Assembly: GCA_947258705.1 (NCBI GenBank)
Contig: CAMYJA010000007.1
Location: 208,424-272,423 of the forward strand
Source: an uncultured Hyphomicrobiaceae bacterium
Lineage (GTDB): Bacteria > Pseudomonadota > Alphaproteobacteria > Rhizobiales > CAMYJA01
Reading direction: 5' to 3'
DNA length: 64,000 bases
Shown here piece by piece: positions 1 through 64,000 of the stretch. The notes beneath the pieces were generated by a model. That model was given only the letters and a program-made list of their open reading frames with translations, was not told where the DNA came from and made no database searches. Both the position numbers and the translations under genes were made by a program. Each line of letters opens with the position of its first letter. The stretch's first letter is position 1.

Positions 1-2
1 TC

Positions 3-659
3 AATGGTGGCGACAAGAATTGGGGAGAGGCGCCGCCCTATGAAACGCTGGCACGGCGCGCCTGCGCGGCTGCATCGCCGGATTTTTCGCTCGGCTCTTC
101 AGGCGCCGGGTTTGGCGCGACCACGGCCGATTGCAAGGGCGGGATCGGCAGTGCCTCGCTGGCTCTTGAGAACGGGCTTATGGTTGGCGTTTTGGCGGCC
201 GTCAATGCGGCCGGATCGGCGACAGTCGGGAGCAGCCGGCATTTCTGGGCGGCACCGTTCGAGCTCGATGAAGAATATGGCGGTTACGGCCTGCCCGATC
301 CGCTCCCCGGTGATGCGCACGAGGTCCGGCTCAAGGGCGGCAGCCGGCAGAACACCACGCTCGGAATTGTCGCCACCAATGCGCGGCTTGGCAGGGCGGA
401 GCTGCACCGGCTGGCCGTCATGGCGCAAACCGGTCTCGCCAAGGCCTTGTGGCCGGTTCATACGCCGCTCGACGGCGATGTGGTGTTTGCGATTTCCTGC
501 GGCGCGTTGGATCTGGAAAATCCGTTTGCCGATCTGGCCGAACTCGGCGGGCATGCGGCAAACGCCATGGCGCGCGCGATCGCCCGCGGCGTCTATGAAG
601 CGCAATCGTTCGGAGATGCGTGGCGCGATCCTCCTTCACATCGTGAAATGCATGGCTGA
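3..659 (+). CDS. P1-family (S58) aminopeptidase, C-terminal part, cut by window edge
   Basis: The frame is open from the first bases and ends in TGA, giving 218 residues of a protein that starts outside the window. The sequence looks like the DmpA/NylC (peptidase S58) family, Ntn-type hydrolases that cleave themselves into two chains and act as aminopeptidases or amide hydrolases. The telling part is the Asn-Thr-Thr-Leu-Gly stretch near 351-365, followed by ATNARL: in this family the Thr (or Ser) after the cleavage site becomes the N-terminal nucleophile. The upstream SLALENGLMVGVLAAVNAAG segment is also typical. The gene precedes purB by about 165 bases and has no visible functional link to it. 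The family is fairly certain; the substrate is unknown. Confidence 0.8.
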   Translation, partial: NGGDKNWGEAPPYETLARRACAAASPDFSLGSSGAGFGATTADCKGGIGSASLALENGLMVGVLAAVNAAGSATVGSSRHFWAAPFELDEEYGGYGLPDPLPGDAHEVRLKGGSRQNTTLGIVATNARLGRAELHRLAVMAQTGLAKALWPVHTPLDGDVVFAISCGALDLENPFADLAELGGHAANAMARAIARGVYEAQSFGDAWRDPPSHREMHG

Positions 660-825
660 TCCCGGGCGTGCCGCACAGGAATCCGGCGGCATGACAATAT
701 TGTGGAAATCCTGCATGCAAACATGCGTTTTCGGTGGTATTGCCTATGACTGATATGTTCTAGAACTTGAGCAATTTTTCAGCCTGACAATTCGGGCAAT
801 CCTCCATCATTTGAGCGGAGTACAC

Positions 826-2127
826 ATGATACCGCGTTATTCAAGGGCCGAGATGGCCGATATCTGGACGCCCGAGAGCAAGTTCCGCATCTGGTTCGAG
901 ATCGAAGCCCATGCGGCGACGAAACTTGCCGATCTCGGCATTATTCCGGCAGAGGCCGCCGAGGTCATCTGGAAAAAGGGCGGGGACGCGGTTTTCGACG
1001 TTGCGCGCATCGATGAAATCGAAGCCGAGGTCAAGCATGACGTCATCGCCTTCCTCACTCATCTGGCGGAGATCATCGGCCCTGAAGCCCGCTTCGTGCA
1101 TCAGGGCATGACGTCGTCGGATGTTCTCGACACCTGTTTCAATGTGCAGCTTATGCGGGCGTCCGATCTTCTGATTGCCGATATAGACGGGCTTCTGGCG
1201 GCCCTTAAAAACCGCGCCCTTGAGCACAAGGACACGATTTGCATCGGCCGCAGCCATGCCATTCATGCCGAACCGGTGACGTTCGGGCTCAAACTGGCGC
1301 AGGCTTATGCCGAGTTTGACCGCTGCAAGTCCCGTCTTTTGTCCGCACGCGAGGAAATTTCAACCTGCGCCATATCCGGCGCTGTCGGCACATTTGCCAA
1401 TATCGATCCGTCGGTCGAGGAATTTGTCGCCGAGCAGATGGGGCTTACCGTGGAGCCCGTCTCCACCCAGGTCATCCCTCGCGACCGCCATGCCATGTTT
1501 TTTGCGACACTCGGCGTGATCGCCTCCTCGATCGAGCGTCTGGCGGTCGAGATACGGCATTTGCAGCGCACGGAGGTTCTCGAAGCTGAAGAATATTTTT
1601 CGCCGGGCCAGAAGGGCTCGTCCGCCATGCCGCATAAACGCAATCCCATCCTGACCGAAAACCTGACGGGGCTGGCGCGGATGGTTCGGGCCTATGCCAT
1701 GCCGGCCATGGAAAATGTGGCTCTCTGGCATGAGCGCGACATATCCCATTCGAGCGTCGAGCGGATGATCGGTCCAGATGCCACGGTGACGCTCGATTTT
1801 GCCTTGTCGCGGTTGAGGGGCGTGATCGAAAAGCTCGTCGTTTACCCCGAGCGCATGGAAGACAATCTCAACAAGCTCGGCGGGCTCGTTCATTCCCAGC
1901 GCGTTCTATTGGCACTGACGCAGGCCGGCGTGGCGCGCGAGGACGCCTACCGGCTGGTTCAGCGCAATGCCATGAAGGTCTGGGAGGAGGGACGCGACTT
2001 TCTGACCGAACTTCTCGGCGATGACGAAGTCCGGGCCGCCCTTACCGAAGACGACATCCGGGAAAAGTTCGACATGGGCTATCACACCAAACATGTCGAC
2101 ACGATTTTCGCGCGCGTGTTCGGATGA
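826..2127 (+). CDS. purB: adenylosuccinate lyase
   Basis: PurB catalyses two steps of purine synthesis: release of fumarate from SAICAR and from adenylosuccinate. The 433-residue length fits the short bacterial form. The fumarase/aspartase-superfamily signature GSSAMPHKRNP lies near residues 263-273, and HQGMTSSDVLDT near residues 94-105 is the usual substrate-binding segment. I chose the ATG at 826, preceded by GAGCGGAG; a TTG at 811 would add five residues. It leads the purine cluster here but is separated from purC by about 0.9 kb and an opposing gene, so it is probably transcribed separately. Confidence 0.96.
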   Translation: MIPRYSRAEMADIWTPESKFRIWFEIEAHAATKLADLGIIPAEAAEVIWKKGGDAVFDVARIDEIEAEVKHDVIAFLTHLAEIIGPEARFVHQGMTSSDVLDTCFNVQLMRASDLLIADIDGLLAALKNRALEHKDTICIGRSHAIHAEPVTFGLKLAQAYAEFDRCKSRLLSAREEISTCAISGAVGTFANIDPSVEEFVAEQMGLTVEPVSTQVIPRDRHAMFFATLGVIASSIERLAVEIRHLQRTEVLEAEEYFSPGQKGSSAMPHKRNPILTENLTGLARMVRAYAMPAMENVALWHERDISHSSVERMIGPDATVTLDFALSRLRGVIEKLVVYPERMEDNLNKLGGLVHSQRVLLALTQAGVAREDAYRLVQRNAMKVWEEGRDFLTELLGDDEVRAALTEDDIREKFDMGYHTKHVDTIFARVFG

Positions 2128-2141
2128 AGGCTTTACCTTTG

Positions 2142-2269
2142 CATCCTTCGAGACGGTGCCTTTGGCACCTCCTCAGGATGAGGATGGCGGGTGCGGGACG
2201 GGAAACCAAATAAAAGCCTCATGGTGAGGAGAGCTCGTGGCACAGCCACAGCTCGTCTCGAACCATGGG
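2142..2269. repeat. REP-like paired palindromic element
   Basis: Just after purB there are two imperfect palindromic halves. The first begins ATCCTTCGAGACGG and turns back as CCTCCTCAGGATGAGG (2143-2183). The second begins CCTCATGGTGAGGAG and ends CGTCTCGAACCATGG (2217-2268). A related half recurs at 49694-49734 in this window. I recall the same paired motif as a dispersed intergenic repeat in Hyphomicrobiales-type genomes. It may act as a transcript 3' structure for purB. No coding capacity is seen. Confidence 0.65.
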
Positions 2270-2282
2270 CATAACGTCGCAC

Positions 2283-2606
2283 TCAGGCGTCGTTCTCGAT
2301 CTGATTGATGGCTTCGTGCATCAATTCGTCCATGGTGCGGCGGATCTGGTGATCCGACTGGTCGATGTTTTTGGCATCGAAGTCGCCGCGGATTTTTCGG
2401 AAAACGTCTTCATCGCCCGGTTCGGCGAAATCCGCCTTGATGACGGATTTGGCATATTCGTCCGCCGCATCGCCATCGAGCCCCATAAGGCCGGCCGCCC
2501 ACAGGCCCAGGAGCTTGTTTCTGCGCGCTTCGGCCTTGAATCTAAGCTCCTGATCATGGGCAAATTTCTTCTCAAATCCCTTCTCGCGATCGTCAAATGA
2601 TGACAT
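2283..2606 (-). CDS. DUF1476 protein, ATP synthase zeta-type inhibitor
   Basis: A 107-residue protein beginning MSSFDDREKGFEKKFAHDQE and continuing KAEARRNKLLGLWAA. It belongs to DUF1476, the family of the zeta subunit that inhibits F1Fo-ATPase hydrolysis in Paracoccus and other alphaproteobacteria. The charged N-terminal segment corresponds to the inhibitory region in the characterised protein; the rest is a helical bundle. It lies opposite the purine genes between purB and purC, a placement I recall from many alphaproteobacteria. Its role as an ATPase inhibitor in this organism is inferred from the family. It is cytoplasmic with no signal peptide. Confidence 0.88.
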   Translation of the reverse strand: MSSFDDREKGFEKKFAHDQELRFKAEARRNKLLGLWAAGLMGLDGDAADEYAKSVIKADFAEPGDEDVFRKIRGDFDAKNIDQSDHQIRRTMDELMHEAINQIENDA

Positions 2607-3019
2607 GATCAGAACTCCCTGGTATCGCTCTTGTTATTGATGTCTCGTGTTGCGCCGTGCAATTTTACGGAACTGGCGTTCCAGCACGTCTCCTGCAGTG
2701 AAATACTCTCTCATGTCTTTGAAATCAATGCTAGAAATTCAGAGTTTCCCACAGCAACATTTCAACTGGTCAGATTGATTGTTTCGCACACGCGCATCCG
2801 CTAATGTGCCGCCCGATAGCCAAAGTGATTCCATAATGGATATGAAATTTGGTCTTAATCGCGAGATAGCATGAAAAATCCGATATCTCGAAACGGTTCT
2901 GTTGTTTCGAAGCCAGGTTGCAAACGGATTGCAACGGGATTGTTCATGGATTTCGTCGCGTTTCTGCCTAAACTCTCATTTCCCAAGCGCATGAGCAGCA
3001 TGACTGAAAGGTTTGAGTT
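2607..3019. other. Intergenic region between zeta-inhibitor gene and purC
   Basis: This stretch separates the divergently oriented DUF1476 gene and purC, so it should hold both promoters. I see no convincing ORF, RNA gene or riboswitch, and no clear -35/-10 pair that I would commit to. The purC ATG is preceded by GAAAGGTTTGAGTT, a modest ribosome site. Confidence 0.4.
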
Positions 3020-3796
3020 ATGAACCGCCGACGACGCATTTACGAAGGCAAGGCCAAGATCCTCTATGAGGGACCGGAACCGGGCACGCTCATTCAGCAT
3101 TTCAAGGACGATGCCACCGCCTTCAACAATAAAAAGCACGAGGTGATCGAGGGCAAGGGCGTGCTCAACAACCGGATTTCCGAGCATATATTCCTTATGC
3201 TCGCGGAAATCGGCGTGCCGACCCATTTTCTCAAGCGCCTGAATATGCGCGAGCAGCTCATTCAGGAAGTCGAGATCATTCCTGTCGAGGTTGTGGTCCG
3301 CAATATCGCCGCGGGATCCATCGCCAAACGGCTCGGCATTGACGAGGGCACGCGGCTGCCGCGATCCATCGTGGAGTTTTATTACAAATCGGACGATCTC
3401 GACGATCCGATGGTCACGGATGAGCATATCACAGCGTTTGGCTGGGCCAATCCGCAGGAACTCGACGACATGATGGCTCTGGCTCTCAGGATCAACGATT
3501 TTCTGACGGGGCTTTTTCTGGGCATCGGCATTCGGCTTGTCGACTTCAAAATCGAGTTCGGACGCCTTGAGGAAAACGACACCCTGCGGATCGTGCTGGC
3601 CGATGAAATCAGTCCCGATTGCTGCCGTCTGTGGGATATCGAAACGGATGAAAAGCTCGACAAGGATCTGTTCCGCCGCGATATGGGCGGTCTTGTGGAC
3701 GCTTATCAGGAAGTGGCGCAACGTCTCGGCATTCTGGCCGAAAGCCGTCCTGCCGCGGGTTCGGGGCCGGTTCTCGTGACCGACAACTCAAACTGA
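3020..3796 (+). CDS. purC: phosphoribosylaminoimidazole-succinocarboxamide (SAICAR) synthase
   Basis: PurC joins aspartate to CAIR using ATP, the seventh step toward IMP. The 258-residue product begins [19 protein letters not shown], with the ATP-binding YEGKAK motif at the N-terminus. [11 protein letters not shown] near residue 94 and [14 protein letters not shown] near residue 195 are the family's substrate-binding signatures. It starts the purC-purS-purQ-purL run; purS follows after 57 bases. The C-terminal tail after residue 245 is not conserved. The identification is secure. Confidence 0.96.
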
Positions 3797-3853
3797 TCAG
3801 GCCAGGAGACCGGCCGACTGGACAACGAGTGGGACAACGAGTGGGAGAATGAC

Positions 3854-4099
3854 ATGAAAGCTCGAATAAAAGTTACGCTCAAGACGGGTGTGCTCGATCC
3901 TCAGGGCAAGGCCATCAAAAACGCACTGGGTGCGCTTGGATTTGAGGGCGTCGAGGATGTCCGGCAGGGCAAGTTCATCGAGGTTGAACTCGACCAGTCC
4001 GACCCGGAAGCGGCGAAAACTGAGGTCGACCGGATGTGCCGCGACCTTCTCGCCAATATGGTCATCGAAGATTATGATTTTGAGATCGAGGCGGCGTAA
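3854..4099 (+). CDS. purS: FGAM synthase subunit PurS
   Basis: An 81-residue protein with the PurS pattern KARIKVTLKTGVLDPQGKAI at its start and GVEDVRQGKFIEVEL in the middle. PurS is the small dimeric component that bridges PurQ and PurL in the three-part formylglycinamidine ribonucleotide synthase. It lies 57 bases after purC and 3 bases before purQ. The leader carries a 12-base tandem duplication (GACAACGAGTGG twice, 3821-3844) whose last copy runs into the GTGGGAG ribosome site. Confidence 0.95.
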   Translation: MKARIKVTLKTGVLDPQGKAIKNALGALGFEGVEDVRQGKFIEVELDQSDPEAAKTEVDRMCRDLLANMVIEDYDFEIEAA

Positions 4100-4102
4100 G
4101 CG

Positions 4103-4792
<690 letters not shown>

Positions 4793-4804
4793 GGGCATTG
4801 ATCG

Positions 4805-7042
4805 ATGACAGAGGCCGCAATAGACATTGAAAAAGAAACAGGTTCCGCGATTACGCCGGAACTCGTGGCCGAGCACGGTCTGACGACGGACGAATATGAC
4901 CGCCTGCTCGAAATTATCGGACGCGAACCGAGTGTCACGGAGCTCGGCATTTTCTCGGTTATGTGGTCCGAACACTGCTCCTATAAATCATCGCGTTTCT
5001 GGCTGAAAAAGCTTCCCACGACCGGTCCGCAGGTCATTTGCGGCCCCGGCGAGAACGCAGGCGTCGTCGATCTCGGCGATGGCGATGCGGCGATTTTCAA
5101 AATGGAAAGCCATAATCATCCCTCCTATATCGAACCCTATCAGGGGGCGGCCACGGGTGTCGGCGGCATCATGCGCGATGTCTTCACAATGGGTGCGCGC
5201 CCCATAGCCAATATGAACGCGCTCAGATTCGGTTCGCCGGATCATCCGAAAACCAGGCATCTTGTCTCGGGAGTGGTCGCGGGTATCGGCGGATACGGCA
5301 ATTGCATCGGCGTTCCCACTGTTGGCGGAGAGACCAATTTCGATGCGCGTTACAACGGTAATATTCTCGTCAACGCCATGTGCGTGGGGCTCGCGAAGAC
5401 AGACAATATTTTCTATTCGGCCGCCAAGGGCGTCGGGTTGCCGGTGGTCTATGTCGGATCAAAAACCGGCCGCGACGGCATTCACGGCGCAACCATGGCA
5501 TCGGCCGAGTTTGACGACGATACGGACGAGAAACGCCCGACGGTTCAGGTCGGCGACCCCTTCACCGAGAAACTTCTAGTCGAGGCCTGTCTCGAGCTGA
5601 TGGCAACGGACATGATCATTGCCATTCAGGACATGGGAGCCGCGGGGCTGACTTCCTCATCTGTCGAGATGGCGGACAAGGGCGGGGTCGGCTTCAACCT
5701 CGATCTCGACAAGGTTCCACAGCGCGAAGCCAATATGACGGCTTATGAAATGATGCTGTCCGAAAGCCAGGAACGCATGCTGATGGTTCTGCGCCCCGGC
5801 ACCGAGCAGGCGGCAGAGGAGATCTTCAGGAAATGGGATCTCGATTTCGCAATTGTCGGCGAAACCACGGATTCGGGCCGGCTCATCGTTTCGCATTCCT
5901 CTGAAGGCGGCGTCGTGGCCGACCTTCCCGTGGCGAAACTCGCCGATTCCGCGCCCGTCTATGAGCGCCCCTGGGTGAAGACGACTCCCCCCGAGACGCT
6001 CGATCCGAAAGATGTGAAAACCCCCGACAGCCTCCTTGGCGCACTCGCGCAGATGATGGGCTCGCCCCATCTCTGCTCAAGGCGCTGGATTTGGGAGCAA
6101 TATGATCACATGGTGATGGCCGACACGGTGGCGCGGCCGGGCGGCGATGCCGCCATGGTCCGCGTGCACGGCACGAATAAGGGCCTTGCCATATCCTGCG
6201 ATGTGACGCCGCGCTATACCCAGGCCGATCCTTATGAGGGCGGCAAGCAGGCAGTGACGGAATGTTGGCGCAACCTGACAGCTACAGGCGCCAAACCGCT
6301 CGCCATTACCGACTGTCTGAACTTCGGCAATCCGGAGCGGCCCGAGATCATGGGGCAGTTCGTCGGCGCCATCGAGGGTATGGCTGAAGCCATTTCGGCA
6401 CTCGACTTCCCGGTCGTCTCGGGCAATGTGTCGCTTTACAACGAAACCCAGGGCGAGGCCATTCCGCCCACACCCGCCATTGGCGGCATCGGCCTTATCG
6501 ACGATGTAGCGAAACGGGCGAATATAGCTCTCACGGGTTCGGGCGACCGGCTGATCGTGATCGGTGCAAACAAGGGACATCTCGGCCAGTCGATTTATCT
6601 CGATGTGATTGCGGAAGATGCAAAGGGCGCGCCGCCGCGCGTCAATCTGGCGGATGAAATCAAGGCCGGGAACATGGTGCGCAGCCTTATTCATGCGGGC
6701 AAGGTCCGGGCCGTGCACGATGTCAGCGACGGCGGTCTTCTCGTCGCCATAGCGGAAATGGCCCTTGCCGGTGGCACCGGCGCCCATTTGAACGTTTATG
6801 AGGGCGATCTCCCGGCCCATGCCTTCTGGTTCGGGGAAGATCAGGGACGTTATGTTCTGGCCGTTCCAATGCAGAATGTGGACAGCATTCTCGATCAAGC
6901 CCGCGCGCTCGCCCTACCCGCCCTGAAAGTGGGACGGACCGGGGGCGACAAGCTCAGCATCGAGGAATCGGGCGGCATCGCCCTGTCTGAGCTTCGCGAA
7001 GCCCATGAAGGCTGGTTGCCAAACTACATGGAGATAAGCTAA
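4805..7042 (+). CDS. purL: FGAM synthase large subunit PurL (short type)
   Basis: A 745-residue protein of the small PurL type that needs PurS and PurQ, in contrast to the ~1300-residue fused enzyme of enterobacteria. It converts FGAR, ATP and ammonia to FGAM. Recognisable parts are [12 protein letters not shown] near residue 53, [23 protein letters not shown] near residue 99 and the later GNVSLYNE near residue 540, typical of the repeated ATP-binding AIR-synthase folds. It is the last gene of the purine run; the next gene, bolA, is 175 bases away. Confidence 0.96.
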
Positions 7043-7217
7043 TGAATTCATATATGTTGATTTGTGAATGAATTTGGCTTGAAACCCGGCCTATTATAAG
7101 CAGCCCGGTGTTCCCAATGCGTTCGCTGCGGCATGACAGGGCTTGTATTTTTGGCCCTTCGAACCCAGATTTTGAACAGATTACGTCTCATTTCACCAAG
7201 CGGAGTAGAATACAGTC

Positions 7218-7457
7218 ATGCCAATGGAAGCGTCGGAAATCGAACGTCTCATCAAGGCAAAACTGCCGGATGCCCAGATTGTCCTTCAGGACACACGCGG
7301 CGACGGCGATCACTATTCGGCGAATATCGTGTCGGAAGCCTTTCGCGGCAAATCGCGTGTTCAGCAGCACCAAATGGTTTACGAGGCGCTTGAAGGGCGC
7401 ATGGGCGGCGTGCTGCATGCACTCGCCTTGCAGACATCAGCGCCGGAAAATAATTAG
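7218..7457 (+). CDS. BolA/IbaG family protein
   Basis: A 79-residue BolA-fold protein (MPMEASEIERLIKAKLPDAQ, then GDGDHYSANIVSEAF, RVQQHQMVYEAL). BolA proteins pair with monothiol CGFS glutaredoxins to hold or transfer [2Fe-2S] clusters. The conserved C-terminal His is present in LHALAL. The gene lies 85 bases upstream of a CGFS glutaredoxin gene, the classic partner arrangement. ATG codons at 7218 and 7224 are both usable; I took the first. Confidence 0.92.
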   Translation: MPMEASEIERLIKAKLPDAQIVLQDTRGDGDHYSANIVSEAFRGKSRVQQHQMVYEALEGRMGGVLHALALQTSAPENN

Positions 7458-7542
7458 CCTTGTCAAATAATCTGTCTTATCAATAAATTCGATTATTAAA
7501 TTTCCCCCTCCCCTCACCCGGGGCTCAATACGGAGTAAAGAA

Positions 7543-7902
7543 ATGTCAGAACCGACAGAACAGAATGTGCAGGACTGGATCCGCAAACAGGTTGCCAATA
7601 ACGATGTGGTCCTTTTCATGAAGGGCAACAAGAATTTTCCGCAATGCGGATTTTCCAGCCAGGTCGCGCAGATCCTCGGCCATCTCGGCGTCACGTATGA
7701 AGATGTCAATGTGCTCGAAGACATGAGTGTCCGCGACGGCGTCAAGGCGTTTTCGAACTGGCCGACCATTCCTCAACTTTATGTCAAAGGCGAGTTTGTC
7801 GGCGGCTGCGACATCGTTACGGAAATGTTTCAGGCCGGTGAGCTGCAGCAGCATTTGACCGAGAAGGGCGTTCCCTTCCAGTCCGCGGCGTCGAACGCCT
7901 GA
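7543..7902 (+). CDS. grxD: monothiol glutaredoxin, CGFS type
   Basis: A 119-residue protein with the active-site motif CGFS at residues 35-38 (FPQCGFSSQ), preceded by VVLFMKGNK and followed by [20 protein letters not shown], all diagnostic of Grx4/GrxD. Members bind a [2Fe-2S] cluster between two monomers with glutathione, or with BolA, and deliver it to target proteins. Its neighbour bolA supports that role. The ribosome site is weak (GGAGTAAAGAA upstream of 7543). Confidence 0.95.
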
Positions 7903-8005
7903 TTGCGCATCATTTTCGGCTTGATCTCGGCGCCTGACGACTTGGCGCTGTGCCGCCCGTCGGCCATCCGGCGGCTGCGGCCCTTGTTAGCAAGGAAGGC
8001 AGAAC

Positions 8006-8518
8006 ATGAGAAGCATGTCCGTGGGTGGCCGTAAATTTCTTCTCAGCCTGATCATTGTTGCCGCATCCGTCTGCCTTGTCCTGGGGCTGATACTGCCCAT
8101 AGTGAAGCTCTCCCAATTCTATGTGTTGACCGACGAACATTCGCTGATCTCGATCGTGCGCGCCCTGTATCAGGACGGGGAGATTTTTCTCAGCGCCATC
8201 ATCATGATTTTCTCGATTGTCATACCGATTTTGAAAATCGTCTACCTGCTTGCCGTCGCGACAATCCCGGAAGGCGATGACATGGGGCGGAACAGGATGC
8301 TGCATCGCATGGAATGGCTCGGCAAGTGGTCGATGCTCGACGTTCTGGTCCTGGCCCTGATGATTTTTTACATCAAATCGTCCGGCATCGCGGATGCCTC
8401 ATCGCAACCGGGCATCTATCTCTTTTTCAGCGCCGTGCTGCTGACAATGCTCGCCCATGGCTGGGTCAAAGGGCCCGAGGTATCAAAAACCAGGGACGAT
8501 CAGGGCGGTAATCCTTAA
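8006..8518 (+). CDS. PqiA-like (paraquat-inducible protein A) membrane protein
   Basis: A 170-residue inner-membrane protein with about four transmembrane helices (roughly residues 10-30, 52-75, 105-125 and 133-152). LPIVKLSQFY, ILKIVYLLAV and LGKWSMLDVLVLALMI match the single PqiA-domain family; GKWSMLDV is characteristic. PqiA proteins act with MCE-domain lipid carriers at the envelope in enterobacteria, but no MCE gene is beside it here. A good AAGGAAGG ribosome site precedes the ATG. The next gene starts 28 bases later. Confidence 0.85.
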   Translation: MRSMSVGGRKFLLSLIIVAASVCLVLGLILPIVKLSQFYVLTDEHSLISIVRALYQDGEIFLSAIIMIFSIVIPILKIVYLLAVATIPEGDDMGRNRMLHRMEWLGKWSMLDVLVLALMIFYIKSSGIADASSQPGIYLFFSAVLLTMLAHGWVKGPEVSKTRDDQGGNP

Positions 8519-8546
8519 ACGGCCGGGCTCGGGAATTGTGCGATAC

Positions 8547-9677
8547 ATGGCGGCACTCGAGACATTCATTCGCGTCACTAGGCCCTATCTTCTTCACGCG
8601 TGCCTATTGGAAATCCTGTTCAGCACCCTTGTCGTGTTGTATGTCCAGTCCCAACCGGCCCATTCCGATGACGACTGGGCCCGGCACGCGCTTGAGCGCA
8701 GCCTGCATCCGCCCATCGGGCTACCCGAGTTGAAAGTCCCGAAAAGCGACCCCCTCACTGCGGCAAAAATCGGCCTGGGCGCCAAGCTTTTCTTTGACGA
8801 CCGCCTGTCACGCGACAATTCCATGTCCTGCGCCTCTTGTCATGTTCCCGAACAGGGCTTTACCAGCAATGACACGCCCACTGCCACGGGAGTTGGGGGC
8901 CGTGCTCTGCGCCGAAACGCGCCGAGCCTTTTCAATGTCGGTTATATGAAACGCCTGTTTCATGACGGACGCGAGGGGGACCTTTCCGCTCAGGTCTGGG
9001 GGCCTCTCCTTTCACCGCTGGAAATGGCCAATGCGTCGCCCTCGGAAATCATTGCCAGGATCAATAGCCTCAGGGACTATCGCGGTCTCTTTCAAACGGC
9101 CTATGGCCGCCCCGCAGACGCACGCAATCTCGGTCAGGCCCTGGCCGCCTATCAGCGCAGCCTGCTGTCGGCGAATGCGCCCTTCGACCGCTGGCGGCTT
9201 TTTGGTGAGGCGGACGCGATGCCATTGAGCGCCAGGCGCGGATTTTCACTGTTCACGGGAAAGGGCGGTTGCGCCCGGTGTCACACTGTCGAGGATGGTT
9301 ATGCGCTTTTTACCGATCATCAGTATTACAATACCGGCATCGGTGCACAGTCGGCCGCGGGCGGTGGCGCTATGGGCGATTTAGGCCGGATGGCGGTCAG
9401 CCGGGACCTCGCGGACATCTACCGCTTCAAGACGCCGGGCTTACGCAACGTCGCCCTCACCGCACCCTATATGCATGATGGCTCGATCGCCACTCTCAAG
9501 GATGCGGTCAGGTTTTACAACAGGGGAGGTGCCGCCAATCCCGGTCTGCACGCCTCGATCAAGCCGCTTGGGCTCAACGATCGGGAGATCGACGATCTCG
9601 TCGCCTTTCTCCAGGCGCTGACGGGCAGCAATGTCGATGCGCTTATATCAGAGGCCCGCAATGCGTTTGACCGCTAG
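8547..9677 (+). CDS. di-haem cytochrome c peroxidase / MauG family protein
   Basis: A 376-residue exported di-haem protein. A hydrophobic segment near residues 15-35 ends in QSQPAHS, consistent with a signal peptide. The two haem-binding sites are CASCH at residues 95-99 and CARCH at residues 242-246. FKTPGLRNVALTAPYMHDGSI near the C-terminus is the family's distal ligand region. Members reduce H2O2 in the periplasm (CcpA) or oxidise protein substrates (MauG). There is no neighbour that fixes the substrate. I chose the ATG at 8547; a GTG at 8538 is possible, and the longer frame overlapping the pqiA-like gene is unlikely. Confidence 0.88.
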   Translation: MAALETFIRVTRPYLLHACLLEILFSTLVVLYVQSQPAHSDDDWARHALERSLHPPIGLPELKVPKSDPLTAAKIGLGAKLFFDDRLSRDNSMSCASCHVPEQGFTSNDTPTATGVGGRALRRNAPSLFNVGYMKRLFHDGREGDLSAQVWGPLLSPLEMANASPSEIIARINSLRDYRGLFQTAYGRPADARNLGQALAAYQRSLLSANAPFDRWRLFGEADAMPLSARRGFSLFTGKGGCARCHTVEDGYALFTDHQYYNTGIGAQSAAGGGAMGDLGRMAVSRDLADIYRFKTPGLRNVALTAPYMHDGSIATLKDAVRFYNRGGAANPGLHASIKPLGLNDREIDDLVAFLQALTGSNVDALISEARNAFDR

Positions 9678-9692
9678 CGCGCAATCCGCACG

Positions 9693-10310
9693 TTAGCGCG
9701 AGTAAAACTCGATCACCAGATTGGGTTCCATATGGACCGGATAGGGTACATCGGAGAGGACGGGCGTGCGGACGAATTTGGCGTTCATCTTGCTATGGTC
9801 GGCATCGATATATTCCGGCACTTCCCGCTCCGGCGATTGCGAGCCCTCGATGACGAGCGCCAGGTCGCGCGACTTTTCCTTGACCTCGATGACGTCGCCT
9901 TCCTTGCAACGGTAGCTCGGAATATTGACCCGTGTGCCATTGACCTTGACGTGGCCATGATTGACGAACTGGCGGGCCGCGAAAACCGTCGGGACAAATT
10001 TTGCGCGGTAAACGATCGCGTCGAGGCGGCGTTCCAGAAGGCCGATGAGATTTTCCGACGTATCGCCCTTGATACGCTCGGCTTCCTTGTAAATGGCCTT
10101 GAACTGTTTTTCGCTGATATTGCCGTAATAGCCCTTGAGCTTTTGTTTGGCGCGCAATTGCAGGCCAAAATCCGATAATTTGCTGCGCCGGCGCTGGCCG
10201 TGCTGGCCGGGACCGTAATCGCGCTTGTTGACGGGGCTTTTCGGACGCCCCCAGATGTTCTCGCCCATGCGGCGGTCGATTTTATATTTTGCGTTCAGGC
10301 GCTTGCCCAT
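9693..10310 (-). CDS. rpsD: 30S ribosomal protein S4
   Basis: A 205-residue S4 with the alphaproteobacterial N-terminus [20 protein letters not shown] and the S4 RNA-binding motif ([31 protein letters not shown], residues roughly 93-123). It binds 16S rRNA early in 30S assembly. It lies alone, away from the alpha operon, which is usual in this class. It converges on the di-haem peroxidase gene with only 15 bases between stop codons. Confidence 0.97.
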
Positions 10311-10481
10311 TTTTCACTGCTCCGTATCGGAAATGATGTAACGATCAATATGAAGCATGCCCTCCTCTCTCCAGTGCTCCCCTGAAAATTCGGGACCAAC
10401 GGGAATGACAGGCCGCGTGCGCAGAAATCCAGATTCTTTCGAAAATTCCTTTGCCGCGAGCCGCAGGCACACAAAAGCAAT

Positions 10482-10503
10482 TGCGGGCCGATTGGGGCCC
10501 GCA
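10482..10503 (-). terminator. Candidate hairpin downstream of the 10619-11257 gene
   Basis: TGCGGGCC at 10482-10489 pairs perfectly with GGCCCGCA at 10496-10503 around a 6-base loop. On the minus strand it is followed by a T-rich but interrupted run (ATTGCTTTTG), so it could end transcription of the upstream minus-strand gene before rpsD. The rest of the 10311-10618 gap shows nothing I recognise. Confidence 0.45.
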
Positions 10504-10618
10504 AGTGCTCGTCTTATGAGCGATATGGCCCCCTCTGTCAATGGCCGCGCTCAATTATTCGCAGGGTTGAACAGAGCTGGTCACGCCCTGCCCTTTATGA
10601 ACGGCCAGAGTGACGCGT

Positions 10619-11257
10619 TCAGGATGGTTTTTTGAGGGAATTCAGATAGGCCTCGATCTGTTCCTCGACCTTTTTTCTCTGTATTTCGGTGCAGGTCTTC
10701 TTGTTGGCCGGTGCGCGCTCATTCACGACCACTTCCTTCTCGCCTTCATTCTCGGTGACCTTAACGTTACCGGTCAGCCACATCACCGTGAAAAGGTGCA
10801 ATTGGCTGATATACAGAAGCTGCTGATCGGTCCATTTTTTCTTGTCGACCTCAACGCGCATCATGCCGCGGTAATTGGCGGCCTGCGCCTCGATCAATTT
10901 GCAGATCTGGGCATGGGCGGACAGGCGCGCCACCTGTATGACGTTGCGCGCTACATCCGTCGGAACCATGACGTCCTTGGGCTTTTTCTTGTCCACCTCG
11001 ATCACTTTTCCGGTCTGGGTGGTGAATTTGCTGGGAAGGATTGACCAGGCATAGTTCATCAATACCTTGACCGAGCGCTCGGACAGTTCCTTGGCCTCGG
11101 CAAATTGCGCCGTCCCGACCATCACAGTAAACATCATGGTGCCGGCCAAAACAGCAGGCACTGCTATTTTATTTAATTTTTTCAACAAGTTACTTATCTC
11201 ACTCGTCCCCGATAATTTCAGCGTCATCATACATTGCCGCATTACAAAAACAATCAT
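10619..11257 (-). CDS. hypothetical exported protein
   Basis: A 212-residue protein I do not recognise. A hydrophobic stretch (residues about 31-50, AVPAVLAGTMMFTVMVGTAQ) ending in FAEAKE reads as a signal peptide with cleavage after an Ala-x-Ala-like site. The mature part is rich in Lys and Glu, has two cysteines (in QICKLIE and KKTCTEI) that could form a disulfide, and ends in a helical Lys-rich tail. The ATG at 11257 has a good AGGGG ribosome site; later Met codons would shorten the leader. Periplasmic location is inferred; the function is unknown. Confidence 0.65.
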   Translation of the reverse strand: MIVFVMRQCMMTLKLSGTSEISNLLKKLNKIAVPAVLAGTMMFTVMVGTAQFAEAKELSERSVKVLMNYAWSILPSKFTTQTGKVIEVDKKKPKDVMVPTDVARNVIQVARLSAHAQICKLIEAQAANYRGMMRVEVDKKKWTDQQLLYISQLHLFTVMWLTGNVKVTENEGEKEVVVNERAPANKKTCTEIQRKKVEEQIEAYLNSLKKPS

Positions 11258-11341
11258 TTTTCAGCCCCTAGAATTATCTATCGCAACGCTATCATTGATT
11301 GATGCAATCGCAAGATGAAAATCACGGCATAACTAAGGCGA

Positions 11342-12148
11342 TTAATCCTGGCCACCATCTTTTCTGTGGGCACGTGTCAACGACGCGACAATCCCACGCA
11401 GGGTTCTGACTTCCTGTTCCGTCGCACCAATGCGGCTGAACAGGGCTCTTATGTTTCTCACCATGATTGGGCGTTTTTCAGGCGGGCGCAAAAAACCCGA
11501 ATTATCCAGCTCTTTTTCAAGATGCCCGAAAAAACCGATCAATTCCTCCTTCGTGGCCGGGCGCGACGCGCGCCGGTTCAAACCTTCGCGGGCCGGACCG
11601 TCAAAAGCCGTTTCGCGGCCAAGCGACGCTGCGCCAATTGCCTTGCGCCATTCATAGCCGATCAGCAAAACCGCCTGGGCGAGATTGAGCGATGCATGGG
11701 CCGGATTGACGGGGGCCATGATGACGGCATCGGCAAGCGCGATATCGTCATTGGTGAGCCCTGCCTGCTCGCGGCCGAACAGAATACCGCAGCTATCTGC
11801 ATATTCAGAACGGTCCGTGACCTCCCGGGCCCAGCTTTCGGGCGAAAGAACGGGTATGGTCATGTCCCGTGGCCGCGCCGTCGTCGCATAGAGGTGGTTG
11901 ATGTCTGCAACCGCTGCTTCGGTACTCTCGAACAGCTTTGCATCCTCAACAATCCGGTGGGCATTCGCAGCCGCGGAGAGCGCCTTTTCATTGGGCCAGC
12001 CATCGCGCGGATTAACGATACGAAGCTCGTCCAAATCGAAATTCGACATGGCGCGGGCTGCGGTACCGATATTCTCGCCAAGCTGCGGCTCGATGAGAAT
12101 TATGGCCGGTGCCCGGCGAACGTCGCGCGGGCCTGATGCATTATCCAA
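11342..12148 (-). CDS. trmJ: tRNA (cytidine/uridine-2'-O-)-methyltransferase TrmJ
   Basis: A 268-residue SPOUT-class methyltransferase. The N-terminal IILIEPQLGENIGTAARAMSNFD and the later LFGREQAGLTNDDI and ASLNLAQAVLLIGYEW segments form the knotted SAM-binding site of the TrmJ/LasT family. It methylates the ribose at position 32 of several tRNAs. The start is a TTG at 12148 with a GGAGAG ribosome site eight bases upstream; no ATG is available before the conserved core. It is divergent from icd, 140 bases away. Confidence 0.9.
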   Translation of the reverse strand: MDNASGPRDVRRAPAIILIEPQLGENIGTAARAMSNFDLDELRIVNPRDGWPNEKALSAAANAHRIVEDAKLFESTEAAVADINHLYATTARPRDMTIPVLSPESWAREVTDRSEYADSCGILFGREQAGLTNDDIALADAVIMAPVNPAHASLNLAQAVLLIGYEWRKAIGAASLGRETAFDGPAREGLNRRASRPATKEELIGFFGHLEKELDNSGFLRPPEKRPIMVRNIRALFSRIGATEQEVRTLRGIVASLTRAHRKDGGQD

Positions 12149-12288
12149 TTGTTTCGCTCTCCAGAATTGCGGACGGGTCTATCTCTGCCTTACCCCCATC
12201 AACCACTTGCGTTCAAGCGGCAGGAGGTTATTGTGCCGTAAATTTTTACCCGGCAGATTTTTAACAAATAAACATTCAGGGCGTTTAA

Positions 12289-13506
12289 ATGAGCAAGATC
12301 AAAGTCGACAATCCCGTTGTCGAACTCGATGGTGATGAAATGACACGCATCATCTGGCATCTCATCAAAGACAAACTCATCCATCCCTATCTCGATATTG
12401 ATCTTGAATATTACGATCTGTCGATTCAGAAAAGGGATGAAACGGACGATCAAATCACTGTCGATGCGGCCGAAGCCATCAAAAAGCACGGCGTCGGGGT
12501 GAAATGCGCGACAATCACGCCGGATGAGGCCAGGGTCGAGGAATTCGGGCTGAAGGAAATGTGGCGCTCGCCCAATGGCACCATCCGGAATATTCTCGGC
12601 GGCGTCGTTTTTCGCGAACCTATCATCTGCACGAACGTTCCGCGCCTGGTGCCGGGCTGGACCCAACCGATTGTGATCGGCCGCCATGCTTATGGCGATC
12701 AGTACCGCGCCACCGATTTTGTCGTGCCGGGTCCCGGACGGCTGACGATGAGCTATGAAGGCGATGACGGCACCAAAATCGAAAAAGAGATCTTCCAGTT
12801 TCCAGGCGGCGGCGTCGCCATGGGCATGTACAATCTCGATGACAGTATCCGCGATTTCGCCCGCGCCTGCCTGAATTTCGGACTTGCCCGCGGCTATCCG
12901 GTCTACCTTTCCACCAAAAACACCATCCTCAAAGCCTATGACGGCCGGTTCAAGGATCTCTTTCAGGAGGTTTTCGACGACGAGTTCAAAGCCGCCTTCG
13001 AGGCCAAGGAGATCACATATGAGCATCGCCTGATCGACGACATGGTGGCGGCGGCGATGAAATGGTCTGGCGGTTTCGTCTGGGCCTGCAAGAATTATGA
13101 CGGTGATGTGCAGTCGGATACTGTGGCGCAGGGCTTTGGTTCGCTCGGCCTGATGTCGAGCCAGCTGATGACGCCGGACGGCAGGATTGTCGAGGCGGAG
13201 GCCGCGCACGGCACGGTTACGCGCCATTACCGCATGCACGAAAAGGGCGAGGAGACCTCGACCAATTCCACCGCTTCGATTTTTGCCTGGACGCGCGGCC
13301 TCAAGCATCGCGCCACGCTCGATCAGAATGCCGATCTGGCGAAGTTCGCCCAGACGCTTGAAGACGTGGTCATCGGCACGATCGAGGCCGGAGACATGAC
13401 CAAGGATCTGGCCCTTCTCGTCGGGCCCGAGCAGAAATGGCAGTCGACGACGGGCTTTCTCGACAAGATCGACGAGAATTTGCAGAAAGTCATGGCGGAA
13501 GCCTGA
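12289..13506 (+). CDS. icd: NADP-dependent isocitrate dehydrogenase
   Basis: A 405-residue enzyme of the homodimeric, eukaryote-like subfamily ([24 protein letters not shown] at the N-terminus). It oxidises isocitrate to 2-oxoglutarate in the TCA cycle and makes NADPH. The signature NCDGDVQSD-type segment appears as [23 protein letters not shown], and [12 protein letters not shown] near residue 304 carries the coenzyme-binding loop. The ATG at 12289 follows an AT-rich leader containing CAGGGCG. Monocistronic; it converges on the channel gene. Confidence 0.96.
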
Positions 13507-13546
13507 ACGGGGCGCTCCGCCTTCCCCGCTCAGCCGCCTTAACAGC

Positions 13547-14737
13547 TCAGTTGTCGATGAGTTGGGCGCGCTTGCGCGCGGTTTCCCTGACGCGCCTGGA
13601 GATTTCGGGATGTTGCGCGCAGAGCCTGATAAAATCGTCGCGGTCAAGCAGAAGCAGGCGGCAGATTGAGCGCGTCCGTACAGGATGCAGATGGTCTCGA
13701 TCTTCAATCAGCGCCATCTCGCCAAAAAATTCACCATCTGAAAGATGTCTCGTGCCTTTGTTGGTGTCGATTTCCACCTCGCCGGAGGAAATGAAATACA
13801 TTGTATCGGCCGGCGCGCCCTCGCGGACAACCGTCTGGTTAGGCCGGTAAGTCTGGGCGTAAAGCAGCGTCATGATCTCGGCGATCGCCTGCGCGTCCAG
13901 GCCCTTGAACAGGGGTACGCGCGCGACCAGCCCCCAGCTGACCAGAAAATCCCTCCTGTTCGACTCCTGAGCAAAACCGGTGGCGATTATACCGATCGGC
14001 AGTGCGAACACACCGATCCCGAAGATCATGTAAATGCCGCCGAACAAGCGTCCCCAGGGGGTGATGGGAACGACATCACCGTAACCGACCGTGGTCAATG
14101 TTGCTATGGACCACCACATGGCCTGAAACATGTTTCCGAATTTATCGGGCTGTGCCGCGCTCTCGATAAAATATATACCGGCCGCTCCGAGCGTTATGAG
14201 CGAGAGCATGATGACAAGCGCGCCCGTGAGCGCACGGGCCTCGTTTTTTACGACCGTTGCGAGAGCGTGCAGTGCCGGCGAGTATCTCAAGAGTTTGAAA
14301 AAACGCAACAGGCGGAAAACGCGCAGCACCCTGAGATCAATGGGTAAGAGGAAACTCAGGTAGAATGGCGCGATGACCAGAAGATCGATGATCTGGAGCG
14401 GTCTTAGCGCATATTCAAGCCGTGCCCTGGTATTCGATTTGTCATTGAGGAAGGGCAGCTCGATGCAGGACCAGATACGGGCGGCATATTCGATCGAAAA
14501 GACGATGACCGAAAAGAGATTGAAGCGTTCGAACCAGATCCCGTAAGCAGCGTTTAAGTCGGTTACGGTTGCCGCCGCGAATGCGATGACGTTCAAGACG
14601 ATCAGAAATATGAGCGATATATTGACCAGATTTGAGAACGGATCATGGCCCAGCCCAAGCTCGAGAATATCGTGAACGCGGCGGCGGAGAGAGAACTCAT
14701 TTAGGGTTTTGGGCATTCCGGTCTCAGTGTGTTGCAT
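13547..14737 (-). CDS. cyclic-nucleotide-gated potassium channel (MlotiK1-like)
   Basis: A 396-residue membrane protein with an N-terminal voltage-sensor-like six-helix ion transport domain, the K+ selectivity filter TVGYGD at about residues 215-220, and a C-terminal cyclic-nucleotide-binding domain (GEFFGEMALIEDRDHLHPVRT near residue 350). The S4-like helix has spaced arginines (LRVLRVFRLLRFFKLLRY). This is the layout of MlotiK1, which opens on cAMP. I took the ATG at 14737; a TTG at 14770 overlapping the alaS stop codon and an ATG at 14716 are alternatives. It lies directly downstream of alaS on the same strand, probably a chance adjacency. Confidence 0.88.
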   Translation of the reverse strand: MQHTETGMPKTLNEFSLRRRVHDILELGLGHDPFSNLVNISLIFLIVLNVIAFAAATVTDLNAAYGIWFERFNLFSVIVFSIEYAARIWSCIELPFLNDKSNTRARLEYALRPLQIIDLLVIAPFYLSFLLPIDLRVLRVFRLLRFFKLLRYSPALHALATVVKNEARALTGALVIMLSLITLGAAGIYFIESAAQPDKFGNMFQAMWWSIATLTTVGYGDVVPITPWGRLFGGIYMIFGIGVFALPIGIIATGFAQESNRRDFLVSWGLVARVPLFKGLDAQAIAEIMTLLYAQTYRPNQTVVREGAPADTMYFISSGEVEIDTNKGTRHLSDGEFFGEMALIEDRDHLHPVRTRSICRLLLLDRDDFIRLCAQHPEISRRVRETARKRAQLIDN

Positions 14738-14766
14738 CCCATGATCGTTGACGGAACCATGGTTTG

Positions 14767-17430
14767 TCAACCGGCCAGCATTTCGCGTATGGCGGCTATT
14801 GCGTTTTCGGCCTTGGCTCCGTCCGGACCCCCTGCCTGGGCCATATCGGCGCGGCCGCCACCGCCCTTGCCGCCCATGGCCTCGGCGCCCGCGCGAACCA
14901 GATCTACAGCGTCAAATTCTTGTGTCAGATCGTCGGTTACGCCGACCACGATACCAGCCTTGCCGTCATCGCTCAGACCGATAATGGTGACGATGCCGGA
15001 GCCGATTTCGCGCTTTCCGTCATCGACCAGGCCGCGCAGATCCTTGGGCGAAATGCCTGTCAGCGTCCTAGCCAGGAATTTCGTGCTTCCCAGTTTTTCC
15101 ACCACCTCGCCCGCACCGTTTTTTGAAGCGCCGCCGAGCGCCAGGGCGCGTTTTGCATCGTCAAGCTGCTTTTGCAGCGATTTACGTTCCTCGACGACCG
15201 ACTTCAGGCGCTCGAGCATATTTTCTGGGCTGGTTTTCAGAACTGCAGCCCCCTCGCGCAGACGTTCCTTCTGGGCGATGAGATATTCGCGCGCGCCCGT
15301 TGCAGTCAGCGCTTCGATGCGGCGCACGCCCGACGAGACGGCCGCTTCAGAAACGATATGGAGTAGACCGATATCGCCCGTTCGCGATACGTGGGTGCCG
15401 CCGCAAAGCTCGATCGAATAGGCGGACCGGTCGCCATGCCCCTCCAGGGCCGTCCCCATGGAGACCACTCTGACTTCGTCTCCGTATTTTTCGCCAAAGA
15501 GCGCCATCGCCCCCACCTCATGGGCGTCGTCGAGCGCCATCAGACGGGTTTCAACGGGCGCGTTTTGCAGAATGATACGGTTTGACAAGCGTTCTATTTC
15601 GTCCAGTTCATCGGGGCTTACAGGCTTGGGGTGCGAGAAATCGAAACGCAGCCTGCCGGGACTGACCAGCGATCCTTTCTGCGTGACATGATCGCCGAGG
15701 ACCTGACGCAGAGCCTCGTGCATAATATGCGTGGCCGAATGGTTGGCCCGTGTCGCTGTGCGCGCCTTGTGGTTGACGTTGAGGGTTGCGGTCTGGCCCG
15801 CTTTAAACGGCCCCTTATCGACTCTGCCCTGGTGGACAATCAGATCGCCGGCCTTTTTCCTGGTATCGGTAACTGTGAAAAGCGCCTTTTCAAAAATGAT
15901 CGTCCCGGTATCGCCGACCTGCCCGCCCGACTCGCCATAGAAGGGGGTCTGGTTGGTGATGATCTCGCCTTCGTCGCCCTTTTTAAGCGCCTTGACGGGT
16001 TTGCCCTTGCGGATCACGGCGACAATTTCCCCTTCCGCCTGTTCAGCTTCATAGCCGAGGAATTCGGTGGCGCCGAACCGGTCCCTGAGGTCGAACCACA
16101 ATTCTTCCGTCGCCTCATCGCCGGAACCGACCCAGGCCTTCCTCGCCTCGGCCTTCTGACGGGCCATGGCCTGTTCGAATTTTTTCCAGCCGACGGTGAT
16201 CTTGCGCGCCTTGAGCGCGTCCTCCGTCAGGTCGAGCGGGAAGCCGTATGTATCGTAGAGCTTGAAGGCGATATCGCCCGAGAGTTCGTCTCCCTCCTGC
16301 AAGTCCGCAACTTCCTCTTCGAGCAGGGAAAGTCCACGGGCCAGCGTACCGGCGAAACGGCTTTCTTCAAGCTTGAGAGTTTCGGTTATAAGCGCATTGG
16401 CGCGGAGAAGTTCCGGGTAGGCCTGTCCCATTTCGCGGATGAGTGCGGGCACCAGGCGATACATGAGCGGTTCCTTGGCGCCAAGAATGTGGGCCTGGCG
16501 CATGGCCCGGCGCATGATACGGCGGAGCACGTAGCCGCGCCCTTCATTGGACGGCAGGACACCGTCGGCTATGAGAAAGCTTGATGCGCGCAGATGATCG
16601 GCAATGATCCTGTGGGGCACCTTGAAGTCGCCTTTGGCCTTGATGCCGGTTTCTTCAACGGACGCTTTGATCAGTGTTCGGAAGAGGTCCGTCTCGTAAT
16701 TATCGTAATTGCCCTGCATCACCGCGGCCATGCGCTCCAGTCCCATACCGGTGTCGATGGAGGGTTTTGGCAAGCTGACGCGCTTGCTTTTGCTTAATTG
16801 CTCATATTGCATGAATACGAGATTCCAGATCTCGACAAAGCGGTCGCCGTCTTCATCCACGCTACCGGGCGGGCCGCCGGGAATCTTGTCGCCATGATCG
16901 AAAAAGATCTCGGAGCATGGGCCGCATGGCCCTGTTTCCCCCATCGACCAGAAATTGTCGGATGTTGAAATCGGAATAATCCGCTCTTTCGGCAGGCCCG
17001 CAATTTTTTCCCAGAGCTGGCCGGCTTCCTCGTCTTCCGAAAAAATCGTGACAGTCAACCGTTTCGGATCGAGGTCGAATTCCTTCGTGATCAGGTTCCA
17101 GGCGAGCTCGATGGCGCGCTCCTTGAAATAATCGCCGAAGGAGAAGTTTCCGAGCATTTCAAAAAACGTATGATGGCGGGCCGTGAAGCCGACATTGTCG
17201 AGATCATTGTGCTTGCCGCCGGCGCGGACGCATTTCTGGGACGATGCGGCCTGCGTGTAGCTTCGCTTTTCCGCGCCCGTGAATACGTTCTTGAACTGCA
17301 CCATGCCCGCATTGGTGAACATAAGTGTCGGATCATTGTGGGGCACGAGCGGGCTCGAGGGCACGATTTCATGACCGTTTTTCCGAAAATATTCGAGAAA
17401 TGTGCCGCGTATGTCGTTGACGCCCGTCAT
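14767..17430 (-). CDS. alaS: alanyl-tRNA synthetase
   Basis: AlaRS, 887 residues, charges tRNA-Ala. The catalytic core begins [27 protein letters not shown]. The editing domain has the zinc site [11 protein letters not shown] and [13 protein letters not shown], and a C-terminal glycine-rich C-Ala domain ends the protein. The open frame extends 41 codons further upstream, but the family N-terminus and the ATG at 17430 mark the likely start. The upstream 500 bases separate it from recA, which has its own terminator, so alaS probably has its own promoter. Confidence 0.96.
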
Positions 17431-17854
17431 TGATATTCGTGCCTTTTCCGTGACTTTCGAGTCCGCTCCGGGACTTTCGAATCCGCGGCTTGAAGTTATG
17501 TAAGCAATCCGATTTGGCGCACCAGCGTAATTGCCCGTGCGCGCCTCATACAATCATATCAGATCACATATCCGTTTTCGCGTTGCAATAGAGAGATTGC
17601 ACAGCTCATGAAGCGAGCATATTCGTCCGCCACAGCCCGCACACTCGTTGTTTTTCCGCCCACGCCGCATTGCCAGGGCCCTGTTCTTACTGGGGGTTCT
17701 AGCGCTCCCGATTAAGACTGTCCAGCGGGCATATTGACCGGGAACGCCCAGCTATCGCTAGTCTGCCCGGCGGTCCCGCGGCCTCGCCGCGGCGGGCAAT
17801 TCCAGCATGGCCGTTCCGCGCTCGCGGGCGATGAATTTCTGAGGGCTTTTGAAA
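17431..17854. other. alaS leader region
   Basis: The region between alaS and the recA terminator has no convincing ORF or RNA gene. Close to alaS it contains an imperfect tandem repeat, GACTTTCGAGTCCGC at about 17452 and GACTTTCGAATCCGC at about 17473. Further on there is a GC-rich hairpin, CCGCGG-cctcg-CCGCGG (about 17777-17793), enclosed by TGCCC/GGGCA. These may be leader structure; I see no known regulatory RNA. Confidence 0.3.
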
Positions 17855-17889
17855 TCAAAAAGACCCGCGGCATTTTCATGCTGCGGGTC
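17855..17889 (-). terminator. Rho-independent terminator of recA
   Basis: On the minus strand GACCCGC (17889-17883) pairs with GCGGGTC (17868-17862), extended by mismatched inner pairs, and is followed at once by TTTTTGATTT. It lies 120 bases past the recA stop codon, in the right orientation to end that transcript. Confidence 0.65.
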
Positions 17890-18005
17890 AATTGTTTCCT
17901 GTTATGCATTGCCGGGCCGGCGTCGGCGCTTATGCCTCTTTGACCTGAGATGACATCCTGCCGGAGAGGACATCTTGTCAGGGAGGGCAGAGATCAGCCG
18001 CAGGC

Positions 18006-19118
18006 TTAACCGGTTGCCACGTCCTTCTTGGCCTCGCTGTTTTCGCCCGCCGCCTCGTCCTCTTCAGGTTCGGGCTCGCCCATGATCTGCTCGGCGATGA
18101 GGCCGGCATTCTGGCGGATGGCGCGTTCGATCTCATCGGCGATATCGGGGTTTTCCAGAAGGAACGTCTTGGCGTTCTCGCGGCCCTGGCCGACGCGCTG
18201 GCCATTATAGGAGAACCAGGAACCGGACTTCTCGACAATGTCGCCTTTGACTCCGAGATCCAGAATCTCGCCCATTTTGGAAATACCCTGGCCATACATG
18301 ATGTCGAACTCGACCTGACGGAAGGGCGGCGCCACCTTGTTTTTGACGACCTTGACGCGGGTCTGGTTGCCAACGACCTCGTCGCCGGCCTTGATCTGGC
18401 CGATGCGGCGGATATCGAGCCGGACGGAGGAATAGAATTTCAGGGCATTGCCGCCGGTCGTCGTTTCGGGGCTGCCGAACATGACGCCGATCTTGTGGCG
18501 AATCTGATTGATGAAAATCACCATGGTGTGCGATTTGGAAATGGAGCTTGTCAGCTTGCGCATGGCCTGGCTCATGAGGCGCGCCTGAAGACCCGGCAGG
18601 CTGTCGCCCATTTCGCCTTCAAGCTCGGCGCGGGGCGTCAATGCGGCGACCGAGTCGATCACCAGAATATCAACCGCGCCGGAGCGGACCAGCGTGTCGG
18701 TAATTTCCAGCGCCTGCTCTCCGGTGTCGGGCTGCGAAATCAACAGATCATTGACATTGACGCCGAGCTTGCGGGCGTATACCGGATCGAGCGCGTGCTC
18801 GGCATCGACGAAGGCCGCCGTGCCGCCGGCTTTCTGCGCTTCGGCGACCGCGTGGAGCGTGAGCGTCGTCTTGCCGGACGATTCCGGCCCGTAGACCTCG
18901 ATCACCCGGCCTTTCGGCAGACCGCCTATGCCGAGGGCAATGTCGAGGCCCAATGAGCCGGTGGAGATGGCTTCGACATCCATCGCCTGAAGGCCTTCGC
19001 CAAGACGCATGATCGAGCCTTTTCCAAAATTGCGCTCAATCTGCGACAATGCGGCATCCAACGCCTTCTGTTTATCCATAATACTCCCCTCTATTACCCG
19101 GAGCTCCGGTTTGGTCAT
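18006..19118 (-). CDS. recA: recombinase A
   Basis: RecA, 370 residues, coats single-stranded DNA, performs strand exchange and triggers LexA self-cleavage. The Walker A motif GPESSGKTT lies near residue 78, [28 protein letters not shown] forms the L2/DNA-binding region, and the C-terminal tail is acidic ([15 protein letters not shown]). I kept the ATG at 19118 because the first residues ([20 protein letters not shown]) align with the N-termini I recall for Rhizobium RecA. An internal ATG at 19079 also has a strong AGGGGAG ribosome site, so two starts are possible. Confidence 0.97.
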
Positions 19119-19166
19119 AAGCCTGTCCCTTTATTTCATGAGTCTATGATAATGGCAATCGAGGTA

Positions 19167-19194
19167 AATGTACATGATTTGTTCTCATTGACAA
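19167..19194 (-). promoter_or_regulatory. Candidate recA promoter with partial SOS-like element
   Basis: On the minus strand TTGTCA (19194-19189) and TACATT (19172-19167) are separated by 16 bases and lie about 50 bases before the recA start, a plausible sigma-70 promoter. The spacer contains GAAC, and CTTG-N7-GAAC overlaps it. This is one good half of the alphaproteobacterial GAAC-N7-GAAC LexA box with a degenerate second half. SOS control is therefore only suggested. Confidence 0.45.
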
Positions 19195-19473
19195 GATTAT
19201 CGCATAACTCATTGTTACTGCTGGATAATTCATCCACATGTTTGCCTTATGTTCTAAATTTTCAGGCGAATCAGGGACGTTGATTCGGCTTCGGCCTTGG
19301 CATGTTCACGATTACCTCTTCTGACCGGCTGTTGGGTTCCAGGAATGCTGACATACCGGCTTCCATCCGGACTAAGTCCAAAGCCGTCATTTCATCACAA
19401 CCTGCCGCAAAATCGTCAGGCAGAGGGCTGTGGGGTCGTATATCACCTGATACCGCACCGGATCGGCTAAGTG

Positions 19474-19504
19474 ACATGGGTCCCGGCCTTCGCCGGGATG
19501 ACGG
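19474..19504. repeat. Short palindromic repeat in recA-VWA intergenic region
   Basis: TCCCGGC-cttc-GCCGGGA (19481-19498) is a perfect hairpin embedded in ATGGG...GATGACGG. I recall this as a very common dispersed alphaproteobacterial repeat, which yields spurious ORFs. The rest of the 19119-19611 gap holds the recA promoter and no convincing gene. Confidence 0.55.
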
Positions 19505-19611
19505 CGTTTTTTGTTTAATGACGCGCTGCTTGATTTGAGACCGTAATCGTTTTCCCGTTCACCGACACATGCTAAGAGGGACGGGTCATTCAACAATCGG
19601 ACAAGTCCGCC

Positions 19612-20787
19612 ATGTTCATCAATTTCTTTCATGAACTGAAATCGGCCAAGCTGCCCGTCACGCTAAAGGAGTACCTGACGCTGATGGAGGCGATGGACGC
19701 CGATCTCGCCTCCGCCCGTGTCGAGGATTTCTATTATCTCTCGCGCGCCACGCTCATCAAGGATGAGCGGCATCTCGACAAGTTCGACCGGGTGTTCGGA
19801 CATGTGTTCGGCGGGCTCGACCTCATGCAGGACGTGGCCGACGCCGAAATCCCCGATGAGTGGCTCAAGAGCGTGGGCGCGCTTTACCTCTCGGATGAGG
19901 AAAAGGCGCTCGTCGAGGAAATGGGCGGCTGGGAAAAAATCATGGAGGCGCTGAAAGAGCGCCTTGCCGAACAGGACGAACGTCACGAAGGCGGCAATAA
20001 ATGGATCGGCACGGGCGGCACCTCGCCTTTTGGCGCGGACGGGTACAATCCGATGGGCGTGCGCATCGGCCAGAAAGGCAACAGGCATTTCCGCGCGGTC
20101 AAGGTTTGGGACAAGCGCGAATACAAGGATCTCGACGACAGCATCGAGCTGGGCACGCGGAACATCAAGGTGGCCCTCAGGCGGCTCCGGCGCTTTACCC
20201 GCCAGGGCGTTCCCGATGAGCTCGATCTAGACCAGACGATCCGTTCGACAGCGCATCAGGGCTATCTCGATCTCCAGTTCAGGCCCGAACGCCGGAACAG
20301 CATCAAGGTTCTGATGTTTTTCGATATCGGCGGGTCGATGGACGGGCACGTCAGGAGCGCGCAGGAGCTGTTCTCCGCCGCCCGGACGGAGTTCAAGCAT
20401 CTCGAATATTTCTATTTTCACAACTGCCTTTACGATTTTGTCTGGAAGGACAATGCAAGGCGCTGGTCCGACAAGAACCCCACCTGGGATGTGCTGCATA
20501 CCTTCCCGTCCGACTATAAGGTCATCTTTGTCGGCGACGCGTCGATGAGCCCCTATGAAATAACGATCCCGGGCGGCTCGGTGGAATATATGAACGACGA
20601 GCCCGGATCAATATGGATGCAGCGCGTTCTCGATGTATATGAGCACGCGATCTGGCTCAATCCCGTGCCCGAGGAACACTGGAACTGGACCCCGTCTATC
20701 GGCATCATGAAGGAATTGATGGAGGAGCGTATGTTCCCCCTGACCATTCGCGGCCTTGATCGCGGCATGCAGGAATTGATGCGGTGA
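19612..20787 (+). CDS. VWA domain-containing protein (CoxE-like)
   Basis: A 391-residue cytoplasmic protein. The N-terminal half (MFINFFHELKSAKLPVTLKEYLTLMEAM) is typical of CoxE/YeaD-like proteins that work with MoxR-type AAA+ ATPases. The C-terminal half carries a von Willebrand A domain with the metal site DIGGSMD near residue 237, where Gly replaces the first Ser of the usual DxSxS motif. Such proteins are thought to act with MoxR as chaperones in metal-cofactor insertion. No MoxR gene is next to it; upstream is recA and downstream a lipoprotein. Confidence 0.85.
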   Translation: MFINFFHELKSAKLPVTLKEYLTLMEAMDADLASARVEDFYYLSRATLIKDERHLDKFDRVFGHVFGGLDLMQDVADAEIPDEWLKSVGALYLSDEEKALVEEMGGWEKIMEALKERLAEQDERHEGGNKWIGTGGTSPFGADGYNPMGVRIGQKGNRHFRAVKVWDKREYKDLDDSIELGTRNIKVALRRLRRFTRQGVPDELDLDQTIRSTAHQGYLDLQFRPERRNSIKVLMFFDIGGSMDGHVRSAQELFSAARTEFKHLEYFYFHNCLYDFVWKDNARRWSDKNPTWDVLHTFPSDYKVIFVGDASMSPYEITIPGGSVEYMNDEPGSIWMQRVLDVYEHAIWLNPVPEEHWNWTPSIGIMKELMEERMFPLTIRGLDRGMQELMR

Positions 20788-20930
20788 GGGCAAAATATGT
20801 GGGCCAGGCATGCCCACCGATTGACACAGTTTGGGTGCAGAACTAGCCTGACATGAATATGAGAGAAATGCTCAAGGTTCTGTCCCTGGGCCGTCTCTCA
20901 AGGGTGATGCTTGATGGGGGTTATCTCGTT

Positions 20931-21479
20931 ATGTTTGCGCGAAAGACATCTCTGGTTTTTCTCACATTCGTTGTGACGGCTGGACTGGCCGGGTGCGGCG
21001 GTACGGGGCCTGGCAATCTGCCTGTGGTCGGCGGGCTCTTTGGCGGCGCTGCGGAAAAGACAGCCGGCGATGACGGCTGGGCGCCGGCGCCGGTCATCAC
21101 GCCGGAATCGCGCGCCATTCAGGTCGCCTACACTTCCGTGAAAGCAGAAAAATGCGGTTTTGTGTTTGATCCCAACCAGCTGCGCTCATCGTTTTTGGCG
21201 GCGGAAGCCCGGACATCCGCCGATCCAGCATCGCTGACCAAGACTGAGCGTGCTTATGATTACACAGCAAAAAATATTTCAGCGCGCATTGGCCCGGTAG
21301 AGAATTATTGCTCGGATGCAAGAACCAGGGTTATCAAATCTGATCTCAAGCGCCATCTGGCGGGTGATTTCAATCCGCCCCCGCCCAAACGCGGTAAAAA
21401 GACCGTCGTCTATAAAGAAGAGGGCGATACCAGACCGATTACGCAAGGCGAGGCGTTCGGCGAGGCCTTCGAAAGATGA
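20931..21479 (+). CDS. hypothetical lipoprotein
   Basis: A 182-residue protein beginning MFARKTSLVFLTFVVTAGLAGCGG. The hydrophobic leader ends in a clear lipobox Leu-Ala-Gly-Cys, with Cys22 as the lipid-anchored residue. The frame is open from 20853, but the ATG at 20931 puts the signal peptide at the N-terminus and follows GATGGGGG. The mature protein has two more cysteines (EKCGF and NYCSDA) and a basic, Pro-rich tail. No known domain is recognised. Outer-membrane or periplasmic anchoring is inferred from the lipobox. Confidence 0.7.
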   Translation: MFARKTSLVFLTFVVTAGLAGCGGTGPGNLPVVGGLFGGAAEKTAGDDGWAPAPVITPESRAIQVAYTSVKAEKCGFVFDPNQLRSSFLAAEARTSADPASLTKTERAYDYTAKNISARIGPVENYCSDARTRVIKSDLKRHLAGDFNPPPPKRGKKTVVYKEEGDTRPITQGEAFGEAFER

Positions 21480-21571
21480 GCCCCCGAGAACGGCGAAACA
21501 TGAGTTTTTTCGTTTTCGACCTCCGAATCTGAACCGGACAATTTTTCCGAATTGATCAAGGGGGCTGCCGC

Positions 21572-21937
21572 ATGCTGGATCAAATTCTCTGGGTCAATGC
21601 GCTCATCTGCCTTGCCGCCGGTGCGGCTCTCATTCTCGTTCCCAAAATCACCATCCGCGCACTGGGCCTGCCTGCCACCATGCAATACTTTTATGTGCGT
21701 CTTTTCGGCGCCGCGCTCATCGGCATCGCTTTGTCGATCATTATTGAAAGAGCAAGCGTTCATTCGATCGGTCTCGGGGCGGGAGGCGCCATTGCCTTGA
21801 ATTTCACAGCCGCAATAACGCTGGCGCTGCAGCTGATGCTCGTCCGGACCGGCATGACGGTCAGAGGGCGGATCCTATTGTGGGCCCTCGTGTTCATCCT
21901 CGGTTTTATCGGCTTTGTCCTGATCGCCTATACCTGA
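21572..21937 (+). CDS. hypothetical four-helix membrane protein
   Basis: A 121-residue very hydrophobic protein with about four transmembrane helices (residues near 5-25, 40-60, 68-90 and 98-118), separated by short charged loops (IIERAS, RTGMTVRGR). I do not recognise the family; it resembles small uncharacterised membrane proteins. It lies downstream of the lipoprotein gene with 92 bases between. The start ATG follows GGGGGCTGCCGC. Confidence 0.6.
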   Translation: MLDQILWVNALICLAAGAALILVPKITIRALGLPATMQYFYVRLFGAALIGIALSIIIERASVHSIGLGAGGAIALNFTAAITLALQLMLVRTGMTVRGRILLWALVFILGFIGFVLIAYT

Positions 21938-22034
21938 TCGCCGCATACCTTCCATCCTCTTCCGACAACTGCCAGGCCCGGGCCCGCCAGAGGCTGAAAA
22001 TAATCCAGGAATTAACCCTGCAGGGAACCCTGAA

Positions 22035-22050
22035 TGGCACAGGATTTGCC
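22035..22050 (+). promoter_or_regulatory. Sigma-54 (-24/-12) promoter motif
   Basis: TGGCACAGGATTTGCC has GG and GC exactly 10 bases apart and matches the sigma-54 consensus TGGCAC-N5-TTGC without error. It lies about 38 bases upstream of the acyltransferase ATG, so transcription would start near 22061. A CCCTGCAGGG palindrome sits just upstream (near 22016-22025). An NtrC-family activator gene is 9 kb away, though nothing links the two directly. Confidence 0.65.
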
Positions 22051-22087
22051 AGTTGATCCTTAGTTTTCAACCGGGAAACAAGGACGT

Positions 22088-23332
22088 ATGGCGCTTAAAG
22101 ACCATCAATTCGATGACGCGGACCGGCTAGCGGTGTCGGCGGATCGTGCCGCTCATTCCCGATTTGAGACATATGGGGTCAAAGAGGGCGCGCAGTTCGC
22201 CGTTGAAACCATCGAACAGGTTTCGCGATTTGAAGAACTCGAGCCATATTGGAACGATCTTTACACGCGCATCGCGTCGCCCAAACATGTTTTCCAGACG
22301 TTCAACTGGCATTGGCACTGGTGCAATCACTATTTTCACGGCAGCGGAATGAAACTGCGGATTGTCGCCGTCTGGTCCGATGACCGCCTGGTCATGGTCT
22401 GGCCGCTACTGATCAAGCGCTCGCTCGGTGTGCGTCAGCTGCAATTCATGGGCGCACCCGTCTCGCAATATGGCGACGTCCTGGTCGATGAGGGGCATGC
22501 CGGCGGCGATCTCCTCACCGACGTCTGGAATTATATCCAGCGGCATATAAAAGCCGATGTAATCGCGCTCGAAAAGGTCCGGGGCGATAGCCCGGCCGCT
22601 CCACTCCTGAAGTCGAAGCCAGGCATCGTCACGAGCTGCGCGGAGGCGCCCTTTCTCGACCTCGCTTCGGCCAGCGACTATGCGAATTACGAAATGCGCT
22701 TTTCGGGCCGTACACGAAAAAACAGGCGTCGTCAGCGCCGGCGGCTGGGCGAATTGGGACCCGTCCGGTTTCAAACACTGACCGAGGGTCCGGTGGCGCA
22801 AAAAATGGTCGGTCAGGCCATTTTTTGCAAGCGTGAATGGCTGAAGAAAAGGGGATTTGTGTCGCGGGCCTTCGCGGATGCAAAGTTCGATGCGTTTTTT
22901 ACCGATGTCGCCGGCTCGGTCGATCGACCCACGGGTTGCATTGTCGGCCTTCTCTATTCCAATTCAAGGCCGGTGGCCTATGACATCGGTTTTTATTCGG
23001 GCAATAACATCGTTGCGCATATCGGCGCTTATGACGGCGAATATGAGCGCTTTGGCCCCGGCGGGCTCCTGACCGAAAATACGCTTAAATATTGCTATGA
23101 GCGGGGCATTGAGCACTACGACTTCATGGCTCCGAAAGCGGATTATAAAATGTCCTGGGCCGATGGCTGTGTGGAGGTCTGCGACTATGCCTATCCCCTG
23201 AGCGGCATCGGCTCGGCTTATGCGAGGGGCATCTTATGGTTCGTCCGCAATGCGATCAAAAACGTGCTCGCATATCTCCCCGTCAGCGCGCGCCGTCTGA
23301 CACACCGGCTTTTTCGGGTGGTCGGATACTAA
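22088..23332 (+). CDS. CelD/BcsL-family GNAT acyltransferase
   Basis: A 414-residue cytoplasmic protein of the CelD-like acetyltransferase family (Acetyltransf_6, related to FemAB folds). Typical parts are the aromatic VFQTFNWHWHWCNHYF near residue 73, DRLVMVWPLLIKR, and the GNAT-like core from residue 265 on, including VGLLYSNSRPVAYDIGFYSGNNIVAHIGAYD and YDFMAPKADYKMSWADG. Relatives sit in exopolysaccharide or cellulose loci, but no such genes are nearby. It is the gene behind the sigma-54 promoter motif. The acyl acceptor is unknown. Confidence 0.8.
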   Translation: MALKDHQFDDADRLAVSADRAAHSRFETYGVKEGAQFAVETIEQVSRFEELEPYWNDLYTRIASPKHVFQTFNWHWHWCNHYFHGSGMKLRIVAVWSDDRLVMVWPLLIKRSLGVRQLQFMGAPVSQYGDVLVDEGHAGGDLLTDVWNYIQRHIKADVIALEKVRGDSPAAPLLKSKPGIVTSCAEAPFLDLASASDYANYEMRFSGRTRKNRRRQRRRLGELGPVRFQTLTEGPVAQKMVGQAIFCKREWLKKRGFVSRAFADAKFDAFFTDVAGSVDRPTGCIVGLLYSNSRPVAYDIGFYSGNNIVAHIGAYDGEYERFGPGGLLTENTLKYCYERGIEHYDFMAPKADYKMSWADGCVEVCDYAYPLSGIGSAYARGILWFVRNAIKNVLAYLPVSARRLTHRLFRVVGY

Positions 23333-23365
23333 CCCTTGTCAGCCCGCATCATCCTGTAAATGCAA

Positions 23366-24001
23366 TCAGCTCGGAATTGCCTCGCCGCGATAGTGAAAGC
23401 CGATCAACGCCGGCGTATGGGGCAATGTGTAATTCTCCAGACTGGATATCTCGAAGCCCGCGTCTTGAATCAGCCCGGCAATGTTGCGGTTGAGGTTGCA
23501 GCCGCCCGCGAGTTTCTTCCATAGCGGATTCAGGCGGTCCTGCCATTTGACGGTTCCGGGATTTGTCGAGCGGCCATGCTCGCAGAAAAGAAGGCGGCCG
23601 CCCGGCTTTAAAACACGACGGATTTCGGCCAGAGCCAGTTCGGGACGCGGGATTGTGCAGAAACTGTAGGTCACGAGCGCCGTGTCGGCGCTGGCCGTCT
23701 CGAGCGACATGTCCTCGGCGCTTTCCTGCCGGACCTCGATTTCGAAATCCGCATTGTCCCATCTCTTTCTGCCGATTTCATTGAGCTTGGGATCCGGGTC
23801 GATACCGATGACCGCCCTGACCTTGCCGGGATCGTAATGGGGAACGTTTAAACCCGATCCTATGCCCACTTCGAGCACCACGCCCGCCGCTTTAGGCACG
23901 ATCTTGCGCCGCTGTTCAGCGATCACGCCGAGCGAACAGGCGCCATGCACGAGATAGGGCGCGATATGTCGGCTGTAAAAGCCGGGTTTCGATGGGCACA
24001 T
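23366..24001 (-). CDS. class I SAM-dependent methyltransferase
   Basis: A 211-residue methyltransferase of the type 11/UbiE-like group. The SAM-binding motif I is VVLEVGIGSGLN near residue 41; VIGIDPDP follows as motif post-I, and EIRRVLKPGGRLLFCEHGRS is the typical motif III. The closing PHTPALIGFHYRGEA resembles METTL7-like small-molecule methyltransferases. It converges on the acyltransferase gene with 33 bases between stop codons. The substrate is unknown. Confidence 0.85.
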   Translation of the reverse strand: MCPSKPGFYSRHIAPYLVHGACSLGVIAEQRRKIVPKAAGVVLEVGIGSGLNVPHYDPGKVRAVIGIDPDPKLNEIGRKRWDNADFEIEVRQESAEDMSLETASADTALVTYSFCTIPRPELALAEIRRVLKPGGRLLFCEHGRSTNPGTVKWQDRLNPLWKKLAGGCNLNRNIAGLIQDAGFEISSLENYTLPHTPALIGFHYRGEAIPS

Positions 24002-24076
24002 GGGCGTCTTCCCGTCGGTGCGTTGAGAAATGTACGACGATCAGCTTCTGATATGGGGCGCCTCCGCGCTTTTGGC

Positions 24077-24235
24077 AAATGGCGGGTGCATTGGGGACAG
24101 CATTGGTGGAGGGCAGCATCGATTAAGGGCCGTTAACCGCCGGGTGCCATCTCAGTCCTTTGCGCGAATGGCCTCCGGTTCCGCTCAAGATGCAAAACCA
24201 GCCGATTGAGGTTTTACGTTGCAAGGGCTGTTCGT
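24077..24235. repeat. 160-bp direct repeat, copy A
   Basis: This block, from AAATGGCGGGTGCATTGGGG to GCAAGGGCTGTTCGT, recurs at 27444-27608 in the same orientation with roughly 90 percent identity by eye. The differences are scattered substitutions and a variable GGGGCATT run near the start. It ends four bases before the stop codon of the kinase gene. It has no coding capacity I trust and looks like a dispersed intergenic repeat. Confidence 0.8.
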
Positions 24236-24239
24236 CACA

Positions 24240-25055
24240 CTAAGCAGAAACCGGAAGTCGCAATGTAACCGTTGCTCCTTTTTCAGGTCCGTCACTGCAT
24301 ACATAAAGCGCGCCCTGGTGCATTTCCGCGATACGAATAACGGACCACAATCCGAGCCCCGTACTCTTTTCGCCGCCAGTGGGGCGGGCAGATAGTTTTT
24401 GAAACGGCCGTCCGAAGTGAACCAAATCATCGGCTGTAAAACCTTGTCCCTGGTCTCGTATATGGATGAGGACGGAGCTTTTCACGCGTCTGATCTCACA
24501 GCAAATATGCGTGCCGCACCGTGAATATTTGACGGCGTTGCCGATCAGATTGTCAATTGCTTCCACGAGCAACATCTCGTTACAATTAACCAGACCAGCG
24601 TGACCGCTAATAGATATGGAGATCCGTTTTTTTTGCGCATTGTCCAAACTTAATTCGACGGCAGCAGCAACGAGATCTTTCAACTGACAGGCTTCGAAGG
24701 CCATTGGATCTTTGCCGCCCCGAGCAATATCGATAAGTCGTTGCAGCATACCCTCAACCCGGTCCGCTGCACGAAGACCGCGATCCAGGATCCTCTCCCT
24801 GTTGCGCAAATTGTCGTCCTGAGGTTTTCTGGCCAGAATCTCCAAAACAGATATGATACATGTTAGCGAGTTGCGTAAATCATGCGCGGTGATCGTCGCA
24901 AATTCCAACATTTCATTTTGTTGGTGCCACTGGTTGTCGGCAGCGTTTCCGTGACGCGACGGGCTGGTAAGACCGGGATAAGATACCCGCTCATTAGAGC
25001 TGTTAATGTCGTGCGGTCTTTGAAGTTGTTCAAACATTCTTCTGGTCCAGGTCAC
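24240..25055 (-). CDS. sensorless histidine kinase
   Basis: A 271-residue kinase with the phospho-acceptor His58 in AHDLRNSL, N box NLIGNAVKYS, G1 box IRDQGQGF and G2 box STGLGLWS, all intact. It has only about 45 polar residues before the H box: no transmembrane segment, PAS or other sensor domain. It is therefore cytoplasmic and must receive its signal from a partner. No response regulator gene is adjacent. It sits inside the segment bracketed by the 160-bp repeats. Confidence 0.85.
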   Translation of the reverse strand: MTWTRRMFEQLQRPHDINSSNERVSYPGLTSPSRHGNAADNQWHQQNEMLEFATITAHDLRNSLTCIISVLEILARKPQDDNLRNRERILDRGLRAADRVEGMLQRLIDIARGGKDPMAFEACQLKDLVAAAVELSLDNAQKKRISISISGHAGLVNCNEMLLVEAIDNLIGNAVKYSRCGTHICCEIRRVKSSVLIHIRDQGQGFTADDLVHFGRPFQKLSARPTGGEKSTGLGLWSVIRIAEMHQGALYVCSDGPEKGATVTLRLPVSA

Positions 25056-25169
25056 CGGGCTTATTCGAAAATTATTTAGCCGGGTGGGGGTTTCTGTTTT
25101 CGGTCATTATCAGTATTCGAGAGCAGCGCAGACGCTGTCTGTTAACTCCCGGATTTTCCGGGATTAGAT

Positions 25170-25520
25170 TCACAACAACGCTCTCGGCGGTATGCACGGA
25201 CTGGCTCGATGCTGTTCAAAATCATCTGATTGCCATGGGGCGCAACCTGTCGGCTTCAATTTTTGCGTCGATTTGGATTTGCTGACGATCAGCCGGGCGG
25301 CATACCGCAATCCGTCGAGATCGATGTCGTGGGATTCGCTTGCGGCGAGAAGGAAAATGAGACCAAACGCCCGCAGAACAATTTTGAAACCGGACCTCTC
25401 GCGCGCGGTCCTCGCGATCGAGGTCGCGACCGGTGTCTCCACGGTCCGTGCAGTCTCGTCCATGCGTCGTGCGATCTGATCTTTACATAGCTCGGGATAG
25501 ACTTTTGCCGGGTCAAACAT
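25170..25520 (-). CDS. hypothetical protein divergent from LysR gene
   Basis: A 116-residue frame with a good AAGGAACAAGG ribosome site before the ATG. It contains one hydrophobic stretch (IVLRAFGLIFLLAAS, residues about 47-61) after a helical, Arg-rich N-terminal region, so it may be a membrane-anchored small protein. No family is recognised, and the C-terminal 35 residues look random. It diverges from the LysR-type gene with an inverted-repeat operator between them, which is the main reason for believing it. Two overlapping plus-strand frames exist but have weaker support. Confidence 0.4.
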   Translation of the reverse strand: MFDPAKVYPELCKDQIARRMDETARTVETPVATSIARTARERSGFKIVLRAFGLIFLLAASESHDIDLDGLRYAARLIVSKSKSTQKLKPTGCAPWQSDDFEQHRASPCIPPRALL

Positions 25521-25602
25521 TACCTTGTTCCTTGTCAGGTTTGTCGTGACCCAAATATGCGACCGTCTACATCTAAACGGAAATACCGATTAGGTCTGAA
25601 TT

Positions 25603-25621
25603 TGATAGCTAACGTCTATCA
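25603..25621. promoter_or_regulatory. LysR-type operator (T-N11-A inverted repeat)
   Basis: TGATAG (25603-25608) and CTATCA (25616-25621) form a perfect dyad with a 7-base spacer, containing the T-N11-A core that LysR regulators bind. It lies 60 bases upstream of the LysR-type ATG and about 80 bases upstream of the divergent gene at 25520. Confidence 0.6.
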
Positions 25622-25681
25622 GACCGTCGGTGACATGATGCTTGACAAAAACTGCCGTCCCGAAGGGAGTTTTTCAAACCA

Positions 25682-26572
25682 ATGGAAATGCATCAAATCA
25701 GGTATTTTTTGGCAGTTTGCCAAACCCTCAATTTTACGCGTGCTGCAGAAGAATGTAATGTTGCACAGCCGTCGTTGACCCGCGCGATCAAAAAACTTGA
25801 GGCCGAACTTGGAGGCGAGCTTTTTTTGCGCGAACGCGCCCGAACGCATATCTCTGAACTTGGCCGGACGATGCAGCCACTCCTTGCCAAGAGCTATGAA
25901 AGCGTACTGACGGCAAAGTTGCAGGCTGAACAATATAACAAGGTGGAGATCGCGCATCTCAGGCTTGGAGTGTCGCGCAGTGTCAATGCCGGCATTCTGA
26001 TGACCGCACTGAAAGAGCTTAATGCAGCCCTGCCCGAGCTTGAGATACATCTTGTCCGGGGCTGCGCCGACGAACTTGAAAAACTTCTCGAGGAGGGTGC
26101 GATTGAGCTCGCGATCACGGCAAAGGACGAACCCGATTGGTCGCGCATCGATCACTGGCCGTTGTTTTCGGAGGATTTCAAGGTGGCGATGAGCGCGGAA
26201 CACCCATTGGCCAATCAGAGTTCCATCAAGCTCAAACAAATTACCAAAGAGTGCGTCGTCAGGAGGACACATTGCGAGCATAGCGCCGCATTCAATGCTT
26301 TACTCCGTGCGCACAACTTGTCGATCGAGCATAGCCATGAAACGGCAAACGAGACCGATCACAAAATCATGCTCCGTAATGGAATGGGAGTGGGTATGGT
26401 GCCCAATAGCGTAGCCCCATCCGGCGATGGCATTATCAAACTTCCCTTGGAAGATATCGAGGTGCGGCGCTCGCTTGTTCTTCTCGCTGTTGCGGGCCGG
26501 AAATATTCAGTGCCAGCAGAATTGCTTATCAAGCTGCTCAGATCTTCCGACTGGTCCGACTATGAAAATTGA
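25682..26572 (+). CDS. LysR-family transcriptional regulator
   Basis: A 296-residue LysR regulator. The N-terminal winged helix is textbook: MEMHQIRYFLAVCQTLNFTRAAEECNVAQPSLTRAIKKLEAELGGELFLRER. The remainder is the periplasmic-binding-like effector domain (LRLGVSRSVNAGILMTALKELNAALPELEI). It converges on the peroxiredoxin gene, which ends one base after its stop codon. A dyad at 25603-25621 suggests autoregulation and control of the divergent small gene. The cofactor is unknown. Confidence 0.92.
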   Translation: MEMHQIRYFLAVCQTLNFTRAAEECNVAQPSLTRAIKKLEAELGGELFLRERARTHISELGRTMQPLLAKSYESVLTAKLQAEQYNKVEIAHLRLGVSRSVNAGILMTALKELNAALPELEIHLVRGCADELEKLLEEGAIELAITAKDEPDWSRIDHWPLFSEDFKVAMSAEHPLANQSSIKLKQITKECVVRRTHCEHSAAFNALLRAHNLSIEHSHETANETDHKIMLRNGMGVGMVPNSVAPSGDGIIKLPLEDIEVRRSLVLLAVAGRKYSVPAELLIKLLRSSDWSDYEN

Positions 26573-26573
26573 G

Positions 26574-27272
26574 TCAGCTTGAGATACTGCCAAGTGCCGC
26601 CAGAATATCGTGTGGCGCCATGCGGGTGCGGAAGTCCGGGTGAACGTAATCCGCAATTATTTTTCCGTCCTGTGCAACGACATATGTGGCCGGCAGCGGC
26701 AAGAACATCCCATGATTTCCCTGGTCCGCGCCAAGATCGACGCCGAATTCCAGAAGTGCCTGATGCACAGCATCTCCATTTGCCATCATCAATCCGCATG
26801 ACAAAGCATAGCTGTTATCCATATCGCACAGTATCGCAAATGGCAGGTCAATGGCCTCCCGGAGCCGTTTTGCAGCAGGAACACGTTGCGGCGTTATCGA
26901 TACAATTTCCGCGCCGAGGGCTTTAACCTCGTCATGAATGCCGGCAAGCCCCAGAAGCTCCAATTTGCAATAGGGGCACCAATAGCCCCTGTTGAAACTT
27001 ACAACGAGCGGGCCTGAGGCAAGCAGACTGTCAGAATTGACGAGACGCCCGTCAACATCCGGTAAAATGAACTGGAGAAGTTTGGAGCCGGTCTTTATGG
27101 CATCCGACCCCGCGCCCGAAGATGTCAGCCGTTCCACAAGATCTTTGTACAGCGCGCCGAATTTTGGGAGATTTTTATCCTCCCAGCGTGAAAATGCGGC
27201 AAGTTTCTCTGCCAGGGTAATGTCGAGGCATCTCAGCGCATCAAAATCGAGTTCCAAGGCTGTATCGCTCAT
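26574..27272 (-). CDS. peroxiredoxin-like (AhpC/TSA) protein with CPYC motif
   Basis: A 232-residue thioredoxin-fold protein of the AhpC/TSA peroxiredoxin-like group. The active-site region is SFNRGYWCPYCKLEL with Cys99 and Cys102, a CxxC arrangement rather than the classic peroxiredoxin PxxxTxxC. An N-terminal helical domain of about 70 residues precedes it. Members probably reduce peroxides or disulfides in the cytoplasm. I chose the ATG at 27272, 11 codons inside the open frame, because it follows AATAGGCCGCAA. The LysR gene converges on it, so control by that regulator is possible but not shown by position. Confidence 0.82.
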   Translation of the reverse strand: MSDTALELDFDALRCLDITLAEKLAAFSRWEDKNLPKFGALYKDLVERLTSSGAGSDAIKTGSKLLQFILPDVDGRLVNSDSLLASGPLVVSFNRGYWCPYCKLELLGLAGIHDEVKALGAEIVSITPQRVPAAKRLREAIDLPFAILCDMDNSYALSCGLMMANGDAVHQALLEFGVDLGADQGNHGMFLPLPATYVVAQDGKIIADYVHPDFRTRMAPHDILAALGSISS

Positions 27273-27443
27273 TTGCGGCCTATTTCCACTTGGGTGCACA
27301 ACCAAACTTTAGTTGGTCGGCGATTTATGCAGGGTCAAACCTATAAAGCCCGGACGCCGGTGAAGCAATGGTCCTTTTCGTGGTCAATGGCGAATTACGA
27401 GCCAAAGAAATTTCGATGTCGGGCAGCTCTCTCGTCGCGGTAA

Positions 27444-27608
27444 AAATGGTGGGTGCATTGGGGGGCATTGGGGGCATTGGGGGAGGGCAGCACGATTAAG
27501 GGCCATTTACCGCCGGGTGCCGTCTCAGCCCTTTGCGCGAATGGCCTCCGGTTCCGCTCATGATGCAAAACCAGCCGATTGAGGTTTTGCGCTGCAAGGG
27601 CTGTTCAT
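27444..27608. repeat. 160-bp direct repeat, copy B
   Basis: Second copy of the block at 24077-24235, same orientation, with an expanded GGGGCATT motif (three tandem GGGGGCATT-like units near 27459-27481). It occupies most of the 27273-27629 gap between the peroxiredoxin and ArsR genes; no gene is seen in the remainder. Confidence 0.8.
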
Positions 27609-27629
27609 GACCCAAGGCGGACCTTGCTG

Positions 27630-27965
27630 TCATTTCTCCACGAGCTTCTGAAGTCGTCCAATCGCATCATCCCATTGCTGCGACGCCCGTTCGAGATAGC
27701 GCTTTGCCTCGCCCAACCTGTTTGACTGGAGAGTGAAGCGAATTTCCCGCCCCACGCGTTCGCTTGTGACGAGGCGGGTTTGCTCCAAGATCGTCAGATG
27801 CTTGGTCACGCCCTGTCGGGAAAGTCCCATGCCACGTGTCAATTGCACAATCGATTGTGGTTGTCCGTTGGCGAGGCGCGCCAACAGCGCCAGGCGCTTT
27901 CTGTCGCCGAGAGCTGCGAACACTGGCGCGGCGGTGGTTGCGTTGAGTTCACGAGTGCGACGTGA
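27630..27965 (-). CDS. ArsR-family transcriptional regulator
   Basis: A 111-residue winged-helix repressor: VFAALGDRKRLALLARLANGQPQSIVQLTRGMGLSRQGVTKHLTILEQTRLVTSERVGREIRF. No metal-binding cysteine motif (CVC) is present, so it is of the non-metal type usually paired with SRPBCC proteins. Its ATG at 27965 overlaps the end of the SRPBCC gene by 17 bases, so the two are translationally coupled. It probably represses its own operon through the dyad at 28452-28465. Confidence 0.88.
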   Translation of the reverse strand, partial: SRRTRELNATTAAPVFAALGDRKRLALLARLANGQPQSIVQLTRGMGLSRQGVTKHLTILEQTRLVTSERVGREIRFTLQSNRLGEAKRYLERASQQWDDAIGRLQKLVEK

Positions 27966-28401
27966 CATGGGCGGTAATGTTGTTTGCTTGAATGTCCCAG
28001 CCTTGGGTATTGCCACGCAGAACTTTAAGGCGACGAGGTTCAGGTAGCGCTTCGAAACCGCTTTCGGTGATGGTCAAACGAGTTCCATCACTCGTTGGTT
28101 CAAGACGAAACTCGACGAGTGTCATTGGCTGTTCGGAAATATCAACACCCAGGTCTTCATCGAAGTCGTGCCATCTGAATGACAGAAACTCTTCAGGATC
28201 CAAACGCTCAACCACTGCTCGCCAAGGAAGGTGTTCGCAGCCCGGATAGGTCATCATGCCGGTGGACACGACGCCAGGTTCGAAGGGTCCGTCTAACTTG
28301 ACGCGGAACCATTGCCCAAACTCCAGGGGATCGGATAAGGCGCGCCAAACCCGAGCAACTGGCGCCGCCAATTCGATTGTCTTGACGATACGATCGGCCA
28401 T
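27949..28401 (-). CDS. SRPBCC (AHSA1-like) domain protein
   Basis: A 150-residue START-like protein: MADRIVKTIELAAPVARVWRALSDPLEFGQWF at the start, then SFRWHDFDEDLG, and GTRLTITESGFEALPEPRR near the end. These are the AHSA1/activator-of-Hsp90-like signatures. Such proteins have a hydrophobic pocket; their ligand is usually unknown. The ATG at 28401 has an AGAGG ribosome site; ATGs at 28425 and upstream are weaker. It is the first gene of an operon with the ArsR regulator, a very common pairing. Confidence 0.88.
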   Translation of the reverse strand: MADRIVKTIELAAPVARVWRALSDPLEFGQWFRVKLDGPFEPGVVSTGMMTYPGCEHLPWRAVVERLDPEEFLSFRWHDFDEDLGVDISEQPMTLVEFRLEPTSDGTRLTITESGFEALPEPRRLKVLRGNTQGWDIQANNITAHVTSHS

Positions 28402-28451
28402 AAGAGCGACCTCTTGGTTGCTCATTACAGTATAATGTTGTTGGCAAATAG

Positions 28452-28465
28452 CAACCATAAGGTTG
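28452..28465. promoter_or_regulatory. Candidate ArsR operator
   Basis: CAACC-ATAA-GGTTG is a perfect inverted repeat about 50 bases upstream of the SRPBCC start codon, next to an AT-rich TATAATG stretch at about 28431-28437. Position and symmetry suit an ArsR-family dimer. Confidence 0.55.
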
Positions 28466-28825
28466 TGCTTTAAAAGCGTCTCTTATTGGCCCATCGCGTC
28501 GATGTCACAAATCGGGGTCAGGGCAGCTTTTGCCAACAGCGGACGTAGACAGCTTGTAGCGGTGCACTTCGCTAATTTCCGCTCCTGTATAACTTCCGCC
28601 GAACGTCTCGTCGCCGGCAACCGTGATGCCATCTTCCCCTCCGGATCGACTGTCACCGTCTCCTCTGTCTCGCGACCTGCCGTTTTCCTGTGCGAAAGCT
28701 GCCGCCGGTTTACTTGTAAGCCCGGAACGAAAAATGCCGCGAACTCCGTTCCGAAGCCGCGGCATTAGCCGTTTCATGAACTGTCTCATGCGGTCGGCCG
28801 GGGCCGGATGCGCATGATTTGCGTA
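28466..28825. other. Intergenic region with probable dispersed-repeat remnant
   Basis: No reliable gene. Frames on both strands exist (for example 28463-28768 plus and 28505-28789 minus), but neither has a recognisable domain or a good ribosome site. The segment around 28490-28610 reads like the spurious dispersed ORFs common in Hyphomicrobiales-type genomes. Confidence 0.3.
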
Positions 28826-30568
28826 CTAATAGGTGTCGCCGAATATGGCCTGGAACAGGGTCTGCGGTTTGCGCCGCGTTCTTTGTGTAACCCGCACGTC
28901 GTCCACTTCGCGTTGGGCCTCAATGGCGATCAAATGCGCTTTGCCGTTAAGCGCGCCCGAGATGCGCCGGTCATGTCCGTAATAATCCCGGTAGGTCCGA
29001 AGCTCGCCCTTGTCGTCCACATGCGCCGTCATGTAGGTGATGTGCACGGGCACCTTGTTGTTGAACTCCACGCTGTGGTTTGCGCCGGCTGCAAGAATCC
29101 TCTGGATTCGCCCCGGTCCCCAGCCCTTGTCGTGCTTGAGCAGGAGTTCGGCAAATTTGCGCGGGTTTTGCACACGGATGCAACCGTGGCTGTAGGTGCG
29201 TACGTTCTGCGAGAAATGCTGCTTCGAGGATGTGTCGTGCATGTAGACCGCATGCTTGTTCGGGAACATGAACTTCATATTGCCGAGAACATTGCTGCGG
29301 CCAGGCGGCTGATAAAAATGATATTGCTTCAGATCGGCATAGCTCCAGTTGACATATGACGGATCGATGGGGCGGCCGCGATATTTAACGCGGAGATTGT
29401 GACGCCTGAGGACGCCCGTGCTGCGCCGCAGGCTCGGCCAGATCTCCTTGTATTTGATCGATGGCGGGACATTCCAGAAGGGATGAAAAACAATCCGCTC
29501 CATTTCGTCCGAAAAAATCGGCGTCTTGTTCTTGAGTTTTCCGACGACCACCCGTTCGGAATGAACGGGCTTGCCATTTTTCATGACGCGGAATCTGAAT
29601 TCTGGAACGTTGACCTGAACATGAAGCTTGCCCATGTCCTCGGGCAACCAGCGCCAGCGTTCCATATTCACCAATATGAGCTGGGTCCGGCTTCGGTTAT
29701 TGGCATTCATTGCGCGCCGGGTACTGGGTCCAACAATGCCGTCGGGCTTCAGGCCATGTTTATTCTGGAATGCGCGTACCGCATCTTCCAGGGCCGAGTC
29801 GTAGATTCTGGGGTTGAAGCGTTCCGCGCCGTATTCGTTTTTCGGCTGATCGACGCCGAGGCGTTGGCGTAGCAATTCGACATTGCGGTGGAGGTGTCCG
29901 GGCTTGAGGACCGGGCCCGACGGGATGTGTACAAGTCTCTGGGTGTCGTCTTTGAGGCGCAGTTCGAGAAACTTCTGGCGCAGACGTTCGAATTGCTCAT
30001 GTTTCGGATGCAGGTCCCTAAGAAAGGCCGCCTTGTCATCCGCCGCGTCAAACCGGTCCAGCACCTCGATTGGATCCGGCAGCGTCGGTCCGCGGTCGAT
30101 CATTCTCGACAGCTTTCTCGGATCGAAGCGTCCGCCCTTTGCGAAACGCGCATATTTAAGCATGTTGAGGCTGAGCTGTTTCTCGGTCGCAATGCGCTGG
30201 TCCCGGGTCATGCCGCTTTCGGAGGCCGCAATTGACGGAAGGTCGAACTTGTTCGCTTCCAGGCCGTAATCGTCCGCCTGACTAATCTCCCGGATGATAT
30301 CACGGGCGGCTTTGGTCAGCCCATTGTCCGTGGTCCAGTATGGCGCATTGTCACGCTTGTCATAAAACGCGCTCAAGGCTGCATATTCGAGTTTTTCCCT
30401 ATCGTTCAGGCGCTTGTCGGCACGGTTGAGCTGATGACGGATCGACAATCCTATGGACTGCTCGGCATCCAGCATTTCTGCGGGTGCGGCGGGCTCAATC
30501 GACCAGGCAGGCGATAGCGCTGCGAAAAATATCGTCAAAGCTGACGCGGAACCGAGAATTTTCAACAT
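28826..30568 (-). CDS. L,D-transpeptidase (YcbB-like)
   Basis: A 580-residue exported murein enzyme. The signal peptide is MLKILGSASALTIFFAALSPAWS. A peptidoglycan-binding repeat follows in the middle (EDAVRAFQNKHGLKPDGIVGPSTRRAMN, near residue 275). The C-terminal YkuD domain carries SHGCIRVQNP with the catalytic Cys463. Large YcbB/LdtD-like enzymes form 3-3 crosslinks in peptidoglycan. I chose the ATG at 30568 (AAAGGTG upstream) over a frame extension of 20 codons, because it puts the signal peptide first. Confidence 0.92.
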   Translation of the reverse strand: MLKILGSASALTIFFAALSPAWSIEPAAPAEMLDAEQSIGLSIRHQLNRADKRLNDREKLEYAALSAFYDKRDNAPYWTTDNGLTKAARDIIREISQADDYGLEANKFDLPSIAASESGMTRDQRIATEKQLSLNMLKYARFAKGGRFDPRKLSRMIDRGPTLPDPIEVLDRFDAADDKAAFLRDLHPKHEQFERLRQKFLELRLKDDTQRLVHIPSGPVLKPGHLHRNVELLRQRLGVDQPKNEYGAERFNPRIYDSALEDAVRAFQNKHGLKPDGIVGPSTRRAMNANNRSRTQLILVNMERWRWLPEDMGKLHVQVNVPEFRFRVMKNGKPVHSERVVVGKLKNKTPIFSDEMERIVFHPFWNVPPSIKYKEIWPSLRRSTGVLRRHNLRVKYRGRPIDPSYVNWSYADLKQYHFYQPPGRSNVLGNMKFMFPNKHAVYMHDTSSKQHFSQNVRTYSHGCIRVQNPRKFAELLLKHDKGWGPGRIQRILAAGANHSVEFNNKVPVHITYMTAHVDDKGELRTYRDYYGHDRRISGALNGKAHLIAIEAQREVDDVRVTQRTRRKPQTLFQAIFGDTY

Positions 30569-30746
30569 GTTTTGCACCTTTTCGAATTGTGTGCACGCTA
30601 ACGTAAAAGACATCGCTATATCCAGCATTGTTTGCGAAATTCCAAGGTATCCGCATGAGTTTTCAACATAGTGTTGCCATTCTGCAATTGGTAGGTTGGT
30701 ACTGCAACTATTTTAAGCTGCATATACTGCTTATTGCGCGAAAGGT

Positions 30747-30769
30747 GGGCCCAGCAAAATGCTGGGCCC
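30747..30769 (-). terminator. Perfect hairpin downstream of the NtrC-type gene
   Basis: GGGCCCAGCA (30747-30756) and TGCTGGGCCC (30760-30769) form a perfect 10-base stem with a 3-base loop. On the minus strand the bases after it are ACCTTTCGCG, so the T-tract is poor. It lies 60 bases after the stop codon of the minus-strand regulator and probably marks its 3' end. Confidence 0.5.
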
Positions 30770-30827
30770 TGCGCGATTCCGACGGATGCAGAGGATTGTC
30801 GGGGGGACATGGCAATCTTCGTGGCGG

Positions 30828-32336
30828 CTAGTTGAGCCGCGCTTCCAGTCCGAACTCGCGCATTTTTCTGTATAGTGTCGAACGGCCAATGCCCAGCCGC
30901 TTTGCCACTTCGGTCATGTGACCGCGATATTTGCCCAATGCCAGACGGATCATGTCGGCCTCGATGGCGTCGAGGGGGCGAATTTCGCCGCCAGTGGTCA
31001 TTGCCGGTATGCCGAGCACTTGGTCGCTGGCATCATTCGAAACCTCGATGGTGTGCGGAATGGTGCTCTCGTCGCCGATGATCGCCGGCCCTTCATGCGT
31101 CTGCACGTCGCTGGCCGGGGAGGGGGCGGGCGGTACGCTCGCTTCAAAACCATCCACATGCGCCGCGATCTGCGGAAAATCGTCGATGGTCAGCACGGCG
31201 TCGTCGGCCAGAACGACGGCACGGAAAATCGTGTTCTCGAGCTGGCGTATATTGCCCGGCCAGTTATAGGCTTTCAGCAGCCTCAGGGCCTCGGGATCGA
31301 TACCGTCAATTTTCTTGCCTTCCTCGGCGGCGAAGCAGGTGATGAAATAATCGACGAGTTCGTCAATCTCGTCCATTCGGTTGCGCAGGGGCGGAACCTG
31401 GACAGGGAAGACGTTCAAACGGTAATACAGGTCTTCGCGGAATTTGCCGTCCTTGACGAGTTCGATCATGTCGCGATTGGTCGCCGATATCAGGCGGATA
31501 TCGACCTTGACCGGGCGCTTCGATCCGACCGGATCGATTTCGCCTTCCTGTAATGCGCGAAGCAGCTTGACCTGCGCGGGCAGGGGAAGTTCGCCGACCT
31601 CATCGAGAAACAGCGTGCCTCCGTCGGCCTCGAGGAATTTGCCCTTGCGTTTGTCGACAGCGCCCGTGAAGGAGCCCTTTTCATGGCCGAACAAAATGCT
31701 CTCGACCAGATTTTCGGGGATGGCGCCGCAATTCACGGTAATGAAGGGTCCGCCCGCCCGGTCGCTTTCGCCCTGGATGGCGCGCGCGATCAGTTCCTTG
31801 CCGACGCCGCTTTCGCCCTCGACCAGAACCGGAATATTGGAAACCGCCGCCCGCTTGCCGATGCTCGCCACCCGGGTCATCTCCTCGCAGCGGATGATCA
31901 TGTCGTCGAAGGTCATCGTTCCGCTGACCTTGCGCTTGATCCGGGTGATTTCACCCTGAAGGCTGTCGATCTTGAGTGCGTTCTTTAAAGAGACTTCAAG
32001 CCTTTCGGGGCTGACCGGTTTGATCACGAAGTCGACCGCGCCAGATCGCATGGCGTCAATCGCAGTGTCGATGCTGCCATTCGCCGTCTGGACGATTGTC
32101 GGGGGTGCCGAGGGATTGTGACGGATGCGTTCGAGCACTTCCTGCCCGGACATGCCCGGCATGACCAGGTCGAGAAGCATCACCGCAATATCATTATTGT
32201 CGGATTGTTCCAGACTCTGGATGGCTTCTTCACCGTCGGATGCGGTGCAGGTCTGGTAGCCCAGCCGCTTGATCGTCTCTTCGAGGATGCGACGTTGGGT
32301 GGGATCGTCATCGACGATCAGAATACGCTTGGACAT
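30828..32336 (-). CDS. NtrC-family sigma-54-dependent response regulator
   Basis: A 502-residue regulator with three parts: a receiver domain (residues 1-120, phospho-acceptor Asp in LLDLVMPG and conserved Lys in VIKPVSPE), an AAA+ domain (Walker A GESGVGKE, Walker B LFLDEVGEL) and a C-terminal Fis-type helix-turn-helix (HMTEVAKRLGIGRSTLYRKM). The sigma-54 contact loop reads GSFTGA instead of the usual GAFTGA. No histidine kinase gene is adjacent. A long linker (about residues 385-445) with Pro and acidic residues separates ATPase and DNA-binding domains. Its targets are not evident. Confidence 0.92.
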   Translation of the reverse strand: MSKRILIVDDDPTQRRILEETIKRLGYQTCTASDGEEAIQSLEQSDNNDIAVMLLDLVMPGMSGQEVLERIRHNPSAPPTIVQTANGSIDTAIDAMRSGAVDFVIKPVSPERLEVSLKNALKIDSLQGEITRIKRKVSGTMTFDDMIIRCEEMTRVASIGKRAAVSNIPVLVEGESGVGKELIARAIQGESDRAGGPFITVNCGAIPENLVESILFGHEKGSFTGAVDKRKGKFLEADGGTLFLDEVGELPLPAQVKLLRALQEGEIDPVGSKRPVKVDIRLISATNRDMIELVKDGKFREDLYYRLNVFPVQVPPLRNRMDEIDELVDYFITCFAAEEGKKIDGIDPEALRLLKAYNWPGNIRQLENTIFRAVVLADDAVLTIDDFPQIAAHVDGFEASVPPAPSPASDVQTHEGPAIIGDESTIPHTIEVSNDASDQVLGIPAMTTGGEIRPLDAIEADMIRLALGKYRGHMTEVAKRLGIGRSTLYRKMREFGLEARLN

Positions 32337-32648
32337 TACGCGAACTCAACTTTACTCTTGACTTGGTTACAAACTCAAACTGATCGAGGCCATCATGATG
32401 CGGTCCCGAAAATTACGTGCCCGTACGGGTTAATGTTCCGTCTCGAACTGCATCAATCCTGACGCGGAAGGGTAAACAAGATGTTTATGAGAGTCCTTTT
32501 CCAGAAAATTTGTTTCATTTTCGGATTAAGAAGGGAGCAAATTCCGCTATATTTAAGGGCTGCATTGAATTAATGATGCCGTAAATTTATTTTTCCGATC
32601 GGCTGATATTCCGGTTTTGAACGAGATTGATCGAAGAAAGGGCGACGC
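32337..32648. other. Intergenic region between NtrC-type gene and pepF
   Basis: This divergent promoter region contains AT-rich stretches (around 32510-32600) but no ORF, RNA gene or clear promoter pair that I would commit to. AGAAAGGGCGACGC precedes the oligopeptidase ATG. Confidence 0.35.
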
Positions 32649-34484
32649 ATGAAGCTGGGTGAGTGGACGGGATGCCGTTTCGACAAGGACGACCAGACGG
32701 GCGGCAGCACCGCACTCGGCGAGATGCCGGAATGGAATCTGGCGGATCTTTACCCATCGCATACATCGGACGAGTTGAAGAAGGACCTCGACAGGGCGGC
32801 TGAAGACGCGCGCGATATCGCACGTGATTTTCAAGGAAAAATTACCGCAGCCGCCGGGGAACCGGATCGTTTGCTGGATGCCGTCAGGCGCTTTGAGGCG
32901 CTTCAGGACCGCCTCGGCCGCATCGCGTCCTTTGCCGGCCTGCTTTACGCGGCGGACACTTCCGATCCGGAGCGCTCGAAGTTTTATGGCGACATTCAGG
33001 AAAAGCTGACCAACATCACGTCGGTCATCCTGTTTTTTCCGCTCGAGATCAACAATGTCCCCGACGATGTTCTCGAGACGGCGCTCGCGCATAAGGATCT
33101 GGCGCGGTACAGGCCGTGGTTTGAAGATCTTCGCAAGGAGAAGCCCTATCAGCTCATCGATGAGCTCGAGCGGCTGTTCCACGAAAAGTCGGTGACGGGC
33201 CGGGGCGCCTGGAACCGCCTCTTCAACGAGACCATGACCTCCTTGCGCTTCGATATCGAGGGCGAGGAGCACGCCATTGAACCGGCGCTTAATTTTCTCG
33301 CCTCCAGGGACGAGGAAAAGCGGCGCGCCGGATCGGAAGCCTTGTCGAAAGTGTTCGGAGAGAATATTAGGCTCTTTACTCTGATCACCAACACGCTGGC
33401 AAAAGACAAGGAGATTTCCGACCGGTGGCGGAAGTTCGAGGATGTCGCCGATTCGCGCCATCTGGCGAACCGGGTCGAAGGCGAGGTGGTGGACGCTCTG
33501 GTCAAGACCGTGCGCCAGCATTATCCCTCGATTTCACATCGGTATTATGCGCTCAAGGCAAAATGGTTCGGCAAGGACGCGCTCGCCCATTGGGACAGAA
33601 ACGCGCCGCTTCCGAAACTGCCCGAGCGGAATTTCAGCTGGGCCGAGGCCCGGAGTACCGTTCTTGATGCCTATTCCGAGTTTTCGCCTGAAATGTCAGA
33701 GATTGCGGGCCGGTTTTTCGAGCGTTCATGGATTGATGCTCCCGTGCGCGAGGGCAAGTCGCCCGGCGCCTTTTCGCATCCGACGGTGCCGAGCGCCCAT
33801 CCCTATATCATGCTCAACTATCAGGGGCGGCCGCGGGACGTGATGACGCTGGCGCATGAGCTCGGACATGGCGTGCATCAGGTGCTCGCCAATGTTCAGG
33901 GGCCGCTGATGGCGCCGACCCCGCTGACCCTGGCCGAGACGGCCAGCGTGTTTGGTGAAATGCTGACATTTAAGGCCCTGCTCAAGCGCACCACAGAAAC
34001 GTCAGCGCGCAAGGCCCTGCTCGCCTCGAAAGTCGAGGACATGATCAATACAGTGGTGCGGCAGATCGCGTTTTACACCTTCGAACGCAAGGTTCATACC
34101 GCGCGCCGGGAGGGTGAGCTCACCTCCGACCAGATCAATCGTTTATGGCTCGATGTGCAGAGCGAGAGTCTCGGCTCGGCGGTGACGCTCGGCGAGGGTT
34201 ATGAATATTTCTGGTGTTATGTGCCGCATTTCATTCACTCGCCCTTCTACGTCTATTCCTACGCTTTCGGCGAATGTCTGGTGAATTCCCTTTATGCCGT
34301 TTATGAAAATGCCGAAGAGGGATTTTCCCGAAAATATCTCGACATGCTGCGCGCGGGCGGCACCAAGCATCATAGCGAGCTTCTGGCGCCCTTCGGTCTT
34401 GATGCGTCCAATCCCGATTTCTGGGCGCGCGGGCTGGGCGTGATCAGCGCGCTTATCGACGAGCTTGAAGAGATGGACGCCTAG
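32649..34484 (+). CDS. pepF: oligoendopeptidase F (M3 metallopeptidase)
   Basis: A 611-residue cytoplasmic zinc peptidase that degrades oligopeptides. The zinc site HELGH is at residues 403-407 (LAHELGHGVHQVL), with the third ligand Glu in LAETASVFGEML. The N-terminal half is the helical M3 domain typical of the alphaproteobacterial PepF/M3 group (WNLADLYPSHTSDELKKDLD). The start ATG has an AAGGGCGAC ribosome site. It stands alone, divergent from the regulator gene. Confidence 0.93.
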   Translation: MKLGEWTGCRFDKDDQTGGSTALGEMPEWNLADLYPSHTSDELKKDLDRAAEDARDIARDFQGKITAAAGEPDRLLDAVRRFEALQDRLGRIASFAGLLYAADTSDPERSKFYGDIQEKLTNITSVILFFPLEINNVPDDVLETALAHKDLARYRPWFEDLRKEKPYQLIDELERLFHEKSVTGRGAWNRLFNETMTSLRFDIEGEEHAIEPALNFLASRDEEKRRAGSEALSKVFGENIRLFTLITNTLAKDKEISDRWRKFEDVADSRHLANRVEGEVVDALVKTVRQHYPSISHRYYALKAKWFGKDALAHWDRNAPLPKLPERNFSWAEARSTVLDAYSEFSPEMSEIAGRFFERSWIDAPVREGKSPGAFSHPTVPSAHPYIMLNYQGRPRDVMTLAHELGHGVHQVLANVQGPLMAPTPLTLAETASVFGEMLTFKALLKRTTETSARKALLASKVEDMINTVVRQIAFYTFERKVHTARREGELTSDQINRLWLDVQSESLGSAVTLGEGYEYFWCYVPHFIHSPFYVYSYAFGECLVNSLYAVYENAEEGFSRKYLDMLRAGGTKHHSELLAPFGLDASNPDFWARGLGVISALIDELEEMDA

Positions 34485-34585
34485 CTCATTCAACCTAAGG
34501 CCGCGGGATTACGGATCCCGTTCTCCATGAAATTTCACCATCGCCTTTCGTGCGCCCGCCTCGGCCGCCTTGCTATGGCCCGTGC

Positions 34586-35164
34586 CTATTTGCGGTAGCG
34601 CTTGAGATAGGCGTTGATGATGCGGATCATGGCGTCCTCGATTTCATCGCTGGTGTTGACCCATTTGCGCACCGGCCAGCTCAGGACACGTGTTGCCCGC
34701 GTCGGCGCCGCCATTCCGGGGGTGGCCTCGATGGCCCTTCCGTCCTTGAAAATTACCCGTGGCCGGAATGAAAACGCGATCGGGAAAGCGCGCTTTGTTG
34801 TTTCGATGGTGCAGTTTACCGGTTGCGGCGGCGGCTCGAAAATATGGTCGGGGGTGTCGATGGCTTCGGTAACCAGACGGCGTGCGATGCTGACAACCAT
34901 GTTGCAATGGGCGTCGATCAGGACGCCGCGGGTCAGCTCCCGGACCTTTTTCAGCTCGATCGGCGTCATGCGCACGGGGAAATCGCAGTCGATGGTATCG
35001 GCCCTGCCCTCCGTCAACTGCCAGAAACAGTCTCTTTCGATCCTGTTTTCCGCCTCTTCAGCCGCGGAAGCGGGTGCTGCGGGCAGGACGGCATTGAGCG
35101 TCAGCGAAGCCGCCAATACGCAAACGGGGATCCATCTCGGAGGGGTGGGCTGCATGTTTCTCAT
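34586..35164 (-). CDS. hypothetical exported protein
   Basis: A 192-residue protein with a signal peptide (MRNMQPTPPRWIPVCVLAAS and on to PASAAEEA). The mature part begins near residue 35 and holds three cysteines spread over it (RDCFWQ, TIDCDF, DAHCNM) plus one in VNCTIE, suggesting disulfides. It shows no recognised domain but has the feel of a conserved alphaproteobacterial periplasmic protein. The frame extends to 35194; I took the ATG at 35164 for the signal peptide. Confidence 0.62.
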   Translation of the reverse strand: MRNMQPTPPRWIPVCVLAASLTLNAVLPAAPASAAEEAENRIERDCFWQLTEGRADTIDCDFPVRMTPIELKKVRELTRGVLIDAHCNMVVSIARRLVTEAIDTPDHIFEPPPQPVNCTIETTKRAFPIAFSFRPRVIFKDGRAIEATPGMAAPTRATRVLSWPVRKWVNTSDEIEDAMIRIINAYLKRYRK

Positions 35165-35310
35165 CACGATATTTCCGAAACCATGTGGTGTCACGGGATT
35201 GGGACAGGATTGAGATGAACCATGGTGTTGATTTTGCGATACTGCGTGTTATAGAAACCCAAACAATCGGAAAACTACAGACAAAACTGCAGAATTGAAA
35301 AGGAAGCATA

Positions 35311-35454
35311 ATGAGCGTGGATACTTCTGGCGGGCATCCGGAAATGGATTACGAGGAACATGAGCGGACTTATCGCGGGTTCGTTCGCATAAGCGTTGTC
35401 ACCACAGTCCTCATTGTGGCTACACTCGGATTGATGGCACTCTTTCTCGTCTGA
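35311..35454 (+). CDS. aa3-type cytochrome c oxidase subunit IV (small)
   Basis: A 47-residue protein with a strong AAGGAAG ribosome site. Its sequence reads MSVDTSGGHPEMDYEEHERT, then YRGFVRISVVTTVLIVATLG and LMALFLV. This is the pattern of the bacterial aa3-oxidase subunit IV family: acidic N-terminus with MDYxEHERTYRGF, then a single transmembrane helix. The family binds the outside of the oxidase complex. The other oxidase genes are elsewhere; I recall the gene beside pntAA in other alphaproteobacteria. Confidence 0.85.
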   Translation: MSVDTSGGHPEMDYEEHERTYRGFVRISVVTTVLIVATLGLMALFLV

Positions 35455-35661
35455 TCCATACTCTATCGCGGTCAGCTGATCGCGGGGTTGATTTGCAGCC
35501 CTGTCCCGGCCATTTTCGTTCCGGTCCTCCTGATCTGAAACCGTTGACGGAATTTTGCGGGATTATTCGACCGGGCGGGATTGTAGACGAATCGTGACTT
35601 CACTCGAACCTTGGAAATCAGCTCACGCATATATTCGAATGTGAGCGTTCTGGATAATTTA

Positions 35662-36792
35662 ATGATTAAGATCGCCGTATTGGCTGAAGGGGCTGATGAG
35701 CCGCGCGTCGCGGCATCTCCTGAAACAGTCAAGAAATTTGCCGGGAAGGCTTGCGAGGTGCGCATCGAGAGCGGTGCCGGAAACCGTTCGAACTTCACGG
35801 ATGGGGCATTGACGGAAGCGGGCGCCAAAATCGTCGCATCCGCCGAGGACGCCTTGAAAGACGCCGATATCCTGCTGGCGGTCCGGCGACCCGACCCGGA
35901 AAGAATCTCATCACTGCCTAAGGGCGCCCTGGTCGCGGCAATGTTCGAGCCCTATGACGACAGGGACGGACTCATAGGCCTTGCCGAATCCGGCATAACC
36001 GGTTTTTCCATGGAATTCATGCCCCGTATCACGCGGGCGCAGTCGATGGATGTGCTGTCATCCCAATCCAATCTCGCGGGCTATAAGGCCGTGATCGACG
36101 CGGCGGCTCAATTCGGCCGCGCCATGCCGATGATGATGACCGCGGCGGGAACGGTGCCGCCGGCAAAGGCCTTCATCATGGGCGCGGGCGTCGCCGGTCT
36201 CCAGGCCATCGCGACCGCGCGCCGGCTCGGCGCCGTGGTTACCGCGACGGATGTGCGCCCGGCGGCCAAGGAACAGGTCGAATCCCTGGGAGCCAAATTC
36301 ATCGCGGTTGAGGACGAGGAATTCAGGCAGGCGGAAACAGCCGCCGGATACGCCAAGGAAATGTCGGACGAATACAAAAAGAAACAGGCGGAGCTGGTCG
36401 CCAAACACATCGCCGCGCAGAACATGGTTGTCACGACGGCGCTGATACCGGGGCGTCCTGCGCCGGAGCTCATTTCGAAGGAAATGGTCGAGGCCATGGC
36501 CGAGGGTTCGGTCATCGTCGATATGGCTGTCGAGCGCGGCGGCAATTGCGCGGTATCGAAGCCGGGCGAGGTTGTCGAGTTTTCCGGCGTCACGGTCATG
36601 GGGCGCCTCAATCTCGCGGGCGGGATCCCCGCCAACGCCTCCGCGCTTTACGCCAAGAACCTCTATAATTTCCTTGAGCTGATGATCGACACGGAGAGCG
36701 AAAGCCTCAAAGTCGATTGGGAGGATGAAATTATCCAGGGCACCTTGGTCGCGCGGGACGGGAAACTGGTCCATCCGTTTTTTGAGAATTAA
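35662..36792 (+). CDS. pntAA: NAD(P) transhydrogenase subunit alpha, part 1
   Basis: A 376-residue soluble NAD(H)-binding domain I of proton-translocating transhydrogenase: MIKIAVLAEGADEPRVAASP, RITRAQSMDVLSSQSNLAGYKAV near residue 128, the Rossmann motif IMGAGVAGLQAIATA near residue 173 and DMAVERGGNCAVSKPGE. In this organism the alpha subunit is split over two genes. The ATG at 35662 aligns with the family start; the frame is open 17 codons earlier. It begins the pntAA-pntAB-pntB operon. Confidence 0.95.
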   Translation: MIKIAVLAEGADEPRVAASPETVKKFAGKACEVRIESGAGNRSNFTDGALTEAGAKIVASAEDALKDADILLAVRRPDPERISSLPKGALVAAMFEPYDDRDGLIGLAESGITGFSMEFMPRITRAQSMDVLSSQSNLAGYKAVIDAAAQFGRAMPMMMTAAGTVPPAKAFIMGAGVAGLQAIATARRLGAVVTATDVRPAAKEQVESLGAKFIAVEDEEFRQAETAAGYAKEMSDEYKKKQAELVAKHIAAQNMVVTTALIPGRPAPELISKEMVEAMAEGSVIVDMAVERGGNCAVSKPGEVVEFSGVTVMGRLNLAGGIPANASALYAKNLYNFLELMIDTESESLKVDWEDEIIQGTLVARDGKLVHPFFEN

Positions 36793-36808
36793 TGGGAGGC
36801 ATGAGTTT

Positions 36809-37222
36809 ATGACGCATCTCGGATCAAGACTTCTATCGGCTGCGCTTGCCGTCATTTGCATTCTGCCGGTTTCGACCGGCCTGGCGCTGGCTGCGGGCGG
36901 GACCGGCGGCGATGTCGATCCCTTCGTTTACAGATTTTCGATATTCGTTATCGCGATCTTTGTCGGTTATTTCGTCGTCTGGAGCGTGACTCCGGCACTG
37001 CATACGCCGCTGATGTCCGTTACCAACGCCATCTCCTCGGTGATCGTCGTTGGCGCGCTTTTAGCCGTTGGCGTCCAGGCCACGGGCTTCATCGACGCCG
37101 CCGGCAGCAATGCCGCGAGAATTTTCGGATTTATCGCCCTCGTCATGGCCGCCGTGAATATTTTTGGCGGATTTCTCGTCACGCAACGCATGCTCGCCAT
37201 GTACAAGAAGAAGGACCGCTAG
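36809..37222 (+). CDS. pntAB: NAD(P) transhydrogenase subunit alpha, part 2
   Basis: A 137-residue membrane segment of transhydrogenase (domain IIa). After a hydrophobic N-terminal leader come DPFVYRFSIFVIAIFVGYFVVWSV and LHTPLMSVTNAISSVIVVGALLA, then AVNIFGGFLVTQRMLAMYKKK, giving three to four helices in the PntA 4TM pattern. It starts 16 bases after pntAA stops, with a GGGAGG ribosome site. The predicted leader (residues 1-30, ending ALAAGG) is longer than in some relatives and may be a signal-like extension. Confidence 0.93.
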   Translation: MTHLGSRLLSAALAVICILPVSTGLALAAGGTGGDVDPFVYRFSIFVIAIFVGYFVVWSVTPALHTPLMSVTNAISSVIVVGALLAVGVQATGFIDAAGSNAARIFGFIALVMAAVNIFGGFLVTQRMLAMYKKKDR

Positions 37223-37256
37223 CGCGCCCTGGCGTAGTTTGCGGATTTAAACACGA

Positions 37257-38657
37257 ATGTCGGCCAATATTGTCGCTCTCCTTTATCTCGTTTCGGGTGT
37301 CCTGTTCATTCTGGCGCTCAGGGGACTGAGTTCGCCCGAATCGTCGCGCCGTGGCAATCTTTACGGCATGGCCGGCATGGCCATCGCCATTTTGACGACC
37401 CTCGCCGTTGCCGCGCCCGACGATCCGACGGACTGGGCACTCATTCTCGGCGGTCTCGCGCTGGGCGGCGGACTGGGCGCCTATATCGCCCGGCGTATCC
37501 CCATGACGGCGATGCCGCAGCTTGTCGCGGCATTTCACAGTCTTGTCGGTCTCGCCGCCGTATTCGTCGCCGCCGCCGCGCTTTATTCGCCGGAGGCGTT
37601 CGATCTGGGTTCACCGGGTTCCATTGCCGTTGCCAGTCTCGTGGAAATGTCGCTCGGCACCGCCATTGGCGCCATTACATTCACCGGCTCGGTGATCGCC
37701 TTTCTCAAGCTCGATGGCCGCATGTCCGGCGCACCCATCATCCTGCCCATGCGTCATGTCATCAATCTCGCACTGGCCGTGTTGCTGGTCGTGCTCGTCG
37801 CCATGTTTTCCGTTGAGCAGACGAAAACGCTTTTTTGGGCGATCGCCGCCGTGTCGTTTCTCCTCGGTATTCTGATCATCATACCCATTGGCGGCGCCGA
37901 CATGCCGGTTGTGGTTTCCATGCTCAATTCATATTCGGGCTGGGCGGCTGCCGGGATCGGCTTTACGCTCGGCAATGTGGCGCTCATTATCACCGGCGCC
38001 CTGGTCGGCTCCTCGGGCGCCATTCTTTCCTACATCATGTGCAAGGGCATGAACCGTTCCTTCATCTCGGTGATCCTGGGCGGCTTTGGCGGTGAAACGG
38101 TCGCGGCCGGCGGTGGCGACGGCGAACCGCCCAAGCCGGTCAAGCTGGGATCGGCCGAAGATGCGGCCTTCCTCATGAAAAACGCTTCAAAAGTCATCAT
38201 CGTGCCCGGTTACGGCATGGCCGTGGCGCAGGCCCAGCATGCGCTTCGGGAAATGGCGGACCAGCTCAAGGAGGCCGGGGTCGAGGTGGCGTACGCCATT
38301 CATCCGGTCGCCGGGCGGATGCCGGGTCACATGAACGTTCTACTGGCCGAAGCCAATGTGCCTTATGACGAGGTGTTCGAGCTCGAGGACATCAACAATG
38401 ATTTTGCCCAGGCCGATGTCGTCTATGTCATCGGTGCCAACGACGTGACCAATCCCGCGGCGGAAGACGATCCTTCCTCGCCCATTTACGGCATGCCTGT
38501 CTTGCAGGTCTGGAAAGCCGCCACCGTCATGTTCAACAAGCGCTCGCTCGCCTCCGGTTACGCCGGCATCGACAATCCGCTCTTTTACCGGGACAACACG
38601 ATGATGATCCTGGGCGACGCCAAAAAGATGACCGAAGATATCGTCAAGGCGTTCTGA
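37257..38657 (+). CDS. pntB: NAD(P) transhydrogenase subunit beta
   Basis: A 466-residue protein joining the membrane domain IIb (about nine helices, residues 1-270) to the NADP(H)-binding domain III (KVIIVPGYGMAVAQAQHALREMADQLK near residue 315, HPVAGRMPGHMNVLLAEANVPYDEV). With PntAA and PntAB it uses the proton gradient to pass hydride from NADH to NADP+, supplying NADPH. It ends the operon. Confidence 0.96.
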   Translation: MSANIVALLYLVSGVLFILALRGLSSPESSRRGNLYGMAGMAIAILTTLAVAAPDDPTDWALILGGLALGGGLGAYIARRIPMTAMPQLVAAFHSLVGLAAVFVAAAALYSPEAFDLGSPGSIAVASLVEMSLGTAIGAITFTGSVIAFLKLDGRMSGAPIILPMRHVINLALAVLLVVLVAMFSVEQTKTLFWAIAAVSFLLGILIIIPIGGADMPVVVSMLNSYSGWAAAGIGFTLGNVALIITGALVGSSGAILSYIMCKGMNRSFISVILGGFGGETVAAGGGDGEPPKPVKLGSAEDAAFLMKNASKVIIVPGYGMAVAQAQHALREMADQLKEAGVEVAYAIHPVAGRMPGHMNVLLAEANVPYDEVFELEDINNDFAQADVVYVIGANDVTNPAAEDDPSSPIYGMPVLQVWKAATVMFNKRSLASGYAGIDNPLFYRDNTMMILGDAKKMTEDIVKAF

Positions 38658-38675
38658 TCGGTTCATAATAGGGCG

Positions 38676-39485
38676 ATGAGTTTTTCCCTGATCAAAATCG
38701 GCCTCGCCTTTGGCGCGCTGTATCTTATGCTTCTGCTCGGGCTCTTTTTCGGGCAAAAAAGACTGGTCTATATTCCCGACCGCACACGGATCGCACCTGA
38801 GGCGGTTGGTCTTGAGAATGTGGATGAGGTGGTGTTCCGTCCGGATGGCGCTGTCCGCCTTCTGGCCTGGTATGCAAAACCCCGCCCCGGCCGGCCGACT
38901 ATCCTCTATTTCCACGGCAACGCCGGCAATCTGGCCGGACGCACCGACCGCATACGGGTTTTTAAAAATGCGGGTTACGGCATTATTGTCATGTCCTACC
39001 GGGGCTATAGCGGCGGCACGGGCTCGCCCTCCGAGGCGGCGAATATTAGCGACGGCCTGCATGTCTATGACTGGCTCGTCTCGAACGGCACCGCTGCAGG
39101 CGATGTCGTGCTTTATGGAGAATCGCTTGGCTCCGGCGTTGCGACGCAGGTCGCTGTGCAGCGGCATATTGCCGGTTTGATACTTGACGCTCCCTTTTCA
39201 AGTCTTGTGGAAGTCGCGCAACGTGCCTATCCCTTTGTTCCCGTGGGCCCCTTTCTCAAAGAGCGTTATCAGTCCGACGGTTTTATTGATCTTATCGATG
39301 TGCCGCTTTTGATCCTGCATGGCGCCCGCGACCAGGTCATTCCCGTCGAGTTCGGGCAATCGCTCTTCGAGACAGCGAAACAGCCGAAGAAAATTGTTGT
39401 TTTTCCAAAGGGCAATCATTCCGATCTCTTTGAGCATGGCGCCTTCGACCGGATCAGGGATTTTCTCGAGACGCTTCCCCGATAA
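38676..39485 (+). CDS. alpha/beta hydrolase, BEM46/ABHD13-like
   Basis: A 269-residue membrane-anchored hydrolase. An N-terminal hydrophobic helix (residues about 4-25) precedes the alpha/beta core: LYFHGNAGNLAGRTDRI is the oxyanion-loop region, YGESLGSGVA contains the nucleophile Ser, LILHGARDQVIPVEFG the Asp and PKGNHSDLFE the His. This is the YfhR/BEM46/ABHD13-17 group, lipases or depalmitoylases whose bacterial substrate is unknown. It follows pntB by 18 bases and could share its transcript. Confidence 0.88.
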   Translation: MSFSLIKIGLAFGALYLMLLLGLFFGQKRLVYIPDRTRIAPEAVGLENVDEVVFRPDGAVRLLAWYAKPRPGRPTILYFHGNAGNLAGRTDRIRVFKNAGYGIIVMSYRGYSGGTGSPSEAANISDGLHVYDWLVSNGTAAGDVVLYGESLGSGVATQVAVQRHIAGLILDAPFSSLVEVAQRAYPFVPVGPFLKERYQSDGFIDLIDVPLLILHGARDQVIPVEFGQSLFETAKQPKKIVVFPKGNHSDLFEHGAFDRIRDFLETLPR

Positions 39486-39657
39486 GTCGCCGTCGGCCGC
39501 CCGTCCTGCCCGATTTATGTTCTGTGGAAAGGCTGCGCGCGCCTGCTTTTCCATGGTGATTCGCGTGTTATCAGCGAGATTGAACGATTTGGGCCTGCTC
39601 CTGGCGGCACAGGCTCATGTCCGGGTGTTCAACGCAGTCGCCAAATGAGATTTCGCG

Positions 39658-40578
39658 ATGGAAAAACTCCTCGATTTGAACGTTTTAAAAGCGGAAGCGG
39701 TCAATCTGTACGATATCGGTATTGAATACGGGCTGACGATCGGGACGGCGCTCCTCCTTCTCATTGCGGGTTTTTGGGCCGCCAAATTCGTGTCCCATGC
39801 CGTGCGCTACCGGCTCGAGAATATCAGGGACATGGACCCGACCCTGATCCCCATGATGGCTCAGATCACGCGTTACGCCATTCTTACCTTCACCCTGATC
39901 CTGGTGCTCGCGGAGTTCGGCGTGCAGACCGCCAGCATTATCACGGTCATTGGCGCGGCGGGTCTTGCCATCGGTCTGGCGTTGCAGGGCACGCTGCAAA
40001 ATGTCGCCGCCGGCATAATGCTTCTGGTCGTCCGTCCGATCCGTGTCGGCGATTATGTCGAGGTCGCCGGAGCCGGCGGCACGGTTATGGAGATCGGTCT
40101 CTTCATGACGCGGATGAAGACGCCGCAAGGTCTTTACATCTCGGTTCCCAATTCGAAGATTTTTTCCGACACCATTGTCAATTACTCGATGAACGCTCAG
40201 CGCCGGATCGACCTTGTCGTCGGCATCTCATATGAAGACGATATCGACAAGGCCGTCGGGGTGCTCACCGGCCTCGTTCAGGCGGACGAGCGCATACTCG
40301 AAAGCCCGGAGCCCAAGGTCATCGTGACCGCGCTCGGGGAAAGCTCGGTCGATCTCGAGATCAGGGCATGGACGGACCGCCCACAATATGCGGACACGCG
40401 GTTCGATCTTATGCGGTCGGTGAAATATGCGCTGGATGAAAAGGGCATATCGATACCCTATCCGCACCGGCAGATCATTTTGTCCGGCGGCGGTGCGCAG
40501 ATCGAGCAGGTGATCGGCTGCGATGTCGAGGACGGGATGCCGGACGACATCTATCACAGCCATACGCTCCTGCGCTGA
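39658..40578 (+). CDS. small-conductance mechanosensitive channel, MscS type
   Basis: A 306-residue MscS channel: N-terminal helices near residues 25-45 and 62-85, the pore-lining helix with VIGAAGLAIGLALQGTLQNVAAGIML, then VVRPIRVGDYVEVAGAGGTVMEIGLF, the beta domain. It opens when membrane tension rises and releases solutes. It is slightly longer than E. coli MscS at its C-terminus. A second, much larger MscS-type protein is encoded at 51-53.5 kb. The 290-base gap after it carries a CGGCAC-taa-GTGCCG hairpin near 40636-40650 and no gene. Confidence 0.93.
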   Translation: MEKLLDLNVLKAEAVNLYDIGIEYGLTIGTALLLLIAGFWAAKFVSHAVRYRLENIRDMDPTLIPMMAQITRYAILTFTLILVLAEFGVQTASIITVIGAAGLAIGLALQGTLQNVAAGIMLLVVRPIRVGDYVEVAGAGGTVMEIGLFMTRMKTPQGLYISVPNSKIFSDTIVNYSMNAQRRIDLVVGISYEDDIDKAVGVLTGLVQADERILESPEPKVIVTALGESSVDLEIRAWTDRPQYADTRFDLMRSVKYALDEKGISIPYPHRQIILSGGGAQIEQVIGCDVEDGMPDDIYHSHTLLR

Positions 40579-40869
40579 GATCTTCTTGGCTCACGGCCTA
40601 TTCCGCATGTTTCACATACGGGGCCTCCGGCAGGGCGGCACTAAGTGCCGATACAGACTAATAAGGTTGTATAAAACTCTACCGACATGTTTATGCGGCT
40701 CTGTCGCTTTAGGTTGATAGGCGAGGTTTGCAGTTATCATTTTCTTATTTTCGTCTTTTCGCATGTTCCTACCCTCCACAGTCATCCCGGCGTCCTGTCG
40801 GAGACGGGCAGACAAATAAGGACGGGGCCTAGACATCCTTAGGTTGGGTAATCGGTTGCCGAGATTTTA

Positions 40870-41997
40870 TCAACTCTCTTTCTTGAGCTCCGAATTGTGA
40901 GCGCCGAGGGCCGGCGCGCCCTTGGGCTCCTGATCGTCCGTGCGGAATTCGGGCGCGAGCGGCAGGGGCAGGGCCGGGATGGTCGCACCGTCCGCGCCTG
41001 CAATTTGCCCTTTGAAAAGCCCGCGCGCCTCGAACTGCGGATCGTCCCTTACCTCGTCCATGCGCCGCACCACATTGCAGCAGCAATCGGTCGTGGCGAA
41101 GCGGATCTCCCATTCATCGGATGGCCGGCCTGCGAGACGTTCCGCCACCGCCTCGATGGTCGCCTCCGGATCGACGCTGTCGTCGCGCAGTGCGGGGTCT
41201 AGGCCGATCAATTCGCAAAAAGCCTCCCAGAATTTCTGCTCGATCGCCGCCACGGCGATGAGGCGCCCGTTCGCGGCCCGGTAAAGCCGGTAGCGCGGCG
41301 TCGCGCCGGTCAGTAGATGATCGCCGTTTTCAACGCCCGCACCGCGCCCCACGGCCTCGGCAAAGGCCCAGCAGGCAAAGGGCAGATGCGCCTCGCTCAT
41401 CGCAATATCGAGATGGATGCCCTCGCCCGTCTGTTGGCGCCGCATCAGGGCCAATAGAATATTCATAACCGCCGGATAGCTGCCGCCGCCGACATCGCCG
41501 ATGAGGCCGGGCGGGACGGTCGGCCGGTCGTCAGGCCCCGTGCTCACCGACAACAGGCCCGATCTGGCGATAAAATTGAGATCATGCCCGGCGCGTTCGC
41601 GGTCGGGGCCGGTCTGTCCATGGGCGGTCAGCGAGCAATAAATAAGACGCGGGTTGATTTTTCTGAGTATGTCATAGCCGAGCCCCAGGCGGTCCATGAC
41701 GCCGGGGCGGAATTGCTCCACAAGGATATCGGAACGCTCGATCAGGGGCTTTAAAACCGCTATCGCCCCGGGTGATTTCAAATCGAGCTCGATGCTTTTC
41801 TTGCCCCGGTTGAGGAGGGCGAAACCAAGGCTTTCCCCGGACCGTTTCGGCTCGTAATGGCGCATGTCCTCGCCTCTGCCGGGGCGCTCGATTTTCACGA
41901 CTTCCGCGCCCGCTTCCGCCAGCATCAGCGTCGCCAGCGGTCCCGGGACCAGGGTGCTCAGGTCGAGTACGAAGACGCCGTCGAGTGGCGCTGACAT
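40870..41997 (-). CDS. CaiB/BaiF CoA-transferase family protein (alpha-methylacyl-CoA racemase-like)
   Basis: A 375-residue family III CoA-transferase or racemase. LDGVFVLDLSTLVPGPLATLMLAEAGAEVVKIE opens the Rossmann-like fold; GEDMRHYEP and LLNRGKKSIELDLKSP are family signatures. GDVGGGSYPAVMN near residue 173 resembles the AMACR catalytic Asp region, so racemisation of 2-methylacyl-CoA in fatty-acid breakdown is one possibility, CoA transfer another. The ATG at 41997 has AAGGGATAATTT upstream. It stands alone; no acyl-CoA genes are beside it. Confidence 0.85.
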   Translation of the reverse strand: MSAPLDGVFVLDLSTLVPGPLATLMLAEAGAEVVKIERPGRGEDMRHYEPKRSGESLGFALLNRGKKSIELDLKSPGAIAVLKPLIERSDILVEQFRPGVMDRLGLGYDILRKINPRLIYCSLTAHGQTGPDRERAGHDLNFIARSGLLSVSTGPDDRPTVPPGLIGDVGGGSYPAVMNILLALMRRQQTGEGIHLDIAMSEAHLPFACWAFAEAVGRGAGVENGDHLLTGATPRYRLYRAANGRLIAVAAIEQKFWEAFCELIGLDPALRDDSVDPEATIEAVAERLAGRPSDEWEIRFATTDCCCNVVRRMDEVRDDPQFEARGLFKGQIAGADGATIPALPLPLAPEFRTDDQEPKGAPALGAHNSELKKES

Positions 41998-42194
41998 GAA
42001 ATTATCCCTTTTCATTTCTATATGCAGTCATTATGGAGGCAAGCTTTACGCATCCTGTCCTTGTGCGCCTTGTCTTTATGCACGTTGTCGCGATGATTTG
42101 CCATTCTTCTTGGCTGGTTTTACGGCTTGTCATCCATCACCGCCGGCGCCAAAATCAGCTGCGCCACATCCGAAACGGCCCTTTAGGAAAACGA

Positions 42195-42611
42195 ATGATG
42201 AAATCCGGTTACATGCCAACACCACAATTCGCGGCCTTGTTTGCGCTGCTTGCCGCACTATTTCCCGCCATGGCCGGGATTTCGCCCCTTTGGGCCGGCG
42301 AGGCGGATGTCGTCGATGTCAAGGTCTCGAAGCAGGGCGCGGGCAGCTATAATTTCTCGGTCACGCTCAAGCATGCGGACACGGGCTGGAAGCATTACGC
42401 CAACCGCTGGGAAGTGCTTTCGCCCGACAAGAAAGTGCTTGCAACGCGCACCCTGCACCATCCCCATGTCGAGGAGCAGCCTTTCACCCGGTCGCTTTCC
42501 AGCGTGCGGATTCCCGACGGAATCAGCCAGGTCATCCTCCGCGCCAATGACAGCGTTCACGGCACGGGAGGTCGCGAGATGGCCGTGGATCTGCCGGGCA
42601 GGGCTAAATAA
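42195..42611 (+). CDS. hypothetical exported protein
   Basis: A 138-residue protein with a signal peptide (FAALFALLAALFPAMAGISP then LWAGEADV). The mature part, roughly 105 residues, begins VVDVKVSKQGAGSYNFSVTLKHADTGW and reads as a beta-rich domain, with WKHYANRWEVLSPDKKVLATRTL and a conserved-looking HPHVEEQPFTRSLSSVRIP. I recall uncharacterised alphaproteobacterial relatives but no function. The open frame starts at 42033; I took the ATG at 42195 (or 42198), which follows TTTAGGAAAACG. Confidence 0.68.
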   Translation: MMKSGYMPTPQFAALFALLAALFPAMAGISPLWAGEADVVDVKVSKQGAGSYNFSVTLKHADTGWKHYANRWEVLSPDKKVLATRTLHHPHVEEQPFTRSLSSVRIPDGISQVILRANDSVHGTGGREMAVDLPGRAK

Positions 42612-42750
42612 AAACCCTCCCGAAGGCCTGCCCGATTTTACGCACGCATCATTGTTGCGCCCGCAAAATTGGACGAACGCGGTCTGAGCCGATATACAAT
42701 CATCCCTTCCAAGTCACACACATCTCCCGGAAACATTTGAGAAAGATCCC

Positions 42751-43623
42751 ATGCGCGTTTCAGCATTTTATTTGACTGCCCTGACCATGGTTTTCGCCAT
42801 GGCTCTTGGCTCTTCCCTTGTCCCGTCCATAACACCCGCGGCTGCCGCGGGCAAAAGGCCGGGCGCTCTTCCCGATCTGCGCGTCGCCAAGGGCAGGAAC
42901 CATATCGCCGAGGCATGGCTGGCCGATCCGACCACGCGCTACCGCCATTATGTGCTCGGTTCGCGTTACGAGGCGGGATCGCTCGTCGCGCGGCTCAGGG
43001 ACGGCCGGACCCTGAAACTCGTCCTGCCGAGAAGTTCCGTCTTTGAAGACCGTCAGCCGCGTCTTGCCGATGTCACGGGCGATGGACTGGACGAAATCGT
43101 GCTGGTGCATACATATGTCAACCGCGGCGCCGCACTGGCTATTGTCGGTGTCGTCGGCGAGGAACTCAGAATCATTGCCGAAACGCCGCCCACCGGATCG
43201 CCCAATACATGGCTCAACCCGGCCGGTATCGCGGATTTCGATGGCGACGGCCGGGCGGATATCGCCTATGTCCAGATGCCGCATGTGCTCGGGCGGCTAA
43301 GGCTTTGGACCATGCGAAAGGGAAAGCTGGTTCAGATCACCTCCATCGCGAACGCGTCGAACCATGTCGGGGGCTCGCGCAAGCTCGGCCTCTCAGCGGT
43401 TGCAGATTTTAACGGCGACGGGGTGGCCGATCTCGCGGTTCCATCCCTCGACCGAAGGACGCTTCGTTTCATCAGCTTCAAGGGTGGTGCGCGCGAGTTG
43501 CGGCGCGTGCGTCTGCCGGCCCGTGCGGTCTCGGATTTTTCCCTGAAGGTCGAGAACGGCAATCCGGTTGTTGTCGTCGGCCTTGGCGGCGGCCGAAAAC
43601 ATAAGGTCCGTTACAAGAAGTAA
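42751..43623 (+). CDS. exported FG-GAP/VCBS-repeat protein
   Basis: A 290-residue secreted protein with an N-terminal signal (AFYLTALTMVFAMALGSSLV, processed near ITPAAAAG). It contains three Ca2+-binding DxDGDG-type repeats: DVTGDGLDEIVL, DFDGDGRADIAY and DFNGDGVADLAV. These mark an FG-GAP/VCBS beta-propeller. Such proteins bind surfaces or ligands outside the membrane; the partner is unknown. It follows the small exported protein by 140 bases. Confidence 0.85.
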   Translation: MRVSAFYLTALTMVFAMALGSSLVPSITPAAAAGKRPGALPDLRVAKGRNHIAEAWLADPTTRYRHYVLGSRYEAGSLVARLRDGRTLKLVLPRSSVFEDRQPRLADVTGDGLDEIVLVHTYVNRGAALAIVGVVGEELRIIAETPPTGSPNTWLNPAGIADFDGDGRADIAYVQMPHVLGRLRLWTMRKGKLVQITSIANASNHVGGSRKLGLSAVADFNGDGVADLAVPSLDRRTLRFISFKGGARELRRVRLPARAVSDFSLKVENGNPVVVVGLGGGRKHKVRYKK

Positions 43624-43632
43624 GGCACGGAT

Positions 43633-44889
43633 TTACATCCCCAGAATTTTCCGCATCGCCTTGAGGAAGCGGGCCACTTCCTGCGCCGTATTGTAATGGC
43701 AGAGCGACACCCTCACGCAGTCGTCGAGTTCGAGCGGCCCTAGGACGTTGCCGGAATACATGTCGTTTTTACGCACATGCACCCTGATGCCCTCTTCGCC
43801 GAGTGCCGCGACCATTTCGGCGGCCGGGATCGTCTTATGGCTGAAGGACAGCATTCCCTGACGCAGCGGATTGTCTATCCCGCCGATGACCTCGACCGAA
43901 TTCATCTCGGCCAGGCCCGGCTCGCCGTCAACGCCCAGGCGCATGGCATCCATCAGGGCCGTTTCCTGGACATGAATGGCCTCGCCCGCCGCCTCGATCC
44001 TTTCCCTGAGATCGGTCGAGGGGGTGAATTTTCCCCCCAGCCAATTGAAATAATCGACCACCTCGGAAAATGTCGCATAGGCCCCGGCATCGCGCGTGCC
44101 AAGTTCCCATTGATCGGGTGAGGCGCCAATAAGCTGATCATGAGGCAGCGCACTCAATCGGTCGGACACCCAGGCAATGCCGTATCCATGGCGGGAGAAG
44201 ACCTTGTAGGGTGATATTGCATAGCCGTCCACGCCATAGGCATCGATATTCATGGCCCCGTGGGCCGCATGTTGGATGCCGTCGACGATGATGTAGCAAT
44301 CGGGCGCAATCGAGCGAATGTAACCGGCGATTTCCGCCACATCCACGACCATGCCGGTGACGGGGCTGGCATGAATGATCGTCGCCAGCCGGGTGTTCTC
44401 GTTTACATGTCCCTCATAATCCCGGGCGGTTACCGTGCCTGTTTGCGAATTGTGCGGTGCCCGGACATATTCGCGTCCGGTTATTCCTGCCCACCGGTCA
44501 CAGGCGCCGACCGAGGCGGGGTGTTCGAGCGTGCTGCCCACTACGCCGCCTCCCGCGGGTGCGCCCAGCAGTGCGGCACTGATCATACGGAACAGGACTT
44601 CAGTGCCGGTCTCGCCGACAAATACGGTCCCTGTTGTCGCGCCGAATAGCGCCCTGATATCGCTTTTTCCCTTCGCGATCATGTCCGAAAGCGCGTGTGA
44701 CGCTGGATTGTCGCGGCCCTGATTGTCCGGCATCGCGGCGAGCTCCGCCGAGCGTTCGACGACGGATTTCAGCGTCAGGGCGCCGCCCGCGTTTTCAAAA
44801 AATATGCGCGGCCCCTGATACGGGCAGGCATCGACATGGCAAAACCGCTCGCGGATTTCCTCCAGAAGCGCCTCGTTGATCTCACGCAT
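43633..44889 (-). CDS. class V aminotransferase / cysteine-desulfurase-like protein
   Basis: A 418-residue PLP enzyme of the class V fold (NifS/Csd-like). It has IFFENAGGALTLKSVVE near residue 30, IIHASPVTGMVVDVAEIA near residue 196, and IVDGIQHAAHGAMNIDAYGVDGYAISPYKVFSRHGYGI, where the Lys in SPYKVFSRHG should bind PLP. No cysteine loop typical of cysteine desulfurases is clear, so it may act on another amino acid. It converges on the beta-propeller gene. Confidence 0.83.
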   Translation of the reverse strand: MREINEALLEEIRERFCHVDACPYQGPRIFFENAGGALTLKSVVERSAELAAMPDNQGRDNPASHALSDMIAKGKSDIRALFGATTGTVFVGETGTEVLFRMISAALLGAPAGGGVVGSTLEHPASVGACDRWAGITGREYVRAPHNSQTGTVTARDYEGHVNENTRLATIIHASPVTGMVVDVAEIAGYIRSIAPDCYIIVDGIQHAAHGAMNIDAYGVDGYAISPYKVFSRHGYGIAWVSDRLSALPHDQLIGASPDQWELGTRDAGAYATFSEVVDYFNWLGGKFTPSTDLRERIEAAGEAIHVQETALMDAMRLGVDGEPGLAEMNSVEVIGGIDNPLRQGMLSFSHKTIPAAEMVAALGEEGIRVHVRKNDMYSGNVLGPLELDDCVRVSLCHYNTAQEVARFLKAMRKILGM

Positions 44890-45067
44890 TCAAGTTTCCT
44901 CACGGATTTATCTGTGCCCGTCCAGGCAGAGATGTTCTTTTGTCCAGGGATCTGTATTTTGACCAGGACACCTGTATAAAGAGTGCGGCTTGCCGATAAT
45001 TGCCAATATATGTGTTTATAATTATACGCGACTTGCAAGAAGAAACAGGAACCGAGGAGGAACAGCC

Positions 45068-45385
45068 ATGGCGAATTTCATGCTGGCCTATCATAAGAGC
45101 GAAAATTCCAAGCCCCCCGAGAGCCCCGAGGCGGGTGCCGAGCATATGAACAAATGGAATGCCTGGGTCGAAGGCCTGGGCGAAATCATGGTCAATCCCG
45201 GCACGCCCCTGGGCATGTCCAGGACCGTCAGTTCGGATGGCGTCGCGGATGATGGCGGAGCGAATCCCCTGATGGGATTTTCCGTCGTTGAAGCCGACAG
45301 CATGGAGGCTGCTCTCGAAATAGCCAAATCCTGCCCGTTTCTAGAAATGGGCACCATCGAAGTCGCCGAAATGAAGCAGATGTAA
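45068..45385 (+). CDS. YciI/YCII-domain protein
   Basis: A 105-residue protein with a strong AGGAGGAAC ribosome site. MANFMLAYHKSENSKPPESP opens it; FSVVEADSMEAALEIAKSCPFLEMGTIEVAEMKQM ends it. This is the YCII/DGPF-like dimeric alpha-beta barrel fold, with the conserved His near residue 10. Such proteins are small putative hydrolases or binding proteins found beside ECF sigma factors or redox genes; neither is here. The open frame extends to 44990, but the ATG at 45068 is far better placed. Confidence 0.85.
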   Translation: MANFMLAYHKSENSKPPESPEAGAEHMNKWNAWVEGLGEIMVNPGTPLGMSRTVSSDGVADDGGANPLMGFSVVEADSMEAALEIAKSCPFLEMGTIEVAEMKQM

Positions 45386-45499
45386 GCGCGCATATGCGAC
45401 TTGCCTGAGCCTGCACAATCCATTGCTCCTGCAGAGTCCACCGCAATGAGACGGGTGAGGATGATTGCGGGCTGATCCGGTGCGGCACAATGGTGCCCC

Positions 45500-45557
45500 T
45501 CTCCTCTCTCCTCTCTCCTCTCTCCTCTCTCCTCTCTCCTCTCTCCTTTCTCCTCTC
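45500..45557. repeat. Perfect heptanucleotide tandem repeat tract
   Basis: The heptamer CTCTCCT repeats about eight times at exact 7-base period, with one CTTTCTC interruption near the 3' end. It lies between the YciI-like gene and the aldolase gene, 90 bases upstream of the aldolase ATG. No ORF crosses it convincingly. Confidence 0.9.
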
Positions 45558-45649
45558 CCGCGCATTGGCGCTTGAAAAAGCTGCGAGATTAATTACACAG
45601 GGAACCGAATTTTCTGAATTTGCGTGATGGGAAGGAAACCTCGTTAACT

Positions 45650-46819
45650 ATGCCTCTGGTCAATATGAAAGATATGCTCGCTCATGCGCACAAAAACCGC
45701 TATGCGGTCGGTGCGTTCGATCTCGTCAATCTCGATTTTCTGCAAGGGATCATGCAGGCGGCCGAGAAGGCCCGTGCGCCGGTCATCCTGTCCCTGGCGG
45801 AATCGCATTTCGAATATTTCGATTTCGAACTGATCATGGCCGCAACCGAAAAAGCGGCGATGCGCGCGCGCGTTCCCGTCGCGATCCATCTCGATCACGG
45901 CGCGAGCCTCGCCTCGGCGGTTCAGTCTATCAGGTTCGGCTGTAACGGCGTGATGGTGGACGCCTCGCATTTGTCATTCGATGAAAATGTTTCCGTCTCG
46001 CGGGAGGTTGTCCAAATGGCGCATGGCTGCGGCGTGCCGGTCGAGGGCGAGCTCGGTTACGTTCCCGGCGTGGAAGGCGAGGACGCCGAAAAACATCCCG
46101 GCGACATTCAATACACGACGGTCGAGCAGGCCAGCGACTATGTCTCCGAGACGGGGGTCGATTTTCTGGCCGTGTCCATCGGCACGGTGCACGGGCGAAT
46201 GAAGGGCGAACCCGTTCTCGATTTCGACCGGCTTGGTGAAATCAACGCAGCGCTCGGTATTCCCCTCGTCATTCACGGCGGCACCGGATTGTCGGAAGCG
46301 CAATACAGGCAGCTCATCGAGAACGGGGTTACGAAAATCAATTATTACACGGCCCTTTCCGACAAGGGCGGCGCGAAGATCATGGCCAATGCCGCTACGG
46401 GGGGCAAGCTTGGCTATGCCCACCTGACGCAAGGCACCGTCGATGTGATTGCGGAGGAGGTGGAGCGCATGATCCGCTTGTGGGGATCCGCGGACAAGGC
46501 GGGCGACGTGCTCGATCATTGCGCGCTCTGGAAGCCGGTCGAGCATCTCATTATCTACAATGCGGAAGGTCTCGATGAGGCCGGCGCCGATGAAATGATG
46601 CGCGAGGGCACGCGCATCCTCTCCGGCATACCCGGCGTCCGCGCCGTCTTTACCGGCAGCGCCATTCAGCCGGATGCCGCCTACCGCTATACCTGGCTTG
46701 TCCGCTTCTGCCACCCAATGGTGATTGAAAGCTACAAGCATCATCCGGATCATGTCGCCTTTGCCGACAATTATTTCCGCCCGGTCGCGGGCGACCGGAT
46801 CAGCATCGATTACTCATAA
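45650..46819 (+). CDS. class II fructose-bisphosphate aldolase-like protein fused to a Dabb domain
   Basis: A 389-residue two-domain protein. Residues 1-285 are a class II (metal-dependent) ketose-bisphosphate aldolase: MPLVNMKDMLAHAHKNRYAVGAFD, the zinc His pair in AIHLDHGAS, VEGELGYVPGVEGED, LVIHGGTGL and NGVTKINYYT. From about residue 296, VEHLIIYNAEGLDE to FCHPMVIESYKHHPDHVAFAD and ISIDY form a Dabb (stress-responsive alpha-beta barrel) domain. The aldolase cleaves or joins a ketose bisphosphate in sugar metabolism. The exact substrate is open, since the loop that separates fructose- from tagatose-specific forms cannot be told by eye. The ATG at 45650 follows AAGGAAA at some distance. Confidence 0.85.
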   Translation: MPLVNMKDMLAHAHKNRYAVGAFDLVNLDFLQGIMQAAEKARAPVILSLAESHFEYFDFELIMAATEKAAMRARVPVAIHLDHGASLASAVQSIRFGCNGVMVDASHLSFDENVSVSREVVQMAHGCGVPVEGELGYVPGVEGEDAEKHPGDIQYTTVEQASDYVSETGVDFLAVSIGTVHGRMKGEPVLDFDRLGEINAALGIPLVIHGGTGLSEAQYRQLIENGVTKINYYTALSDKGGAKIMANAATGGKLGYAHLTQGTVDVIAEEVERMIRLWGSADKAGDVLDHCALWKPVEHLIIYNAEGLDEAGADEMMREGTRILSGIPGVRAVFTGSAIQPDAAYRYTWLVRFCHPMVIESYKHHPDHVAFADNYFRPVAGDRISIDYS

Positions 46820-46911
46820 TGCTCATGAGGGCAAGGTGCTACGCACCGATGCGCGTTTGGTTCCCCAGTAAAGCTGGCGACTCCCCCGTAAAGATGGCGG
46901 GGTGGCGCTCG

Positions 46912-47202
46912 CTAGTCTTTTTTGGCCGAAGATGTTTTTGCGGGGGATTTGTTAGGGGGAGATGTGGCGGCCAATATCGCCAGTCTTTTTGCCGCCTCAG
47001 AAAAAGGCGCATCATCATCCGACCATTCGCCGCACCAGTGCAGATGATCCGTCAGCGGAAACTTTTGAACGACCGTACCGGTTTGCGGATTGATATAGAT
47101 GCCGGGCGGATACCGGTGGCAGTGGCCGACCGTCGGCCTGTCCACCGTCAGATCCACCATCCAATACACGCAGTGATTGCAGCTTGGCCGCAGATGCTTC
47201 AT
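46912..47202 (-). CDS. small cysteine-rich conserved protein
   Basis: A 96-residue protein with four conserved-looking Cys and several His: CNHCVYWMVDLTV near the start, GHCHRYPPGIY in the middle, and HLHWCGEW near residue 58. I recall uncharacterised proteins with this spacing (C-x2-C, C-x-RYPP, WCGE). Metal or Fe-S binding is likely from the ligand pattern but is an inference. The Lys/Ser-rich tail (KSPAKTSSAKKD) looks disordered. It lies downstream of the aldolase on the opposite strand. Confidence 0.6.
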   Translation of the reverse strand: MKHLRPSCNHCVYWMVDLTVDRPTVGHCHRYPPGIYINPQTGTVVQKFPLTDHLHWCGEWSDDDAPFSEAAKRLAILAATSPPNKSPAKTSSAKKD

Positions 47203-47444
47203 TCGCCCCGTCTTCCGGGCATTGCCCGTGGTCAGATAAACAGACAGAAAACCCTATAGCAATAGGCTTGTTTCTAAGTGAGTCGGGAGAAAACGCCAAG
47301 CATTAAGATGCCGCGCTGACATATGTAGTTTCTCGGAATGGTTGCATACGGGCAGACCGGCTTCCGGCCCTCGGAGAGAATTCGGCTGACGGCATGTTTA
47401 TCATTTTGATTTGCGCGTTCGCTACCGGCATCTGCCGCCCGCAC

Positions 47445-47858
47445 TCAAAGCTTCGAGACTTCGTCCACCATGCTGCCATAACCGAGGCGGTCCAGCCCCT
47501 CCGCCCAATAATCGGCGACAAGGGGATGGTCCAGGAGATATTGCCCGGTGGGCACTTCCTTGCGTTCCTCGGCGAGCTTCAGCAAATCGGCCCATTCGGC
47601 GGGTTCGCCATCGTCCCTGCCGATCCACATGAGCGCCACCAGCTCCGCCTGCTGGCCCGGGCTCAGGCCCTCGATTTCCTCCATCACCTCTTCGCGGGTG
47701 AGGTCGTCGGGGCTTTCCTGCAGGGTTGCCGGCCCCTCGTCATCGGTCGGATTGCCGCCCGCGTCCGGCGTGACGACATCCTCCTTCACCATGATCGCCC
47801 GGACCTTGAGAATTAGCATGCGAATATATGCGGAATTTATGTGCAGCTCGTTTGTCAT
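47445..47858 (-). CDS. DUF3775 family protein
   Basis: A 137-residue acidic cytoplasmic protein. The C-terminal part, GLSPGQQAELVALMWIGRDDGEPAEWADLLKLAEERKEVPTGQYLLDHPLVADYWAEGLDRLGY, matches the DUF3775 pattern, a family of unknown role in alphaproteobacteria. The ATG at 47858 is used (MTNELHINSAY); six codons upstream in frame lie before it. The function is unknown. Confidence 0.8.
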   Translation of the reverse strand: MTNELHINSAYIRMLILKVRAIMVKEDVVTPDAGGNPTDDEGPATLQESPDDLTREEVMEEIEGLSPGQQAELVALMWIGRDDGEPAEWADLLKLAEERKEVPTGQYLLDHPLVADYWAEGLDRLGYGSMVDEVSKL

Positions 47859-48030
47859 GAATTTCACTTTAGGCAATGGCGGTTTTACGCGAAATGATCT
47901 GAATCAATTCCGCCCCTCATCAAATCTTCGCCCCGGGGCTTGATGACCGGGCGCGATGGCGCGATAATCGCCGGATCGAATCATTTCGGCTGCATACGCT
48001 CACCGCAACAGCAAAGCAGGACCCCGACCC

Positions 48031-48246
48031 ATGCACAGCAGCAATGACAATGATGAGGGAAAGCTTCGTAAACTCCTCGAGGAGTTGCGCGGCGAGCACC
48101 GCGCGATCGATGCCCAGATCGCATCGCTCGAAGCCGAGGCGTCCGTCGATCATCTCGAGCTCAACCTGATGAAGCGCAAGAAGCTTTTTCTCAAGGACGA
48201 AATTATCGCTCTCGAAAACAAACTGCTGCCCGACATCATCGCCTGA
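48031..48246 (+). CDS. YdcH/DUF465 family small protein
   Basis: A 71-residue coiled-coil-like protein: KLRKLLEELRGEHRAIDAQIASLEAE and ELNLMKRKKLFLKDEIIALENKLLPD. This is the DUF465/YdcH pattern, found widely in proteobacteria with no known biochemical role. The sequence forms one long helix. It follows the DUF3775 gene divergently by about 170 bases. Confidence 0.85.
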   Translation: MHSSNDNDEGKLRKLLEELRGEHRAIDAQIASLEAEASVDHLELNLMKRKKLFLKDEIIALENKLLPDIIA

Positions 48247-48411
48247 AGCCCTGGGCTTAGGGCCTAAGGCCTAAGGCCTACGGCCCGAGATCGCGGATCT
48301 GCGGCCTGCGGGTGTGCAGAGCTGCTGAGCTGGTCTGACCCAAGGCGGACGCAGACTCCAATTCGTCAGATTAACGAGCTGAAGGTTTAGATCCGATGTG
48401 TCTGGCACAGG

Positions 48412-49443
48412 CTATTTTCCAGCCGTCCAGTCGATCAGCATCTGCCAGAGCCGGCCAAATTGTTCGCGCGCCCGCTCGCGGTGCGTTTCATAGCGGACAT
48501 GTTTGGTAAGTCCTGCGTCCGACGCGAGTTCGATTGAAAACAACGCATTGATTTCATTCGGAACGAAGGAATAGCGAACATCGACTATGCGATTGGGATT
48601 AACGGGATCGACCGCAGAGAAACCATCGCTGAAATGGTCGAACCGATCGATATCCCTTGCCTGTTGCGAATTTGGTTTCAGCCAGGGGAAATCCCGGGCA
48701 GGATTTAGTTTTGATACGGATGTACCTTTATAGACTTTGGGACCGATGCCGGCCCGAACGGCATCAATAAAGAACTTGTCTTCTGTTTCATAGACGCTCC
48801 TCCAGACAAGAATATTGCCAAAGCTGGGCTTTATTTCAAAACGCAGCGGCGCATGCCCGCGCGATGCCGCCAAATTGGCCGCGATTTCACGCGCACCCTG
48901 ATGCTGAAACCACCCCGCACCCAGATAGACAAGCGCCCAAACCAGGCCGATGCGGGCCAGGCGGGGCTCGTTGCGCACCGCCGCCAGGGCAACGGACAGC
49001 ACCAGCGGCAAGGTGAAAAGCGGATCGACGATGGAAATAATGCTCCAGGAATAGCGCGTCTCGATGAGCGGCCAGAACAGCATCGTGCCGAACGATGTCG
49101 CCGCGTCCAGCAGCGCATGTGTGGCGTAGCCCAATGAACACAAAAGCACTGTCTGCCAAAAACTTAATTGCCATCGCCGCCCCAAAATCCAGTGCACGAA
49201 CAGCGCTACGATCAAGCCGCCAAACGGAATGAAAAAAAGAGAATGCGTAAATTGTCGATGATAGGTGAGGAACAGCAGCGGATCGGTATCCGAGTAGATC
49301 AGTATGTCCAGATCCGCAGCCATGCCGCCGATCATTCCCAGAAAGCCGGCGAGGGCAGCATGAGAATTGCGGAGCCCGGACCGTTTGGCCCATGTCGATT
49401 GCGGCAATGCGGCGCCCAACGCGCCCTGCGTTATAGGATCCAT
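48412..49443 (-). CDS. membrane-bound metal-dependent hydrolase, YdjM/DUF457-type
   Basis: A 343-residue membrane protein. The N-terminal half has four to five helices with conserved metal-ligand-like residues: MDPITQGALGAAL, HAALAGFLGMIGGMAADLDILI, YHRQFTHSLFF, GYATHALLDAATSFGT. These match the YdjM/DUF457 family (putative metal-dependent hydrolase; LexA-regulated in E. coli). The C-terminal half, from residue ~195, is a soluble domain. I chose the ATG at 49443 (family start MDPITQG); the frame extends 15 codons upstream. The substrate is unknown. Confidence 0.83.
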   Translation of the reverse strand: MDPITQGALGAALPQSTWAKRSGLRNSHAALAGFLGMIGGMAADLDILIYSDTDPLLFLTYHRQFTHSLFFIPFGGLIVALFVHWILGRRWQLSFWQTVLLCSLGYATHALLDAATSFGTMLFWPLIETRYSWSIISIVDPLFTLPLVLSVALAAVRNEPRLARIGLVWALVYLGAGWFQHQGAREIAANLAASRGHAPLRFEIKPSFGNILVWRSVYETEDKFFIDAVRAGIGPKVYKGTSVSKLNPARDFPWLKPNSQQARDIDRFDHFSDGFSAVDPVNPNRIVDVRYSFVPNEINALFSIELASDAGLTKHVRYETHRERAREQFGRLWQMLIDWTAGK

Positions 49444-49594
49444 ATTATTCCAGGGATGAAAAATACCGCCCCATGCGAGCGTTCGCAACCAGGCGGTTAT
49501 AACACCAATACTGAGAGTCGTTTACACCCCGTCAAACCGGGTGGCGGCAATATTAGAGGTAAAAACGCGAAAAGCAATTGTCGCCGCAGCCTCC

Positions 49595-49735
49595 GTCCTT
49601 CGCGCGAAGGACATCCAGATGCCGGTTGCCCAGGCAACCACCCGATTGTACGGCGGGTGTCATCCGTGCAGCGCGGATTGCGTCTATATGAAATCCTCAT
49701 GGTGAGGCGGACCTTAGTCCGTCTCGAACCATGGG
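49595..49735. repeat. REP-like palindromes upstream of YdjM-like gene
   Basis: GTCCTTCGCGCGAAGGAC (49595-49612) is a perfect 18-base palindrome. At 49694-49735 the half-element CCTCATGGTGAGG...CGTCTCGAACCATGGG repeats the second half of the element at 2217-2269. Between and after them (to 50031) I see no trustworthy gene; the frames there are low-complexity and lack a ribosome site. A direct repeat TATATTTTTGATT (near 49970 and 50001) is also present. Confidence 0.6.
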
Positions 49736-50031
49736 CAGCCGATTCGCTCCATGTCAGGCGCGGTTTGCGCGAACCAATATTGCGCGTTGCGCCAACCGGA
49801 CAAATGCGGAGGGTTAGCGGTGTTAGTTTGTGTGCAGGAGGGGGCATTGGGCGACCGACAAACAAGGAGTTTGATCGACGCTGCCCAAGCGTCCGCTTAT
49901 GAAGGAGCTGCGGTAGTACGAACGGTTACGTGAATGACGGTGGATAACCCGGAGCGGAAATGGCGACCATATTTTTGATTTATGGTAATGGTGCCAGCTA
50001 TATTTTTGATTAAGTGGGTGCCAGCCTGCGT

Positions 50032-51018
50032 CTACCGATAATGCTTATAGAGCCACCAGGCAAAAACTCCGCCGAGCAATACGAGCATGAGAGAAACGAT
50101 CCAGAAAGCATAGGGATGTTCGGCACCGGGAATGCCGCCAACATTGATACCAAGCAGGCCGGCTAGAAAGCTCAAAGGAAGAAAGACCGCCGCCGCAATC
50201 GACAGAACCAGCATCGTGCTGTTCATTTTCTCCGCAAGACGATTAGTCAGCGCTTCCTGAATGACAGTGAGTCGTTCCCGTGCCTCGGCGAGATCTTCGA
50301 CATAGCGGGTCAGGCGTTGTGCGCTTTCCCTCAATTGTGCGCGACTTAACTCATCGAGCCAAGGCGCTTTCGCAACCGCCAACTGGGTGAGGACGTCGCG
50401 TTGCGGCACCAAATGTCGCTTGAGCGGAATGATTTGGAGCCGCAAATCGCGTACCTGCTTACGCAGTTCGCCAATATCAGAATGGTTGCGATCGCTTTGA
50501 TCGTCGAGATCGTCGATATCATCGTTTAGCTTTTGAAGCACGTTACCGATTTTATTGATAAGACCGTCGACAAGCACCGTCACAAAACCACCTAGGCTTT
50601 CGGGACAGTCGCCTGAATCTATATCCTGCCTGATTTCATGCAGACTTTGCACACGCCGCCTTTGCAGGGTAATTATTCTGTTCCGTTCGATAAAAGCACG
50701 AACCGTAACGAGATCTTCGGGATCTTCGTGAGGGTTCATGTTGATGCCGCGCAGGAGAAGGAGGATACCTTTGGTGCCTACGTGAATTCGTGGTTGCGGA
50801 TTGATCAACGTGAGCGCCTCGACAGTGTGCTCCGCCATGCTCGCATCCGAGATCAGCCAGCGTGCAGTTGCGGGATTATCCATATCAAAATGCATCCAAT
50901 GCCAGACATCGTCTTCCGGTGATTCATGAAACACGTCCTTGTCATTTAATTTGAGCGGACTCTGTCCTGCGCCAAGTTCATAGCCGAAAAGCAATCCTAT
51001 CTTATTCAGTTCGGTCAT
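50032..51018 (-). CDS. ZntB-type zinc transporter (CorA family)
   Basis: A 328-residue CorA-superfamily transporter. The long cytoplasmic N-terminal part (residues 1-265) ends in a coiled region (VVYPL-like segment LTVIQEALTNRLAEKMNSTMLVLSI). Two helices follow, with the signature GINVGGIPG between them. This GIN motif, in place of CorA's GMN, marks ZntB, a zinc (proton-coupled) transporter. The ATG at 51018 overlaps the stop of the upstream MscS-type gene as ATGA, so the two are translationally coupled. Confidence 0.9.
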   Translation of the reverse strand: MTELNKIGLLFGYELGAGQSPLKLNDKDVFHESPEDDVWHWMHFDMDNPATARWLISDASMAEHTVEALTLINPQPRIHVGTKGILLLLRGINMNPHEDPEDLVTVRAFIERNRIITLQRRRVQSLHEIRQDIDSGDCPESLGGFVTVLVDGLINKIGNVLQKLNDDIDDLDDQSDRNHSDIGELRKQVRDLRLQIIPLKRHLVPQRDVLTQLAVAKAPWLDELSRAQLRESAQRLTRYVEDLAEARERLTVIQEALTNRLAEKMNSTMLVLSIAAAVFLPLSFLAGLLGINVGGIPGAEHPYAFWIVSLMLVLLGGVFAWWLYKHYR

Positions 51019-53528
51019 GAGTCTTCCAGTTTTGTTTCTGCACGCGTCATGGTTTCGGCATGCGAGCCCTTGATATGGATGTCTCGTTGCGGAAACGGAA
51101 TTTCGATATTGTTGCGCTTCAATGCATCCCATATCTCGAACCTCAATTCGTTCATGATGCGAACGCGATTTATGACATCGGGAAGAAACACCCGAAGCTC
51201 CAGGTCGAGGGAACTTTCACCATAATCCTTGAAATAGACGACGCTCTCAGGATAGGGCAGCACCTCGGGATGATTCTTGGCAACCTCAAGCAGCACATCG
51301 CGCACCTTGCCGAGATCAGATTTGTAGGAGACGCCAATATTGATATCTAGGCGGCATGTGCGATCCCGGTGCATCCAGTTTTTTACTGTGCCGCTGATCA
51401 GTACTGAATTCGGAATAATGACAGCCTCCTTATTGACGGTTTCGATTTCCGTGGCGCGCACGTTGATCCGCCGGACATAGCCTTCATTCCCATCAACCAT
51501 GATCCAGTCTCCGACTTTGATCGGTCGCTCCAAAAGAAGGATGAGCCCAGAGACAAAGTTATTAAAAATGCTTTGCAGTCCAAAACCAATGCCGACAGAC
51601 AATGCACCGGCAATAATGGCAATTTTCGTAAAATCGATCCCGAGATAACTGGCGGCAAGGAGAAGGGACAATACGAAGCCGGTATAACCGATGATTGTGT
51701 ATACAGAGGTGCGTAACCCTGTGTCTGTACGCCCCACATAACTAAGCCTGTTTGAGATCCACCGCTGAACAATTCTCGTTATCAAAACACCTCCGGCAAA
51801 GAAGCCGATGGCGACCAGCACTGTTTTTAGCGATAGCGTGAACCCGCCAAACTGAACGCCCCAAAAAGCCTGCACGATCCATGTACGGACTTCAGTCCAG
51901 TCAAAACCCCATTGCAGTAGCAGAAATGGAATTGCAAAGAGGAGGAGGAGTATGTCGAGGGACAGCCCCGTCAACACACGCAAGGTGCCTAAGGTAGCGG
52001 CGTGCCCGCCTTGGTCAGCATCGCCGACGAAATTTGAGGGAGCGCCTTCCTGGCCCGCAAAAAGGCGTTTCGTTGAATAATAGTCGATGACCAGATGCAG
52101 CATATAGGTGGCGTAAAGAATGCCTCCCGTTGCAACCACCTGGGATCCGGTAAAGCGAGCCAATGCGATATAGCCAGAAAAGGCAGATACAAACAATGTG
52201 GCGACGAGCGCGAGTCCCACAACATAGAGTATACCTCGCCAGCCATCAAAAACCATTATCCTTTTGGCATCACCCATACGCCGCAACGTCACCAGAACAG
52301 CCACGAGGCAAAAACCATAGAGCATGGCGAATATAAATGTTGTAATCACTGAGAAGGAATAGGTGGCCTGAAGGCCCTTGATCATGTTTCCAGTCAACTC
52401 GTCAACAAACCACAAAACCACCAGGGCGATGACAAGAAATTTCAGGAGCTGGTATTCGGTGTTATCCTGCCCGGACATGCGCTCAAAATATGCGATGTTA
52501 GCGTGGACAAGAAATCCGAGAAAACCCGCAGCCAGCGCGGCCAAGGTGACATTGATAAAATGCCGTTCACTTCCGGGCGCCGGTATATCGGCCCAGGCAG
52601 CGACTGCAAAAAATGTACCGATGATCGCAGCAAAGGGGATAAAATAATGCAGCGACGTACGCATAATCACCGCGCCCTGCCCCGAAAACCGGGATGTCTG
52701 TTCACCCGCAGGTTGAAAAGGTTCAATCTTCCGGAACCGGTAAATCAGAAAACCGGCAAAAAGGATTGGCAACAGAACCAGCGCCAAAATGACTTGCCAA
52801 CTACTGCTCTTGAGCCTGGTCGTCACAGTGACGAAACCCTGTTCGACTTTTTCGAAAAATCGAGCCCGTGACCAAAAAGCCAGACTCCACAAATCCGGCC
52901 CAAAAAGATTAGGTACACGTGTCAGTAATCGTGTCGAAAATCTTTCCCGGCGTTTGACGTTTGACGCGGAAACAATCTGAGCAATGCGAATAAGATAAAC
53001 ATCCGACCGCTTTATCAGCCCATCAATGGCTCCCAGTTGCTCCTTCAGTTTGCGCCATTCACCAGCAACGCCTCCGGTTTCAACTGGTTCGACATCCTTT
53101 GGCTCAGGTCCGAGTTTCTTTAGCTGTTGCTCCAAATCCTCGCGTTTTGACTTGAGGCTGGTGATGAATTTGGCAATCTCGTCCTTGATTTTCGCGAGAA
53201 CCTCTGGCAGCTCCCGCAATTCATCATCGGAGCTGGAAACGGCCTGCAAAACCATGTCCGCATCGTCGATCTTGGTCTCCCATACAGCCATTTTTGGCGC
53301 ATGTTGTTCGAGAATTCGCGAGGCCACGCCCCCCTCAATGAGTTGTGTAATCCATTCAGGCTGGGCAACCCGTTGCCTGAGAGGTGTTTCAACTGTAATC
53401 GCATCCGCACCGCCACTCGACTCCTGAGCGGCGGCCCCACAGGGCACCAGCATTGCGTAGACAAGCACTAACGGGACTAGGGCAGTGAATGTGAGCACTC
53501 TTGGTCGTTGCGATTGGCAGATATGCAT
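51015..53528 (-). CDS. large MscS-type channel with DUF3772 domain
   Basis: An 837-residue exported or membrane channel of the MscK/DUF3772-MscS group. The signal peptide (VLTFTALVPLVLVYAMLVPCGAAA) precedes a periplasmic coiled region with DUF3772-like segments, and about 11 helices span residues ~245-620. The C-terminus is the MscS pore and beta domain (IAGALSVGIGFGLQSIFNNFVSGLILLLERPIKVGDWIMVDGNEG), then the cytoplasmic vestibule. It gates on membrane tension. Its stop codon overlaps the zntB start, a link between osmotic protection and ion transport that I infer from position. Confidence 0.9.
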   Translation of the reverse strand: MHICQSQRPRVLTFTALVPLVLVYAMLVPCGAAAQESSGGADAITVETPLRQRVAQPEWITQLIEGGVASRILEQHAPKMAVWETKIDDADMVLQAVSSSDDELRELPEVLAKIKDEIAKFITSLKSKREDLEQQLKKLGPEPKDVEPVETGGVAGEWRKLKEQLGAIDGLIKRSDVYLIRIAQIVSASNVKRRERFSTRLLTRVPNLFGPDLWSLAFWSRARFFEKVEQGFVTVTTRLKSSSWQVILALVLLPILFAGFLIYRFRKIEPFQPAGEQTSRFSGQGAVIMRTSLHYFIPFAAIIGTFFAVAAWADIPAPGSERHFINVTLAALAAGFLGFLVHANIAYFERMSGQDNTEYQLLKFLVIALVVLWFVDELTGNMIKGLQATYSFSVITTFIFAMLYGFCLVAVLVTLRRMGDAKRIMVFDGWRGILYVVGLALVATLFVSAFSGYIALARFTGSQVVATGGILYATYMLHLVIDYYSTKRLFAGQEGAPSNFVGDADQGGHAATLGTLRVLTGLSLDILLLLFAIPFLLLQWGFDWTEVRTWIVQAFWGVQFGGFTLSLKTVLVAIGFFAGGVLITRIVQRWISNRLSYVGRTDTGLRTSVYTIIGYTGFVLSLLLAASYLGIDFTKIAIIAGALSVGIGFGLQSIFNNFVSGLILLLERPIKVGDWIMVDGNEGYVRRINVRATEIETVNKEAVIIPNSVLISGTVKNWMHRDRTCRLDINIGVSYKSDLGKVRDVLLEVAKNHPEVLPYPESVVYFKDYGESSLDLELRVFLPDVINRVRIMNELRFEIWDALKRNNIEIPFPQRDIHIKGSHAETMTRAETKLEDS

Positions 53529-54045
53529 AATGATTTGGCTTTCCTCGATACCCGCTCAGATTATCTGTGCCGGCGGATACTGCTACCACTAAAAGAAAAT
53601 ATGCCACCAGTTTTTGATAGTTGAAGTCTGGTACAAGCTTTGGCGTTTTCTCAATTATGGATATGGATCAATTCTGAGATGTCAACGAGGCTTGATAATT
53701 TGAGGGCATGAAACCTTGGCCGACCGTTATCAACAGACACTTCCGTAACCGGTCTAACCCTGACATCAAATGGCGCCGGAAACAAACACACCAGATTTGT
53801 CTGTATTTAAGACTCATTTGCACAACAAATGTCCGCTCTTGGCCCAACTCTGCCAATCGGCCAATGAAAGCTTTTGGGGGAACAGCGGAATCTCGTCCCG
53901 ACGGACAGTTCCGATTGCTTCAATGCATCATCTAAGTCCGCTCCCTCTGCAATGCCCTCACCTCCACACCTCCCCCACCGCCCGCACCTCCCAAACGCCC
54001 GCAAGTAAAATCCCGAGGCTTCCCTGCAAAACCCTGCCCCGGCTC
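53529..54045. other. Intergenic region with dispersed-repeat-like segment
   Basis: The stretch upstream of the MscS-type gene has no credible CDS. A minus-strand frame starting MAELGQERTFVVQ and plus-strand frames of 62-100 residues recall the spurious 'MSALGQKRTFA'-type ORFs that come from a dispersed Hyphomicrobiales repeat. Pyrimidine-rich DNA follows at 53940-54040. I see no RNA gene. Confidence 0.4.
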
Positions 54046-54073
54046 TTGCCAAGCCCGCCCGCGTGCCTATAAT
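54046..54073 (+). promoter_or_regulatory. Sigma-70 promoter of purEK
   Basis: TTGCCA (54046-54051), 16-base spacer, TATAAT (54068-54073). The -10 box is perfect and the -35 box has four matches. Transcription should start near 54080, immediately before the leader hairpins at 54088-54120. Confidence 0.65.
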
Positions 54074-54087
54074 CGCGCGCTTTCCCC

Positions 54088-54120
54088 GGCCCAGGCCGAC
54101 CTGGGCCGGCCTAGGCCGGC
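54088..54120 (+). promoter_or_regulatory. Structured leader of purE mRNA
   Basis: GGCCCAGG-ccga-CCTGGGCC (54088-54107) is a perfect 8-base stem with a 4-base loop. It overlaps GCCGGCCTAGGCCGGC (54105-54120), a perfect 16-base palindrome, so two alternative or adjacent structures can form before the GGGAGAG ribosome site at 54124-54130. This might be a leader control element; no known riboswitch class is recognised. Confidence 0.55.
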
Positions 54121-54137
54121 TTCGGGAGAGTGCTGCG

Positions 54138-54620
54138 AAAATAGGCATTATCATGGGCAGCCAGTCCGACTGGCCGACCATGGAACGTGCCGCCGACATC
54201 CTCACCGAGCTTGAAATACCCTTCGAGGTCCGCATTGTCTCGGCGCACCGGACGCCGGACCGGCTATACGCCTATGCCCGGGGGGCCGAAGAACGGGGCC
54301 TGCAAATCATTATCGCGGGCGCGGGCGGTGCGGCGCATCTCCCCGGCATGACAGCTTCGCTGACCACCCTGCCCGTTTTCGGCGTTCCCATCGAAAGCCG
54401 CGCTCTTTCGGGCAAGGATAGTCTCCTGTCGATCGTTCAAATGCCCAGGGGGATTCCCGTCGGCACGCTCGCCATCGGCGATGCGGGCGCGTCGAACGCC
54501 GCACTTCTGGCGGCGCAGGTCCTGGCGCTTCATGACGCGGCGCTGGCCGGCCGGCTCAAGGCCTGGCGTCAGGCACAGACCGATGCGGTCGTGGAAACGC
54601 CCGAAAGTCAGGGTTCGTAG
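54138..54620 (+). CDS. purE: N5-carboxyaminoimidazole ribonucleotide mutase, start codon unresolved
   Basis: PurE converts N5-CAIR to CAIR in purine synthesis. The family core begins [22 protein letters not shown] (from 54138), includes [24 protein letters not shown] and [23 protein letters not shown], and is about 160 residues. The start is odd. The only upstream in-frame start, GTG at 54063, lies inside the promoter, before the -10 box. No ATG, GTG or TTG follows until ATG 54153, which would delete the first strand of the fold. I place the start at the first conserved codon. It is followed three bases later by purK. Confidence 0.85.
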
Positions 54621-54623
54621 CCG

Positions 54624-55727
54624 ATGGCCGACCTGCCGCTGAAACCTGGAAGCACCATCGGGATTTTTGGCGGCGGCCAGCTCGGCCGCATGCTGGCCAT
54701 GGCGGCTGCGGAACTCGGCTTTGCGACGCATATCTATTGCGATCATGACGGCTCTCCGGCCTCGCAGGTCGCGACCCGCACAAGCGTCGCCGCCTATGAC
54801 GACATGGCCGCGCTCGAGCGGTTCGCGGGCTCGATCGACGTCGCCAGTTTCGAATTCGAAAACATCCCGACGGAAGCGCTCGAATTCATATCGGCCCATA
54901 CCCGCCTCGCGCCCGGCGCCAATACGCTCGACACCACAAGGGACCGCCTGGTGGAGAAGGAATTCGTCGCCGGTCTCGGGATTCCGGTGGCGCCTTTTGT
55001 CAATATCGGCGAAGAACTCGACCTCGACCTCGATGAAATTGGGGATAAGATCCGCTTTCCCGCACTGATGAAATCGCGGCGTTTCGGCTATGACGGCAAG
55101 GGCCAGGTCCGGGTCGTGTCGCCCGGCGAGATCCATGCGGCATGGGAGAGCCTCGACCGGGCCGCCTCGATACTCGAGGAGATCATTCCCTTTGAGCGCG
55201 AGTTCTCGACCGTGGCCGTCCGCGACGATGGCGGGGAAATGCTGTTTTACGATCTCACGGAGAACGATCATGAGGGCGGCATATTGCGCCGCGCCCAGGT
55301 GCCGGCCGCGGCCCCTCCCGAAATACATGAAAAGGCCCGGGACATTGCCGGGATCATTGCCGCGCGGCTCGACTATGTCGGAACCTTTGCGGTCGAATAT
55401 TTTTATTGCGGCCCCGATTTCGAGCATCCGCTCATCGTCAACGAGATCGCCCCCCGGGTTCACAATACCGGCCACTGGACGATGGACGCGGCCCTGACGA
55501 GCCAGTTCGAAAATCATATCCGCGCCATTGCCGGCTGGCCGCTCGCCTCGACGATCAGGATCGCGGATGCGGTGATGACCAATCTCATCGGCGACGATCT
55601 CCTCAACTGGCCCCGGCTCGCGAAATCGCCCGAAAACGTCCTGCATATTTACGGCAAGGACGAAATCCGCGCCGGGCGTAAAATGGCGCATGTCACGCGG
55701 CTTTCGCCCAGAACGGGCTGGAACTGA
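54624..55727 (+). CDS. purK: N5-carboxyaminoimidazole ribonucleotide synthase
   Basis: PurK makes N5-CAIR from AIR, bicarbonate and ATP, the step before PurE. The 367-residue ATP-grasp enzyme has IGIFGGGQLGRMLAMAA at the start, then SFEFENIPTEAL, FPALMKSRRFGYDGKGQVRV as the grasp core, and VNEIAPRVHNTGHWTMDA near residue 270. It starts three bases after purE and shares its promoter, completing a purEK operon distant from purC-SQL. Confidence 0.96.
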   Translation: MADLPLKPGSTIGIFGGGQLGRMLAMAAAELGFATHIYCDHDGSPASQVATRTSVAAYDDMAALERFAGSIDVASFEFENIPTEALEFISAHTRLAPGANTLDTTRDRLVEKEFVAGLGIPVAPFVNIGEELDLDLDEIGDKIRFPALMKSRRFGYDGKGQVRVVSPGEIHAAWESLDRAASILEEIIPFEREFSTVAVRDDGGEMLFYDLTENDHEGGILRRAQVPAAAPPEIHEKARDIAGIIAARLDYVGTFAVEYFYCGPDFEHPLIVNEIAPRVHNTGHWTMDAALTSQFENHIRAIAGWPLASTIRIADAVMTNLIGDDLLNWPRLAKSPENVLHIYGKDEIRAGRKMAHVTRLSPRTGWN

Positions 55728-55735
55728 AGCGCCGG

Positions 55736-55844
55736 CCACCAGTGGGCCACTAGTGGCTCCCACTAGTGGGGGACCAATGGCCGTCAGATCGCCTCCAGCC
55801 AACCAGATGCAACCAGTTGCCACGAGTGGGGGGCAGTCGTGGCA
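55736..55844. repeat. CCACNAGTGG decamer cluster and hairpin after purK
   Basis: Four near-identical decamers follow purK: CCACCAGTGG at 55736, CCACTAGTGG at 55747 and 55760, and CCACGAGTGG at 55820. The two middle copies are self-complementary. The last sits in a hairpin, TGCCACGA (55818-55825) with TCGTGGCA (55837-55844). There is no T-tract, so a terminator is uncertain. The rest of the gap to rpsU (55845-56119) has nothing recognisable. Confidence 0.5.
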
Positions 55845-56119
55845 CTATCGTCTGTTAAACCTGACGTCATGGCTGATGCAGTTTTCTGGACATTGCCCGC
55901 GGATTTTGATAAAAAGGGTCAAAGATTAATGCTGAACCGCCTTGTCGCGGCCGGCTTTCGTGCATTCCCTGCAGACGTTTCCTGCAGGTAATAACGGGAA
56001 GCAGGGTGTGCGGATGCGGTTTCTTGTGGTTTTCGAATTCCGCCAGGCCTTTGTTATTACCTTTGTAATTTCAGCTGTTTTGGCGAATTTGGAGCATTTA
56101 ACAGATAAGGATCAATTAC

Positions 56120-56359
56120 GTGCAGGTTCACGTTCGAGACAACAATGTCGATCAGGCGCTCAAGGCGCTGAAAAAGAAAATGCAGCGCGAAGGCATTTTT
56201 CGCGAGATGAAGCTTCGCAACTTTTATGAAAAGCCTTCGGAGAAGCGCGCGCGCGAAAAGGCCGAGGCGATTCGCCGGGCACGCAAGCTGGCGCGGAAAC
56301 GCGCACAACGCGAGGGCCTTCTTCCGGCGTCACGCAGTGGCCCGCGCGGCCGACGGTAA
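56120..56359 (+). CDS. rpsU: 30S ribosomal protein S21
   Basis: A 79-residue S21: [50 protein letters not shown], then a very basic Arg/Lys tail. S21 aids 30S initiation at the 16S rRNA 3' end. The start is GTG at 56120, with AAGGATC upstream. It is followed by a terminator, so it is monocistronic. Confidence 0.95.
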
Positions 56360-56400
56360 GTTATTGAAAGAAAACAATAAATCCGTGAATGCAGACAGGA

Positions 56401-56426
56401 GGCTCCGTTCAAACGCGGGGCCTTTT
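56401..56426 (+). terminator. Terminator of rpsU
   Basis: GGCTCCG (56401-56407) pairs with CGGGGCC (56416-56422) with one G-T pair, followed by TTTTC. It lies 40 bases after the rpsU stop codon in the correct orientation. Confidence 0.65.
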
Positions 56427-56596
56427 CTGTGTCCGGCTTTGGAGCCGGGTCTGTGTCCGGCTTTGGGGGCCGGGGTATGTATTTGACGGCTGTTCAGGCT
56501 TGCGCCCTCAGAATGAGCACATTTAAACTTTAGGCGTTGTGATCTCAAGGGTGTCGATGGGACAATGAACATGATGGATATCAAGGGGCGCGGAAA

Positions 56597-57445
56597 CTGA
56601 AAATTCGGGCGACATATCCGGCATTATTTGCGCTAGTGACCGCTGCGTGCCAGCAGACGGGCGTCACTCCGGCGGCTTTCGACGGCACCGCGTCATCCGG
56701 CGGCCTGGCTTCCGTGAGCCCGCAATATGGCAAGGGCGGCAACATTGCCTCGCTCAGCTCCGTCATCAAGAACAATCCCAATGACGCCGGCGCGCTGAAT
56801 TTGCGCGGCACCGCCTATGGCCGCACCAGATCCTATAAAAAGGCGCTCAAGGATTTCGACCGGGCCATCGAGATCAATCCGGACTATTACCAGGCGATCG
56901 CCAACCGCGCCCTCATCCATGTGAAAATGAAGCGTTTCGACAGGGCCCTGGCCGATTACAACCGGACCCTGACCCTCAGAAAAAATTACAATATCGCCTA
57001 TATCGGCCGGGGCAATCTTCACGCCATTCAGAAAAACTACCACCTCGCCATTGCCGATTTCTCCCGCGCCATCGAGCTTAAGAACGAAGATCCGATCGCA
57101 TGGTTCAGCCGCGGCAAGGCCTACCAGACGCTCGGACAGCATGCGCGGGCCGTGCAGGATTTCGACCTGGCGATCAGCCTGAAACCGATTTCGTCGGAGC
57201 CTTATTTCCGCCGCGGCATCAGCCGGATGAAACTCGGAAAACTTGTCGAGGCTTATGATGATTTCTTCGTCGCCGGCAAGCGCAACGAAAAACATTACGC
57301 CGCCTGGACCTATCGCGGGCTCGCCGCGGAGCGCATGGGCGACAAGAAGAAAGCCGCCCGGGCTTTCAGGCGCGCCCTTTCCATCAATTCCTCATACAAG
57401 CCGGCGGTCGATGGGCTGCGCCGCGTCGGATCGGATTCGGTCTGA
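56597..57445 (+). CDS. TPR-repeat lipoprotein-like protein
   Basis: A 282-residue protein with tandem tetratricopeptide repeats (NPNDAGALNLRGTAYGRTRSYKKALKDFDRAIEINPDYYQAIANRALIHVKMKRFDRALADYNR and four more) spanning residues ~50-260. TPRs bind partner proteins. The frame has no ATG near its start. A CTG at 56597, eight bases after AAGGGG, gives LKIRATYPALFALVTAACQQ, a short signal peptide ending near an Ala-Ala-Cys lipobox-like site. The first standard start is GTG at 56636, after most of the signal. I favour the CTG; the mature part is probably periplasmic. Confidence 0.72.
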   Translation: MKIRATYPALFALVTAACQQTGVTPAAFDGTASSGGLASVSPQYGKGGNIASLSSVIKNNPNDAGALNLRGTAYGRTRSYKKALKDFDRAIEINPDYYQAIANRALIHVKMKRFDRALADYNRTLTLRKNYNIAYIGRGNLHAIQKNYHLAIADFSRAIELKNEDPIAWFSRGKAYQTLGQHARAVQDFDLAISLKPISSEPYFRRGISRMKLGKLVEAYDDFFVAGKRNEKHYAAWTYRGLAAERMGDKKKAARAFRRALSINSSYKPAVDGLRRVGSDSV

Positions 57446-57679
57446 GACGAAATTCCCCTAATTCTCGAATTATATGAGCCCTCATATGAGGCCTCATATG
57501 AGGCCTCGGTTTGGCCGTCATTTCTGCCAGAACAGCTGCATTGCAGAGATAGCCGCCGTCGTCTTTAAGGTAGTATTGCTCGAACAAAGCCTGCGAGCTT
57601 TTGTCCGCAGGGCAGGTAAACGCAGACAAATGCAATTGGTCCAGTGGCCGAGCGGGGAATCGACAGGACACAGCCGATT

Positions 57680-57761
57680 GGAACAACGCGCGTGGCCAGA
57701 TGCACCTCGACTTCACGTAAACCCGCAGAATATCTTCGTCAGAATAACGCTTGCGAGCCAT
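57680..57761 (-). pseudogene. Decayed IS3-family orfA (transposase) 5' fragment
   Basis: Minus-strand translation begins MARKRYSDEDILR, the typical start of IS3-family OrfA. After a frameshift it continues in another frame as LREVEVHLATR, which matches the expected LLREIEVHLA segment. The homology then stops. It is therefore a broken transposase remnant of about 25 codons. The plus-strand sequence just left (57475-57510) carries a doubled palindrome CCTCATATGAGG. Confidence 0.65.
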
Positions 57762-57840
57762 GAGACTTCTCCCTCAATATTGCAGAGTTAAGCAAATTTA
57801 CCGGTTCATTTAGGGGGGGTGGGGGAAGGACAAAGGCGTA

Positions 57841-57890
57841 CTGTACAATTACGGCGTGCACTGTACAATTGCGACGTGTGCTGTACAATT
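57841..57890 (+). promoter_or_regulatory. Three CTGTACAATT iterons at 20-bp spacing
   Basis: The decamer CTGTACAATT occurs identically at 57841, 57861 and 57881, exactly two helical turns apart. The 10-base spacers differ. Each contains the palindrome TGTACA. The cluster lies 120-170 bases upstream of the hybrid kinase gene and 80 bases from the IS3 remnant. A cooperatively bound regulator is likely; alternatively it is an end structure of the lost IS. Confidence 0.75.
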
Positions 57891-58008
57891 ATCATGTATG
57901 GCGTTGGAACTCATATAATAATTCACAGTAGAAAGTAATACACAGCTTAATGTCACGCAATTGACGTTCGCTAGTGACTTTTGGCCATTCTGCTTATTAC
58001 AATATGGA

Positions 58009-60678
58009 ATGTTTCTAGAACTCGCAGATGTTGCCACACACCTTATAGCGCTCAGTCTGATTCAGGGACTCATCGCCTGGCGATGGTCTGGTACGCTCAT
58101 TGGTCAGGTTCTGTCGGGACTTCTGTTTGGCATTATTTGCGTGTCGGGCATGTCGAATCCGATCGAAATTGCGGCCGGCACGCTTTTCGTCAGCTGCACA
58201 ATTATCTTGAGTATGGCCGGTTTGTTTGGCGGCCCCCTGGTCGCAGGTATCGCTATAACCACGGCGATTGGATACAGCACATGGCTTGGTGGCAGCAGTA
58301 TGCCATTGGGCATTGCTTCTATGATCACATCGACGCTTCTTGGTCTTGCTTTTCATTATTCCGACCTGGCGATGGCGGCCATGAAAGATATCGCCATTCC
58401 CATGGTCATCATATTCACGCCGGCCACCGTCCTGTTGGGCATCTTGTTGAAGTCGTTTGAGGAGCAGGTCCGAACGAAAAATGCGCTCATAGCCAGCGAT
58501 CAACGCCTCCGAATGTTCGCGAAAACCTTCCAGGCCAGTCCGACGCCATCCTCTATCTGCCGGCTTAACGAAGGCAGCTTCTACGACGTCAATGAAGCGT
58601 GGATGTCGGCCACGGGATATACGCGAGAGGAGGCCCTGGGACATAGCGCGCTCGAGCTCGGAATATGGGGCGATCCGGACAGGCAGGAGCAATTCGTCGA
58701 ATTGCTCAAGAATGACGGAACCGTCAGTAATTTCGAAACCAAATTCAGGAACAAGAAGGGAGAGGAACGCGACTTCCTCGTCTCCGTGGAACGCGTGGAT
58801 TTTGGCCACGAGCCGATGTTGTTTTCTGTCTCTCATGACATCACAGCGCTCAAAAACTCAGAAATTATGAATCTCAGGCTCGCACGCATCGTCGAGGATT
58901 CGATAAACGAAGTGTATGTGTTCGATGCCGAGACACTGGAGTTCATGCAGGTGAATGCGAGCGCCTGCGAAAATCTTGGCTACACTCAAGAGGAATTGCT
59001 CGGTCTGACGCCCCTCGACCTGAAACCAGAATATTCACATGACAAATTTTTTGAACTGATCGCGCCCCTCAGGAGTGGAGAGAAAGACCGAATACAGTTT
59101 AAGACCGTTCACATCGAAGACATCACCTTGCGCAAGATGGCTGAGGAAGCCCTCAGAGAGAGCGAAAATCAACTCCGTGAAATTCTCGAGAACAGTCCGG
59201 TCGGCGTTGCAGTCGTCACTCATTCTAATGATGATGGCCGCCCGACCGGCAACCGGTTGTTCGTCAATAGCAGCCTCATGCGGATGTTCGGCGCTTCATC
59301 CCGAGGACAATTGTTGAAAGCGGATATTTCGGAAAGTTGGGTTGATCGCGATCAACTCAATACAGTCGAAAAAATTATGAGCCGCCGCGGGGAACTGGTT
59401 GATTTTGAGGTATTGAGACGCCGTATGGACGGGACCGAATTTTGGGTTTCGATGAATTCGCGCCCAATCCTTTTCAATGGCACGGACTGTAGTATGGTCT
59501 GGCATTTCGACATGACCAAACGCAAAAAGGCCGAGGAGCAGCTGCGCCAGGCCCAGAAGATGGAAGCTATTGGTCAACTTACAGGCGGAATTGCCCACGA
59601 TTTTAACAACCTGCTTGCGGTAATTCTCGGTAATATTCAGCTTCTGGAAAAATCGATCGGAGGGGATGAACGGGGCCGGCAGCAGCTGCGTTTTGCCGCG
59701 GATGCCGCCAGGCGCGGTTCTCAACTGGTTGAGCGGATGCTTGCCTTTTCCCGTAAGCAGAAGCTGGATTTGAAAATCATCGATGCCGACGATCTCCTCA
59801 TCAACATCCGGGGTATGCTGTCACGCACGCTGGGGGAAAGGATCAAATTCAGGATAACAGGCAACAAAAATCTCTGGTTGACCAAGGTGGATCCCAGTCA
59901 GCTCGAACTTGCGGTCCTGAATCTGACCATCAACGCTCGAGATGCCATGCCCGAGGGAGGGATGCTGACAATTGATACGGAGAACGTCCATCTGGACGAA
60001 GACAGTCACTCCGTTGATTCCGAACTGTCGGCCGGAGATTACGTATCGATCACGGTCACCGACACAGGCAAGGGAATTCCCGCAGATATACTTGGCCAGG
60101 TTATCGAGCCTTTTTTCACCACTAAAGGCATCGGCCAGGGCAGCGGGCTTGGACTGAGCATGGTCTATGGTTTTGCCAGGCAATCCGGTGGCGGAGTCGA
60201 AGTCGTTAGTGAGATCGGCCAGGGAACGATGGTCAAGCTTTATCTTCCTCGTAACGCCGCGAAGAAAGCAGATGCCCTGACAGTTGTTGCCAATGCCGGA
60301 AATCTCGTTGGCGGCAGCGAAAAAATCCTCGTTGTCGAGGATGACCCTGCGGTTTGCAGGGTCGCGGTGTCCTTGCTCGAAGAGCTTGGATATCGGGTTT
60401 TGAAGGCAAACGACGGCCCCTCTGCGATACAGGTGCTCAAGGACGAGCAGGTGGACCTACTTTTTAGCGACATCATTATGCCGGGCGGCCTGAGAGGCGA
60501 TGAACTCGCCACGCTTGCCGTCAAGAGCTACCCCGAGCTCAAGGTGCTGCACTGCAGCGGTTATGGTCTGCCCAGGAATTTGCATGACGGCATCGCAATA
60601 CCGGAACATGCCATGCTTAAAAAACCTTACCAAATCGAGGATCTGGCCACTTCTGTACGACAGGCATTGGACGCTTGA
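58009..60678 (+). CDS. hybrid sensor histidine kinase with LytS-type 5TM sensor, PAS domains and receiver
   Basis: An 889-residue membrane kinase. Residues ~1-150 form a five-helix 5TMR-LYT sensor (SGLLFGIICVSGMSNPIEIA, AGLFGGPLVAGIAI). Three PAS segments follow (from about residues 165, 290 and 400). The second is cut short: GEKDRIQFKTVH runs directly into IEDITLRK, lacking about 25 core residues. The H box GGIAHDFNNLL puts the phospho-acceptor His at 530, with the ATPase boxes after it. A C-terminal receiver has Asp821 in LFSDIIMPGG. There is no output domain, so it probably phosphorylates a separate regulator. The start is uncertain: ATG 58009 or TTG 57961. Confidence 0.88.
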   Translation: MFLELADVATHLIALSLIQGLIAWRWSGTLIGQVLSGLLFGIICVSGMSNPIEIAAGTLFVSCTIILSMAGLFGGPLVAGIAITTAIGYSTWLGGSSMPLGIASMITSTLLGLAFHYSDLAMAAMKDIAIPMVIIFTPATVLLGILLKSFEEQVRTKNALIASDQRLRMFAKTFQASPTPSSICRLNEGSFYDVNEAWMSATGYTREEALGHSALELGIWGDPDRQEQFVELLKNDGTVSNFETKFRNKKGEERDFLVSVERVDFGHEPMLFSVSHDITALKNSEIMNLRLARIVEDSINEVYVFDAETLEFMQVNASACENLGYTQEELLGLTPLDLKPEYSHDKFFELIAPLRSGEKDRIQFKTVHIEDITLRKMAEEALRESENQLREILENSPVGVAVVTHSNDDGRPTGNRLFVNSSLMRMFGASSRGQLLKADISESWVDRDQLNTVEKIMSRRGELVDFEVLRRRMDGTEFWVSMNSRPILFNGTDCSMVWHFDMTKRKKAEEQLRQAQKMEAIGQLTGGIAHDFNNLLAVILGNIQLLEKSIGGDERGRQQLRFAADAARRGSQLVERMLAFSRKQKLDLKIIDADDLLINIRGMLSRTLGERIKFRITGNKNLWLTKVDPSQLELAVLNLTINARDAMPEGGMLTIDTENVHLDEDSHSVDSELSAGDYVSITVTDTGKGIPADILGQVIEPFFTTKGIGQGSGLGLSMVYGFARQSGGGVEVVSEIGQGTMVKLYLPRNAAKKADALTVVANAGNLVGGSEKILVVEDDPAVCRVAVSLLEELGYRVLKANDGPSAIQVLKDEQVDLLFSDIIMPGGLRGDELATLAVKSYPELKVLHCSGYGLPRNLHDGIAIPEHAMLKKPYQIEDLATSVRQALDA

Positions 60679-60931
60679 TTTGGCGCTGACGGATCTGAAA
60701 TCGATCTTTCGCGCCCCCCTCCGAATGACCGGTCTGATCTGAGCAATCCATTTTTAAAAAAAATCCGCCGGATCCCGATATTGTCGCTTCAGCCGATGCG
60801 GATGGTTGACCGGAACACAATATCTATGGCGTCCTCTGGGCACGCACCTGTGGACCATCTCCATAACCAGTGCGGGCGCCTCTCCGAAACACTCACAGAA
60901 CCTCACGGTCTTTGGTGAACGTGCGTCGCGA

Positions 60932-62311
60932 TCAATCTCGGCGATCCACTGGTAGAAGGATTGAGACTGTCGTGCCGCCGTCAGCTGAAGTCGTCACATC
61001 GACATACCCGTTGGCGTTTTCAGCGAAGTCCTTGACCATGCTGAGACCGGAGCCGGTATCGGAACTTCTGTTTTTGGCGGTGACAGGTGTATCGAGGGCG
61101 GAATCCTCTTGGTTCGGGAGCACGTCGCCGCCGGAAACCGTAACCTGTATCATCACGTGTTCATCGAAATTTGTAGATTCCATGGAGCGATTGCTTACTG
61201 TCGAGTCGGGCGGCCTGACCGACACCTTGATCTCGCCGCCCCCCGGCATCGCATCGCGAGTGTTCAGCACCAGATTCAAGAGAGCGTTTTCGAACTCTCC
61301 AACGTCGATATGGACGAAAGCCTCAGGTGATTGCAGATCAAGATTGATGCGATACGCCCTGCCCAGGAGCCGCGTTAAAAATTTACCCATCCGTGAGACC
61401 ACTTCCACACATGGTTCCGTCGTCACAGAGGCAATTCGAGGCCGGGAAAACGTCAGCAGACAGTCGGTCAACTCTTTGCCCACCTGAACCGCTTCCATTG
61501 CATCATTAAGTGCATTGCCCGCCTTGTCGTCCAATTTATCAACCGAAGCGAGCCTTAAGACCTCAAGGTTGGAGTTAACTGCTGTCAGCGTGTTGTTGAA
61601 GTCGTGAGCCATGCTTCCGGCGAGCTCACGCAAGAGCTCCAATTTCTGTTGCTGCTTTGAGTTCCCTTCTGCCGCCAACAGTTCGGTAACACGCAGGCCA
61701 AGTGTCAAGATCTGGCCATCATCCAAAATAAAGTCTGTTATACCCGTCCTTTGATTGTCATTGTGTCGGAAGATCAGGCTATTTGCCGGATTGTTGCGGC
61801 GATCGAGTCGTTGCGCAATCCAGTCTTCTGTGTCCTGGGCGGAGCTACCGATCCCATTCGCTTTGGCAAAAGCACGCACGATGTCCTCGTACCGGATACC
61901 CGGTTTCACGGAAACACCTGCCGATTCATAGATACGGCCGCATTCCCGATTGCAAAAGACGAGATGATCCTCAGAATCGAAAAGTGCAATTTCGACCGGT
62001 GTGGAATTCAGTGCGGTTGCCAGCCGGGTCTCGACTTTACTCCGTGTACTGATCACATAGGTAAGAATACAAACGCCGATGACAAAGCCCAGACCGACCA
62101 CACCATAAAGTATTTCATCAGCGCTTAATGACAATTGCGGTGGCCAGATAACTTTGGATGAAAATCGATTATAAAACTCATGGAATATAAACAATCCAAT
62201 TATAGCAACAAGTGTTAGCACCGCCCATTGCCTTATTCTTAACAATATCAATAGACAGATAAAGAATCCAGTTACAATAAGGATTGATATTATGTATAAT
62301 GCTAAGTTCAT
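60932..62311 (-). CDS. membrane histidine kinase with degenerate ATP-binding region
   Basis: A 459-residue kinase with two N-terminal helices (residues ~5-28 and 35-50), another near residues 75-90, and a PAS-like domain (LNSTPVEIALFDSEDHLVFCN, residues ~105-215). The H box GSMAHDFNNTL puts the His at 236; N box NLVLNTRDAMPGGGE is good. The G1 region, where DxGxG is expected, reads VTVSGGDVLPNQ, and the F box (PFFTTK) is lost; G2 DTGSGLSMV is kept. ATP binding may be impaired. The frame starts earlier at 62338; the ATG at 62311 is favoured. Divergent from the FixJ-type gene. Confidence 0.83.
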   Translation of the reverse strand: MNLALYIISILIVTGFFICLLILLRIRQWAVLTLVAIIGLFIFHEFYNRFSSKVIWPPQLSLSADEILYGVVGLGFVIGVCILTYVISTRSKVETRLATALNSTPVEIALFDSEDHLVFCNRECGRIYESAGVSVKPGIRYEDIVRAFAKANGIGSSAQDTEDWIAQRLDRRNNPANSLIFRHNDNQRTGITDFILDDGQILTLGLRVTELLAAEGNSKQQQKLELLRELAGSMAHDFNNTLTAVNSNLEVLRLASVDKLDDKAGNALNDAMEAVQVGKELTDCLLTFSRPRIASVTTEPCVEVVSRMGKFLTRLLGRAYRINLDLQSPEAFVHIDVGEFENALLNLVLNTRDAMPGGGEIKVSVRPPDSTVSNRSMESTNFDEHVMIQVTVSGGDVLPNQEDSALDTPVTAKNRSSDTGSGLSMVKDFAENANGYVDVTTSADGGTTVSILLPVDRRD

Positions 62312-62538
62312 CCAGTATTTTACTAATTGAGTATACAAACTAAGTGGCTTTAAATCTCTATGAAAACGGCAAGTTTCGAAAATTCCATTTTGATGCGACT
62401 AAGAATTATTCTAGACTAATTGTCGACGTTTTTGAAATACACACAGGTTGTAGGAGGTCGCATAGGACAGTCAGAAGTTGAATCGTTCCAATCATGAAGC
62501 GAATAATAAAAATGTGAAACTTTTTTGGGCGAGCAGAA

Positions 62539-63171
62539 ATGATGACGGCGGAAAATCAAAATTACGAGGTCTGTGTTGTTGAAGACGATCCCCTTGTCAG
62601 CAAGGGGCTAACCTCGTTGCTCGAACAAAAGGGATTTTCGGTTCAGTCATTCGCGACAGGTCATCAGATTCAAAACGAAACTTCGAGTTTGACCTGTTGC
62701 TGCGTCCTTCTCGACATCAACCTCCCGGATATCCATGGGCTCGATGTCCTGCGCAAGCTCAGATCCTGCCGCCCGGACATAAATGTCATAATGATCACCG
62801 GTCAGGCAGACATTCCGACTGCCGTCAAAGCCATGCAGCATGGCGCCCTGGATTTTATCGAAAAGCCGCCAACAGCCGATAGGCTGATAGAAGCGATTGA
62901 CCGCTCGCTGCAATTAAGTAAACAGGAAATCCAAAATCAACCTGGAGACAATGGCGAACTTCGCCCGCCACTCGACAAGCTCACAACAAGAGAGCTTGAG
63001 GTGCTCGTGCAGCTCGTAAAAGGCCATCAACATAAAATGATCGCCCACGAGCTTGGTATTAGCCACAGAACCGTCGAGGTCCATCGAGCACGAATCATGA
63101 AGCGTTGCGGCGCAAATTCTTTCGCTGAACTCATAAGAATAGCCGTCCTCTCCGGTCTCCAAATCGAATAG
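62539..63171 (+). CDS. FixJ/NarL-type response regulator (LuxR family)
   Basis: A 210-residue regulator. Residues 1-120 are the receiver with Asp59 in LLDINLPD, the conserved Thr in MITGQAD and Lys in FIEKPPT. Residues ~145-205 are a LuxR-type helix-turn-helix (LTTRELEVLVQLVKGHQHKMIAHELGISHRTVEVHRARIMKR). The order and linker fit FixJ. The divergent kinase 230 bases away and the hybrid kinase 2 kb upstream are candidate partners. The start is MMTAENQ at 62539. Confidence 0.9.
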   Translation: MMTAENQNYEVCVVEDDPLVSKGLTSLLEQKGFSVQSFATGHQIQNETSSLTCCCVLLDINLPDIHGLDVLRKLRSCRPDINVIMITGQADIPTAVKAMQHGALDFIEKPPTADRLIEAIDRSLQLSKQEIQNQPGDNGELRPPLDKLTTRELEVLVQLVKGHQHKMIAHELGISHRTVEVHRARIMKRCGANSFAELIRIAVLSGLQIE

Positions 63172-63308
63172 CCAAATCGAAAAATACTGAGACCAGTTAT
63201 AGCGGCTACATGGATTCCCTTAAGTGCTATCCCCTAATGGTTTAATGACATAACTGCATCCCTTAAGGACTATCCCCAACTAGCGGCGCTTTAACCAAAT
63301 CGAATAGC
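63160..63308. repeat. Direct repeats between FixJ-type gene and small protein gene
   Basis: TCCCTTAAGTGCTATCCCC (from 63216) and TCCCTTAAGGACTATCCCC (from 63259) are direct repeats 43 bases apart, differing at two positions. A second pair, CAAATCGAATAGC, flanks them at 63160 and 63296. They lie downstream of the regulator gene and upstream of the 63394 gene, in a good position to be regulator-binding sites. Confidence 0.6.
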
Positions 63309-63393
63309 TTTGAATCATAGCTGGCGCACGCCGGTGCGTTAGTGGGACAGTTTGCCGGATATCCAAACGCCGACGGGCGGGTATAGAGGGGCT

Positions 63394-63648
63394 GTGAAAA
63401 AAATGATCGAAGCTAAAGACTATATTGATAGTTGCACCGACAAAGACAGCTTACGAAAAACGGACAAAGACATCGTACGGAAAGCAGATAAGGACATCGT
63501 GCGAAAAGCGCTCGAATTGGCTATTGATCTCCGCTATCTCGTGGCCGACGGTACACTTAACGATCCGAAATTTGCGATTAGCCTTGCATTCGTGCTCGAG
63601 CAATATGCTGAAGCGGAGCGCGGTAACACCGGTAACCAGCTCCCCTGA
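63394..63648 (+). CDS. hypothetical small protein with internal tandem repeat
   Basis: An 84-residue protein, MKKMIEAKDYIDSC (GTG start at 63394, after AGAGGGGCT, or ATG at 63403). The middle is a tandem repeat RKTDKDIVRKADKDIVRKAL, two copies of an 8-residue Lys/Asp unit encoded by two near-identical 24-base blocks. The C-terminal part is helical (LELAIDLRYLVADGTLND). No family recognised. The frame upstream to 63352 is open but has no good start. Confidence 0.5.
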   Translation: MKKMIEAKDYIDSCTDKDSLRKTDKDIVRKADKDIVRKALELAIDLRYLVADGTLNDPKFAISLAFVLEQYAEAERGNTGNQLP

Positions 63649-63798
63649 AGTGTCGACGTTTTCGTAAGGATCTATTGTGCTCTTGAAGGAGACGGTGTTC
63701 CTATTTAGCGATCAAGAGACAGATTAGGGTATTCTACGAAGTGTAACCTTGACTCATTCAATCCCTGAGGATCAAACGGCCATTGTAAAGCCCCTTTG

Positions 63799-63909
63799 TT
63801 ATGGGCCATTTCTTGAAAGAGTTTCAGGTGCCGGAGGACGCATGTTAAGCGCCTGATGCGGACGGATGTGATTGTACTGTCTGAGCGGAATGGCAGCCGA
63901 TCTCAAAAT
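63799..63909 (-). pseudogene. Transposase C-terminal fragment (IS3/IS481-type)
   Basis: Minus-strand translation gives ILRSAAIPLRQYNHIRPHQALNMRPPAPE, then TLSRNGP and a stop at 63799. YNHIRPHQAL..RPP is the C-terminal signature of the IS3/IS481 DDE transposase (rve_3). A stop codon lies immediately upstream in frame, so only about 36 codons remain. It is a relic. The rest of the window end (63910-64000) has nothing I recognise. Confidence 0.75.
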
Positions 63910-64000
63910 TTAGACGTCAAGCGCTGATCGCGCAGAATTTCACCTTTGCCTGTTTCGCAGACTAATGCGTGGATCGCGTCTCTTCCTGTCATTCAATACA

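Follow-up and report, generated by a model that had tools for sequence, protein, structure and literature searches.

Aldolase-Dabb fusions tied to RubisCO in proteobacteria: a class II aldolase probably acting on a substrate other than its labelled sugar bisphosphate

RESULTS

The fusion gene and its two domains

The window, that is the whole stretch of 64,000 nucleotides that was analyzed, carries on its forward strand an open reading frame coding for a two-domain protein of 389 aa, whose translation contains zero internal stops. The features considered are the following:

44990..45385, plus strand: YCII-family protein, upstream of the fusion, with 264 bp between the two genes (PF03795, 30.2 bits)
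45650..46819, plus strand: class II aldolase-Dabb fusion, 389 aa and stop (ORF translation and Pfam)
45659..46498, plus strand: metal-dependent aldolase core, residues 4-283 (Pfam, residue counts, model)
46538..46816, plus strand: C-terminal Dabb barrel, with strands from residue 297 and a Pfam match at 310-389 (Pfam, model)

An earlier TTG, at 45620, lies within the same open frame as the fusion gene. A promoter scan returned zero sites before the gene; 4 terminator-like sites were found, versus a shuffled mean of 2.1, two of them just behind the gene, at 46895 and 46965. Further upstream, a cysteine-desulfurase-like class V aminotransferase (43633-44889, minus strand) is encoded divergently from the YCII gene (44990-45385, plus strand).

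The core is recognized by Pfam-A as PF01116 (F_bP_aldolase) at residues 4-283, with 284.7 bits (E 1e-84; cut-off 25.5), and membership in this family is further indicated by D82, H83, H181 and H209, present in all of the 49 fusions described below. The C-terminal part matches PF07876 (Dabb) at 310-389 with 34.6 bits (E 3e-8; curated cut-off 25); when the domain model is compared with the PDB, the Dabb protein 3bde ranks first and olivetolic acid cyclase next, and 3bde is also retrieved, at 298-388, by a PDB sequence search with the whole protein. AlphaFold2, run on the whole fusion protein with 32 aligned fusions, gave a pLDDT of 90.3 and a pTM of 0.89: in the model the Dabb domain follows the last helix of the core, and its first strand is at 297-303. 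The C-terminal 104 residues, predicted alone, also fold into a Dabb barrel (pLDDT 93.0). The first-pass annotation had described a core of about 285 residues continuing into a Dabb domain of about 90, at about 296-385, and had suggested domain searches and structure prediction as checks; both bear the layout out, with limits in agreement with the model.

The fusion is genuine. A frameshift, a read-through or an assembly artefact is ruled out, because the same full-length protein recurs in 44 of 51 other loci, and a chance Dabb match is ruled out by the score above cut-off, by the PDB profile search and by the fold. At E 0.001, the fusion gene is the sole PF07876 match in the genome of the window.

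Distribution of the fusion

How often this architecture occurs, a question already raised in the first-pass annotation, was evaluated by scanning a single genome for each species. Relatives were found at 51 loci in other genomes, with 53-73% identity in the best segment: for 44 of them the match extends from residue 1-4 to at least 385 in one open frame, while the remaining seven (L032, L044, L045, L047, L049, L051, L053) are contig-edge ends or one-frame partial matches. Residue counts refer to a set of 49 fusions, composed of the 44 complete loci, four rows from the order sample and the window; the seven partial loci were dropped.

Among the carriers, record titles mention Thiohalobacter, Sedimenticola, Ferrovum, Gallionellaceae, Ghiorsea, Nitrococcus, Thiogranum, Magnetovibrio, Roseivivax and Bradyrhizobium sp. 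BTAi1, a list with many lithoautotrophs. The hypothesis of a rare or lineage-specific fusion was rejected, since Alpha-, Gamma- and other proteobacteria all appear in the titles, and 22 cores form one group in the tree reported below. In the phylum sample the fusion is present in 4 of 398 genomes at E 1e-60, and 7 other genomes, all from one family, feature an unfused relative at 40-43% identity. Plasmid records, searched with an E limit of 1e-60, gave a single match, covering residues 1-283 only. At one locus (L045:7727-11005), CbbO and the fusion aldolase are found in one 1092-aa frame, as a result either of gene fusion or of an error in the MAG.

The Pfam entry for Dabb presumably already names an aldolase of Hydrogenophilus thermoluteolus carrying this domain. 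The architecture is also in print, and counts as known because Table 3 of PMC2942843 lists the CbbA of the A. ferrooxidans operon cbb1 (ACK80290.1, AFE_1676) with both Pfam01116 and Pfam07876. According to the relevant passages of the same paper, cbbA, cbbL1, cbbS1, cbbQ1 and cbbO1 form one transcription unit, a second cbbA, in operon cbb3, features Pfam01116 alone, and the cbb1 CbbA is a predicted FBP aldolase, with no accompanying assay; "aldolase" occurs three times, and the second domain is undiscussed in these passages. The gene is named fructose-bisphosphate aldolase in Table 2 of PMC6458275; the same paper reports that cbb1 RNA, measured on other cbb1 genes, drops with rising CO2. The A. 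ferrooxidans protein, likened here to that of the window by the printed domain listing alone, is annotated as an FBP aldolase, and its operon, with RubisCO, cbbQ1 and cbbO1, resembles many of the loci found. A limited literature search returned no published statement that the core of the fusion is of a non-FBP type. The first-pass annotation, made from the sequence alone, could include neither this printed listing nor the tie of a widespread clade to RubisCO, described below.

The aldolase active site

Residues involved in binding the metal and DHAP (D82, H83, H181, H209, N231, T234) are invariant in 49/49 fusions. The distal contacts, which bind the sugar at its far end, are replaced in the window protein, at A50, Y233, S237 and in the segment around 256-258. 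The Ser contact, made to the C6 phosphate in FBP aldolases, is Ala in 48 of the 49 fusions and Ser in one. The other three are replaced throughout the set: the position of Giardia D255 is occupied by Tyr (46) or Phe (3), that of R259 by Ala, Ser, Thr or Asn, and that of R280 by Thr (45), Ala (3) or Leu (1). Canonical CbbAs keep Ser, Asp, Arg and Arg in 13 out of 13 cases; the one encoded in the genome of the window (C2:128216-129187) shares with the fusion the fold and the metal and DHAP residues, but keeps the four distal ones and has no Dabb domain.

The Giardia numbering, mapped by counting along the alignment, agrees with the mutants described in PMC6692403. In the relevant passages of this paper, FBP is bound by R259 and R280 of the Giardia enzyme, and in the R259A mutant kcat is 14-fold lower and Km 160-fold higher. 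The mutant is cited here by these two factors, because the remaining efficiency of 0.0004% stated in the same source disagrees with them (14 and 160 give about 0.045%).

Not all four positions are equally informative. In KbaY of E. coli, whose annotation is tagatose-1,6-bisphosphate aldolase, the four are Thr, Ala, Lys and Arg; the loss of Ser and Asp alone is therefore non-diagnostic, and the two basic positions carry the weight. The 'short' comparison aldolases all lack Arg at the R280 position (7/7), yet they have R or K at that of R259. What marks the fusions is that the two basic residues are lost together, as they also are in YdjI. Three other residues, H53, H149 and R183, are kept in at least 47 of the 49 fusions and in none of 22 comparison rows: they could hold an anion elsewhere.

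With all four distal contacts of FBP aldolases (EC 4.1.2.13) replaced, three of them in 49/49 fusions, the window protein also reaches zero of the NCBIfam equivalog cut-offs. It scores 229.9 against TIGR00167, a subfamily entry named 'ketose-bisphosphate aldolase' (cut-off 215.6), while the homologue at L042 scores 198, below the cut-off. With the residues holding the far end of the sugar missing, the true substrate is probably different from the sugar bisphosphate of the labelled function.

Unfused relatives

A tree was built from 51 aldolase cores, including 22 fusions (20 of the 49 and 2 from the phylum sample, with one pair identical). The 22 fusions form one group, with support 100/100. 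Seven unfused aldolases adjoin them (98/82), followed by E. coli YdjI (99/92), while canonical CbbAs are found across the midpoint root. The branches of YdjI, KbaY and two further rows are long, and are flagged as unsure by the tree program.

All seven unfused relatives have A50, H53, Y233 and S237, feature Lys at the R183 position, and have no Arg at 257. They match residues 1-284/286 only, in frames of 287-335 aa devoid of Dabb. In 4 of the 4 regions fetched for these seven relatives, the aldolase is found in a conserved cluster (L092-L095), where a sugar-type ABC importer comes first, and the aldolase is flanked by genes for D-lyxose isomerase (PF07385) and for a PfkB kinase. The corresponding NCBIfam entry (PRK06801/NF005284) names the aldolase of L092 'ketose 1,6-bisphosphate aldolase' (577 bits, cut-off 406); the window protein reaches 273 bits against the same cut-off. 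This name may be wrong for the lyxose-operon aldolases, since the distal FBP contacts are absent from them as well. Their substrate is likely, by inference, to be a ketose-1-phosphate: if phosphorylation by the PfkB kinase occurs at C1, the compound cleaved by the aldolase would be xylulose-1-phosphate or fructose-1-phosphate, neither of which requires a distal phosphate site. The kinase could act, instead, at C5/C6.

E. coli YdjI (6ofu), annotated as L-glycero-L-galacto-octuluronate-1-phosphate aldolase, is similar to the fusions in being devoid of the distal Ser and of both Arg; it differs in having no Dabb domain, in being about one third identical and in having His at the D255 position, where the fusion has Tyr. 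By tree position and by the lost distal Ser and Arg, the fusions group with ketose-1-phosphate aldolases of the YdjI/lyxose-operon type. In structure comparisons, the best Foldseek matches of the model, ranked by E-value, are sulfofructose-phosphate and FBP aldolases, with YdjI in 15th place; among the 50 matches listed, YdjI has the highest target-normalised TM-score (0.96).

The first-pass annotation had taken the fusion as a hint of a non-glycolytic substrate. The claim gains support on other grounds, from the replaced distal contacts (three in 49/49 fusions, Ser in 48/49) and from the location of the nearest unfused relatives found in sugar operons, where a ketose-1-phosphate would be a likely substrate.

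Association with RubisCO and gene neighbourhood

RubisCO and a second aldolase were searched for in 29 genomes carrying the fusion, 24 from the 51 loci and 5 from the order sample. RubisCO (PF00016) is present in 29/29, each best match having E 1e-120 or better. In the order sample, a RubisCO match above 400 bits is found in 5 of 5 fusion genomes, versus 23 of 61 overall (p 0.0057, or 0.015 leaving out the genome of the window, both without correction for kinship). In the phylum sample, which holds only four fusion genomes, the strict RubisCO threshold is passed by 3 of the 4, versus 91 of 398 overall (p 0.039, or 0.13 without the genome of the window). In the fourth one (G323), the contig opens with a RubisCO end, corresponding to the final 35 profile positions, and the fusion comes next, at base 258.

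Neighbours were counted at 44 of 53 loci, leaving out 9 loci with less than 3 kb upstream. Counts are taken from a query-based scan, because a first clustering had lumped CbbO and canonical CbbA with the fusion. A cbb gene is found within about 10 kb at 25 of the 44 loci, RubisCO itself at 13 and a CbbR-like gene at 17; RubisCO activase genes (CbbX, CbbQ or CbbO) are located upstream of the fusion at 18. Recurrent gene orders are cbbLS-cbbQ-cbbO-small protein-fusion (L007, L009, L026) and cbbLS-cbbX-fusion (L030, L033, L034). At L042, L047, L048 and L052 the fusion is found beside canonical Calvin genes, among them a canonical CbbA at a distance of a few kb; at L042 and L052 the same Calvin cluster holds both aldolases, and a CbbY-like gene is located behind the fusion. 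No cbb gene is found nearby at 19 of the 44 loci, nor in the window, where the fusion gene stands alone. The RubisCO of this genome is on another contig, in a Calvin cluster which also includes a canonical CbbA and genes assigned by similarity to CbbX, transketolase and the phosphoribulokinase family. Within this cluster (L098; G000:C2:118000-137500) two PRK-family genes are adjacent (15566-16501 and 16821-17726), with a PFK-family gene adjoining.

The fusion clade is thus tied to RubisCO: it is found in RubisCO-bearing proteobacteria, in many cases with the genes for RubisCO and its activases close by. A role as stand-in for a missing FBA was rejected, as a second class II aldolase is present in 28 of the 29 genomes, the exception (G072) being a MAG; a role as stand-in for CbbY was similarly rejected, as a CbbY-like protein, searched for with a query from L042, is found in 27 of the 29.

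Two families of small proteins were also observed. One, of 120-130 aa, is located next to or near the fusion, either upstream or downstream, at 14 of 53 loci (for example L009:9586-9969 and L017:4530-4895); representatives tested gave zero Pfam or NCBIfam matches over cut-off, and the family may be a partner of the fusion enzyme. The other, of about 104 aa, is encoded either in the interval from RbcS to CbbQ or immediately ahead of the fusion, at 6 of 53 loci (for example L009:6064-6378); one representative, when tested, also gave zero Pfam or NCBIfam matches over cut-off.

The Dabb domain

In 31 C-termini of fusions, H299, N304, W349, Y362, H368, R377, R383 and D387 are invariant. A profile built from these sequences retrieves 3bde (1e-10) and olivetolic acid cyclase (5e-8), aligning Y362 and H368 with Tyr72 and His78 of the cyclase, in which a His close to the N-terminus is the counterpart of H299. 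Across the 49 fusions, Y362 and H299 are kept in 49/49 and H368 in 48/49. According to the relevant passage of PMC7962319, Tyr72 and His78 are the catalytic pair of the cyclase, in an aldol-type cyclisation. Matching residues are also found, in the same profile alignment, in the stand-alone Dabb protein 3bde; the His/Tyr/His residues are therefore a trait of the Dabb family rather than the sign of a special function. Both 3bde and olivetolic acid cyclase (5b08) share with the fusion domain the fold (TM about 0.80-0.85) and the aligned His/Tyr/His, while they differ in being stand-alone and about 25% identical. The conserved Dabb pocket speaks mildly against a mere dimer clamp, and fits with either a putative ligand site or a second catalytic site; regulation by a second ligand, the other option named in the first-pass annotation, may be one of its uses.

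DISCUSSION

The reported data led us to propose a function in which a class II DHAP aldolase, with a main role not involving FBP or SBP, takes part in RubisCO-linked side-product or salvage metabolism and carries a second pocket in its Dabb domain; taken as a whole, the chances that this proposal is right seem to us evenly balanced. Its parts differ in strength. It is likely that the enzyme catalyzes a DHAP-dependent aldol reaction whose substrate is neither FBP nor SBP: it would make or cleave a ketose-1-phosphate, from DHAP and an aldehyde with no phosphate, or with a phosphate located elsewhere, and its lyxose-operon sisters probably catalyze a reaction of the same type. In the cell, the fusion enzyme would not be the main FBP/SBP aldolase, and would handle a side product or a salvage sugar arising in RubisCO/Calvin-cycle metabolism; it may serve to salvage or repair by-products of RubisCO. 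The Dabb domain would dimerise and supply the second conserved pocket, for binding a ligand or for acting on the aldehyde or ketose. Points against the ketose-1-phosphate reading are the residues found in KbaY and in the 'short' aldolases, the conservation of H53, H149 and R183, the NCBIfam name of the sister enzymes and the Foldseek ranks; the tie to RubisCO is weakened by the 19 of 44 loci which, as the window, feature no nearby cbb gene, and by the small phylum sample.

The enzyme might, alternatively, be an ordinary Calvin-cycle FBP/SBP aldolase (CbbA, EC 4.1.2.13), holding the distal phosphate via H53, H149 and R183, with Dabb only stabilising the dimer. This is how the A. ferrooxidans protein is annotated in print, where its gene is co-transcribed with those of RubisCO (relevant passages of PMC2942843 and PMC6458275), and the conservation of the three residues (at least 47/49 fusions, 0/22 comparison rows) would fit, with the qualifier that H53 is also found in 7/7 lyxose-operon relatives, which feature K at 183. 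The location of the fusion beside canonical Calvin genes at L042, L047, L048 and L052 may be read in the same way; yet a canonical CbbA is found a few kb away at each of these loci, a second class II aldolase is present in 28/29 genomes, both distal arginines are gone in 49/49 fusions, and the nearest kin found are in sugar operons, rather than among FBAs. Altogether we consider this explanation unlikely. The sugar-import operons of the sister aldolases, in turn, might indicate an aldolase for scavenging a sugar of external or cell-wall origin, acquired by autotroph genomes together with Dabb, the RubisCO neighbourhood reflecting CO2-dependent expression and not a shared pathway. The loci devoid of nearby cbb genes (19 of 44, and the window) are in agreement with such a role; RubisCO in 29/29 fusion genomes tested is not, and no sugar importer or isomerase was recognized, by eye, among the recurrent neighbour clusters of fusion loci. 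We consider scavenging quite improbable.

A further hypothesis, compatible with each of the others, concerns the Dabb domain alone, which could be a passive module for dimerisation or stability, without a ligand. PDB titles describe several Dabb relatives as dimeric, and in the model the domain is placed after the last helix of the core. The alignment of Y362, H368 and H299 with residues of olivetolic acid cyclase, and their conservation in 49, 48 and 49 of the 49 fusions, argue against it, as does the catalytic role of Tyr72 and His78 in an aldol-type cyclisation (relevant passage of PMC7962319), although 3bde, having the same residues, marks them as a family trait and not as proof. A passive module is a serious contender, to be given slightly less credit than its opposite.

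Within the proposed RubisCO-linked function, a more specific version may be formulated, in which the fusion is a RubisCO-repair aldolase, splitting a pentulose 1,5-bisphosphate produced by RubisCO misfiring, for instance xylulose 1,5-bisphosphate, into DHAP and glycolaldehyde phosphate. In xylulose 1,5-bisphosphate the C3/C4 arrangement is the same as in FBP, while the phosphate is one carbon nearer, and this nearer phosphate would fit with both the lost contacts to the C6 phosphate and the conserved H53, H149 and R183. The enzyme would act alongside CbbY, a phosphatase, and either of the activases CbbX and CbbQO, and the Dabb domain would trap the reactive aldehyde. This version is a speculative one, to which we attach little probability.

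The label of second FBP aldolase is the one now current for this enzyme of the RubisCO operons of CO2 fixers. If the substrate is a different one, reconstructions of the Calvin cycle carry a wrong reaction for these organisms, and miss the real one; the missed reaction, if the proposed function is true, may be a salvage or repair step needed by RubisCO.

Follow-up and report, generated by a model that had tools for sequence, protein, structure and literature searches.

A probable self-contained two-component phosphorelay cassette, present in two diverged versions, beside dead IS3 scraps

Gene content of the region

The window (C7:208424-272423) is the whole 64,000-nucleotide stretch of DNA that was analysed. 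It comes from a genome of 2.77 Mb in 66 contigs, and C7 runs 6 kb beyond its right edge and then stops. Within the window, the conserved core cluster purEK-rpsU-TPR stops at 57445. Among 24 loci of relatives, 20 retain the rpsU-TPR pair, and the genes 3' of TPR are variable, suggesting that the region studied here begins at a natural breakpoint; an attempted empty-site comparison found no gene order 3' of the TPR gene common to the relatives. A head-to-tail repeat of TCATATGAGGCC lies directly 3' of the TPR gene (57475-57510) and is possibly part of its terminator. Beyond this point, the following features are found.

~57698..57832, minus strand: 5'-end IS3-family scrap, with an inward inverted repeat (57832 leftwards), leader and OrfA codons 1 to ~21
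57840..57899, plus strand: triplicate direct repeat of 20-bp period, CTGTACAATT opening each unit, located after the left IS scrap and upstream of the hybrid kinase gene
57961..60678, plus strand: hybrid histidine kinase, with 5TM-5TMR_LYT, three PAS, HisKA (H546), HATPase and REC (D837)
60932..62338, minus strand: second kinase, with TM, PAS_7, HisKA (H245) and HATPase
62539..63171, plus strand: FixJ-type response regulator, with REC (D59) and a GerE/LuxR DNA-binding domain
63217..63233, plus strand: distal copy of the operator-like motif CCCTTAAGNNCTANCCC, 3' of the regulator gene and 5' of the small gene
63260..63276, plus strand: proximal copy of CCCTTAAGNNCTANCCC, 43 bp downstream of the distal copy
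63403..63648, plus strand: orphan small protein of 81 aa, with a conserved ATG at 63403 and a Shine-Dalgarno sequence; the ORF opens at TTG 63352
~63784..63886, minus strand: 3'-end IS3-family scrap, with the last ~25 OrfB codons (stop 63799) and an inward inverted repeat

The sequence-only reading had placed two kinases, a FixJ-type regulator and a small repeat protein between two IS3-type fragments. Domain matches bear this out, with the genes in the order hybrid kinase (+), second kinase (-), regulator (+) and small gene (+), and the small gene does carry three in-frame 24-bp repeats (63440-63511) encoding 8-residue [KTA]DKD[SI][LV]RK-like units. The intergenic DNA, described in that reading as AT-rich, has a GC content of 0.376 at 62.0-62.5 kb, and the GC3 of the module (0.53-0.61) is somewhat low, compared to 0.67 +/- 0.07. 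No Rfam families were found in the region.

Translation of the hybrid kinase likely starts at ATG 58009. Its N-terminal half matches 5TM-5TMR_LYT (PF07694) with 43 bits, compared to a cut-off of 24.6, and the G1, F and G2 boxes of its HATPase domain are intact. LytS itself combines GAF and HK_LYT domains and works with a LytTR regulator. The sensor half resembles that of LytS-type 5TM receptors, but here it is fused to PAS/HisKA and accompanied by a FixJ-type regulator. The PAS-HisKA-HATPase-REC core is shared with PRK13557/CckA-like PAS hybrid kinases (NF010076), although the score of 444 bits does not reach the curated threshold of 631 bits, and the window protein differs from this group in its 5TM-LYT sensor half, its FixJ-type regulator partner and the presence of a second kinase. 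Upstream, the three repeats starting CTGTACAATT were equalled in 0 of 300 shuffles and have no further copies in the window and its flank; they look like a candidate operator of some regulator.

The regulator has FixJ (5xso, E 1.7e-33) as its best solved relative. REC is followed by a GerE domain with a FixJ-like recognition helix, the core of which, RT(V/I)EV(H/Y)RA, is common to both proteins. However, its 181 bits lie under the NCBIfam equivalog cut-off for FixJ (255 bits), and hence we regard the protein as FixJ-like rather than as FixJ itself. Nor is there a FixL partner or fixK/nifA control to be seen, as the cassette contains neither FixL nor FixK. The nearest relative among 347 genomes of the class is 44% identical, a FixJ in genome G489 that adjoins a FixL-like kinase and a CRP/FNR-type gene. 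This is a FixL-FixJ locus in which CCCTTAAGNNCTANCCC is absent, and it was ruled out as a related module.

A second copy and the spacer motif

A diverged copy of the cassette is present on C42 of the same genome, with the same four genes in the same order and orientation. Positions on C42 and amino acid identities to the window copy are as follows.

419-3163, plus strand: hybrid kinase, 49% identical overall
4275-5702, minus strand: second kinase, 54% identical
5930-6565, plus strand: regulator, 75% identical
6740-6982, plus strand: small gene, 54% identical with starts matched

In all four gene pairs, third-position changes outnumber second-position changes. A third copy of the cassette is absent from the source genome, in which the next regulator is only 32% identical. 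On C42, an IS5-type transposase (DUF4096/DDE; L053:3177-3973) separates the two kinase genes at their convergent ends.

Divergence between the copies is unevenly distributed. In the hybrid kinase, identity reaches 88% in PAS block 301-350, the N-terminal 200 residues bear no relation to each other (the membrane sensor of the C42 protein is a different one), and one PAS of the window protein has no counterpart on C42. This pattern indicates replacement of the sensor half, with the transmitter half retained.

In the second kinase, which likely starts at ATG 62311, the window copy retains the H box (H245) and N box (N355, N359) of an active HisKA kinase. Its G1 and F boxes are lost, the former (DxGxG in active kinases) reading VSGGDV, compared to DTGCGM on C42, and the latter ALDTPVTAK, compared to AFDPFFTTK; the G2 box has degenerated. 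On C42 all of these boxes are intact and canonical. HATPase scores differ accordingly (42 bits in the window, 69 bits on C42), and identity between the paralogues falls to 0.35 across the G1 and F boxes, versus 0.55-0.75 in neighbouring segments. As the frame is open, the window protein may still function as a pseudokinase, or it may be at an early stage of decay.

The small protein (80-81 aa across the two copies) probably starts at ATG 63403 and not at TTG 63352 in the window. Changes at the three codon positions (0.34, 0.15, 0.43) fit a protein under constraint, and the 8-residue repeats are missing from the C42 copy, which points to recent repeat growth in the window. A helical hairpin is predicted for residues 14-74 by a single-sequence model made without an alignment (mean pLDDT 76), in which residues 31-70 average above 90. 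A fold search with the model gave no significant match, and we attach no weight to a faint similarity to a DHp hairpin (E 9.2). The protein has no Pfam match, and no relatives were found outside the source genome in a search of 385 class genomes, nor in viral contigs.

The spacer that leads from the regulator gene to the small gene is conserved in both cassettes and contains CCCTTAAGNNCTANCCC twice in the window and once on C42. Between the end of the proximal window copy and ATG 63403 lie 126 bp, compared to 127 bp between the C42 copy and the ATG of the small gene there. Allowing up to one mismatch, we found three sites in the 2.77-Mb genome, all of them exact and all in the two cassette spacers, compared to three one-mismatch matches and no exact ones for a reversed control pattern. 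No exact site occurs in the 397 other genomes of the order, and the 58 single matches in a very large collection of viral contigs are taken as chance. None of 300 dinucleotide shuffles gave an equally good repeat, with the caveat that the motif was defined post hoc and that two of the three sites neighbour each other. A literature search on the motif returned nothing relevant. The S. meliloti FixJ site, given as TAAGTAATTTCCCTTA in PMC4999443, has CCCTTA in common with CCCTTAAGNNCTANCCC, and we infer that the regulator binds the CCCTTAAGNNCTANCCC spacer. The leader at 63.32-63.40 kb, near the motif, is conserved too, so selection may act on the mRNA or the promoter.

Outside the source genome, the cassette was not seen. 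Among 398 genomes of the order, the second kinase has no close relatives save its own two copies, and the best foreign match (35%) covers a generic kinase core; the best match among 347 class genomes is 32%. At 80 loci drawn from 84,980 species, only generic PAS histidine kinases were encountered, at most 37% identical over the kinase length and lacking both module and motif. A plasmid search likewise gave only generic kinases and regulators, at ~40% or less. These comparisons support a lineage-specific module. One caveat is that the source genome is the sole member of its family in the comparison set, and hence sparse sampling may account for the lack of matches elsewhere.

To judge from the two copies, what unites these genes is common ancestry as a unit, together with a common, putatively regulatory spacer. 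The region is probably one of two diverged, self-contained two-component phosphorelay cassettes, lying beside dead IS3 scraps. Compared to bracketing by IS fragments, the stronger result is a self-contained signalling cassette that is present in duplicate, has an operator-like motif private to it and ends in an orphan gene as its output.

A proposed circuit

In the circuit we propose, the hybrid kinase would sense a membrane signal and phosphorylate the regulator, either directly or via its own REC and a histidine partner; this REC could also signal to a different regulator. The regulator would bind CCCTTAAGNNCTANCCC and switch on the small gene, a step that we consider somewhat more likely than not. 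We lean towards a window second kinase that no longer autophosphorylates and would act as a phosphatase, phospho-acceptor or dimer partner, or be decaying. The small helical-hairpin protein might feed back to the kinases or have a different target. Its role as a feedback regulator is a guess, prompted by its place in the circuit and by the precedent of FixT, which inhibits FixL autophosphorylation (PMC7078487), and we hold feedback on the kinases only tentatively.

The closest known parallel is FixL-FixJ-FixT of Sinorhizobium and Caulobacter (PMC7078487). A FixJ-type regulator and CCCTTA in the operator (putative in the cassette) are common to both systems, and the product of the small gene may feed back on a kinase, as FixT does. 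In place of FixL and FixK, however, the cassette has a membrane LytS-type hybrid kinase and a second kinase, and CCCTTAAGNNCTANCCC is private to it. Its small protein also differs from FixT: FixT-like proteins have a single receiver domain and a 4-Cys motif, whereas here the model is all-helical, with no receiver fold, and the sequence has no 4-Cys motif or Fe-S cysteines.

A whole relay present twice, in diverged form, within one small genome amounts to an experiment set up by nature: regulator, putative operator and small gene, which form the output half, have stayed together, whereas the sensor half was exchanged and one kinase lost its nucleotide-binding site. If the operator were confirmed, the sole detected DNA target of the circuit would be its own orphan small gene, and insulation and feedback in paralogous two-component systems would become directly testable. 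The most novel form of the proposal is a private cassette in which sensor halves are exchanged and regulator, operator and orphan helical-hairpin effector are kept as a set. Under it, the second kinase of the window would be a pseudokinase modulating the relay, and the small protein would represent a new kind of feedback regulator of histidine kinases. Taken as a whole, that form is distinctly doubtful.

IS3 scraps and the origin of the cassette

Two broken IS3-type fragments in the same orientation had been described at the edges of the region, the left one with a frameshifted OrfA start. Both are on the minus strand, and OrfA in the left scrap has a 1-bp deletion relative to sibling scraps, in agreement with that description. 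They match opposite ends of one IS carried by Maritalea, Roseovarius and Roseibium plasmids, in which these ends lie ~1.1 kb apart, and hence belong to a single IS type. On Maritalea plasmid NZ_CP021331, where the IS3-family element lies at 57.3-58.4 kb, both of its ends are matched down to their inverted repeats, but the window scraps are non-functional, with just 60-85 bp of coding homology each. One terminal inverted repeat is found at each scrap, pointing inward, toward the cassette. This implies two insertions on a linear chromosome, as in the claim of two separate elements, or one IS on a former circle.

Elsewhere in the same genome, C18 carries related 5' sequence and C2 related 3' sequence, each of them unpaired. 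C21 has end scraps of both kinds; this pair (L054:2604-5432) faces outward and brackets polysaccharide genes, in the reverse of the window arrangement, among them a Wzy-like gene that is intact and fragments of galE/glycosyltransferase genes.

The layout brings to mind a compound element, in which the cassette moved between two directly oriented IS3 copies that later lost their outer parts. Two copies of one IS type do flank the genes in the same orientation, as end scraps with their ends toward the module, and both the moderately low GC3 and the restriction to the lineage would fit. However, each insertion retains only one end, and the outer parts of both IS copies, with any target duplication, are missing. 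No scrap matching those of the window is present on C42, so the same ends do not bound the other copy of the cargo, and homology between the copies stops at the small gene and within the hybrid kinase, not at IS junctions. Because the C42 copy lacks scraps, and the others in the genome are unpaired or face outward, we reject the scraps as compound-transposon boundaries as the main explanation. The compound element is very improbable, and movement of the cassette by an IS3 element improbable. The scraps are probably bystanders: tempting as the conclusion is, IS scraps around genes need not have mobilised them.

Might the cassette instead be cargo of an integrative element, with its integrase end 6 kb past the window by a tRNA-Lys att-like core and the IS scraps incidental? 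An arm-type integrase, an AlpA-like (excisionase-like) HTH gene and a short tyrosine recombinase lie at C7:272388-278256, placing two tyrosine recombinases within 6 kb after the module; C7 terminates in a 23-bp stretch identical to an intact tRNA-Lys gene on C37; and the conserved core cluster stops at 57445. Yet no second att core was found in the window or its flank, the genes to the left of the module are core, and the C42 copy sits in a different neighbourhood (HTH_3, MucR), which makes this origin doubtful. Ordinary tandem or dispersed paralogy would dispense with mobility altogether, and with any special output, positing an old duplication within the lineage, a decaying window copy and a small ORF of minor accessory function. 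The 54-75% amino acid identity between copies, the degenerate second kinase and the internal repeat growth in the small protein are in line with it, but reading frames are intact, the regulator is 75% conserved, and CCCTTAAGNNCTANCCC and its spacing to the ATG of the small gene are retained; we consider it unlikely. On the wider claim of a transferred signalling module, the lineage restriction, low GC3, core breakpoint and nearby recombinases speak for a lineage-specific module, and on balance we favour lateral acquisition of the cassette by the source lineage. The part of the claim that had the IS fragments as its makers or boundaries is not supported, given the C42 copy without such scraps and the scraps elsewhere that are unpaired or face outward.

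Several minor features were noted at the right end of C7. The short XerC-like tyrosine recombinase (249 aa; L005:8389-9138) adjoins the right end of the window and precedes the integrase block. At the very end of C7 (L005:13055-14437), the arm-type integrase is followed by a chimeric half tRNA, which over its final 23 bp is identical to the complete tRNA-Lys(TTT) gene of C37 (L146:8041-8116). The sequence ATAGCTACCATATAGCAACC occurs both beside the C7 integrase and ~60 bp after the C37 tRNA-Lys gene, a placement that would suit the two termini of an integrative element.
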